This document shows, in pieces, positions 1 to 37,019 of a DNA stretch of 37,019 nt (position 1 is the stretch's first letter; each line of letters begins with the position of its first letter). A program made the position numbers and the translations under genes. Under the pieces are notes generated by a model. The model searched no databases and had not been told where the DNA came from. It saw nothing but the letters and a program-made list of their open reading frames with translations. The stretch is from a virus: positions 1 through 37,019 of the IMG/VR virus record IMGVR_UViG_3300031839_002056; one strand, 5' to 3'.

Positions 1-645
1 TCAGCTGGTGGCATCGATCATGCCATGACGCACAGCTAACAGCGCCAGCTCCACGTCGCTGCTGATCGAAAGCTTTTCGAAGATGCGATAGCGGTAGGTA
101 TTTACGGTTTTCGGCGACAGGCACAGCTTGTCGGAGATGCTTTGCACCTTCTGGCAACCGGCGATCATCAGCGCGATCTGAATCTCGCGCTCGGATAACA
201 GATCGAATGGCGAGTTATTGCTCTGTGGCTGGAACGACTTGAGTGCGAGCTGTTGGGCGATCTGCGGGCTGATATAGCGCTGCCCAGCGAAGACCAGGCG
301 AATGGCTTGAACCATCTCGGTCAAGGCCGCGCCCTTGGTCATGTAGCCAGCCGCACCGGCTTGTAACAAACGGGTGGGAAAAGGGTCTTCTTCACAGGCG
401 GTCACGGCCACGACTTTCAAATCGGGATGGCTGCGCATCAGTTTTCGCGTCGCCTCAAGACCGCCGATACCGGGCATCTTGACGTCCATCAGAACAACGT
501 CGGGCTTCAACTCGCGGGTTTTCTTCAGCGCTTCCTCGCCAGAGTCGGCCTGCCCGACTACTTGCAAGCCATCGATATCGGCCAGCATGCGTGTGATGCC
601 TGTACGAACCAGATCATGGTCATCGACCACCAGCACCCTAATCAA
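1..645 (-). CDS. gacA: GacA/UvrY response regulator
   Basis: Response regulator of the GacS/GacA two-component system, which activates small RNAs that titrate RsmA/CsrA. The 214-residue protein has an N-terminal receiver domain (acidic pocket DDHD near residues 8-11, phosphoacceptor Asp in VLMDVKMPG near residue 54, Lys in MTKGAA near residue 104) and a C-terminal LuxR-type helix-turn-helix (LSEREIQ to SPKTVNTYRYRI, about residues 149-190). The start is TTG at 645, preceded by GAGGTG; a TTG start is usual for Pseudomonas gacA. This is host DNA flanking the prophage. uvrC would normally follow downstream but lies outside the window. Confidence 0.96.
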   Translation of the reverse strand: MIRVLVVDDHDLVRTGITRMLADIDGLQVVGQADSGEEALKKTRELKPDVVLMDVKMPGIGGLEATRKLMRSHPDLKVVAVTACEEDPFPTRLLQAGAAGYMTKGAALTEMVQAIRLVFAGQRYISPQIAQQLALKSFQPQSNNSPFDLLSEREIQIALMIAGCQKVQSISDKLCLSPKTVNTYRYRIFEKLSISSDVELALLAVRHGMIDATS

Positions 646-798
646 GCGACACCTCGTTCTGCATCAGCCGCTGTTAGCAGCGGTCTTGTGGACGGTTGGC
701 GACCTTGCGACAAGACAGGGCCAAACCTAGCTTGGCGCATAAACGTCAGATAGCAAGCACCAATTAAGGGCATGAAAACAGCCAATCTGACGAGAAGA
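646..798 (-). promoter_or_regulatory. gacA upstream region with leader hairpin
   Basis: Host intergenic DNA between gacA and the prophage junction. A perfect 6-bp hairpin (CCGCTG 668-673, CAGCGG 678-683, 4-base loop) would lie in the gacA leader. A second inverted repeat (CGTCAGAT 744-751 with ATCTGACG 785-792) lies next to the attachment site. I see no strong sigma-70 promoter. The prophage has replaced whatever stood further upstream. Confidence 0.5.
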
Positions 799-827
799 TG
801 GCGGAAGCGGTGAGATTCGAACTCATG
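799..827 (-). other. attL: tRNA 3'-end fragment (probably tRNA-Ser)
   Basis: On the minus strand this reads as a T-arm (GAG, loop TTCGAAT, CTC) followed by an acceptor 3' strand CGCTTCC, discriminator G and CCA. No matching 5' acceptor strand or anticodon arm lies upstream, so only the 3' end of a tRNA gene is present. Discriminator G and CGCTTCC fit a serine tRNA. A T-stem mismatch at about 827 suggests the identity with the intact tRNA ends there. This is the usual signature of integration into a tRNA 3' end; the intact tRNA should lie beyond 37019. Confidence 0.75.
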
Positions 828-986
828 TAAAGGTTCGTAACCACAGCTGCAGCCCTTTATATCCGAGCCTCTGCACCTGTTTAAGTGCCTGAGTTTGTTC
901 CCAGTGCATTCCCATGAAAAGGAGCGTCAGCAGGCTCAAAACGGCTCAGGCGGCGCATTCTACACATTTATGGTCAGCAATGGGAA

Positions 987-1266
987 ATAGGTAATATTGG
1001 TAATGTCTTGTTTAGGAACGCTGAATAAGCCATATAAATCAAGCACCTACAGACAATTCATAAAAGTAATAATTGAGTAATACATAGGTTAGAGCATTAC
1101 CAAATCAGCAAGTCAGAAAGCAAATGGCAAAAGCCTTATAAAACAACGAGTTAAATAAATATTACCTTCAACCTTACTCAAAATTACCCCTCTAGGTAAG
1201 GCTTCAAACCCAGAAGACACAAGGCCTTGAGCTTGGTTTCTGACTTCCATTACCGATATTACCTAT
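987..1266. repeat. ATTACC/GGTAAT repeat cluster, putative integrase arm sites
   Basis: A 19-base element at 987..1005 (two GGTAAT units 9 bases apart) recurs inverted at 1248..1266 with one mismatch. Single ATTACC copies lie at 1096, 1161 and 1183. The position, 160-440 bases inside the attachment core, fits arm-type binding sites of a tyrosine integrase or sites for its directionality factor. That role is inferred from position. Confidence 0.5.
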
Positions 1267-1445
1267 CTCCCTCTGTTGCCCTGGAAAAGCCAAGAAGCAA
1301 CGCCGCCTAAAACGCCACCAGAGAACCTGCACCATCGCAGGGAACCGCAGGTATTCAGCGCCCTAAAGAACCGCATGCAGCCCCCAGCCTGCCCCGCTCA
1401 GAGCCGTCTGCAGGTGTGCAGAGAATTCGACCCATTTAGCCCGCA

Positions 1446-1464
1446 GGCGAGGTGGGGGGACGAC
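1446..1464 (+). other. Candidate cos site (P2-like)
   Basis: The 12 bases from 1446 (GGCGAGGTGGGG) match the first 12 of the P2 cohesive end (GGCGAGGCGGGG) with one change. Orientation and surroundings agree with P2: the same strand, then a terminator beginning with AAAAAAGCCGCCC before the leftward late genes. A second, shorter GGCGAGGC match at 2582 lacks the G run and this context. Confidence 0.55.
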
Positions 1465-1706
1465 GGCGCGCGCCGGGTGCAGAATGGCCCTGCCCAGCCT
1501 CCTCGGCCGTACCCTCTGCCCGCCAAGTCCTGGGCCCCAGACATCGACCACACCGCCGCGCCATCGGGGCGCTGCCGATTGTCTGAAAGCCCCGTGAATA
1601 CTGGCTCGCAGCCCTATAAGAGCTGGACTTTAGAGCCAGTAAAATGCATGCTGTAATGGGTCTTTATTGGTCTTTCGCTGGCAAATCTTCGTTGTTCGCA
1701 GACACA

Positions 1707-1733
1707 AAAAAGCCGCCCAATGGGCGGCTTTTC
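1707..1733 (-). terminator. Terminator of the leftward dam-Q-P operon
   Basis: Hairpin AGCCGCCC / GGGCGGCT (1711-1718 with 1722-1729) flanked by A and T runs. On the minus strand the stem is followed by six T, 28 bases beyond the methylase stop. Confidence 0.85.
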
Positions 1734-1760
1734 AGTACTGCTTAACGCGGCCCGGTCGGG

Positions 1761-2522
1761 CTACCAGTTGAAGTAGATCAGCTCGTTGGCCTGCTTACCG
1801 CCCTGCCCGCCGACGGTGTGCCGCAGCGGCACCTCTTTCAGCCGCAGCCCGGCGAACACCTCGCGGATCTGCGGGTGATCGTTGATCGAGATAACCATCC
1901 GCCCCTTGATCGATCCGGCCAGCTCAGCCATGGCCTGGTACTGCTCGAAGTTGAACGCACCAGGTGCATACCCAGCAGTTTCCCAGTACGGCGGGTCCAG
2001 GTAGAACAGCGTGTGCTCGCGGTCATAGCGCCTGATGCACTCCTTCCAGTCCAGGTGCTCGATGGTTGTCCTCGCCAGCCGCAGGTGCGCCTCGCTGAGT
2101 TTCTCTTCAATGCGCAAAAGGTTCAGCTTGGGCGGCGCCGTGGTGGCGGTACCGAAGGTGCGCCCGGTTGGCTTGGCCCCGAAGCACGACTGCTGCAGGT
2201 AGAAGAACCGCGCCGCCCGCTGGATATCGGTAAGCGTGGCCGGGATCTGCATATTGGCCCAGTCGAACATCACCCGGCTTACCAGCGACCAGCGGAACTG
2301 GCGCACCAGCTCCTCCAGGTGATGGGCGACCACCCGGTACAGGTTCACCACCTCCCCGTCGAAATCGTTGATCACCTCAACCCGGCTGGGGTCTTTCATA
2401 AAGAACAACGCCGCGCCGCCGCAGAACGGCTCGACGTAGCATTCATGGTCAGGGAACTCAGGGAGGATGTGTTTAGCCATGCGGCGCTTGCCGCCCATCC
2501 ACGGAAAAATCGGTGTAGACAT
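1761..2522 (-). CDS. Dam-type DNA adenine N6-methyltransferase (copy 1)
   Basis: A 253-residue D12-class N6-adenine methylase. It carries the N-terminal SAM-binding motif WMGGKRR (about residues 8-14), the PFCGGAAL motif (about 32-39) and the catalytic DPPY (about 175-178). It probably methylates phage and host DNA, possibly at GATC, to evade restriction or to control packaging or promoters. AAGGA stands seven bases before the ATG. It follows the portal gene by 160 bases on the same strand and is likely co-transcribed from the P promoter. P2 has no gene here, so this is an insertion between cos and Q. Confidence 0.9.
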   Translation of the reverse strand: MSTPIFPWMGGKRRMAKHILPEFPDHECYVEPFCGGAALFFMKDPSRVEVINDFDGEVVNLYRVVAHHLEELVRQFRWSLVSRVMFDWANMQIPATLTDIQRAARFFYLQQSCFGAKPTGRTFGTATTAPPKLNLLRIEEKLSEAHLRLARTTIEHLDWKECIRRYDREHTLFYLDPPYWETAGYAPGAFNFEQYQAMAELAGSIKGRMVISINDHPQIREVFAGLRLKEVPLRHTVGGQGGKQANELIYFNW

Positions 2523-2681
2523 AAGTGATCCTTGTTTTCAGCTATTGGATTCGCTTAGGCTCCGCACCCCCTGCGCAGTGGGGCGAGGCCTTGGTTGGAT
2601 CACTCGGCGTGCTCGAGTGGTTCGACGTCGGGTTGGTGTTGACGCACCGGCCCGTCGCCTCGTTTATTCACTGCGCGGGGA

Positions 2682-3707
2682 CTATTTCTCCCCCCCGCCA
2701 ATCTCAAAATCTTTGAAGCGCACCACCTCCTCGCCCACCCAGTCATTCAGCAGCGCCAGGCGCGTCTGGATGGGTTCGAGTTCCAAGGTGGCCCACACCT
2801 GGGCCGCTTCCTGTGGCGAGCCAAAGCCGCCCGCGTTCTTCGGCACAATGCCCATCAGCTGCGGATACACCCGCAGCGCGGCCAGCACATCGCCCTGGGT
2901 CTGATCCTTGATCGAGTTGAATTCATCCTTCGCCGCCACCTCGCTAACCGGGATCAGCTGGATACCCTCCTTCTTGCCGTTCGGCGCGTACACGAACAGG
3001 TTGCGGAAGTTGCCCGGCCCCTTCGAGTTCTTCAGCGCCGTGCGCAGATCATCGATATCGGACTCTTTTTGCGCCGCGTCGGTCATGTAGAGGATGAAAC
3101 CGGCGTGACTGCCGTTCTCGTAATACTTGCGGCGGAACAACGTCGCCGATTGGTTCAGCAGCGCCGACTGCAACGCGCAAAGCCACTCCGGCAACCCGTA
3201 AATTTCCTGGTGTAGATCCAGCTCGCGCAGGTGGAAGATGCTGCCCTGGTCGAATTCGTGCTCATCCTTCCAGCCCTGCACCTGAAAATAACGGTCGTCT
3301 TTGCCCACCCGCATGTACTTCGCCAGGGTTGGTTTCAACGCCATCCGCGTGCCGATCACCGAGCGCCGCGCCTCAACGTAGCCGTTGCCCAGCGCCAGAT
3401 AGTCCTGGGCGTACTGGTCAAACGCCTCACGGCTCAGCAACTTGTGCGGGATAAAGGTGCGCGTCAGCTGGTTGCGCTTGAAGCGCAGGCCTGAATCAAG
3501 GTGCACGCTGGCCTTAACCGAGCGCGCCAGGCCGTCCAGCGACAACGGCGGCTCATACCAGCGCCCGTTAAACCAGCACTCCAGGTAGTCGAAAATCTCC
3601 CGCCCGGATAACACCGACTCAGGCTCACCGAACGTAAATGCCACCGTCCGGTGATCGCTTACCGCCTGCGCTGTGGCCGCAACAGCCACCTGATTGCCTG
3701 TACTCAT
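2682..3707 (-). CDS. Q: Portal protein (P2 gpQ family)
   Basis: Portal vertex subunit, forming the ring through which DNA enters and leaves the capsid and which docks terminase. At 341 residues it is the length of P2 gpQ and shows the PBSX/P2 portal signatures: FTFGEPESVLSGREI near the N-terminus, LGNGYVEARR, and the C-terminal PKNAGGFGSPQEAAQVW. ATG at 3707 overlaps the terminase stop (TGATG) and is preceded by GGAG, giving translational coupling. A TTG one codon earlier is a less likely start. Confidence 0.95.
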   Translation of the reverse strand: MSTGNQVAVAATAQAVSDHRTVAFTFGEPESVLSGREIFDYLECWFNGRWYEPPLSLDGLARSVKASVHLDSGLRFKRNQLTRTFIPHKLLSREAFDQYAQDYLALGNGYVEARRSVIGTRMALKPTLAKYMRVGKDDRYFQVQGWKDEHEFDQGSIFHLRELDLHQEIYGLPEWLCALQSALLNQSATLFRRKYYENGSHAGFILYMTDAAQKESDIDDLRTALKNSKGPGNFRNLFVYAPNGKKEGIQLIPVSEVAAKDEFNSIKDQTQGDVLAALRVYPQLMGIVPKNAGGFGSPQEAAQVWATLELEPIQTRLALLNDWVGEEVVRFKDFEIGGGEK

Positions 3708-5467
3708 CAAAAAAGCTCCATCCGCCCGGTATTGGCAGCGGTCTGCCCTTCGAGCGGTTCGTGGTGTAGTGCGTGGAAAAGCGCCCAGGCCAGGTCGGCG
3801 TGGCCGGTGGTGTCATTGCGCCCGGCGCTGTACGTGAACTGGCGCCCGCTGGCGGTGATGGTTTTGCGAATGGCCATGAGGGATTGCGCGAAGTCGGTCC
3901 AGCCGGCGTCGAACTCCAGCCGGCCCTTGTGGATCACGTCATAGGCTTTCAGCACCAGGCGCGTCTTCACCTCGGGTGAATAGCTAAACGTCGTCAGCCC
4001 AGGGAAGAACTGCCGCACCAACTGCGCCACGCCTGAGCCCATGCCGGTGGTATCAATACCGATGTAGGTCACCCAATAGCGCTGGGTCACCATGCGGATG
4101 GCCTCGGCCTGGGCGTCGAAATTCATCCCCCGGAACTGGTGCCGCTCCAATACGCGGAACTTGCCGCCCGGCACCATCGGCGGGGCAACCACCACCAGGC
4201 CCGAACTGTCGCCGGTTTCTGCTGGGTCATAGCCCACCCAAACCTGCCGGTCAGCCAGTGGGCGCGGCGCCAGTGGCCTGAAGTCCTCGGCCCACTCAAC
4301 CCAGCTATCCACCATGCACGGCTGCAGCATGGCCAGCGGGAAGATGCTCGCGCCATCGTCCACAAACTGGCACATCAGCAGGTTTTGGAAGGCCTCAGCG
4401 TCGTATTCCTGGCGCAGCTCTTCGAGGTCGAACAGGTCGCAGCCACGCTGCTCGGCATCAAGGATGGTGACGATCTGCCGCCACACCTTGTCCTCACACA
4501 ACCGGCCCTGTTGCAGCGCATCGTGGGAGATATCCACCGATATGCGATTGGCGGCCGGCTTGCCCTTGTTGAAGCGCTCACCCGTCCAGAAGGTGTAGGC
4601 CTCATGGGCCATGCTCGACGGCGTGCTGAAATACGTGCGGCGGTATTGCTTCTGCATCGCCATGCCCGAGGCGACCTTGTTCAGTTCCTTAAACTTGAAC
4701 GTCCAGAAGAATTCGTCGAAGTAGAAGTTGCCGTGGTAGCCCTGCGCCGTGCGCGCGTTGGTACCCAGGAAGTGCAGCTCGGCGCCGTTGGCCAGGATGA
4801 TCGGGTCGCCAGTCAGCTCAACCCCGCACACCTCACGGGCAAAGCTCTGGATATACGCCTTGAAGATGTGCGCCTGGTTCTTCGAGGCCGACAGGAATAT
4901 CTGGTTACGGCCAGTGGTCAGCGCATCAATCAACGCCTCACGGGCAAAGTAGAACGTGGCACCGATCTGCCGGCTTTTCAGGATGGCCCTGGTGCGCTGG
5001 TTGCCCGCTTTGTACCAGTCCAACTGGTAACCGAAGCACCCATCGATAAACGCCTCAGTGAGCAGCTCGATATGCTCCTCACTGAACTCATTGCGGCTCG
5101 GCTTCTTCTTCGGCCCGCTGTTGCGGTCATGCAGTTTAGGGTTTAACTCAGCCTCAGTACCGCCACCCTTGAAGCGCTCAATCCGCGCCTGGCGCTCAAG
5201 CTGGCGGTGCAGCAGGTCAATTTCCTTGAAGTCCCCGCCCGATTTGCCGTCTTTCAGAATCAGCTGCACCAGGCGCGCTTCCAACGCCCCGCCGATCCGC
5301 TCTACGTTGTCTGCCCGGTCCCACTCATCGCGGGCCTTCCAGCTGTGCACGGTGCGTTCCTTCTCGCCCAGGTAATCGGCGATATCGGTGACGCGCCAAC
5401 CCGTCCAGTACAAAAACTTGGCCTGGCGACGGTTATCACGGACGGGAATTTCAACGGCAGCATTCAT
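3707..5467 (-). CDS. P: Terminase large (ATPase) subunit (P2 gpP family)
   Basis: DNA-packaging motor with ATPase and nuclease domains. The N-terminus has a helix-turn-helix (RRQAKFLYWTGWRVTDIADYLG). A Walker A-like KSRQIGAT lies near residue 162 and a Walker B-like FYFDEFFW near residue 246. The C-terminal RNase H-like nuclease carries GYDPAETGDSSG near 410 and GIDTTGMGSG near 467. I chose ATG 5467 (MNAAVEIP, 586 residues), matching P2 gpP; an upstream GTG at 5512 would overlap the regulatory dyad. It diverges from gene O across a shared late-promoter region. Confidence 0.95.
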   Translation of the reverse strand: MNAAVEIPVRDNRRQAKFLYWTGWRVTDIADYLGEKERTVHSWKARDEWDRADNVERIGGALEARLVQLILKDGKSGGDFKEIDLLHRQLERQARIERFKGGGTEAELNPKLHDRNSGPKKKPSRNEFSEEHIELLTEAFIDGCFGYQLDWYKAGNQRTRAILKSRQIGATFYFAREALIDALTTGRNQIFLSASKNQAHIFKAYIQSFAREVCGVELTGDPIILANGAELHFLGTNARTAQGYHGNFYFDEFFWTFKFKELNKVASGMAMQKQYRRTYFSTPSSMAHEAYTFWTGERFNKGKPAANRISVDISHDALQQGRLCEDKVWRQIVTILDAEQRGCDLFDLEELRQEYDAEAFQNLLMCQFVDDGASIFPLAMLQPCMVDSWVEWAEDFRPLAPRPLADRQVWVGYDPAETGDSSGLVVVAPPMVPGGKFRVLERHQFRGMNFDAQAEAIRMVTQRYWVTYIGIDTTGMGSGVAQLVRQFFPGLTTFSYSPEVKTRLVLKAYDVIHKGRLEFDAGWTDFAQSLMAIRKTITASGRQFTYSAGRNDTTGHADLAWALFHALHHEPLEGQTAANTGRMELF

Positions 5468-5513
5468 GGCGCAGATGCTGCCTCGCACGCGCGTGGTGTA
5501 CCCGCGCCGCACC

Positions 5514-5534
5514 TTGTAAAGGCGCGCCCTACAA
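5514..5534. promoter_or_regulatory. Ogr-type activator site of the divergent P and O late promoters
   Basis: Dyad TTGTA-N11-TACAA, extended to CCTTGTA/TACAAGG, between P and O. The same dyad stands before V and FI, exactly where P2 late promoters bind Ogr (P2 consensus TGT-N12-ACA; here TGT-N13-ACA). At a fixed distance (35-40 bases after ACA) the P side reads GGCAGC and the O side ACGAAC, matching GGCAAC at the V and FI sites. Confidence 0.75.
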
Positions 5535-5622
5535 GGTCGCCTCGTTGCCCGTAGCGCGCCAGCTCACGAACATGCCCTCAACGCAACGGCAGCACGCCGC
5601 CAACGCATCGAGGACAGCACCA

Positions 5623-6474
5623 ATGGCCGCCACCACCCAACCAGCCAAGAAATACCGCTCCAAGTGGACCCGCATCGCCGTTGAGGGCGCGACCACCGAC
5701 GGCCGCAATATCGACCGTACCTGGATCGAAGACATGGCCGCCCAGTACAACCCCAACACCTACGGCGCGCGCCTCAACTGCGAGCACATCAAGTGGGCAT
5801 GGCCGGGCGGTGAATTTGGTGCCTATGGCGACGTGCTGGCACTCAAGGCTGAGGAAGTCGACATCGGCGGTGCCAAAAAACTGGCCCTGTTCGCACAGAT
5901 CGAACCCAACGAAGCCCTGCTCGCCCTCAACAAAGCAGGCCAAAAGGTCTACACCTCGATTGAAGTGCAGCCCAAGTTCGCCGACACCGGCAAAGCCTAT
6001 TTGATTGGCTTGGCCATCACCGACAGCCCCGCCAGCCTGGGCACCGAAGCCCTGAGCTTTAGCGCAACCCACGGCAACCTCGCCAACCGCAAACAGGACA
6101 AAGACAACCTGTTCAGTGCCGCCGAGGAAGCCCAACTCGAATTCGATGAAGTCACCGACGAACCCAGTGTTTTTGCGGCCATCAAAGCCAAGCTCGGTGA
6201 TTTCATCAAAATGAGCAAGGACAAAGAAGGCAAGGACGCCAACACCTTCTCCGACATCGGTGAAGCCCTGGAAAGCCTGGTGACCCTCGCCACCCAGCAG
6301 GCCGACAAAGCCGAAAAAACCGGCACCGCCCTGGCCGCGCTGCAGCAGCAGTTCGCCAGCCTGGAAACCGAGCTGAATGCGCTCAAAACCAAGCTGGGCC
6401 AGACCGCCGACCACAAACAGCAACACCGCCCGCCAGTCACAGGCGGCGACGGCACCTTGCTGACCGGCTTCTAA
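5623..6474 (+). CDS. O: Capsid scaffolding protein/serine protease (P2 gpO family)
   Basis: Internal scaffold and maturation protease for the procapsid. N-terminal protease: Asp26 (TTDGRN), His55 (NCEHIKW) and Ser112 (VYTSIEV) match the gpO catalytic triad in order and spacing. The C-terminal half is a predicted coiled coil (about 215-265) typical of the scaffold. I chose ATG 5623 (283 residues) with GAGGA eight bases upstream; the product then starts like P2 gpO a few residues before FRIGVEG/WTRIAVEG. Frames from TTG 5545 or ATG 5572 would begin before the predicted transcript start. Confidence 0.93.
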   Translation: MAATTQPAKKYRSKWTRIAVEGATTDGRNIDRTWIEDMAAQYNPNTYGARLNCEHIKWAWPGGEFGAYGDVLALKAEEVDIGGAKKLALFAQIEPNEALLALNKAGQKVYTSIEVQPKFADTGKAYLIGLAITDSPASLGTEALSFSATHGNLANRKQDKDNLFSAAEEAQLEFDEVTDEPSVFAAIKAKLGDFIKMSKDKEGKDANTFSDIGEALESLVTLATQQADKAEKTGTALAALQQQFASLETELNALKTKLGQTADHKQQHRPPVTGGDGTLLTGF

Positions 6475-6520
6475 CCCCACGGCCAAAAACTGAAAAGCCT
6501 ATTCACCGGAGAACACCCCC

Positions 6521-7594
6521 ATGCGTAAAGAAACTCGCTTTGCCTTCGCCGCCCTGGCCGTGCAGATTGCCCTGCTCAACGGCGTGGCCAGCGCCCACGA
6601 AAAATTCAGCGTTGACCCGAGCATTCAGCAAAAGCTGGAAGTTGCGGTGCAGGAGTCCGATGGCTTCCTGAAACAAATCAACATCATTGGCGTTGACGAA
6701 CAGTCAGGTGAAGCCCTGCTGCTGGGCGTCAACGGCCCAGTGGCCAGCCGCACGGATACCTCCGGTGGCACCCCGCGTAGCCCGCTGGCCCGTCAAAACC
6801 TGAGCAAAGACGCCTACACCTGCAAACAAACCAACTTCGACAGCGCGTTCCCATACCCGCTGCTCGATGCCTGGGCTAAGTTCCCGGACTTCCAGATCAA
6901 GCTGAGCAACGCCATCATCCTGCGCCAGGCCCTGGACCGCATCATGATTGGCTTCAACGGTACCAGCGCTGCGGCAACTACCAACCGCGCCACCAACCCA
7001 CTGCTGCAAGACGTCAACATTGGTTGGCTGCAGAAGATCCGCACCGGCGCACCAGACCGCGTGCTGGATGAAGTAGTTGCAGCCTCCGGCGAAGTCACCC
7101 TCGGCGCGCGCAAGGTCATCAAAGTGGCAGGCGTGGACACCGTCTTCGAAGGCGACTACGCCACCCTGGACGGTCTGGTATTCGACGGCATCCAGATGCT
7201 CGACCCATGGCACCGCACCCGTCCGGATCTGCGCGTGATGGTTTCGCGCAACCTGATGCACAGCAAATTGCTGGCCGCCGTGGAAAAGGGTGCCGACTCC
7301 AACCAGGAAGAAAACGCCGCACAAGAGATCGTCAGCCGCGCCCGCCTGGGTGGCCTGCCGGTGGTCGACGCCCCGTTCTTCCCGGACAACACGGTGCTCA
7401 TCACCACCCTCAGCAACCTGTCCATCTACTACCAGAACGGTGCCCGTCGCCGTCACCTGAAAGATGAGCCAGAGCTGGACCGTGTTGCCGACTACCAGTC
7501 GTCCAACGAAGCCTACGTGATCGAAGACTTTGGCCTGGTCGCACTGATCGAGAACATCACCCCAGTCGACTACCCAGAACCGACTGAAGCCTAA
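6521..7594 (+). CDS. N: Major capsid protein (P2 gpN family)
   Basis: Main capsid subunit (HK97 fold). 357 residues, as in P2 gpN. Family signatures include NIIGVDEQSGEALLLG, RTDTSGGTPRSP, and DAWAKFPDFQIKL. In P2 the N-terminal ~31 residues are removed by gpO; the N-terminus here is hydrophobic and would be removed similarly. CACCGGAG precedes the ATG. Lies between scaffold and small terminase, as in P2. Confidence 0.96.
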   Translation: MRKETRFAFAALAVQIALLNGVASAHEKFSVDPSIQQKLEVAVQESDGFLKQINIIGVDEQSGEALLLGVNGPVASRTDTSGGTPRSPLARQNLSKDAYTCKQTNFDSAFPYPLLDAWAKFPDFQIKLSNAIILRQALDRIMIGFNGTSAAATTNRATNPLLQDVNIGWLQKIRTGAPDRVLDEVVAASGEVTLGARKVIKVAGVDTVFEGDYATLDGLVFDGIQMLDPWHRTRPDLRVMVSRNLMHSKLLAAVEKGADSNQEENAAQEIVSRARLGGLPVVDAPFFPDNTVLITTLSNLSIYYQNGARRRHLKDEPELDRVADYQSSNEAYVIEDFGLVALIENITPVDYPEPTEA

Positions 7595-7604
7595 GAGGTT
7601 CGCC

Positions 7605-8321
7605 ATGCAGCAGCACCTCACACCCGCCCAACGCAACCAGCTGCGCAAACGCGCAGCCCAGGAGGCCGCCGCCACCGCGCCGGCCATGAGCATGCACGGC
7701 GCTAATGCCTACGAGCAGCAACTCGCTCAATTGGCCCAGCACCGTGCGCGCCTCAAGCAGGTGCAGTCCAACCAGGGTAAGGCCGACCTCAAGGCGCAGC
7801 TGCTGCCTGAGTACGTGCCCTATGTGCAGGGCGTGCTGGCTGCTGGCAACGGTGCCCAGGATGAGGTGCTCACCACCATCATGCTCTGGCGCATCGATGC
7901 CGCCGACTACCCCGGCGCGCTGGAAGTGGCCGAGTACGTCATCAAGCACAAACTGAAAATGCCGGATCGCTTCGAGCGCACCACCGGCACCCTGATCGCC
8001 GAGGAAATCGCCGAAGCCGCCCTCAAGGCCCAGAAGGCTGGCGACAGCTTCCCGCTCTCGATTCTGGAGAACGCAGCTGCCATCACCGCCGAGCAGGACA
8101 TGCCCGACCAAGCCCGCGCCAAGCTGCACCTGGCTATCGGCAAGGCTCTGGCGGCAATTCCTGATGATGCAGCAGATGGTGCGCTGGTACGCCTGGAAGA
8201 AGCCAAGCAACACCTGGCCAAAGCCATCGACCTGCACAGCAACTGCGGCGGCAAAAAGGATCTGGAGCGCGTCGAACGCCTCCTCAAGAAACACGCTGCG
8301 CCAGCAACACCGGCCAGCTAA
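7605..8321 (+). CDS. M: Terminase small (endonuclease) subunit (P2 gpM family)
   Basis: With gpP it recognises and cuts cos. 238 residues. It contains the helical region around LTPAQRNQLRKRAAQ at the N-terminus and the conserved core EVLTTIMLWRIDAADYPGALEVAEYV (here in shorter matching parts, about residues 87-112). AAGAGG precedes the ATG, and the gene sits 10 bases after N. Confidence 0.93.
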   Translation: MQQHLTPAQRNQLRKRAAQEAAATAPAMSMHGANAYEQQLAQLAQHRARLKQVQSNQGKADLKAQLLPEYVPYVQGVLAAGNGAQDEVLTTIMLWRIDAADYPGALEVAEYVIKHKLKMPDRFERTTGTLIAEEIAEAALKAQKAGDSFPLSILENAAAITAEQDMPDQARAKLHLAIGKALAAIPDDAADGALVRLEEAKQHLAKAIDLHSNCGGKKDLERVERLLKKHAAPATPAS

Positions 8322-8426
8322 CCGAGCGTCCCCACGCGACCGGCGGCTCGGGGCTGATCAACAGGTTCTCTCCTTTCCTTGTTGTGACGCCCCGACCACC
8401 GCCGTTTTATTACCCAAGGCCAAGCC

Positions 8427-8891
8427 ATGAGCGGATTTGTAGCCGGCGGCACCCCACCAACCGGCCCACACATCAACACCGACCCGTTTTGGCCATCCAT
8501 TGAGCTGGACGCCATGCGCGCCGCTCTACGCATCGATGCCAGCGTCACCAACCCCCGGCTGGAAACCGCAGTTATCGCCGCCGCCATCAGCGTCAACCGC
8601 GAGCTGCTCAAGTGGCGCGGCGCCCAACAGGCGGCTGGCTACGCCACCCTGGCGGACGTACCAGCGGAAACCATCAAAGACGAATCCGAGCTAGTCCACC
8701 TCTACGCCCGCGCCATCCAGGCCGCTACCGGCGCCGAAGTGTGCGAGCGCTATCGCAGCTACGACAGCACCGGTACCGGCGACCGCAAAGCCGAAGACCT
8801 GCAGTTCAACATCGACGAATACCGCCGCGACCAACGCTGGGCCATCCGTGACCTGCTCGGCGTGCCCCGCATGTCAGTGGACCTCATCTGA
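8427..8891 (+). CDS. L: Head completion/stabilization protein (P2 gpL family)
   Basis: Protein that closes the filled head at the portal before tail joining. 154 residues, with the family pattern FWPSIELDAMRAALRIDA near the N-terminus and a C-terminal YRRDQRWAIRDLLG. A 105-base gap from M holds no gene. Its stop overlaps the start of gene X (TGATGG). Confidence 0.92.
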   Translation: MSGFVAGGTPPTGPHINTDPFWPSIELDAMRAALRIDASVTNPRLETAVIAAAISVNRELLKWRGAQQAAGYATLADVPAETIKDESELVHLYARAIQAATGAEVCERYRSYDSTGTGDRKAEDLQFNIDEYRRDQRWAIRDLLGVPRMSVDLI

Positions 8892-9100
8892 TGGCCACCA
8901 CCCTGCGCGCCATCCAGGGCGACACAGTCGACGCCATCTGCTGGCGGCACTACGGCCGCACCGCAGCGGTTACCGAAGCCGTACTCGACGCCAACCCCGG
9001 CCTGGCCGACCTCGGCGCGCAGATCCCCCAGGGCACCCTGGTAATCCTTCCCGAAGAAGCCCCACAACCCCAACGCCAGATGGTGAACCTATGGGACTGA
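8891..9100 (+). CDS. X: Tail protein X (P2 gpX family, LysM-like)
   Basis: Small tail protein, 69 residues, with the family features DTVDAICWRHYG, VLDANPGLAD and the C-terminal MVNLWD. LysM-like fold; acts in tail completion. Starts on the gpL stop and overlaps the next start by 10 bases. Confidence 0.92.
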   Translation: MATTLRAIQGDTVDAICWRHYGRTAAVTEAVLDANPGLADLGAQIPQGTLVILPEEAPQPQRQMVNLWD

Positions 9101-9579
9101 TTCAACTCGCCCTCTACAAAGGCAAAGGCACCCTGTTCAACCGCCTGATTCGCCTGTGGACCGGCTCAATCTACAGCCACTGCGAGATAGTCATGCCAGA
9201 TGGCCGCTGGTTATCGGCCAGCGCTATGGATGGAGGCGTCCGCGCCAAGCGCATCGACTACAAACCCGAACACTGGGATTTGATCCCCGTGCCCTGGGCG
9301 AATGCCAAGCTGATCGAGTCCGTATTCGACCGCCATGAGGGCGCTGGCTACGACTGGGCGGGCATTTTCCTCAGCCAGCTATTTTCCAGCGGCCTACATA
9401 GTGAAAACCGCATGTTCTGCAGTGAATTCTGCGCTGTTGGTTTCGGTTTCCATGGCATCGGCCAACGCTTCAATCCCTTGCTGATAGGCGAAACGGTACG
9501 CCGCATTAACCGCCTGCCTCTGGTTCAACTCGCCAACCAGCCCCTAACTCAACTAGAAGAAAGGACGCCCCATGGCTGA
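9091..9579 (+). CDS. Papain-like (permuted NlpC/P60, YiiX-type) protein
   Basis: 162-residue protein with the order His then Cys typical of the permuted papain-like fold: SHCEIV near residues 29-34 and CSEFCA near 110-115. Such proteins act as amidases or peptidases. It sits where P2 has holin Y, between tail X and the holins, so a role in lysis or cell-wall handling is plausible but inferred. ATG 9091 overlaps the gpX stop; the 3' end overlaps the next start by 8 bases. No signal peptide is visible. Confidence 0.65.
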   Translation: MGLIQLALYKGKGTLFNRLIRLWTGSIYSHCEIVMPDGRWLSASAMDGGVRAKRIDYKPEHWDLIPVPWANAKLIESVFDRHEGAGYDWAGIFLSQLFSSGLHSENRMFCSEFCAVGFGFHGIGQRFNPLLIGETVRRINRLPLVQLANQPLTQLEERTPHG

Positions 9580-9937
9580 GCCAACAACCGGCGCCGTAGT
9601 AGTCGCCGCCACCGCAGGTGTAGGCCTGGCCACCGTTATGCCGCACATGGATGGCAACGCCCTGTTCGGCGCAATCATCGGTGCGGCGCTTATCGCCATG
9701 AACCAGCGCGACCTTAAAGCCTGGCAGCGCTGCGCCGGCCTGCTGGTATCGGTCGGTGCGGGCTACGTCAGCGCGCCCGAGATCGTCGCGCAAACCATCA
9801 TCACCCAAACCGGTCCCGGTGGTTTTGTCGGGGCCATCCTCGTTGTACCGGTAGCCCTCAAAGCCCTGGAGCTGATCGAAAAAACCGACTTTTCCAGCTT
9901 TGTCCCGGCCTGGTTCAAAAAAGGCAAAGGAGAGTGA
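9572..9937 (+). CDS. Putative holin 1
   Basis: 121-residue hydrophobic protein with about three membrane segments (about residues 7-24, 28-44 and 79-100) and a basic C-terminus FKKGKGE. Size, topology and place at the head of a lysis cassette indicate a holin that permeabilises the inner membrane for the muramidase. GAAAGGA precedes the start. Confidence 0.7.
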   Translation: MAEPTTGAVVVAATAGVGLATVMPHMDGNALFGAIIGAALIAMNQRDLKAWQRCAGLLVSVGAGYVSAPEIVAQTIITQTGPGGFVGAILVVPVALKALELIEKTDFSSFVPAWFKKGKGE

Positions 9938-9939
9938 TC

Positions 9940-10212
9940 ATGCTCACCACCCTGCTGCCCATCATCGCCGCCATCGCCTACATCGCCGCCGCCCTGCGCC
10001 TGGTGTGCTTCCAACGCCACGGCGCCCGTATTCGTCGCGGCATTGCCCTGCTCGCCTGCCTGATGATCGGCGCGCTGTTCTGCGCCGGGGTAGAGATCCT
10101 GCTCTACCGGCAACCTGTAAGCGTATGGCAGGCGGCAATCGCCATCCTGCTGTGCATCCTCGTTTACCGCTCGCGCGGCAACCTCGCCGCCCTACTGAGG
10201 CCCAACCAATGA
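9940..10212 (+). CDS. Putative second holin/antiholin-like membrane protein
   Basis: 90-residue protein with three membrane segments (about 3-22, 34-53 and 60-78) and a basic C-terminus. It probably acts with the upstream holin as partner or antiholin. I chose ATG 9940 with AAGGAGA seven bases upstream rather than GTG 9934, which overlaps the ribosome site spacing. Its stop overlaps the endolysin start. Confidence 0.65.
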   Translation: MLTTLLPIIAAIAYIAAALRLVCFQRHGARIRRGIALLACLMIGALFCAGVEILLYRQPVSVWQAAIAILLCILVYRSRGNLAALLRPNQ

Positions 10213-11060
10213 CCCAGCCCCAACGCCTGCAGCACGGTTCCAAAGGCCAAGACGTACGCCAACTGCAACAGCGCCTCAACCTAGCCGGCGCTAACCTATT
10301 CCAGGATGGCGACTTCGGTGACGAAACCGAAAAAGCCGTGCGCGCCTACCAGCTCAAGGTGGGCCTGGTGGTCGATGGCGTTGCTGGCGAGAAAACCATC
10401 GCCGCCCTGGCTGGCGCCGATTGCAGCAAGCTGCTCGGCAATATCCACCTGGTGGACGCCGCCAAACGCCTCGGCGTCGACCTGGCCAGCATCTACGCCG
10501 TCAACGAGGTGGAAAGCACCGGCTCAGGCTTCCTGGTCAACGGCAAACCCAAAATTCTCTTTGAGCGCCACGTTATGCACCGCCTGCTGGCCACGCCACG
10601 GCACAAAGGTGACGACGCCGCAGCGCTCAAGGCCCACGCGGATCAACTGGCGATCCTGCACCCCGCCCTGGTCAACCCCAAAGCGGGTGGCTATGCCGGC
10701 GGTACCGCCGAACACCAGCGCCTGGCCAACGCCAAGTTGATCGACGCCCTGTGCGCGCCAGAGGCCTGCAGCTGGGGCGCTTTCCAGATCATGGGCTACC
10801 ACTGGCAGCGGCTCGGTTATGCAAGCCTGGACGACTTCCTAACCCGCATGGCAGCCAGCGAGGCCGAGCAGTTCGAGGCGTTCGTGCGTTACATCGAGGC
10901 AGAGCCCGCCCTGCATAAAGCGCTCAAGGCCAAAAAATGGGCCGAGTTCGCCAAGCTCTACAACGGCCCCGCCTACGCCCGCAACCTGTACGACGTGAAG
11001 CTAGAGCGCGCCTACGAGCGCCACGCGGGCTGCGGCTGTGGGCAAAAGGTGGCGGCATGA
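10209..11060 (+). CDS. Endolysin: N-acetylmuramidase with peptidoglycan-binding domain
   Basis: Lysis enzyme of 283 residues. An N-terminal peptidoglycan-binding repeat (LQHGSKGQDVRQLQQRLN to DGVAGEKTIAAL, about residues 6-62) is followed by an N-acetylmuramidase domain of the DUF3380 type: EVESTGSGF with the likely catalytic Glu near residue 100, LFERHVMHR and CSWGAFQIMGYHW. It replaces P2's K endolysin with an unrelated enzyme. No signal peptide, so export depends on the holin. Confidence 0.9.
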   Translation: MTQPQRLQHGSKGQDVRQLQQRLNLAGANLFQDGDFGDETEKAVRAYQLKVGLVVDGVAGEKTIAALAGADCSKLLGNIHLVDAAKRLGVDLASIYAVNEVESTGSGFLVNGKPKILFERHVMHRLLATPRHKGDDAAALKAHADQLAILHPALVNPKAGGYAGGTAEHQRLANAKLIDALCAPEACSWGAFQIMGYHWQRLGYASLDDFLTRMAASEAEQFEAFVRYIEAEPALHKALKAKKWAEFAKLYNGPAYARNLYDVKLERAYERHAGCGCGQKVAA

Positions 11061-11263
11061 TCCAGCCCGAGCAGATCCGCAAGCTGGAGCTGCGCGACGG
11101 TGATGTCATTTGCCTGCCAGCTGACACCGGCTACGAATGCACCAAGCAGTTCAGTGATGCACTGCAGGAACTGCACCCAGGTAAACGTGTGCTGATCGTC
11201 CTGGGCAACGTGCACTCCCTGGATGAGCCCGCCATGAATGCCGCCGGCTGGTACCGCAAATGA
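11057..11263 (+). CDS. Small conserved phage protein of unknown function
   Basis: 68 residues, soluble, no recognised domain; contains LRDGDVICLPADTGYE and GKRVLIVLGNVHSL. ATG overlaps the endolysin stop (ATGA), and the stop overlaps the spanin start, so it is translationally coupled inside the lysis operon. Possibly a lysis timing or endolysin accessory factor; this is inferred from position only. Confidence 0.7.
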   Translation: MIQPEQIRKLELRDGDVICLPADTGYECTKQFSDALQELHPGKRVLIVLGNVHSLDEPAMNAAGWYRK

Positions 11264-11703
11264 CCACCCTGCGCCAGATCGGCTATGGCCTCGCCCTGTT
11301 CGGCGCCCTCGGTCTGCTGTTCTGGGGCCAGTACCAGCAGGGCCAGGCCGTGGATGCCCGCGAAACCCTGGCCGCCGAGCGCATCGAGCAGCTCACCCAA
11401 CGCAGCGCCCGCCAGGCTGCCAGCATCGTCCGCCTAGGTGGCGAGCTGGCAGCTCAGCGCATTGCCCAGCAGGGCCTGCAAACGGCCCAGGCCGACGTGC
11501 GCCAACAGCACGCCACCAGCCAGATCCACAAACAGGAGACCCGCCGCAATGACCCGAGTTTTAGTGATTGGAGCAGCCAGCCTCTCCCTGGCGCTGCTCG
11601 CCGGCTGCATGAGCGCCCCGGCCTTACCGGAGCACACGGTTACCGTGAGTGGCTGTCCCGTCGTAACTCCCTGCAGCCTGCTGCCGGCAGCCCCGCAGAA
11701 TAA
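11260..11703 (+). CDS. lysB: Inner-membrane spanin (LysB/Rz-like)
   Basis: 147-residue Rz-type protein: one N-terminal membrane anchor (about residues 7-23) then a long periplasmic helix rich in Gln, Ala and Glu (about 25-90). With the outer-membrane partner it would fuse the membranes in the last step of lysis. The last third is read through the embedded Rz1 gene, so its sequence there is constrained by the other frame. Confidence 0.8.
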   Translation: MTTLRQIGYGLALFGALGLLFWGQYQQGQAVDARETLAAERIEQLTQRSARQAASIVRLGGELAAQRIAQQGLQTAQADVRQQHATSQIHKQETRRNDPSFSDWSSQPLPGAARRLHERPGLTGAHGYREWLSRRNSLQPAAGSPAE

Positions 11704-11809
11704 CGGCCAGCTCAGCGACGACAGCGACTACCTGCTCAGCGCCTGGGCCGAATGCGCCGCCCAGGTCGACATGATCTACAACCACCAACAGCCCAGGGCC
11801 GACCCATGA
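11549..11809 (+). CDS. lysC: Outer-membrane lipoprotein spanin (LysC/Rz1-like), embedded in lysB
   Basis: 86 residues from ATG 11549 in the +1 frame relative to lysB, with AGGAG ten bases upstream. N-terminal signal with lipobox LLAGC (Cys near residue 20). It starts inside lysB and runs 106 bases past its stop, the classic overlapping Rz/Rz1 arrangement. Its own stop overlaps the R start. Confidence 0.85.
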   Translation: MTRVLVIGAASLSLALLAGCMSAPALPEHTVTVSGCPVVTPCSLLPAAPQNNGQLSDDSDYLLSAWAECAAQVDMIYNHQQPRADP

Positions 11810-12285
11810 ACAAACCCACCAGCCTGCGCACCCACCTGCTGGCCAAAGTGCCCGAGCTGAAAGACAACCCAGACCGCCTGCTGGTATTCATCGATGACGG
11901 CAGCGTGCGCTGCACAGCCGCCGCCACCCTGTCCTGGGAATACACCTACACCCTGCAAATCATCCTCACCGACTACGCAGGCCACCCGGATGTGGTCATC
12001 CTGCCGCTGCTCGCCTGGGTGCGCGTGCACCAGAACGAACTGCTGGCCAACCTCGACAAAGCCAAAGACGGCCTGCAATTTGAAGCGGACATCATCGACG
12101 CCAGCAAAGTCGACCTGTCCATCAAACTGCCCCTGACCGAGCGCGTAGTCATCGGCCAGGACGGCGAAGGCACCACCACCATCACCCACCCGGCAGAGCC
12201 ACAAGCGGCCTTGGCCTTCCTTGACCCAAACTGGCAGGCAGGCGCACAAGGCAACGCCAGCGAGTGGTATTTGCCAGATGACTGA
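11806..12285 (+). CDS. R: Tail completion protein (P2 gpR family)
   Basis: 159 residues, with the gpR hallmarks SLRTHLLAKVPELKDNPDRLLVF (seen in short blocks), WEYTYTLQIILTDY and a C-terminal ASEWYLPDD. Helps terminate the tail tube for joining to the head. Overlaps both neighbours by a few bases. Confidence 0.92.
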   Translation: MNKPTSLRTHLLAKVPELKDNPDRLLVFIDDGSVRCTAAATLSWEYTYTLQIILTDYAGHPDVVILPLLAWVRVHQNELLANLDKAKDGLQFEADIIDASKVDLSIKLPLTERVVIGQDGEGTTTITHPAEPQAALAFLDPNWQAGAQGNASEWYLPDD

Positions 12286-12736
12286 CATGCTCGACGACCT
12301 GGGCGGCTGGCTCACCCCGCTTATCACCCGGCTAGAGCCAACCGCGCGCAGCAAACTGGCCCGCGAGTTGGCCCAGCTGCTGCGCCGTAGCCAGCAGCAG
12401 CGCATCATCGCCCAGCGCAACCCAGACGGCACCGCCTACGCCCCGCGCAAACACCGCACCCTGCGCAGCAAGGTCGGGCGCATCAAGCGCAAGGCCAAAA
12501 TGTTCACCAAGCTACGCACCGCCCGCTACATCCAGGCCAAAGGCAGCGCCGCCGAGGCCACCGTCAGCTTTGCCAGCCGTATCACCCGCATCGCCCGCGT
12601 GCACCAATACGGCTTACGTGACCGCGCAGAAAGAGGCGCACCCGACGTGGAATACGCCCAGCGCGAGCTGCTCGGCTTCAGCGCTGAAGAACAGGAATTC
12701 ATCCGCGACCACCTGCTGCACCACCTCACCTTGTAA
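12278..12736 (+). CDS. S: Tail completion protein (P2 gpS family)
   Basis: 152 residues. Contains the gpS pattern RSQQQRIIAQRNPDGTAY, the basic patch APRKHRTLRSKVGRIKRKAKMF and VHQYGLRDR. Acts with R in tail completion. ATG 12278 overlaps the R stop. The last codons form half of the next late-promoter dyad. Confidence 0.92.
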   Translation: MTDMLDDLGGWLTPLITRLEPTARSKLARELAQLLRRSQQQRIIAQRNPDGTAYAPRKHRTLRSKVGRIKRKAKMFTKLRTARYIQAKGSAAEATVSFASRITRIARVHQYGLRDRAERGAPDVEYAQRELLGFSAEEQEFIRDHLLHHLTL

Positions 12737-12751
12737 GCCCCCGCCCTACAA
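12731..12751 (+). promoter_or_regulatory. Ogr-type activator site of the V late promoter
   Basis: TTGTA-N11-TACAA across the gpS stop codon. GCGCGCGCGGCAAC follows at 12775-12788, the same 14 bases and the same distance (27 bases from ACA) as before FI. By P2 analogy (site centred near -55) transcription would start at about 12796. Confidence 0.75.
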
Positions 12752-12797
12752 GCTAAGCCGGCTGCACCGCCTACGCGCGCGCGGCAACATCACCGGC

Positions 12798-13322
12798 ATG
12801 AACGATCTCGCCACTCTCGCCCGCCTGCTGGAAAACCTGATCCGCTTCGGCACCATCGCCGCCGTGCAGATGGACCCACCGCGCGTACAGGTAAAAACCG
12901 GCACCCTCACCACCGCCTGGCTGCCCTGGTTGAACCCACGCGCCGGCCTGGATCGTGAGTGGAACCCGCCAACGGTGAACGAACAGGTGCTGCTGCTCAG
13001 TCCATCCGGCCAACTGGCCAACGGCGTTGCCATCACCGGCCTGTTTAGCGACCTGATCGAGGCCAACGGCGACCGCGACGGCCTGCACCGCCGCACCTAC
13101 CGCGATGGCGCGGTGATCGAATACGACAGCATCGCCAAGCACCTGCGCGCCACCCTGCCCGGTACCGCAGAGGTGACCGCCGTGGGCAACGTCAGCATCA
13201 CCACCCAGGCAGGGCTCAGCGCCACCGCTACCGGCAACATCGCCATTAAAAGCGCTGCAAACATCCTCATCGAAGCCATCGGCAACGTCGCCATCAAGGG
13301 CGCCAAAGTGGAACTCAACTGA
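12798..13322 (+). CDS. V: Baseplate spike protein (P2 gpV family)
   Basis: Membrane-puncturing tip at the end of the tail tube. 174 residues: OB-fold domain (ARLLENLIRFGTIAAV, WNPPTVNEQVLLLSPSG, DGAVIEYD) followed by a repeated beta-helix (about 115-174) with NVSITTQAG and NIAIKSAAN repeats. There is no clear ribosome site before ATG 12798, and the predicted promoter would leave almost no leader. Confidence 0.93.
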   Translation: MNDLATLARLLENLIRFGTIAAVQMDPPRVQVKTGTLTTAWLPWLNPRAGLDREWNPPTVNEQVLLLSPSGQLANGVAITGLFSDLIEANGDRDGLHRRTYRDGAVIEYDSIAKHLRATLPGTAEVTAVGNVSITTQAGLSATATGNIAIKSAANILIEAIGNVAIKGAKVELN

Positions 13323-13609
13323 TGCCGGCCGTAACTCGCAAGGGCGACGCCTGCACCGGCCATGGCGCGTTTCCGCCGCGTGCGTCCACCGCCGGCAGCC
13401 CCAACGTCTTCGCCAACGGCATCGCCGTGCACCGCAAAGCAGACACCTGGGCCAGCCACTGCGACCCCAACAGCTGCCACGGCTCACAACTGGCCGATGG
13501 CAGTGCCACCGTATTTGCCAACGGCATGCCGCTGGGCCGCATCGGTGACCCAGTCGCCTGCGGCTCCAGCGTTGCCTCCGGCAGCACCAACGTATTCGCA
13601 GGGGGCTAA
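13322..13609 (+). CDS. PAAR-domain spike-tip protein
   Basis: 95 residues with the PAAR pattern: repeated FANG and VFA motifs, CTGHGAFPPR near residue 11, HKAD-like HRKADTW near 37 and IGDPVACGS near 73. Caps and sharpens the gpV spike; P2 itself lacks a separate PAAR gene, but many Pseudomonas P2-like phages have one. ATG overlaps the V stop. Confidence 0.88.
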   Translation: MPAVTRKGDACTGHGAFPPRASTAGSPNVFANGIAVHRKADTWASHCDPNSCHGSQLADGSATVFANGMPLGRIGDPVACGSSVASGSTNVFAGG

Positions 13610-13613
13610 GCAG

Positions 13614-13958
13614 ATGAACCGCCAAACCGGCCGCCCCATCACCAAGCTGCAGCACATCAGCCAAAGCATTGGCGACATCGTCACCACCCGCATCGGCTCG
13701 CGCGTTATGCGCCGTGAGTACGGCTGCCAGATGGTTGACCTGATCGACCAGCCCGGCAACGCCGCCACCCAGTTGCTGTGCTATGCCGCCATCGCCATGG
13801 CCCTCATTCGCTGGGAACCGCGCGTGCGCCTCAGCCGCGTGCAACTCACCGCGCTCAACATCGCCGGCCAGGCTGAGCTGGCCATCGAAGGCACCCTGGT
13901 GGATGGCAACGAACCGCTAAGCCTGAAAATCCCCCTCAGCATGGGGGCTACCGTATGA
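13614..13958 (+). CDS. W: Baseplate wedge protein (P2 gpW family)
   Basis: 114 residues, related to T4 gp25 lysozyme-like proteins: HISQSIGDIVTTRIGSRVMRREYG is the family core (about residues 14-37, quoted here only as landmark ISQSIGDI and GSRVMRREYG). Wedge component of the baseplate. Stop overlaps the J start. Confidence 0.93.
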   Translation: MNRQTGRPITKLQHISQSIGDIVTTRIGSRVMRREYGCQMVDLIDQPGNAATQLLCYAAIAMALIRWEPRVRLSRVQLTALNIAGQAELAIEGTLVDGNEPLSLKIPLSMGATV

Positions 13959-14857
13959 CTGTCTGGACGCCCATCGACCTGGCCGCCCTGCCCGATCCGC
14001 AAGTGGTTGAGCAGCTCGACTACGAACAGATCCTCACCGAGCGCAAGGCCTACACCGTCAGCCTGTGGCCCGCAGCCGAGCAGGCAGAAATCGCCGCACG
14101 CCTGGCCCTGGAATCGGACCCACTCACCAAACTGGTACAGGAAAACGCCTACCGCGAGCTGCTCTGGCGTCAGCGCGTCAACGAAGCCGCGCTCGCCACC
14201 ATGCTGGCCAAAGCCAAAGGCACCGACCTGGTACAGATCGCCGCCAACTACAACGTAGAACAGTTGGTCGTCACACCCGCAACAGATGACGAACCAGCGG
14301 TGATGGAAAGCGACGAAGCCCTGCGCGAACGCGCCCAGATGGCGTTTGAAGGCCTCAGCACCGCCGGCCCGCGCAACAGTTACATCTTCCATGCCCGCAG
14401 CGCCTCCGGCTTGGTGGCAGATGCCACGGCAGAAAGCCCCAGCCCGGCTGTGGTAGTAGTCACCGTGCAGGCCCTGCAGGGCGATGGCAGTGCAGACGAA
14501 GAGCTACTCGCCACCGTTGCAGCCTATCTTTCGGACGACGACCGCCGCCCACTGGCCGACCGCCTCACCGTACAAAGCGCCGAGGTGATCGAGTACAGCG
14601 TTACCGCCGCCCTGCACCTGGCCACCACCGGCCCCGAGGCTGAGCCCATCCGCCAGGCGGCCGAGGCTGCGTTACTCGCCCTGGTCAACACGCGGCGCCG
14701 GTTGGGTGTTGAGGTATCCACCTCGGCCATCTACGCAGCCCTGCATGTTGAGGGTGTGCGCAGCGTGTCGCTCACCGGCTGGACGCCCATCACGCCAACC
14801 ACCGCCCAGGCCGCCTACTGCACAGGCGTGAACGTGACAGTGGCCGGCAGCGTATGA
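13955..14857 (+). CDS. J: Baseplate assembly protein (P2 gpJ family)
   Basis: 300 residues, the P2 gpJ size. Signatures: LWRQRVNEAALATMLAKAKG, DEALRERAQMAFEGLSTAGP and DDDRRPLADRLTV, as in Mu gp47/P2 J proteins. Forms the outer part of the baseplate wedge. Overlaps W and I by 4 bases each. Confidence 0.95.
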   Translation: MTVWTPIDLAALPDPQVVEQLDYEQILTERKAYTVSLWPAAEQAEIAARLALESDPLTKLVQENAYRELLWRQRVNEAALATMLAKAKGTDLVQIAANYNVEQLVVTPATDDEPAVMESDEALRERAQMAFEGLSTAGPRNSYIFHARSASGLVADATAESPSPAVVVVTVQALQGDGSADEELLATVAAYLSDDDRRPLADRLTVQSAEVIEYSVTAALHLATTGPEAEPIRQAAEAALLALVNTRRRLGVEVSTSAIYAALHVEGVRSVSLTGWTPITPTTAQAAYCTGVNVTVAGSV

Positions 14858-15471
14858 CCCGGCCCATGCTCCCATCCAACGCCACCCAGCTGGAGCGCCT
14901 GGCCGCCCAAGCGCTGGCACAGATTGAGCGCGTGCCAATCCCCATTCGCGCGCTGTGCAACCCCGACCTCTGCCCATTGCCATTCTTGCCCTACCTGGCC
15001 TGGGCGTTCTCGGTGGATCGCTGGGAGGAAACCTGGGCTGAGGCCACCAAGCGTAAGGTCATCAAGTCGGCCTACTTCGTCCACGCCCACAAAGGCACCA
15101 TCGGCGCGCTGCGCCGGGTGGTGGAACCCCTCGGCTACCTGATCCGCGTGATCGAGTGGTGGGAAACCGCCCCCGAAGGCGTTCCGGGCACCTTCGCCCT
15201 GGATATAGGTGTGCTCGACAGCGGCATCACCGAGGAAATGTACGAATCCCTGGTACTGCTGATCGACGACGCCAAACCGCGTAGCCGCCACCTGACTGGC
15301 CTGGCCATCAGCCTGGAAACTCGCGGCACCACGTACATCGGCGTCGCCGCCATGGATGGCGAAGTCCTCACCGTATTCCCCTACGCCCCAGGCCCCATAG
15401 AGGTAAGCAGCCAGGCGCTGCTATTTGGCGGCGCTGAACATTCCATCGACATCATGAGCGTCTACCCATGA
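14854..15471 (+). CDS. I: Tail protein I, baseplate wedge (P2 gpI family)
   Basis: 205 residues. Family hallmarks: LPFLPYLAWAFSVDRW near residues 46-61 and KSAYFVHAHKGTIGALRRVVEPLG near 69-92 (given as short landmarks AWAFSVDRW, HKGTIGALRR). Joins the fibre to the baseplate. Overlaps J and H. Confidence 0.94.
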   Translation: MTRPMLPSNATQLERLAAQALAQIERVPIPIRALCNPDLCPLPFLPYLAWAFSVDRWEETWAEATKRKVIKSAYFVHAHKGTIGALRRVVEPLGYLIRVIEWWETAPEGVPGTFALDIGVLDSGITEEMYESLVLLIDDAKPRSRHLTGLAISLETRGTTYIGVAAMDGEVLTVFPYAPGPIEVSSQALLFGGAEHSIDIMSVYP

Positions 15472-16970
15472 GCCAAACCTACTTCGCAATCCTGACCGCC
15501 GTGGGTGAAGCTAAGCTCGCCAACGCCATCGCCCTCAATGTACCCCTGCAAATCAGCCGCATGGCCGTAGGTGATGGCGGCGGTGCATTGCCGGTACCGG
15601 TGCGCACCCAAACCGCACTGATCGGCGAGCAGTACCGCGCCGACCTCAACAGCCTGACACCCGACCCGCTCAACGCGAGCCAGATCATCGCCGAGCTGGT
15701 GATTCCAGAAACCGAGGGTGGCTACTGGCTGCGCGAAATGGGGCTGTATGACGCTGCCGGTGATCTGATCGCCGTCAGCAACTGCCCGCCAAGCTACAAG
15801 CCGGAAATGGCCGAAGGCTCCGGCCGCACCCAAGTGCTGCGCATGGTGCTGATCGTCAGCAGTACCGCTGCCGTACAACTCAAGATTGACCCCAGTGTGG
15901 TGCTGGCGACGCGCGCCTATGCGGACGCAATCATGGTTGGCCATTTGGCCGCTGCAGACCCGCACCCGCAATACACCACCGAGGCCGAAGTAAACGCACG
16001 GATCAGCGCCGAACTGAATGGAATCACCGACGCGATTTACCGCCGCAACCTGGTGGTAGATGGGGCGTGCCGTATGGCGCAGCTCGCAGCTAAGGCCTTG
16101 AGTACTTCCGCTCAGTACGGCGCTGTTGACCTGTTAGCGGCCTGGGCTGGCGGGGCGGTTACGGCTGGCAGCATCGCCCAGAATACGGCGGGTATCGGCC
16201 AACTCGGAACCAGCCTGCACCTAACCGGGGTGACGCTTACTGGTGCCGGTGTGGCCTATGCGCGCCATCGCATTGAGGCTCCCGTCGCCCGCGAGCTGAA
16301 AAACAAAACAGCGTCGCTCTCCGTCCTGGTGCAGCACGACGTAGGTGTTCCGATCAACTACAGCCTGACCTTGCGTAAAGCCAACGCGGTGGACAACTTC
16401 TCAGCTGTCACCCAGATCGCGGCCTCGGCCGCTATCGCTGTGCCATCTGGTACGGCTACGCAGCTGGTCTTCGAGAATATCGCCATGGGCGATTGTGCCA
16501 ATGGTATCGAGATCGAAGTCGCAGGTAACTGCGGTGCTGTTGCCAACAAGAACTTCCAATTCACTGAATGGCAGCTCGAACGTGGAGCCAAAGCTACGCG
16601 ATTTGAAATTGAGGCCTTTGCCGACACCATCCGGGCCACAGAACGCTACCTAGAGAAAAGTTATGACCTAGGAACCTTGCCCGGCAGCATCACCATGAAC
16701 GGTGCAAGTGTTGGCGACGCTTCCTCTGTTTCTGACCTGTCACTTCCTTTTAGGGAGCGCAAGCGGGCCATTCCGACCATTACCTATTACTCGGCCTTGA
16801 ACGGTGCTAGCGGGACGATCTCGTTCAGCAATACGCAGATAGAGACATCGCCATCGGGCAACTTAGCGGTGCGCTTCAGTAGAGCCAGCGATAGCAACCT
16901 ACAAGTCGAAAGCCTCCCAGGGGACGGATACATGCCCATTGTCCATTTTGTCGCTGACGCACGCCTTTAA
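15468..16970 (+). CDS. H: Tail fibre protein (P2 gpH-like N-terminus, mosaic C-terminus)
   Basis: Receptor-binding fibre, 500 residues. Residues 1-150 are the conserved P2 tail-fibre attachment domain (YFAILTAVGEAKLANA, GGYWLREMGLYDAAGDL). A PHPQYTT linker lies near 166. The remainder (about 190-500) is unrelated to P2 H and reads like a beta-rich, carbohydrate-binding tip with LSVLVQHDVG and FQFTEWQLERG. The 3' half uses more A/T and looser codons than the structural genes, consistent with exchange of the tip. Confidence 0.9.
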   Translation: MSQTYFAILTAVGEAKLANAIALNVPLQISRMAVGDGGGALPVPVRTQTALIGEQYRADLNSLTPDPLNASQIIAELVIPETEGGYWLREMGLYDAAGDLIAVSNCPPSYKPEMAEGSGRTQVLRMVLIVSSTAAVQLKIDPSVVLATRAYADAIMVGHLAAADPHPQYTTEAEVNARISAELNGITDAIYRRNLVVDGACRMAQLAAKALSTSAQYGAVDLLAAWAGGAVTAGSIAQNTAGIGQLGTSLHLTGVTLTGAGVAYARHRIEAPVARELKNKTASLSVLVQHDVGVPINYSLTLRKANAVDNFSAVTQIAASAAIAVPSGTATQLVFENIAMGDCANGIEIEVAGNCGAVANKNFQFTEWQLERGAKATRFEIEAFADTIRATERYLEKSYDLGTLPGSITMNGASVGDASSVSDLSLPFRERKRAIPTITYYSALNGASGTISFSNTQIETSPSGNLAVRFSRASDSNLQVESLPGDGYMPIVHFVADARL

Positions 16971-16981
16971 GGAGCATTTCC

Positions 16982-17524
16982 ATGTACCGCATTACTACCC
17001 ATGGCGCAGTTCAGCGCATTGACGATGGAGCCTTCCTGCAAGCAGATGATCACAACCGTGACTGGCAGGAATATCAGACCTGGCTGAGTACTGGTGGTAC
17101 GCCAGAGGTGGATCGAGAGTCCAACGAATCAACCAGCAATAATCTGTGCAAGGCAGTAGACACCGCAGCAGATAACGCACGCTCCAAGGTGGCAGGTGAC
17201 CCCCTGCGCGCAGTGGAATACGACCGCGCCCGCATCGAGGCAGAGCAGTTCGCCGCTGCCAACTACCAGGGCACGGTGCCGCCCATGGTTGCAGCCTGGG
17301 CCATCAACGGCCGCACACCCCAGCAAGCGGCAGATAGCATCCTGCAGGAAGCCGCCCAGTACACCGCGGCCCTGGTGCAGCTGCGCACCGTGCGCCTCAA
17401 CGCAAAGGAGCTGATCCGTAACGCCATGGCCGCCGGCCAGGTCGAACAGGCCCAGGACATCGCCGACGAAACCATCGCCAGCATTGAAGCCGCCGTCGCC
17501 GGCATCGGTAACAACGCCGGCTAA
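16982..17524 (+). CDS. Fibre-associated protein, probable tail-fibre assembly factor
   Basis: 180 residues, soluble and largely helical, with an N-terminal [17 protein letters not shown] segment and [10 protein letters not shown]. It sits directly after H, where P2 has the chaperone G, with AAGGAGCA before the start, and is followed by a terminator. A chaperone role is inferred from position and the DUF4376-like shape; no catalytic residues are visible. Confidence 0.65.
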
Positions 17525-17540
17525 GCCAACCAGCACTGCA

Positions 17541-17567
17541 AAAAGCCCCGCCTTGCGCGGGGTTTTT
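17541..17567 (+). terminator. Terminator of the V-H operon
   Basis: Hairpin CCCCGC / GCGGGG (17546-17551 with 17557-17562), loop CTTGC, followed by five T. It separates the fibre genes from the FI promoter. Confidence 0.88.
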
Positions 17568-17579
17568 ACTGTCCGCGTC

Positions 17580-17600
17580 TTGTATCGCCCTGTCCTACAA
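17580..17600 (+). promoter_or_regulatory. Ogr-type activator site of the FI late promoter
   Basis: TTGTA-N11-TACAA, 77 bases before FI. GCGCGCGCGGCAAC at 17624-17637 repeats the V promoter at identical spacing. Predicted transcription start is near 17645. Confidence 0.78.
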
Positions 17601-17676
17601 GCCCCGCAGCTCGCGGGGCCATCGCGCGCGCGGCAACCTGTGCACTGTCAATCCAATCACTGCGCAGGCAATCCCC

Positions 17677-18867
17677 ATGGCCGACTACCTACACGGCGTC
17701 CGCGTCATCGAAGTCAACGATGGCATCCGCCCGATTCGCGATATCACAACCGCCGTTGTCGGCATGGTCGCCACCGGCCCGGATGCCGACCCGCTTCTGT
17801 TCCCACTCGACACCCCGGTGCTGCTCACCAACGTGCAAGCCGCCGTCGGCAAGGCCGGTACCAGCGGCACCCTGCGCGCCAGCCTGCAGGCCATTGCTGA
17901 CCAGGGCAAACCATTCACCATCGTGGTGCGTGTGGCGGTGGGCGAAGGCGCAGATCCGGCGGCCATCGAAGCGGCTACCGTCAGCAACCTCATCGGCACC
18001 ACCAATGCAGAGGGCAAATACACCGGCATGAAAGCCCTGCTCGCTGCCAAAGGTAAGCTCGGCATGGTGCCGCGCATCCTCGGCGTGCCAGGGCTGGACA
18101 GCCTGCCAGTAGCCACCGCCCTGGTCAGCATTGCCCAGGATCTGCGTGCCTTCGCCTATGTGTCCGCCCACGGCTGCAAAACCAAGGAAGAAGCCGTCGC
18201 CTACCGCGACAACTTCGGCGCCCGTGAAGTGATGGTCATCTGGCCGAGCTTCGAGAAGTGGGACACCACCACAAGCGCCACCGTCGTGGCCCCCGCCGTG
18301 GCCGTAGCCCTCGGCCTGCGTGCCAAAACGGATAAAGAGATCGGCTGGCACAAAACCATCTCCAACATGCCGGTCAACGGCGTTACAGGCATCAGCGCCG
18401 ACGTCTGGTGGGATCTGCAAAACCCAGCCACCGACGCCAACTACCTCAACGAGGCCGAGGTCACCACCCTCATTCAAGAGGCTGGCTTCCGCTTCTGGGG
18501 CTCGCGTACCTGCTCCGAAGATCCGCTCTTTGCCTTCGAGAACTACACCCGCACCGCCCAGGTGCTGGCAGACACCATGGCCGAGGCTCACTTCTGGGCC
18601 GTCGATAAGCCCATGACCCCAAGCCTGGTCAAAGACATCGTCAACGGCATCAAAGCCAAAATGCGCGAGCTGACCAGCGCCGGCTACCTGATCGACGGCG
18701 ACTGCTGGTACGACGAAGAAGCCAACGACGCCACCACCCTCAAGGCCGGCAAGCTGTTCATCGATTACGACTACACCCCGGTCCCGCCGCTGGAGGATCT
18801 GACTTTCCGCCAGCGCATCACCGACCGCTACCTGATGGACTTCGCCGCGCGCATCAACGCCGCCTAA
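17677..18867 (+). CDS. FI: Tail sheath protein (P2 gpFI family)
   Basis: Contractile sheath subunit, 396 residues, the P2 FI length. N-terminal [17 protein letters not shown], central [11 protein letters not shown] and [12 protein letters not shown], and C-terminal [14 protein letters not shown] are all conserved in the family. First gene of the FI-D tail operon. Confidence 0.96.
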
Positions 18868-18925
18868 CCCAGCCAGCGCGGCCTAACCCGCCGCGCCTGC
18901 CCCTATTTGCTAGGAGAGCGCCACC

Positions 18926-19441
18926 ATGGCCATGCCCCGCAAGCTCAAGAACATGAACCTGTTTAACGACGGCACCAGCTACATGGGCGTCGCCAAGTCG
19001 GCAACCCCGCCGCCGCTCAGCCGCAAGATGGAAGGCTATCGCGGCGGCGGGATGAATGGCCCGGTCAAGGCCGACCTGGGCTGGACGGACGACGGCATCC
19101 AGTTCGAGTGGAAAACCGGTGGCCTGGATCTGATCGTGCTCAAGCAGTTCGGCATGATCAAAGCCGACGGCGTAATGCTGCGTCTGGCTGGTGCCTACCA
19201 GCAGGACGACACCGGCGAAGTAGTCGCCGTCGAAATCGTCGTGCGCGGCCGTCACGAAACCATCGACATGGGCGACTCCGCACCAGGTGAAGACACCGAG
19301 CACAGCATCACCACCACCTGCACCTATTACAAGCTCACCATCAATGGCGAAGACGTGATCGAGGTCGACCTGCTCAATTTCATCGAGATCATCGACGGCG
19401 TCGACATGCTCGCCGAGCAACGTAAAGCCATCGGCGTTTAA
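18926..19441 (+). CDS. FII: Tail tube protein (P2 gpFII family)
   Basis: 171-residue inner tube subunit. Very close to P2 FII throughout: MAMPRKLKNMNLF at the start, KMEGYRGGGMNGP, LAGAYQQDDTGE and a C-terminal EIIDGVDMLAEQRK. TAGGAGAG precedes the ATG. Confidence 0.96.
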   Translation: MAMPRKLKNMNLFNDGTSYMGVAKSATPPPLSRKMEGYRGGGMNGPVKADLGWTDDGIQFEWKTGGLDLIVLKQFGMIKADGVMLRLAGAYQQDDTGEVVAVEIVVRGRHETIDMGDSAPGEDTEHSITTTCTYYKLTINGEDVIEVDLLNFIEIIDGVDMLAEQRKAIGV

Positions 19442-19504
19442 GCCATAACAACCACTGCCGCGCCTGCACCGGCGGCAAACCCATCACCGCAAAGGAGCAA
19501 CCCC

Positions 19505-19873
19505 ATGGCAAAGACCGACGACCAAACCAGCACAGCCAAGAGCGGCCCGGCTGATACCACCGCAGCAGAGCAACCAGCCCTGCCCGACAACCTCGTGCTG
19601 CTCGATGAGCCCATCGTGCGCGGCACCACAACCATCACTCAGGTGGAACTGCGCAAACCCATGTCCGGCGAACTGCGTGGCGTCACCCTGAGTGACTTGC
19701 TCAACCTCGATGTCAACGCCCTGCGCAAGGTGCTGCCACGCATCACCACGCCAACCCTCACCGACATCGAGGTGGGCCGCATGGACCCCGCCGACCTGTT
19801 GGAAATCGGCGGCAAGGTGGCCAGTTTTTTGTTGAGGAAGTCGGTGAAGGCGGAAGCATTCCTCACTGCGTAG
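19505..19873 (+). CDS. E: Tail assembly chaperone E
   Basis: 122 residues. Helps the tape measure and tube assemble. Begins after AAAGGAGCAA. Core: LDEPIVRGTTTITQVELRKP, then MSGELRGVTLSDLL. The frame contains T TTT TTG at 19825-19831 in the correct phase for a -1 slip, about 45 bases before its normal stop. Confidence 0.93.
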   Translation: MAKTDDQTSTAKSGPADTTAAEQPALPDNLVLLDEPIVRGTTTITQVELRKPMSGELRGVTLSDLLNLDVNALRKVLPRITTPTLTDIEVGRMDPADLLEIGGKVASFLLRKSVKAEAFLTA

Positions 19874-20001
19874 ACGACGCCATGGCCGACCTGGCCGTGG
19901 TGTTTCACTGGCAGCCGTCCGCCATGGACGGCCTCAGCCTCACCGAACTGATGGAATGGCGCGAACGGGCGCGGGTACGGAGCCAAAGCGATGGCCGGTA
20001 A
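19505..20001 (+). CDS. E': Tail assembly chaperone E+E' (-1 frameshift product)
   Basis: A -1 slip on T TTT TTG (19825-19831) continues as VEEVGEGGSIPHCVDD and then the E' sequence MADLAVVFHWQPS with no stop until 20001, giving about 165 residues. E' alone (ATG 19882, 39 residues) matches the P2 GpE family. P2 makes E+E' by the same programmed frameshift, so use here is very likely. The end overlaps the T start at 19991. Confidence 0.85.
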
Positions 20002-22534
20002 TAGTCTGCAACTCAAGGTCATCCTGTCCGTACTGGAAAAAGCCACCGCCCCGCTCAAACGCATCCAGGGCGGCAGCCTCGGCGCTGCCAAAGCCCTGAA
20101 AGAGGCCCGCGACCGCCTCAAAGAACTCAACACCCAGCAGAAGGACATCAGCGCCTGGCGCACCCAGCGCGCCGCAGCCGAGCAAACCGAGCAGGCCCTG
20201 GGCGCCGCGCGCGACAAGGTCAAACAGCTCAGCCGCGAGTTTGCTGCCGCCGGGGCACCTACCCGGCAAATGACCCGCGACCTAAAGTCAGCCATCCGCG
20301 AGGCCACGGCGCTCAAACGCCAGCACAGCGAGCAGCAAACCCAGCTGCAGGGCCTGCGCAACAAGCTCAACGCTGCAGGCATCAGCACACGCAACCTGGG
20401 CGCCGGTGAGCGTGACCTGCGCGCCAAGATTGCCGCTACAAACGCGGCCATCAGCGAACAAGGCCGGCGCATGCAGCGGCTCGCCACCCAGCAAAAGCGC
20501 CTGGCGCTGGCAAAGGCGCAGTACGAAAAGACCCAAGGCATGGCCGGCAGCATGGCCGGCAGTGGTGCTGCAGGGCTGGCCAGCGGTAGCGGCATTCTGT
20601 ACGCAGGTGCGCAGCTCATGGCCCCCGGTGTGCAGTTCGATGCCGATATGAGCAAGGTGCAGGCGCTCACCCGCCTTAGCAAGGACGATGAGCAGCTCGC
20701 TGCCATGCGCGCGCAGGCACGCCAGCTGGGTGCGGACACCATGTTTAGCGCCACAGACGCGGCGCAAGGCCAGGGCTATCTGGCCATGGCAGGTTTCAAC
20801 CCACAGGCCATCCTGGACGCGATGCCCGGCATGCTGGACCTGGCCAAAGCGGGCAACGAAGAACTGGCTGCCACGTCCGATATCGCATCCAACATCCTCA
20901 CCGGTATGAACTTGCAGGCCAAGGACATGGGCCACGTCGGTGACATCCTGGTCGGCACGTTTACCCGCTCCAACACCAACCTGCAGATGCTCGGCGAGAC
21001 GATGAAATACGTCGGCCCGGTGGCCAGCAGCGTGGGACAGGACATCGAAACCGTCGCGGCCATGGCAGGTAAGCTCGGCGACGCAGGCATCCAGGGCAGC
21101 ATGGGCGGTACCGCATTGCGTGCCATCCTCAACCGCCTCAGCGCGCCACCTGCTGCTGCGGCCAAAGCACTGGATAAGCTCGGCATCAGCGCCAAGGATG
21201 CCCAGGGCAACATGCGCCAGATGCCCGACATCCTCACCGAGCTGTACGAGAAAACCAAAAGCCTCGGCAACGCCGACCGCGCCGGCTTGCTCAAGGGCAT
21301 TGCCGGCGAAGAAGCCGTCAGCGCCCTGCAGGTGCTGGTCAAACAGGCCGGCAGTGGTGACTTGCAGAAGTTCATCGGCACCCTGCGCGAGGCCCAGGGC
21401 GAAGCCGGCAAAACCGCCAAGGTGATGGGTGACAACCTGGTTGGCGACCTGGACGAACTCTCCAGCGCCTGGGAAGACCTCGGCATCCAACTGGAAGAGC
21501 AGCAAGACGGCCCCCTACGTAAAATCGTGCAGAGTTTGGCGGACGTAGTCGGCGGCGTTAAACGCTGGATCGTGGAAAACCCCACGCTGGCTGCGCAAAT
21601 TGTCAAAACGGCAGCAGGCCTTGGCATTCTGATGGCAACCATGGGCGCCATTACCCTGGCGCTGGCCAGCATCCTCGGCCCGTTCGCCATGGTGCGTTTC
21701 GCCATGATGCTGCTGGGCATTAAAAGCCTCGGCCTGGTTACCGGCTTGAAGGCCCTGGGCGGTGCGCTGCTGTGGGTGAGCAAGGCGGTGCTGCTGGTGG
21801 GCCGCGCGCTGATGCTTAACCCCATCGGCCTGGCCGTGACCGCCATCGCTGCAGCCGTTTACCTGATCTACGCCAACTGGGACAAACTCGGCCCCTACTT
21901 CGCCGGCATGTGGGCTGAGGTCAAAGCGGGCTTTTCTGGCGGCCTGGGCGGCATCCTCACCACCCTGGCCAACTTCAACCCCGTCGGTCTGGTGTACCGC
22001 GCCTTTGCCGAGGTGCTCAACTACCTGGGGCTGGATCTGCCCGTGCGGTTTACCGAGTTCGGCAACATGATCGTGCGCGGCCTGGTCAACGGCCTGATGT
22101 CGGGCATGGGGCAAATCAAGTCAGCCATCACCACCCTGGGTGACTCAACCATTGGCTGGTTCAAAGAGAAGCTCGGCATCCACAGCCCATCGCGGGTATT
22201 TGCCACCCTGGGCGGCTTCACCATGGCCGGGCTGGCCAACGGCCTGGCAGGCGGCGAAGGCGACGTGCTCAAGCAGATCGCCGGTACTGCAAAGCGTCTG
22301 GCCAGCTCCGGCGCTGACATGCTCAGCGGCAAAAGCATCGAATTCGACAAGCGCCCGCCAATATCAGCGGCCTCTGGCGGCATGGTCATCCAGGGCGATA
22401 CCAACCACTTCCAGATCCACGCGACCCCAGGTACCGACGTCGCCGGCCTGCATCGGATGATCAACCAAATGCTCGATGAGCGTGAACGCAACAAAGCCAC
22501 CCGTATCCGCTCACGCCTTGGCGACCTGGAGTAA
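19991..22534 (+). CDS. T: Tape measure protein (P2 gpT family)
   Basis: Sets tail length. 847 residues: N-terminal coiled coil (about 15-185), the TP901-type core (FDADMSKVQALTRL, AGFNPQAILDAMPGML, GKLGDAGIQGSMGGTALR, about 210-400), hydrophobic segments about 540-630 and the C-terminal GIHSPSRVFATLGG. Slightly longer than P2 T (815). Overlaps E'. Confidence 0.95.
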   Translation: MAGNSLQLKVILSVLEKATAPLKRIQGGSLGAAKALKEARDRLKELNTQQKDISAWRTQRAAAEQTEQALGAARDKVKQLSREFAAAGAPTRQMTRDLKSAIREATALKRQHSEQQTQLQGLRNKLNAAGISTRNLGAGERDLRAKIAATNAAISEQGRRMQRLATQQKRLALAKAQYEKTQGMAGSMAGSGAAGLASGSGILYAGAQLMAPGVQFDADMSKVQALTRLSKDDEQLAAMRAQARQLGADTMFSATDAAQGQGYLAMAGFNPQAILDAMPGMLDLAKAGNEELAATSDIASNILTGMNLQAKDMGHVGDILVGTFTRSNTNLQMLGETMKYVGPVASSVGQDIETVAAMAGKLGDAGIQGSMGGTALRAILNRLSAPPAAAAKALDKLGISAKDAQGNMRQMPDILTELYEKTKSLGNADRAGLLKGIAGEEAVSALQVLVKQAGSGDLQKFIGTLREAQGEAGKTAKVMGDNLVGDLDELSSAWEDLGIQLEEQQDGPLRKIVQSLADVVGGVKRWIVENPTLAAQIVKTAAGLGILMATMGAITLALASILGPFAMVRFAMMLLGIKSLGLVTGLKALGGALLWVSKAVLLVGRALMLNPIGLAVTAIAAAVYLIYANWDKLGPYFAGMWAEVKAGFSGGLGGILTTLANFNPVGLVYRAFAEVLNYLGLDLPVRFTEFGNMIVRGLVNGLMSGMGQIKSAITTLGDSTIGWFKEKLGIHSPSRVFATLGGFTMAGLANGLAGGEGDVLKQIAGTAKRLASSGADMLSGKSIEFDKRPPISAASGGMVIQGDTNHFQIHATPGTDVAGLHRMINQMLDERERNKATRIRSRLGDLE

Positions 22535-22540
22535 AGCACC

Positions 22541-22981
22541 ATGATGATGGCCCTCGGCATGTTCGTGTTCAGCCTGCACACCCTCGCCTACCAGGAACTG
22601 CAACGCCAAACCGACTGGCGCCACCCCAGCAGCAGCCGCGTGGGCACCAACCCCGCACGCCAGTATGCCGGGCGAGGTGAAGACGCCATCACCATGCCCG
22701 GCATCATCCTGCCCGAGCTGGCCGGCAGCCCCATCAGCCTGGACGCCCTGCGCATGATGGCCGACACCGGCAAAGCCTGGCCCTTGGTCGAAGGCACCGG
22801 GCGCATCCTGGGCATCTGGGTGATCGAGAGCGTAAGCGAGACCCGTACCCTGTTTTTCCCCGACGGTACCGCGCGGCGCATTGAGTTCAGCATCAGCCTC
22901 AAGCGCGTCGATGACGGCAAGGTCGACATGCTCGGTGCCGCCATCGGAACCGGCGCCAACATCCTCCGGGCCGTGCTGTGA
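22541..22981 (+). CDS. U: Tail protein U (P2 gpU family)
   Basis: 146 residues. Features: MMMALGMFVFSLHT, LQRQTDWRHPSSSRVG and QYAGRGEDAITMPGIILPE. Tail-tip/terminator component needed for sheath and tube completion. GGAG precedes the start, and the stop overlaps the D start. Confidence 0.95.
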   Translation: MMMALGMFVFSLHTLAYQELQRQTDWRHPSSSRVGTNPARQYAGRGEDAITMPGIILPELAGSPISLDALRMMADTGKAWPLVEGTGRILGIWVIESVSETRTLFFPDGTARRIEFSISLKRVDDGKVDMLGAAIGTGANILRAVL

Positions 22982-24264
22982 GTGCCGCAGTACTGGCCGC
23001 TGGCAAGGCAGCAATCGCCGATGTAATCGGCGTGGTGCGCGATGCAGGCAAACGCCTGCTGGGTGAAAACAACTACCCGCCAGCCATCTACCGACTCAGC
23101 GTCGACGGTACCGACATCGCCCAACTCATCAGCCCTCGGCTGATCAGCCTGAACCTCACCGACAACCGGGGCATCGAGGCCGACACGCTCGACATCAGCC
23201 TCAGCGACCACGACGGCCTGCTCAGCATCCCGCCCAAGGGCGCCGTGCTGCACTTGTGGCTGGGCTGGGCAGACACTGGCCTGGTCGACAAAGGCACCTA
23301 CACCGTGGACGAAACCGAGCACAGCGGCGCGCCCGACGTGCTCAACATCCGCGCCCGCAGCGCGGATCTGCGCAAAGGTCTGAAAACCAAACGCGAAACC
23401 AGCTGGGCCAACACCACCCTGGGCGCAGTGCTGCAAACCATCGCCGGCCGCAACCAGCTCACCGCCCGCATCAGCGCCGCCCTGGCTGCCTTGCCCATCC
23501 TGCAGCTGGACCAGGCCAACGAGTCAGACGCCAACATCCTCACCCGCCTCGGTGAGGAGTTCGACGCGGTGGCCACCGTCAAAGCCGGCTGCCTGCTGTG
23601 TATCCCGGCTGGCAAATCGCAAACCCCCAGCGGCCTCAGCCTGCCGCACGTCACCCTTACTCGGGCGGACGGTGACGGCCACCGCTACCTGCAGGCCGAC
23701 CGCGACAGCTACGACGGCGTGCGCGCCTACTACTACGACATCAACAGCGCCAAAAAACAGGAAGCCATCGCCGGCGGCGGCGAGAACCTCAAGGATCTGC
23801 GCCACAGCTACAGCGACCGCGAATCCGCATTGCGCGCAGCCAGGGCCGAGTGGAACCGCCTGCAGCGCGGTACCGCCACCCTCAGTTACACCCTGGCCAG
23901 AGGCCGCCCCGAACTGATACCGGAACTGACCTACACCCTGGTGGGAGTCAAAGCGGAGATAGACGCCATCATCTGGCACGGCGGCAACGTGCAGCACAGC
24001 CTCACAGCGGATGCCGGCTACATCACCAGCCTGGAACTAGAAAGCCAACTGCCAGAGGACACCGTCGACGGCTTGTACGAGGAAGGGGCTGCCAACTACA
24101 CCGGGATCATCGCCTACTACCGCGACGCCAAATCAGGCACCCAGAAAGCCATCACCGCAGGTGACCAGGCCAAACCCCGCCGGCTAACCCACCTGTATGC
24201 CAGCAAGAACAGCGCGCAGCGGGCGGTGGATAGGGAGTGGGGGAAAATACAATCCCGGTTCTAG
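22978..24264 (+). CDS. D: Late control/baseplate hub protein D (P2 gpD family)
   Basis: 428 residues starting at GTG. Hub protein (T4 gp27-like) that holds the spike. Conserved LISPRLISLNLTDNRG and LDISLSDHDG near the N-terminus. The C-terminus carries two copies of a ~50-residue unit (YYYDINSAKKQEAI to EWNRLQRG and YYRDAKSGTQKAI to EWGKIQSRF), a feature also seen in P2 D. In P2 ogr follows D; here it does not. Confidence 0.94.
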   Translation: MSAAVLAAGKAAIADVIGVVRDAGKRLLGENNYPPAIYRLSVDGTDIAQLISPRLISLNLTDNRGIEADTLDISLSDHDGLLSIPPKGAVLHLWLGWADTGLVDKGTYTVDETEHSGAPDVLNIRARSADLRKGLKTKRETSWANTTLGAVLQTIAGRNQLTARISAALAALPILQLDQANESDANILTRLGEEFDAVATVKAGCLLCIPAGKSQTPSGLSLPHVTLTRADGDGHRYLQADRDSYDGVRAYYYDINSAKKQEAIAGGGENLKDLRHSYSDRESALRAARAEWNRLQRGTATLSYTLARGRPELIPELTYTLVGVKAEIDAIIWHGGNVQHSLTADAGYITSLELESQLPEDTVDGLYEEGAANYTGIIAYYRDAKSGTQKAITAGDQAKPRRLTHLYASKNSAQRAVDREWGKIQSRF

Positions 24265-24312
24265 CTCTAAGTGGTTGAGGCGGAGGACAATCGAACACGA
24301 ACTGGTTGTAGT

Positions 24313-24349
24313 TTGATCAAATTTGATAAAGCAAGTATTATCGCAATAC
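24313..24349 (+). promoter_or_regulatory. Promoter and operator-like dyads of the accessory gene pair
   Basis: -35 TTGATC (24313-24318), 17-base spacer, -10 TATTAT (24336-24341). The palindrome TTTGATCAAA covers the -35 and GTATT-N5-AATAC (24335-24349) covers the -10. Overlapping dyads suggest autoregulation. Confidence 0.6.
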
Positions 24350-24375
24350 ACGACACGCTCAAATTGGAGCTCGCA

Positions 24376-24555
24376 ATGGCTACCCTGCAATTGCTTCCAG
24401 CAGCAACCCAAGCCCCTAAGCCCCCTATCTCGGTTGATCTAAGCCGTTTTGAGAAGGCTCTGACGTCTGATCGTTACATGATGCCTACTGGCCTCAGCCT
24501 CGAAGAAATGCGCGAGCAAATCCTTGCGACTGCCGTCAAGGCCAAGCGTAAGTAA
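24376..24555 (+). CDS. Small accessory protein, possible antitoxin
   Basis: 59 residues from ATG 24376 with GGAG six bases upstream. The N-terminus is proline/glutamine-rich and flexible, the C-terminus helical (GLSLEEMREQILATAVKAKRK in short form: SLEEMREQI and a basic tail). It is followed after 32 bases by a RelE-like gene and sits behind its own promoter, in AT-richer DNA than the tail genes. The antitoxin role is inferred from this arrangement; no family was recognised. Confidence 0.55.
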   Translation: MATLQLLPAATQAPKPPISVDLSRFEKALTSDRYMMPTGLSLEEMREQILATAVKAKRK

Positions 24556-24587
24556 AATTCAGCCGTAGTACCTGCAAGGATGCTGGA

Positions 24588-24998
24588 TTGAATTACACAT
24601 TTTCTTATAACGATCAGTTCTCTATTGAGTTCGCTAATTTCCCGCACGATCAGCAGACAGCAATTCTGCAATTTGCTGTCTGCTTTTCACAGCATGGGCT
24701 TTCAGATTTCACGAAATACCCAGGTAAGATCACACAGTCATGGTCCGGCCTCGACGTTTCAGATCCGGCCTACAGCTATACTTATGGCAATGACCTTTGG
24801 CACTACCACGTAGGCCTACCAAGCTATAAAAGTGTTCATCCAAAATATAAAACCTCGGACATTGTGCTTCACTTTCAATGGCCGGACTGGCAAAAGCACG
24901 GAACTCATATCGATCTAGTGGACATCTACAACCACTACACCTCTAAAGGTGATTTCTACCTCCCTCCCGCCAGCTACTTAGCCAAGTCCAGCAGATAA
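24588..24998 (+). CDS. RelE/YafO-like accessory protein, possible toxin
   Basis: 136 residues from TTG 24588, with AAGGA nine bases upstream; an ATG at 24580 runs into a stop after three codons. The second half has alternating strands and conserved-looking blocks LWHYHVGLPSY, YKTSDIVLHFQW, HIDLVDIYNHYT and FYLPPASYL, resembling RelE-fold toxins such as YafO, with His-rich strands. Codon use and GC are clearly below the neighbouring structural genes, the mark of a moron. Alternative: superinfection-exclusion factor. Confidence 0.55.
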   Translation: MNYTFSYNDQFSIEFANFPHDQQTAILQFAVCFSQHGLSDFTKYPGKITQSWSGLDVSDPAYSYTYGNDLWHYHVGLPSYKSVHPKYKTSDIVLHFQWPDWQKHGTHIDLVDIYNHYTSKGDFYLPPASYLAKSSR

Positions 24999-25007
24999 TA
25001 CCCAAGT

Positions 25008-25035
25008 AAAAGCCCCGCAATAGCGGGGCTTCTTT
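25008..25035. terminator. Bidirectional terminator
   Basis: Perfect 8-bp stem AGCCCCGC / GCGGGGCT (25011-25018 with 25023-25030), loop AATA, with T runs on both strands. Ends the accessory pair on the plus strand and the immunity operon on the minus strand. Confidence 0.88.
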
Positions 25036-25038
25036 GTT

Positions 25039-25224
25039 TCAACTGGGCGACTCGCGCATCACCATCGCTTCGATGGAACGGCGCATAAATGCCTGTTCCA
25101 CCTCCCCCAGTTGCCGATAGAACCTCAGCAGCAGCCTTTCCTCTGGCGTCACGCACTCCATCATGGGCTGCGCAACCCTCCCCCCTGGTTGATCGCCTAC
25201 AGCCTCAAGAACTTCGGTACTCAT
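25039..25224 (-). CDS. Small protein resembling the repressor C-terminal tail
   Basis: 61 residues from ATG 25224 (GGAG seven bases upstream; an ATG six bases earlier is too close to it). The segment ECVTPEERLLLRFYRQL aligns with SADEAGLLEHYRQL at the end of the repressor at 25881, and both continue as a helix rich in Ala/Met. It has no DNA-binding domain. It may oligomerise with the repressor; this is inferred. Confidence 0.6.
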   Translation of the reverse strand: MSTEVLEAVGDQPGGRVAQPMMECVTPEERLLLRFYRQLGEVEQAFMRRSIEAMVMRESPS

Positions 25225-25311
25225 CTGCATACTCCGTCATTGGCAGTGAGTAATCAGAGTCCCTGACTGGTTGATCAGATTCCACTCAAGTGCGTGCACT
25301 TGCTGTTGGAG

Positions 25312-25536
25312 CTAGTCGCCGCTGACAATCCACATCACCAGCGCATCAGTGCGCCGGTGCAGCGCCTGCAGGTAATCGGCTGGTATCGGCAGGCTGCCTT
25401 CCTCGTAACGCTTCTGCAGTATGTCCACGCGGCCACAGAGGTGCGCCAGCTCATGCACAGCCAACCCCAAGCGCACACGCTCTGCGCGCAGGCGAGCGCC
25501 AAAGGCTTGGTCATCATCTAAGTCTGTCACTTGCAC
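25312..25536 (-). CDS. XRE-type helix-turn-helix protein
   Basis: 74 residues with a lambda-repressor-like fold: FGARLRAERVRLGLAVHELAHLCG followed by VDILQKRYEEGSLPIPADYLQALH (about residues 12-60, given by landmarks LRAERVRLGL and YLQALH). Start is GTG at 25536, overlapping the upstream gene; GTG 25530 is an alternative. Probably an accessory regulator of the lysogenic operon. Confidence 0.75.
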   Translation of the reverse strand: MQVTDLDDDQAFGARLRAERVRLGLAVHELAHLCGRVDILQKRYEEGSLPIPADYLQALHRRTDALVMWIVSGD

Positions 25537-25859
25537 AGCTGCAGCCCCTGCTCAATAAGCGGGCCGATGCTAACTTTAGTGCCAGGGATGGTCGGATCAT
25601 CGCGCCACACTTTGTCGATCGGCTCCATCGCCAGCGCTAGGGCCTTGGCTTTGGCAGTGCCGTTAAGCGGGTACATGACGCCGGTTTCAGCATCCGTCAC
25701 CACCACCGCGCGACCAGGCAGGCATTGCAAGTGCATCTCTGCAACGGTGAATGGCCATGCTTCACCAGACGCCTCGGCGCTAATCAATTGCGGCCCAGCA
25801 GCGTGAGCCCCCAACGAAAAAAGCCCGGCGAGAGCCAGGCTTAAAAGTCCATTACGCAT
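25527..25859 (-). CDS. Secreted DUF2511/YebY-like protein
   Basis: 110 residues from ATG 25859 with GGAG seven bases upstream. Signal peptide (RNGLLSLALAGLFSLGAHA), then the YebY pattern WPFTVAEMHLQCLPG, VMYPLNGTA, DDPTIPGTKVSIGPLI and a C-terminal Cys. Two cysteines could pair in the periplasm. Family function is unknown. Carried with the repressor, it would be made in the lysogen and could alter the cell surface, for example in superinfection exclusion. Confidence 0.8.
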   Translation of the reverse strand: MRNGLLSLALAGLFSLGAHAAGPQLISAEASGEAWPFTVAEMHLQCLPGRAVVVTDAETGVMYPLNGTAKAKALALAMEPIDKVWRDDPTIPGTKVSIGPLIEQGLQLCK

Positions 25860-25880
25860 CCCTACTCTCCCGCCCATTGA

Positions 25881-26234
25881 TTAAGGCTTCACCTCATATC
25901 GCCCAGCCATTTCGGCCAGGGCCGTGATCATCTTTGCTGCGCCGGCCCGGTCGGCCTCGGGTAACTGCCGATAGTGTTCAAGCAACCCCGCCTCATCCGC
26001 TGACAGGTTCCCAACCTCGGTGGAAATACGCATGCCAGTGAGCACGTACTGCACATCAACGCCCATGCCTTGCAGCGCCATGAGATAGCGAACATCCGGC
26101 GAACTGGTACTCAGCTCGTAGGCTTTTTGGGTGCCACGACTCACGCCCGCCTGCACACCGAAATCGGTCTGATTCAGGCCAAGCCGATCCCTTTCTTCAC
26201 GCAGGCGGTCGCCTGCATTTGGTGCAATGAGCAT
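25881..26234 (-). CDS. Putative prophage repressor (XRE family)
   Basis: 117 residues from ATG 26234. Helix-turn-helix: AGDRLREERDRLGLNQTDFG, then GVSRGTQKAYE (about residues 7-42), then a short helical tail with LLEHYRQL. No LexA-type peptidase domain, so induction is unlikely to be by RecA-stimulated self-cleavage of this protein. Divergent from the Cro-like gene around an operator. The ribosome site is weak; an in-frame extension to 26324 would overlap the promoter. Confidence 0.8.
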   Translation of the reverse strand: MLIAPNAGDRLREERDRLGLNQTDFGVQAGVSRGTQKAYELSTSSPDVRYLMALQGMGVDVQYVLTGMRISTEVGNLSADEAGLLEHYRQLPEADRAGAAKMITALAEMAGRYEVKP

Positions 26235-26252
26235 TTTTTTGATCAATACCGG

Positions 26253-26281
26253 TTGACTTGACCAGTTTTCTGGCCAAGAAT
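26253..26281 (+). promoter_or_regulatory. Early promoter with repressor operator
   Basis: -35 TTGACT (26253-26258), 17-base spacer, -10 AAGAAT (26276-26281). The spacer is filled by an inverted repeat TTGACCAG-TTTT-CTGGCCAA (26258-26277, one mismatch), a likely repressor operator that would block RNA polymerase. Confidence 0.65.
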
Positions 26282-26290
26282 CCTTTCCAT

Positions 26291-26320
26291 CGAACACGAT
26301 TAAACACGGATAAACACTAT
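26291..26320 (+). repeat. Three tandem 10-base repeats before the Cro-like gene
   Basis: CGAACACGAT, TAAACACGGA and TAAACACTAT follow each other with exact 10-base period, sharing AACAC. Same-face spacing suggests cooperative protein binding, for example by the Cro/Cox-like protein. Confidence 0.5.
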
Positions 26321-26546
26321 GCATGCCCTATTAACCCCTGAGCAAGCCCGCGCGGCCCTTGACCGCGAGGGGCAGAGCATTGCGGCGTTCGCCCGTAAGC
26401 ACGACTTGAACAAAAATTTGGTCAGCGACCTGCTCAACGGCCGCAAAAAAGGTAAGCGCGGCGAAGCCCACAAAGCCGCCGTACTGCTCGGCATCAAAGA
26501 AGGCGTTGTCTGCACAGTAGTGCCAGCGGCTCAAGGGGAAAACTAG
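26319..26546 (+). CDS. Cro/Cox-like DNA-binding protein (BcepMu gp16 type)
   Basis: 75 residues; family core GQSIAAFARKHDLNKNLVSDLLNG followed by KKGKRGEAHKAAVLLGIK (landmarks FARKHDLNKNLV and KGKRGEAHKAAV). This is the BcepMu gp16-type helix-turn-helix found first in many phage early operons. It probably represses the lysogeny operon and may serve as directionality factor for the integrase; the second role is inferred. Confidence 0.8.
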   Translation: MHALLTPEQARAALDREGQSIAAFARKHDLNKNLVSDLLNGRKKGKRGEAHKAAVLLGIKEGVVCTVVPAAQGEN

Positions 26547-26549
26547 AAG

Positions 26550-27020
26550 ATGACCCGCTCAATTCTCGACAGCCGCCGCAAGGTAGTCAGCGCCATCATC
26601 CAGGCCTTCCCCGGTGGCCGTGAGTGCGCAGCGGCTCACCTGGGGCTCGACCTCAAGAAGTTCGACAACCACGCCTACGAAAACGCCGGTACCCGCCCGC
26701 TTGCCGATGGGCAGTTGCACACCCTGGAGCAAATCGCCGGCACCACCTTCCTGCCGGACTACCTCTGCAGCATGTACGGCGGTGTTTTCGTGGCCATGCC
26801 CGAGGCCACCGAGCTGGACAACGTAGACCTGTACACGCGCTCGCTACAGACCGCCGTCAAAAAAGGGGCTGTAGATCAGATCATCGCCAAGGCTCTGGAC
26901 GATGGGAGCATCAGCCCTGACGAACTCGCCGCCATCATCGAAGCCCACCGCAAGCACATAGCGGCCAGGCATGCCGAAATACAGGCCGTGGTGGTGTTGC
27001 ATACGGAGGTAAAAGCGTGA
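26550..27020 (+). CDS. YmfL-like regulatory protein (CII-like position)
   Basis: 156 residues. N-terminal LDSRRKVVSAIIQAFPGGRECAAAHLG is the YmfL-family core (landmarks RKVVSAIIQAFPGG), followed by NAGTRPLADGQLHTLEQI. Probable DNA-binding regulator of the lysis-lysogeny decision, in the usual CII position. GAAGATG start; the stop overlaps the ogr-like start. Confidence 0.78.
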   Translation: MTRSILDSRRKVVSAIIQAFPGGRECAAAHLGLDLKKFDNHAYENAGTRPLADGQLHTLEQIAGTTFLPDYLCSMYGGVFVAMPEATELDNVDLYTRSLQTAVKKGAVDQIIAKALDDGSISPDELAAIIEAHRKHIAARHAEIQAVVVLHTEVKA

Positions 27021-27310
27021 GCGTCTACAAACTCGTTTGCCCAGCCTGCAACAAGCCCATGCGCATTCGTACCAGCGATGGGCAAACCCCTTGTTTCCGC
27101 TCGATCTACTACCAGTGCACCGACCTGGTGTGCGGTGCCACCTTCACCGGCTCGATGACCATCGACTTCGAGCTAAGCCCCTCGGGCCTTGAGCGCCCGT
27201 TGATAAAGCTGCCCGTAGCACCGGCCGTAGAGCGCATGAATGCCATGCGCAACCTGCGCGACCCAAACGCCCAACCAGACCTGCTCGACCAGTTGGAGGC
27301 AACCGCATGA
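27017..27310 (+). CDS. ogr: Ogr/Delta-like late transcription activator
   Basis: 97-residue zinc protein of the P2 Ogr/P4 Delta family: CPACNKPM near residues 9-16, then a second Cys pair (YQCTDLVCGATF near 36-47), then PSGLERP. It activates late promoters by contacting RNA polymerase; the three TTGTA-N11-TACAA dyads are its likely targets. It starts on the YmfL-like stop, so it is an early-operon gene, unlike P2 where ogr follows D. Confidence 0.92.
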   Translation: MSVYKLVCPACNKPMRIRTSDGQTPCFRSIYYQCTDLVCGATFTGSMTIDFELSPSGLERPLIKLPVAPAVERMNAMRNLRDPNAQPDLLDQLEATA

Positions 27311-27669
27311 ACCCCACCACCCTGCAAACCAACATCAACGCCAAGGACTACAGCGAAACCATGCAGGGCGTGGCTGAGGCGTACCTGCGCCGGCACTGGG
27401 CTGAACACCTGGACGAAGGCCAGCTATTCGACCGCGCCTGCAAGTACCTGGTTACTGCCAACGAGGTGCCGGTATTTATGGCCCAGCGCCTGGTGTACCT
27501 GGCCATGAGCAAAATCACCCCGCCAAGCGTGACCGTGGGTGTGGACTGGGGTGACAAACGATTCGGCGAAATCACCCGCGCGGTGCTGATCGACTCCCGC
27601 GATGGCATTCGCCACCTGGTACCGCGCCGCATCCTGCCGTTGCACTTCACCCAAACACCCGCTCACTAA
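27307..27669 (+). CDS. Early protein of unknown function
   Basis: 120 residues, soluble. YLRRHWAEHLDEGQLFDRACKYL suggests an N-terminal helical part; GVDWGDKRFGEI and RRILPLHF lie in the second half. No family recognised. Overlaps the ogr-like stop by 4 bases, so translation is coupled. Confidence 0.75.
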   Translation: MNPTTLQTNINAKDYSETMQGVAEAYLRRHWAEHLDEGQLFDRACKYLVTANEVPVFMAQRLVYLAMSKITPPSVTVGVDWGDKRFGEITRAVLIDSRDGIRHLVPRRILPLHFTQTPAH

Positions 27670-27734
27670 CCGTTAAAACCACCAGCCCACGCCGTGGGTA
27701 TGGGGATGTTTTGCCCGCGTTTCAGGAGGTAGCC

Positions 27735-27968
27735 ATGCAAACCGCCGTTGCCATAAAGCTGGACATGCCCAAACCGGTGGCCGAAGCCTGGCTTGCCAGC
27801 CTGCGCGCCGAGCTGCGCCTGGGCATGACTGAGCATTGGTACGACGACCGCTACCGCACCGTGCCAGAAGGCCTACGCAGCAAACGCATCCTCGACGACT
27901 TCCCGGCACTTGCCGGCCACAAACGCACCATCGCTGCCGTGCAAGCGGCGCTCAACTCGGCAGCATAA
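27735..27968 (+). CDS. Small early protein of unknown function
   Basis: 77 residues from ATG 27735, preceded by a strong AGGAGG. Contains AEAWLASLRAELRLG and YRTVPEGLRSKRILDDFPAL. A hairpin CCCAC-GCC-GTGGG (27686-27698) lies in its leader. Immediately upstream of the primase, so a replication accessory role is possible. Confidence 0.72.
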   Translation: MQTAVAIKLDMPKPVAEAWLASLRAELRLGMTEHWYDDRYRTVPEGLRSKRILDDFPALAGHKRTIAAVQAALNSAA

Positions 27969-27976
27969 GGCCCACC

Positions 27977-30784
27977 ATGCAAAACGATATTCGTACCGAA
28001 GTGCTCAGCAAGCTGGAGGCCCAATACGGCCTGCGGCACATCACCGGCACTGATTACATGCGCAAAGGCGAATGCCCCGCCTGCGGCAAAAAAGAGTTGT
28101 TCACCAGCTACCAAAAGCCCTGGGTTATCCGCTGTGGGCGCGAGAGCAAGTGCGGCCAAACCTGGCACGTTAAAGAGCTTTACCCCGAGCTGTTCGACGA
28201 CTGGAGCAAGCGCGCCCCCGCCACCGATGCCGCGCCCAATGCCTCGGCAGACAGCTACCTGACCTTTGCCCGTGGCTTTCGCCTGGACCTGGTCAAAGGC
28301 TGGTACACCCAGGAAAACTTCTACAGCCGCGAGCTTGGCATCGGCAGCGCCACCGTGCGCTTTGCCCTGGACAAAGGCGGCTACTGGGAACGCCTGATCG
28401 ACCAGCCGCAGCGCTTCGGTAAGCAGAAGGCCCGCTTCAAGCCCGGCGAAAGTTACAAGGGCCACTGGTGGTGCCCGCCCTGCGTGGAACTGCTGGAGGT
28501 CAAAGAGCTGTGGATCGTTGAGGGCATTTTCGATGCCATCGCCCTGGTGCATAACAGCTACGACGCAGTGTCGGCCATGAGCAGCAACGCCTTCCCGGAG
28601 GCGTCCTTAAAAGAGCTGGCCCGCCAGCGGGGTGGAAAATTGCCGAAGCTGGTGTGGGCGCTGGACAACGAGCCAGGCGCACACAGCTACACCCGTAAAT
28701 GGGTACGCATGGCCCGCGCCCTAGGCTACGAATGCAGCGCCGCGCAGATACCCCAGCGCGACGGCCGCAAAGTGGACTGGAACGATCTGCACCAACGCTG
28801 GCAGTTCATTGACGATGCCACCCAGCGTGATGAACGCATTCAGGCCGACATCAAGCAGGCCCGCCACGAAGGCGCCCTGCTGATTGCCGAGAGCGCCAGT
28901 GAAAAGGCGCTGATCATGTTCGAGTGGAAGAAGCGCGCCGAGTTTCACTTCGGCTTTAACAGCCGCCTGTACTGGTTCAAGTTGGATCTGGAGAAGTTCA
29001 ACAAGGCTGTGCAGGCCCTGGAAGAAAGCGACGACCAGGACGACAAGCTGCTCAACGACCGGCAAATGCGCGAGAAAGCCCTGCAGGAATCTGGCTGCAC
29101 CGTTGAAATCGCCAACTGCTACCCCGAGGCCCTGTACTACCAGCGCAACGAGGTAACGGACGAAGCCTGGTACTACCTGCGTGTGGACTTCCCGCACGAC
29201 GCACCCAGCGTGAAGAACACCTTCACCAGCACCCAGCTTTCCGCCGCCAGCGAGTTCAAAAAACGCCTGTTGGGCATGGCAGCCGGCGCCATGTTCACCG
29301 GCACTGGGCAGCAGCTGGACAAGATCATGAAAGACCAGCTCTACGCCATTAAAACCGTATCCACCATCGACTACGTGGGGTACAGCAAGGAATACGCCTG
29401 CTATGTGTACGGCGACGTGGCCATCCGTGACGGCGTGATTTACGAGGCCAACGCCGAGGATTACTTCGAGTTCCCCAAGCTGCGCCTGAAAACCCTGCAA
29501 AAGGGTGTGCCCATCAAGCTGCAGCGCGACGGTAAGCGCTACAACGAGGAATGGCTCAGGCTGCTGTGGATCTGCTTTGGCGCCCAGGGCGTGGTCACGC
29601 TGGTGTTCTGGTTTGGCTCGCTGTTCGCCGAGCAGATCCGCGCGCGCTTCCAGTCGTTTCCCTTCCTGGAGGCAACGGGCGAGGCCGGTGCCGGTAAAAC
29701 CACCCTACTCAATCTGGTGTGGAAGCTGCTCGGGCGTGACGGCTACGAGGGCTTTGACCCGATGAAATCCACCAAGGCGGGCCGCTCACGTCTGATGGGC
29801 CAAGTGTCGGGCATGCCGGTGGTGTTTCTGGAGGCAGACCGCCACGGCGACGACAAAGCCCACGCCAAAACCTTTGAGTGGGATGAGCTGAAAGACTTCT
29901 TCGGCGGCGGCACCTTGGCCACCAAGGGCGTGAAGACGGCAGGCAACGAAACCTACGAGCCACCTTTTCGCGGCACCATCGCCATCAGCCAGAACGCCGC
30001 GGTGGTTGCCCACGAAGCCATCATGACGCGCATCTGCAAGCAGCACTTTGTGCGCCCGCAGGTCACCCCGCAAAGCCGCGACGCGGCGGACAAACTCAAC
30101 GCCCTGGAAGGCGACAACCTCAGCTACTTCCTGCTGCACGCCGTAAAACAGGAAGCCCAGGTGCTGGCGTTGTTCAGCGAGCGCGTGCCCGAACACGAAG
30201 CCACCCTGCGCCGCCTACACACCCACTGCTGCAGCTGTGGCACCGCCTACCAGCCAGGCAACGAAACGGCCGCTTGTAAGGGCTGCGGCAACAGCCTGCG
30301 CGGCTACATCCGCCACGAACGCATCATCAAAAACCACGCCCAGCTGCTGGCTCTGCTCGACTGCCTGCGCCTGGTGGTAACCCTCACCGACGCCCAGGCC
30401 AGCGCCACGCAACGGCAAATCATCAGCATGGCCATTGAGCGCCAAGCCTCGATCAGCTCCGACCACCCCGCCGTCGCGGAATTCTGGGAGGTGTACGACT
30501 ACCTGCAATCGCTCGACGGCGAAGGCCCTGTGGTCAACCACTCGGTGGACGCTGGCCTTATCGCCATCAACCTCAACGAGTTCGCCGAACGCGCGGCCGA
30601 GCACAAACAGAAGCTCGCCGACGTGGCCACCCTGCGCGAGCTGCTGAAAGAAAGCCGTAGCCGCAAGTTCATCGACAGCAACAAAGCCATGCACAGCGCC
30701 GTGCGCGCCTACCAGGCCAAGCGCACCAACATGACCGTTTTCAAATCACCCACCGTCAAGTGCTGGGTGTTCAAAGAGCAGTAA
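27977..30784 (+). CDS. Primase-helicase replication protein
   Basis: 935 residues from ATG 27977. N-terminal zinc finger (C33, C36, C53, C59), TOPRIM domain with WIVEGIFDAIA near 178-190 and WALDNEPG near 226, a P-loop ATPase with GEAGAGKTT near 568-577 and VVFLEAD near 617 (helicase-like), and a second four-Cys zinc motif (CCSCGTAY...CKGCG, about 750-772). Probably primes and unwinds DNA at the phage origin. No HUH-type nuclease motif of P2 gpA is visible, so the replication module differs from P2. Confidence 0.88.
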   Translation: MQNDIRTEVLSKLEAQYGLRHITGTDYMRKGECPACGKKELFTSYQKPWVIRCGRESKCGQTWHVKELYPELFDDWSKRAPATDAAPNASADSYLTFARGFRLDLVKGWYTQENFYSRELGIGSATVRFALDKGGYWERLIDQPQRFGKQKARFKPGESYKGHWWCPPCVELLEVKELWIVEGIFDAIALVHNSYDAVSAMSSNAFPEASLKELARQRGGKLPKLVWALDNEPGAHSYTRKWVRMARALGYECSAAQIPQRDGRKVDWNDLHQRWQFIDDATQRDERIQADIKQARHEGALLIAESASEKALIMFEWKKRAEFHFGFNSRLYWFKLDLEKFNKAVQALEESDDQDDKLLNDRQMREKALQESGCTVEIANCYPEALYYQRNEVTDEAWYYLRVDFPHDAPSVKNTFTSTQLSAASEFKKRLLGMAAGAMFTGTGQQLDKIMKDQLYAIKTVSTIDYVGYSKEYACYVYGDVAIRDGVIYEANAEDYFEFPKLRLKTLQKGVPIKLQRDGKRYNEEWLRLLWICFGAQGVVTLVFWFGSLFAEQIRARFQSFPFLEATGEAGAGKTTLLNLVWKLLGRDGYEGFDPMKSTKAGRSRLMGQVSGMPVVFLEADRHGDDKAHAKTFEWDELKDFFGGGTLATKGVKTAGNETYEPPFRGTIAISQNAAVVAHEAIMTRICKQHFVRPQVTPQSRDAADKLNALEGDNLSYFLLHAVKQEAQVLALFSERVPEHEATLRRLHTHCCSCGTAYQPGNETAACKGCGNSLRGYIRHERIIKNHAQLLALLDCLRLVVTLTDAQASATQRQIISMAIERQASISSDHPAVAEFWEVYDYLQSLDGEGPVVNHSVDAGLIAINLNEFAERAAEHKQKLADVATLRELLKESRSRKFIDSNKAMHSAVRAYQAKRTNMTVFKSPTVKCWVFKEQ

Positions 30785-30786
30785 CC

Positions 30787-30810
30787 GCCAAGGCGCGGCA
30801 ACGCCACGGC
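30787..30810 (+). promoter_or_regulatory. CGGCAA-loop hairpin 1
   Basis: GGCG-CGGCAA-CGCC (30792-30805), extended by GCC/GGC across a 2x2 internal loop. It lies 23 bases before ATG 30834, with AAAGGAGAAGCACC between. First of four cassettes. Confidence 0.65.
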
Positions 30811-30833
30811 AACCAACCCAAAGGAGAAGCACC

Positions 30834-30962
30834 ATGCAAACCGATGATCAACCCACCGCCCGCGAAACCATCCTCACCCTGGCCGGCAGCGCCCTCGCGG
30901 TGGTGGCGCTGCTCGCCCTGGCCAACGTAGCCCCCGACCTGCTGCTCGGCTTTCTGCAATAA
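30834..30962 (+). CDS. Single-pass mini membrane protein, 42 residues
   Basis: Starts after AAAGGAGAAGCACC. Residues 1-12 are polar (MQTDDQPTARET); residues 13-41 are one long hydrophobic segment (LTLAGSALAVVALLALANV in part). Too short for most automated calls, but its strong ribosome site and shared leader cassette argue it is real. Function unknown; a membrane-targeted modulator of host or competing phage is one option. Confidence 0.7.
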   Translation: MQTDDQPTARETILTLAGSALAVVALLALANVAPDLLLGFLQ

Positions 30963-30968
30963 CCCACA

Positions 30969-30992
30969 GCCCTGGCGCGGCAACGCCAGGGC
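30969..30992 (+). promoter_or_regulatory. CGGCAA-loop hairpin 2
   Basis: Perfect 9-bp stem GCCCTGGCG / CGCCAGGGC around CGGCAA (30978-30983), 24 bases before ATG 31017. Confidence 0.7.
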
Positions 30993-31016
30993 AACCCGAA
31001 GCAAAGGAGAAGCACC

Positions 31017-31604
31017 ATGCAGCACCACTACAAATCCACCGCCCCTGCCACTTTGGCCATCCTCAAAGACCTGTTCCGGGCCAAGGAGGAACTACACGCC
31101 AAATCGGCCAAGTTAGGCGAGCTGTTCGGCGGCGATATCGCCCCAATGAAAGACATCACCAGCCTCTATGCAGGCGGCGTGAAACTCAGCGCTGACAAAG
31201 TCCTCGACGTGCATTGGCGTCGCCCGGATGACTGGGGGTACCGCGAGCTGCGCAGCAAGCCCGTCATTCCCAAGGGAACCGAAAAGAAGGAGCGCGCAGC
31301 CATCCGCGCCGAGCATGAACGCCTGCTTACCCTGTGGCGTGACAACTACCCCGCTCGCGTCTGCGTACACAGCTACTGGGACCGCCTCGGCATCAATAGC
31401 GGCAACCTGATGCTCTGCGGCGGCGCGCTGTTCGAGCACCAGGGCACGGCCTATTTCCGCCTGGGCTTCCAGATCGACGAAGCGCGCCACCTAGCCGCCG
31501 TCGCCGCCAGCAAACCAACCTCCGGCTGGATCGAGGGTGCCGTCGAGATTCTGCCAAGCGAGTACGAAGCGGCCGCCACGGCGTTAAAGGGCACGCAGGT
31601 ATGA
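31017..31604 (+). CDS. Early protein of unknown function
   Basis: 195 residues, soluble; LFRAKEELHAKSAKLGELFGG (landmark AKEELHAKSAKLG) suggests an N-terminal helix; VHWRRPDDWGYREL and the Trp/Tyr-rich RVCVHSYWDRLG follow. No known family. AAAGGAGAAGCACC precedes ATG. Overlaps the next gene by 4 bases. Confidence 0.75.
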   Translation: MQHHYKSTAPATLAILKDLFRAKEELHAKSAKLGELFGGDIAPMKDITSLYAGGVKLSADKVLDVHWRRPDDWGYRELRSKPVIPKGTEKKERAAIRAEHERLLTLWRDNYPARVCVHSYWDRLGINSGNLMLCGGALFEHQGTAYFRLGFQIDEARHLAAVAASKPTSGWIEGAVEILPSEYEAAATALKGTQV

Positions 31605-31957
31605 GCGCTTTCGAAAACATCGAGCTGGCCATGGCCTTCCAGTTCTGGGCCAAACCACGCGGCTACGACCTGGAGCATGACGGCGAGCAATTCCAGAACT
31701 TAGAAACCCGCAACGCCTGGCTCGGCTTCGAAGCGGCCCACGGCCCGGACGGCTGCCGCCCGAAAGGTCAGCAGCTTTACGCGCTGATCAAGAAAACCAG
31801 CGAGTACGCCCACCAGACCGACAAGTTATTCCCGGTGCGAGTTGGCACACCTCCCTACGGCAACTTTGCCGTTCACGGTGGGCCTGGCGGTGTGTACACG
31901 CTGAAAGACGTGACCCTCTACGTGATCGACGGCGACAAGCAGTACCGCCTGGGCTGA
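31601..31957 (+). CDS. Early protein of unknown function
   Basis: 118 residues, soluble. Contains MAFQFWAKPRGYDLEHD, YALIKKTSEYAHQTDKLFPV, then glycine-rich GNFAVHGGPGGVYTL. Coupled to the preceding gene by ATGA overlap. No domain recognised. Confidence 0.72.
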   Translation: MSAFENIELAMAFQFWAKPRGYDLEHDGEQFQNLETRNAWLGFEAAHGPDGCRPKGQQLYALIKKTSEYAHQTDKLFPVRVGTPPYGNFAVHGGPGGVYTLKDVTLYVIDGDKQYRLG

Positions 31958-31963
31958 CCCAAC

Positions 31964-31997
31964 TCAGCCCCGCCGAGCGGCAACTCGGTAGGGCTGA
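31964..31997 (+). promoter_or_regulatory. CGGCAA-loop hairpin 3
   Basis: Stem TCAGCCC-CG-CCGAG with CTCGG-TA-GGGCTGA around CGGCAA (31978-31983), 12 bp with one internal loop, 21 bases before ATG 32019. Confidence 0.7.
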
Positions 31998-32018
31998 ACC
32001 ATCCGAAGGAGAAACATC

Positions 32019-32978
32019 ATGCACCTACAACCGCACCACCGCTGGCCCTTGTTGGCCATGGTCGCCGCCTTGGCGGGCGTAACGGCCACCTCGGTGGCGA
32101 TGGCCATATCCGCGCTGATCGACGCGCCTGTGCTCGCCGGCCTGTTCGCCGCTGCGGCCGTGGTGCTGGATCTATTCAAGTACACCGCCTGGCCGCTGGC
32201 CCTGATGCTGCTGGTATCACGTCGCACCCTGGCCGCGCTTCTGATGATGGCCAGCGCTCTGGCCCTGGGCACCGTTTCCGGGTGGGCCACCTATGACCGC
32301 CTCATGACCTCGATCATCACCAGCCGTGCCGAACACCAGGCGAACTTTGAGCAACGCAAGGCCGACCTACTGGAGCTGCGCAGCGCCGACGCCGCCCGCA
32401 TCGTGCGGCTCGACGCCGAATCGGTCGCAGTCCATCACCAGGCCAACGCGCTACGCGAACGCGGCATGGTCACCCGCGCCCTGGAGCTGGAAAACGCAGC
32501 TCTTTCTCGAATCGACACCCAGCGCACCGCCGCCCAGGTCCGCCGCGACAACGCATCGCAGGAACTCACCGCACTGCTGAGCCAGCCGGCCAAAGCAGCA
32601 GGCCTGCCCATGCAGTTGGCCATCCTGCTGTGCATCGGTTTCGCCCTGGCGCTGGAGGTAGTCCCGGCCCTGATCCTGTCCGCGCTGCGCCCCATACCCG
32701 TTACCGGGAACACCTCGGCACCCATAACCGCCCGGCAGGAACAGCCCAAGGAACGCCCACAGGAACACGCGGAAACAACGCCAGAAACGCCCACAGAGGA
32801 AGTCCTACCGGTCGAGTTGCTGCAACTCATAGCCAGTACGGAGCGAGGAACCAAGGTGGCAGTTAGGCAGGTCGCCAAAGCGTTACGGATAGGCAGCGAC
32901 AAAGCCACCAAGCTGATGCAGAGGGCCAGCGAAGTGGGCCTGCTGAGCAAGACTGCCGCCGGTTACGTGGCGGCATAA
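32019..32978 (+). CDS. Membrane-anchored protein with C-terminal winged-helix domain
   Basis: 319 residues. Hydrophobic segments at about 11-33, 37-67 and 70-90, a long charged coiled coil at about 95-190, another membrane segment at about 197-222, a Pro/Glu/Thr-rich linker (224-262) and a winged-helix-like end (VAVRQVAKALRIGSDKATKL, 280-299, then SEVGLLSKTAAGYV). The end resembles the DNA-binding part of replication or partition proteins. No family recognised as a whole. GAAGGAGAAACATC precedes ATG. Confidence 0.75.
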   Translation: MHLQPHHRWPLLAMVAALAGVTATSVAMAISALIDAPVLAGLFAAAAVVLDLFKYTAWPLALMLLVSRRTLAALLMMASALALGTVSGWATYDRLMTSIITSRAEHQANFEQRKADLLELRSADAARIVRLDAESVAVHHQANALRERGMVTRALELENAALSRIDTQRTAAQVRRDNASQELTALLSQPAKAAGLPMQLAILLCIGFALALEVVPALILSALRPIPVTGNTSAPITARQEQPKERPQEHAETTPETPTEEVLPVELLQLIASTERGTKVAVRQVAKALRIGSDKATKLMQRASEVGLLSKTAAGYVAA

Positions 32979-32982
32979 AAAA

Positions 32983-33012
32983 GGCCCTGGTGGGCGGCAA
33001 CCCACCAGGGCC
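32983..33012 (+). promoter_or_regulatory. CGGCAA-loop hairpin 4
   Basis: Perfect 12-bp stem GGCCCTGGTGGG / CCCACCAGGGCC around CGGCAA (32995-33000), 25 bases before ATG 33038. No T run follows, so it is not a terminator. Confidence 0.75.
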
Positions 33013-33037
33013 ACACCAACCCCAAAGGAGAAACACC

Positions 33038-33640
33038 ATGCAAGCGAAACCCCAAGAAGTCAGCGCCGATAAGGCTACCACACCAGGCCTACAAGCCCTG
33101 CAATGGACGCACGCGAAACCCACCGTGTCAGGTGCCTACTGGGTGCGTGGCTTCCGAATCGGTGAACCAGATTCCCGCCCGGCTTTGGTCGAAGTGGCCA
33201 TCGATGAGGACGGCACGCTGCTGTGCAACATGAACGACAGCAATACCAACGACCAAACGCGCGAATGGTCATGGGTCGAAGACCTGGCCGAGCGTTTCGA
33301 GTGGTGCGGGCCGCTGCAAGCCGAAACAAAGCAGAGTGGCCGTGGGGTGACAGATGATGCCCACCCGATGCAGCCGATCGTGTTCGCACCGGATGGCGTG
33401 ATCAGGTTCAAGGAAAACCGAATTGTCACCCACTTGCTGGACTTCGCCACTCCGTTGGGTTGCGGGATGAACCAGTTGGCAGTCCTGGACTTCACCGACG
33501 ACGAGCGTATGCAATTCGCTCAGCTTATTGGGTATAGCGTCAGCGGTTACGGCGACCTGAGATACGCCAGCCCGGAGTCAGTCCAACACGCAGACTGGAT
33601 TGCTGCTGCCATGCTGGCAGCGCAAGGCGGTGCAGCATGA
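33038..33640 (+). CDS. Conserved phage protein of unknown function
   Basis: 200 residues from ATG 33038, after AAAGGAGAAACACC. N-terminal half: SGAYWVRGFRIGEPD and VEVAIDEDGTLLCN, resembling small host-interaction domains. C-terminal half carries MNQLAVLDFTDDERMQFAQLIGYS (landmarks GMNQLAVL and MQFAQLIGYSVSGYGDL), a block common in phage early regions. Coupled to the next start by overlap. Confidence 0.78.
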   Translation: MQAKPQEVSADKATTPGLQALQWTHAKPTVSGAYWVRGFRIGEPDSRPALVEVAIDEDGTLLCNMNDSNTNDQTREWSWVEDLAERFEWCGPLQAETKQSGRGVTDDAHPMQPIVFAPDGVIRFKENRIVTHLLDFATPLGCGMNQLAVLDFTDDERMQFAQLIGYSVSGYGDLRYASPESVQHADWIAAAMLAAQGGAA

Positions 33641-33786
33641 AGACTTGCACCCTCGGCAAGCGTCACACCTGGACGTTTTCTCACAACGTCATCATCCAAC
33701 AGCAGAACGGTCGCTCAATCAGGATCAGTAAGCGCGGCCTGTACAACTGCGCCTGCGGTGCCACGAAAAAAGGCGGTGCCCAATGA
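33637..33786 (+). CDS. Small Cys-containing protein, 49 residues
   Basis: Starts on the upstream stop (ATGA) and ends overlapping the next start. Sequence landmarks: MKTCTLGKRHTW and LYNCACGAT. With only three cysteines a full zinc site would need a His or a partner. Missed by length filters, but both overlaps support translation. Confidence 0.65.
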   Translation: MKTCTLGKRHTWTFSHNVIIQQQNGRSIRISKRGLYNCACGATKKGGAQ

Positions 33787-33983
33787 GCCGCACCCGCCCA
33801 CCGCTAGCAGGCCACCGGCTGGATCTGCCCAGCATCTGCGACATCTGCCACAAGGCCAGGTCCACCCGCAACCACGCCAAGTGCAGCCGCATCCGCCAAA
33901 GCCGTAAGGCCGTCGAATGGGCCGACCTGCAGGCCGAAAAAGCCGCCGCTAAACAAGCCAAGGGGCCACGTTATGCACGTTGA
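33783..33983 (+). CDS. Small putative zinc protein
   Basis: 66 residues. CDICHKARSTRNHAKC gives a C-x2-C and a distal His/Cys pair; the C-terminus is a basic Ala/Lys helix (QAEKAAAKQAKG). Likely nucleic-acid binding; function unknown. Confidence 0.7.
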   Translation: MSRTRPPLAGHRLDLPSICDICHKARSTRNHAKCSRIRQSRKAVEWADLQAEKAAAKQAKGPRYAR

Positions 33984-34299
33984 AAACACCATCACCATCA
34001 GCGTTCGCCAGAGCACCGGCAGTTATATCGCCAGGGCCAGCGGTCACAAGCCAACGGCGAGCTGCACCACCGGCGCAACACAGGCTGCAGAGTCGCTCGC
34101 TAAAAAGCTTGGCCTGGCCCCCGGCTTGCTCCAGGAACAATCAAGCGAGGGGCTGGGTTACGGCTGCTCGCGCTTCACCCATACCGGCGAGCTGGCCACC
34201 AACACCAGCGACAAAGCGCACTGCCCAAACTGCGGCATCTGCCACACCCGCACGGAAACCTGCAACGAGGCCAAGGCCCGTTTCGGCGGTGCAGCATGA
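33973..34299 (+). CDS. Early protein of unknown function with Cys-rich tail
   Basis: 108 residues. N-terminal strand NTITISVRQSTGSYIARA, then TTGATQAAESLAKKLG, and a C-terminal CPNCGICHTRTETC cluster that could bind zinc. Overlaps neighbours on both sides. No family recognised. Confidence 0.72.
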   Translation: MHVENTITISVRQSTGSYIARASGHKPTASCTTGATQAAESLAKKLGLAPGLLQEQSSEGLGYGCSRFTHTGELATNTSDKAHCPNCGICHTRTETCNEAKARFGGAA

Positions 34300-34673
34300 A
34301 AGCGCTGAGCATTCGCCAGCCCTGGGCCTGGCTGATCGTCAACGGTCACAAAGACATCGAGAATCGCAGCTGGGCGACCAAGTTCCGTGGCCCGGTACTG
34401 ATCCACGCGGCCAAGGGCATGACCGGTGCCGAATACAACGACGCCTACCACTTCGCCCTTGAAGTGGGCATCAAGATCCCGAGCTTCCACGACTTGGAGC
34501 GCGGCGGGATCGTCGGCATGGCCACCATCACCGGCTGCGATGACAACAGCCTGTCGCCCTGGTTCTTCGGCAAGTTCGGTTTCGAGCTGGCCGACGCCAA
34601 GCCCCTGCCGTTTCTCCCATACAAGGGCCAACTGGGCTTCTTCGATATCGAGTATCAGGCGGTGCAGCCATGA
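34296..34673 (+). CDS. ASCH-domain protein
   Basis: 125 residues. The ASCH pattern is clear: ALSIRQPWAWLIVNGHKDIENRSW (landmarks SIRQPWAWLI and KDIENRSW), then RGPVLIHAAKG and IVGMATITGC. ASCH proteins bind RNA or act on modified nucleosides (as in the YqfB amidohydrolase). Next to a DNA methylase, an RNA- or nucleotide-modification role is possible but not shown. Confidence 0.88.
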   Translation: MKALSIRQPWAWLIVNGHKDIENRSWATKFRGPVLIHAAKGMTGAEYNDAYHFALEVGIKIPSFHDLERGGIVGMATITGCDDNSLSPWFFGKFGFELADAKPLPFLPYKGQLGFFDIEYQAVQP

Positions 34674-35527
34674 TCATAAAAGCGCCTGTTATCCGCTACC
34701 ACGGCAGCAAGTTCAGGCTTGCGAGCTGGGTAATAGAGCACTTCCCGCCACACCAGGTGTACATCGAGCCATTTGGTGGGGCCGCTGGTGTGCTGATGCA
34801 AAAAAACCGAAGCCCTGGAGAGGTTTACAACGACCTGGACGACGATATCGTCAACCTATTTCGCGTGCTGCAGAACGCATCAACACGTGAAGAACTTAGC
34901 GATCGGCTAATACTCACCCCGTACGCACGAACCGAGTTTGAGCTGGCATGGATATTCACCGAAGAACCGGTAGAGCGTGCCCGCCGTACTGTCATCCGAG
35001 CACAGATGGGATTTGGCTCATCCGGCGCGACAAAAGCCACCACTGGCTTTCGCGTCGACCCATACCGCAAGTACGGCACGGCACCGCAGTTGTGGGCACG
35101 CTACCCCGACCAATTGGCCGCGATCGGGAAGCGTCTGCAGGGGGTACTGATCGAGAACAGGCCGGCGATCGACATCATTCTTGCCAATGACTCACCCTCT
35201 GCCCTGCACTACATCGATCCTCCATATATGCACTCAACTCGCGTACACGGGGCGCAGAAAGGCCGCTATTACAGGCACGAACTGAGCGATGACGAGCACG
35301 TAGAGCTTCTGATCACACTCAAAAACTTGCAGGGCATGGTCGTGCTGAGCGGCTACCCGAATGAGCTGTATTCCGAGTACCTAAGCGACTGGGCGCAGAA
35401 CACAACTCAGGCCCGGATAGCTGCATTTCGCGGCACTGCCGCACGAACTGAATGCCTATGGCTAAACCCCGCTTGCATGGATGCCTTGCACTCCAAGGGT
35501 TTACAGCTGGAGGTGGTCAATGCCTAA
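34670..35527 (+). CDS. Dam-type DNA adenine N6-methyltransferase (copy 2)
   Basis: 285-residue D12-class methylase: IRYHGSKFRLASW (residues 8-20), EPFGGAAGVL near 36-45, YNDLDDDIVNLF near 56-67 and catalytic DPPY near 183-186. Only distantly like copy 1 at 1761 outside the motifs. Expressed early, ATGA-coupled to the ASCH gene, whereas copy 1 is late. Target probably a short adenine site. Confidence 0.9.
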   Translation: MIIKAPVIRYHGSKFRLASWVIEHFPPHQVYIEPFGGAAGVLMQKNRSPGEVYNDLDDDIVNLFRVLQNASTREELSDRLILTPYARTEFELAWIFTEEPVERARRTVIRAQMGFGSSGATKATTGFRVDPYRKYGTAPQLWARYPDQLAAIGKRLQGVLIENRPAIDIILANDSPSALHYIDPPYMHSTRVHGAQKGRYYRHELSDDEHVELLITLKNLQGMVVLSGYPNELYSEYLSDWAQNTTQARIAAFRGTAARTECLWLNPACMDALHSKGLQLEVVNA

Positions 35528-35750
35528 AAACATCTTGCACTACCGCCGCAGCGGTAAATCGCTCGCCTTGCTGTTCGTCTACGCGGCAGATAACGGCTGG
35601 CTGGCCATGCGTACCAACGGTGGCCACCTGCGATTTACCAAGCCAGAACGCCCCATCATTCACACCAGCAGCACACCGAGCGACCGTCGCGCCGTACGCA
35701 ACGCACTGGCCATGCTGGTCCGGGCTGACCGGAGGTGCAGCGCCGGCTGA
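35520..35750 (+). CDS. HicA-like small protein
   Basis: 76 residues. GWLAMRTNGGHLRFTKPERP, in short landmarks GWLAMRTNGGHLRF, resembles the HicA/dsRBD-like pattern with the Gly-Gly/Ser-His strand; the helix DRRAVRNALAML follows. No HicB partner is visible next to it, so it may be a domesticated RNA-binding protein. Overlaps the methylase by 8 bases. Confidence 0.65.
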   Translation: MPKNILHYRRSGKSLALLFVYAADNGWLAMRTNGGHLRFTKPERPIIHTSSTPSDRRAVRNALAMLVRADRRCSAG

Positions 35751-35776
35751 TCTAGAAAATCGCGTTTTAGATTCTA

Positions 35777-35802
35777 GGCCCGGCAACGGGCCGCTTCTTT
35801 TT
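35777..35802 (+). terminator. Early-operon terminator (GCAA loop)
   Basis: GGCCCG-GCAA-CGGGCC (35777-35792) followed by GCTTCTTTTT. It shares CGGCAA with the leader hairpins, in a shifted register. Confidence 0.82.
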
Positions 35803-35803
35803 C

Positions 35804-35826
35804 AGGCCCATAGACTGGGCCTTTTC
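35804..35826 (+). terminator. Second tandem terminator before int
   Basis: AGGCCCA / TGGGCCT (35804-35810 with 35816-35822), loop TAGAC, then T run. It insulates int from early readthrough. Confidence 0.75.
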
Positions 35827-35849
35827 CGTTGTTTTGCGTGGGGACGCAT

Positions 35850-37019
35850 ATGGCTGATGGTGTTGAGGTGCGCGGCAACCGCGTGCGTGTGTATTTTCGC
35901 CACCAGGGCGAGCTGTGCCGTGAGGCGATGCCGGGCGATGCCAGCCCGGATAACATCGCCCAGGCCGAACGCCTGGTAGGCATGATCAATTACGAGATAA
36001 AGGCCGGCACGTTCAGTTATGCCCGCCACTTTCCTGATTCGCCTAGGGTGAAAACCAACACCTTCGGCCATTACATCGACCTCTGGCTGGACATCAAGCG
36101 CAACCAGATTGCCGCCAGCGGCTTTCGGGGCTACACCAGCCGCGTGGAAAACCACATCCGCCCGCGCTGGGCGGACGTGCAGGCTGATCAGATCGATCAC
36201 TTGGACCTGCAGGGCTGGGTGCAAAACGTGCTGATGGCCAAGCTGCACAACAAAACCGTGCGCGAAATCGTCAGCAACATGCGCCAGATTTTCCGCCTGT
36301 ACCGCACCAGGAACAAAACCGCCCACGACCCAACCGACGGCATCGTCATCACCCTGCCGGATGCCGAGGCACCTGACCCCTTCACCCGCGCAGAACTCGA
36401 CACCCTGCTCAACACGCCCAGCGACCGCACCCAGGAAATCAACCTGATCCGTTTCATGCTCTGGAGCGGCCCGCGTGTGAGTGAGGCCATGGCACTGGCG
36501 TGGGAAGACGTCGACCTCGATGCCGGCACGGTGACATTCCGCCGCGCCAGGGTGCGCAGTGCGTACAAGGTCACCAAAACCCGACGCTCTACCCGCAAGT
36601 TGAAGCTGCTGGCCCCGGCGCTGCGGGCGCTGAAAGACCAGGTCGCGCACACAAAAAGCCTGCCGGCTGTGCAGATCGAGGTGACTGACCGCGATAACCG
36701 CACGCTGCGCAAACAGGCGGTGCGCTTTGTGTTCCACAACACGGCCAGCGGCCAGGCGTACTCAACCTCGGACACCCTGCGCAACGGCTGGTGGAAAGCT
36801 CACTTGAAAAAGGCAGAGCTGCGCCCGCGCGGCCCAAACCAATGCCGGCACACGTTCGCCAGCCAGCTGCTGAGCAGTGGCTTTGCATCACCTGAGTGGA
36901 TTGCAGAGCAGATGGGGCACACGTCTACGGCGATGATCTTCAAGCACTACGCGACGTGGATCAGTGAGGACGGCCCGGACTTCGTAGGTATCCTCAACAA
37001 GGCGCTGAACCTGGAGTAA
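35850..37019 (+). CDS. int: Tyrosine site-specific integrase
   Basis: 389 residues from ATG 35850 with GGGGA six bases upstream. N-terminal arm-binding domain (VEVRGNRVRVYFRHQGE to INYEIKAGTFSYARHFP), core-binding SAM-like domain (about 68-165), catalytic domain with Arg in SGPRVSEAMAL near 212, Lys in the strand near 250, NQCRHTFASQ near 331 (the usual His replaced by Asn, RHTF kept), His near 354 and the Tyr nucleophile in HYATW near 366. Catalyses integration at the tRNA site. It ends on the final base of the window, next to the predicted attR. Confidence 0.95.
   Translation: MADGVEVRGNRVRVYFRHQGELCREAMPGDASPDNIAQAERLVGMINYEIKAGTFSYARHFPDSPRVKTNTFGHYIDLWLDIKRNQIAASGFRGYTSRVENHIRPRWADVQADQIDHLDLQGWVQNVLMAKLHNKTVREIVSNMRQIFRLYRTRNKTAHDPTDGIVITLPDAEAPDPFTRAELDTLLNTPSDRTQEINLIRFMLWSGPRVSEAMALAWEDVDLDAGTVTFRRARVRSAYKVTKTRRSTRKLKLLAPALRALKDQVAHTKSLPAVQIEVTDRDNRTLRKQAVRFVFHNTASGQAYSTSDTLRNGWWKAHLKKAELRPRGPNQCRHTFASQLLSSGFASPEWIAEQMGHTSTAMIFKHYATWISEDGPDFVGILNKALNLE

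Follow-up and report, generated by a model that had tools for sequence, protein, structure and literature searches.

The window, that is, the whole stretch of DNA analyzed here, is virus record IMGVR_UViG_3300031839_002056 (37,019 bases), the early region of which resembles that of Peduoviridae such as Dobby (Citexvirus) and Sirocco. The primase/helicase at 27965–30784 (plus strand, as are the hairpins and the genes behind them; phrog_1139) is 62–63% identical over its full length to those of P2-like Pseudomonas phages; it precedes hairpin 1 in these phages, and all four hairpins of the window lie within three kilobases after it. Specifically, hairpin 1 (30787–30810) begins 2 nt past the primase stop codon, comprises 7 bp with a 2 × 2 internal loop, and is followed by the Shine–Dalgarno (SD) and start context AAAGGAGAAGCACCATGCA (30820–30838) of an ORF for a small membrane-like protein of 42 residues (30834–30962). 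Hairpin 2 (30969–30992; 9 bp) stands before ORF 31017–31604 (phrog_2314, function unknown; SD and start context at 31003–31021), and hairpin 3 (31964–31997; 13 bp with one C·A mismatch) before ORF 32019–32978, which encodes a membrane-like protein of 319 residues (SD and start context at 32006–32023). Hairpin 4 (32983–33012; 12 bp) leads into ORF 33038–33640 (SD and start context at 33025–33042), the ‘KATT’ slot gene, which has the conserved N-terminus MQAKPQEVSADKATT and a variable remainder. The loop is CGGCAA in every case (30796–30801, 30978–30983, 31978–31983 and 32995–33000). The hairpins start 2–6 nt after the upstream stop codon, and each ends 21–25 nt ahead of an ATGCA start, the distances from 3′ arm to ATG being 23, 24, 21 and 25 nt for hairpins 1–4. 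No promoter-like site was found between the four hairpins, which are therefore probably intercistronic in a single early transcript, an arrangement that is inferred.

Although the strings involved are short, their combination is confined to these positions. The bare hexamer CGGCAA is not rare (63 occurrences in the window versus 39 expected), and only these four sites join it to a leader of this kind; the SD–start string AAGGAGAAGCACCATGCA, with up to three mismatches allowed, occurs exactly four times in the window compared to 0.03 expected. A covariance model trained on 40 sequences, the window’s four hairpins included, scored hairpins 1–4 at 65.1, 62.1, 59.6 and 68.8 bits, and nothing else in the window exceeded 16 bits. 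A weak match (15.7 bits) at 19468–19511 places CGGCAA before a tail-region gene at 19505, with no supporting stem. Three of the four hairpins fold better than shuffled sequences (z –2.9 to –3.7), and hairpin 1 folds no better than its shuffles (z –0.55). In the predicted folds the SD and AUG are essentially open, outside stable structure. No T run follows any of the four hairpins on the plus strand, and intrinsic termination on that strand was therefore rejected. On the minus strand, TTTTTT after hairpin 4 forms a strong terminator-like site, and this hairpin may also end antisense transcription. The first-pass annotation had placed four CGGCAA-loop hairpins before 30834, 31017, 32019 and 33038, with stems of 7, 9, 12 and 12 pairs, 21–25 bases to ATGCA, and no T runs that would make them terminators. 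The positions and spacings held, as did the stem lengths except for hairpin 3; the terminator claim held on the plus strand, with the minus strand at hairpin 4 as the qualification.

Across phages, the genes behind the leaders belong to 22 unrelated families. The gene behind the last hairpin has the conserved N-terminus MQxxxxx..xKATT fused to ~12 unrelated C-terminal families, and it is possible that the leader, together with the first 15 codons of this gene, resembles a slot for exchangeable genes.

Stem covariation and distribution of the hairpin family

Relatives were collected in two ways. A DNA pattern of loop plus SD brought in ~20 additional contigs of Pseudomonas phages, each holding at most four such hairpins, and a second sample was drawn via the primase (80 virus and 80 genome contigs), avoiding choice by loop. 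SD-proximal hairpins were taken from these primase loci regardless of loop sequence, after a first loop-agnostic filter proved too loose and was replaced. Because loci were found via either primase or hairpin, the sampling itself accounts for part of the association between them. The strong SD-proximal hairpins nearly all had hexaloops, mainly CTGCAA, TTGCAG and CGGCAA. Among 76 unique hairpins, 11 of 12 stem pairs were changed on both sides, and the covariation score of 0.449 compared with 0.131 for shuffles (none of 500 as high) and at most 0.111 for slid controls. The four hairpins are thus members of one structured family with strong stem covariation; a search of the region against Rfam returned no family at the gathering score, and the literature searched held no description of such a hairpin element.

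The covariance model detected the leaders in 36 of 299 sampled Pseudomonas genomes, with the strong matches sitting in primase-type prophages in the first 17 genomes inspected. The element is specific to the primase-to-integrase region of P2-like (Peduoviridae) phages.

Loop identity within and between phages

Phages with several leaders carry the loop CGGCAA, CTGCAA or CAGCAA (the last in L244), and each is uniform for one of them, the sole true exception being a single hairpin of L243, which departs by one base (CGGCGA). Of 54 loci, a script marked 8 as having mixed loops; the L243 variant accounts for one of these, and in the other seven the deviating hexamers are chance occurrences that lack a true stem or an ATGC leader. 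When first and last hairpins of the same phage were compared, the loops were identical in 28 of 28 pairs, with a stem identity of 0.45 versus 0.46 for unrelated positions. At the same position in different phages, stem identity rose to 0.58–0.60 and loops matched in only 0.45–0.53 of comparisons. The spacer between SD and ATG behaved as the loop did, with an identity of 0.98 within a phage and 0.79–0.90 between phages. Stems therefore resemble the same-position stems of other phages and not the neighboring stems of their own, and loops are shared within the phage. The rule also held out of sample: 16 multi-hairpin prophages (45 hairpins), fetched only after it was stated, were all pure, nine for CGGCAA and seven for CTGCAA.

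Loop type also changes in a concerted fashion. On a primase tree of 40 phages it changes at least seven times, at least five of which are forced by well supported branches, and all hairpins always switch together. This is seen most closely between the sister clades L231/L233/L235 (CGGCAA) and L230/L232/L234/L242/L278 (CTGCAA), in which two to three orthologous hairpins have nearly the same stems and the other loop throughout. Two prophages of one host may have different loops (L314, with four copies of CGGCAA, beside L315 with CGCCAA; L317 beside L318), indicating that the host does not set the loop. The first-pass annotation had read the compensating stems and an invariant loop as the mark of a selected RNA element. 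The covariation given above supports a selected element; the loop proved invariant within a phage and not across phages. Relatives with the same genes and no conservation of loop or stem would have refuted that reading, and a survey of ~200 loci did not do so. Its further proposal, that a loop-binding protein or small RNA could coordinate these early genes, remains unproved as to the effector, as it had itself said, and no antisense RNA was found. Invariance within a phage combined with variation between phages is stronger evidence for a trans-acting reader than a universal loop would be.

Relatives with a single leader hairpin carry several loops (TTGCAG, TTGCAC, TTGGCC, CGCCAA and TAGCCG), so a loop of the CNGCAA type is not needed everywhere. 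In one such lineage (L132, L147–L204 and others) the hairpin reads gaggag[TTGCAG]ctcccc, so that the stem is almost unchanged and the loop is CTGCAA in exact reverse complement; the palindrome looks inverted, and the covariance model matches the minus strand there. Another (L315, L318, L322, L323, L324 and L326) has the loop CGCCAA (CGCCAC in L318) within the stem gtcgaggag...ctccccgac. Each phage among the Xanthomonas loci (L267–L273, L279 and L283) has a pair of leader hairpins. One, ccccga[TTGGCG]tcgggg, is constant in most of them; the other, gcggtg[variable loop]caccgc, has a constant stem that bears the loops CTGTAA, CTCGAA, CTGTCA or CGTCAA, the reverse of the Pseudomonas rule. In Stenotrophomonas and Pseudoxanthomonas phages the model gave weaker matches, located at the primase or upstream of it (L125:1810–1861, L286:8006–8057 and L274:7987–8050).

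Candidate readers of the loop

Two small proteins are candidates for reading the loop, in both cases by association only. One is a basic zinc-knuckle protein of 66 residues (33783–33983, plus strand; phrog_10699, function unknown) with the motif C-X2-C-X8-H-X2-C and the invariant residues C19, D20, C22, R26, H31, C34, S35, R38 and Q39. Its gene, in many cases the first one after the last hairpin, occurs in 82 of the 112 loci with hairpins versus 1 of the 15 without (p = 8 × 10⁻⁷, uncorrected), and in 14 of the 16 contigs that were found by hairpin pattern alone and continue for 500 nt or more downstream. The canonical loop of the single-hairpin lineage, TTGCAG, goes together with the gene (45/53 versus 5/19). 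After correction for phylogeny, however, the link between gene and hairpin is not significant (3.2 independent pairs of the tree in favor and 0.3 opposed, median p 0.25). Eight C-type phages have intact hairpins without the gene, which in six cases is missing from the whole host genome, and the prophages of these six genomes keep canonical loops. None of the protein’s residues tracks the second loop base beyond chance. A structure search (pLDDT 77) gave no significant PDB match, and no Pfam match was obtained at E values up to 1.

The other candidate is a helical protein of 77 residues encoded just upstream of the primase (27735–27968, plus strand; phrog_3967). Its alleles track the loop best, with a nearest-neighbor accuracy of 0.86 and a partial Mantel p of 0.03 (no multiple-test correction), although L255 breaks the pattern and the protein also occurs in phages without hairpins. 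Between the sister clades described above, this protein and its neighbor (27307–27669) are swapped for divergent alleles (60/85 and 67/120 fixed differences), as compared with 6/156, 13/97 and 47/939 in other genes. The two small pre-primase genes at 27307–27968 are strongly divergent between otherwise close phages. Residue-to-loop association among neighboring proteins reached 0.94 versus 0.84 in permutations for the protein beginning at 27307, and several others were slightly above their permutations, which ignore phylogeny. More generally, the association tests handle mosaic phages imperfectly. A structure search with the phrog_3967 protein (pLDDT 93.5) gave no significant PDB match. Neither candidate is decisive or proven.

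An ASCH-domain protein followed by a D12 adenine methyltransferase is encoded at 34296–35527. The ASCH domain has a PUA-like fold and possibly binds RNA. These two proteins are unlikely loop readers, with homologs in 3 of 50 and 4 of 50 hairpin phages, respectively.

Interpretation and comparison with known systems

We propose that a single type of mRNA leader is present here in four copies, each composed of a stem unconstrained in sequence, a hexaloop, 8–15 nt, a strong SD and ATGCA, and that these leaders may form a small post-transcriptional regulon within the early operon that follows the phage primase. A phage-encoded trans-acting factor, most likely a small RNA-binding protein, would recognize the loop as C-N-G-C-A-A closed by G–C, its second base marking the identity of the phage. 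Bound to the hairpin, where the ribosome footprint has its upstream border, such a factor would change translation initiation and/or mRNA stability of all hairpin genes together. The hairpin structure, its covariation, the sharing of loops within a phage, their concerted switching between phages and the restriction to one phage region are observed; binding of a factor, its protein nature, its action on translation or stability, and its identity as the zinc-knuckle or phrog_3967 protein are inferred only, without binding, expression, transcript or protein data, and whether the effect is activating or repressing is undetermined. Taken as a whole, a phage loop reader that coordinates the hairpin genes as a post-transcriptional regulon has, in our judgment, as much standing against it as for it.

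A more specific alternative, possible but less probable, is that the zinc-knuckle protein itself reads the loop and regulates translation, in a role analogous to that of Com in Mu; as the product of the last gene in the hairpin-controlled region, it might then be autoregulated. Its association with hairpin loci, including the contigs found by hairpin pattern alone, its position behind the last hairpin, its invariant residues and its co-occurrence with TTGCAG favor this idea, whereas the lack of significance after phylogenetic correction, the absence from six host genomes and the lack of any residue that follows the second loop base speak against it. Less likely, the loop could be the target of a phage-encoded antisense RNA pairing through UUGCNG. 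Concerted switching and an identity mark of a single base are typical of RNA–RNA recognition, and CNGCAA is an exposed hexaloop. However, when all alignable TTGCNG, TGCNG, TTGCN and GCNG sites were compared on both strands across ~36 kb of the sister prophages, only the hairpins switched with the loop, bar one GCNG site in late-gene DNA, and clustering of TTGCNG sites across 58 loci gave the same result. Nor was there a conserved complement to the SD region, or an Rfam RNA in the region. Insofar as no loop-complementary site switches with the loop, a protein reader is more likely than an RNA.

It is also improbable that the element acts as DNA, either as a single-stranded or cruciform hairpin read by the primase or another replication protein, or as a site of cassette exchange. 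The constant proximity to the primase fits this idea, as does the single-hairpin loop TTGCAG, which as the reverse complement of CTGCAA would be the same duplex site in the other orientation, and unrelated gene families behind the leaders are expected of exchangeable cassettes. Against it, every copy has one orientation and a fixed distance before SD and ATGC, the SD–ATG spacer is shared within a phage along with the loop, and primase similarity tracks loop type poorly (nearest-neighbor accuracy 0.52 among distant primases). Similarly doubtful is the view that these are plain intercistronic hairpins that insulate genes or stabilize mRNA ends, with loops and SD regions alike within a phage only through recombination that homogenizes short repeats. 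Their start so soon after the upstream stop codon is consistent with this view, and repeated leaders could recombine, but a conversion tract would have to alter loop and SD region while sparing the 3′ arm between them, in each hairpin separately. Moreover, the stems stay orthologous by position, and stability alone leaves the concerted base switch unexplained.

Returning to the phage-encoded loop reader, a bolder form of the proposal regards the loop as a barcode: one reader would control interchangeable early genes via the shared hexaloop, reader and all loops would change together, and the regulon would be kept private among co-resident related prophages. We lean slightly against this version. 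Hairpins before many phage genes are usually read as stabilizers or terminators; loops that are shared within and switched between genomes point instead to a specific post-transcriptional regulator common to several unrelated early genes. The family offers ready co-evolution data with which to look for an RNA-binding protein and to define what it recognizes, and may provide orthogonal hairpin–reader pairs for gene control.

Among known systems, Com of Mu is a small zinc-finger protein whose binding target, a short hairpin with a hexaloop, precedes the start of mom (PMC6483171). The window likewise has hairpins whose loops are six bases long and which precede phage translation starts; as for a small zinc-finger protein of a temperate phage that controls translation, the zinc-knuckle protein is only a candidate, with binding and activation inferred. 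Com, however, acts on one gene, whereas several genes here share the CNGCAA loop; it recognizes CC(N)2-3GAG, a motif not met by CGGCAA, CTGCAA or CAGCAA; and the mom start codon lies in a translation inhibition structure, a feature not met by the open SD and AUG of the window. The zinc-knuckle candidate has no detectable Pfam match to Com. The nearest system in architecture is SAS/ESAS of cluster K mycobacteriophages, in which a repeated SD and start codon sequence stands before many genes (PMC3203893); about half of these have an upstream inverted repeat, and the consensus differs between phages (PMC3203893). The repeated SD–start sequence before several phage genes is matched here, but the conserved 17-bp arms and variable spacer are not, as the arms in our hairpins covary and differ and the loop is fixed. 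Because these defining features were tested and not met, the window element belongs to neither system. RsmA/CsrA leader sites are also hairpins near the SD in Pseudomonas leaders, bound by a host-encoded factor through the loop motif GGA. That motif is absent from every loop here, and loops differ between prophages of one host. Finally, T4 has intercistronic hairpins with the fixed loop CUUCGG, which does not vary and is accounted for by its exceptional stability. Like these, the hairpins described here are elements of phage mRNA that keep one loop on changing stems, but they differ in that their loop is phage-specific and switches in concert.
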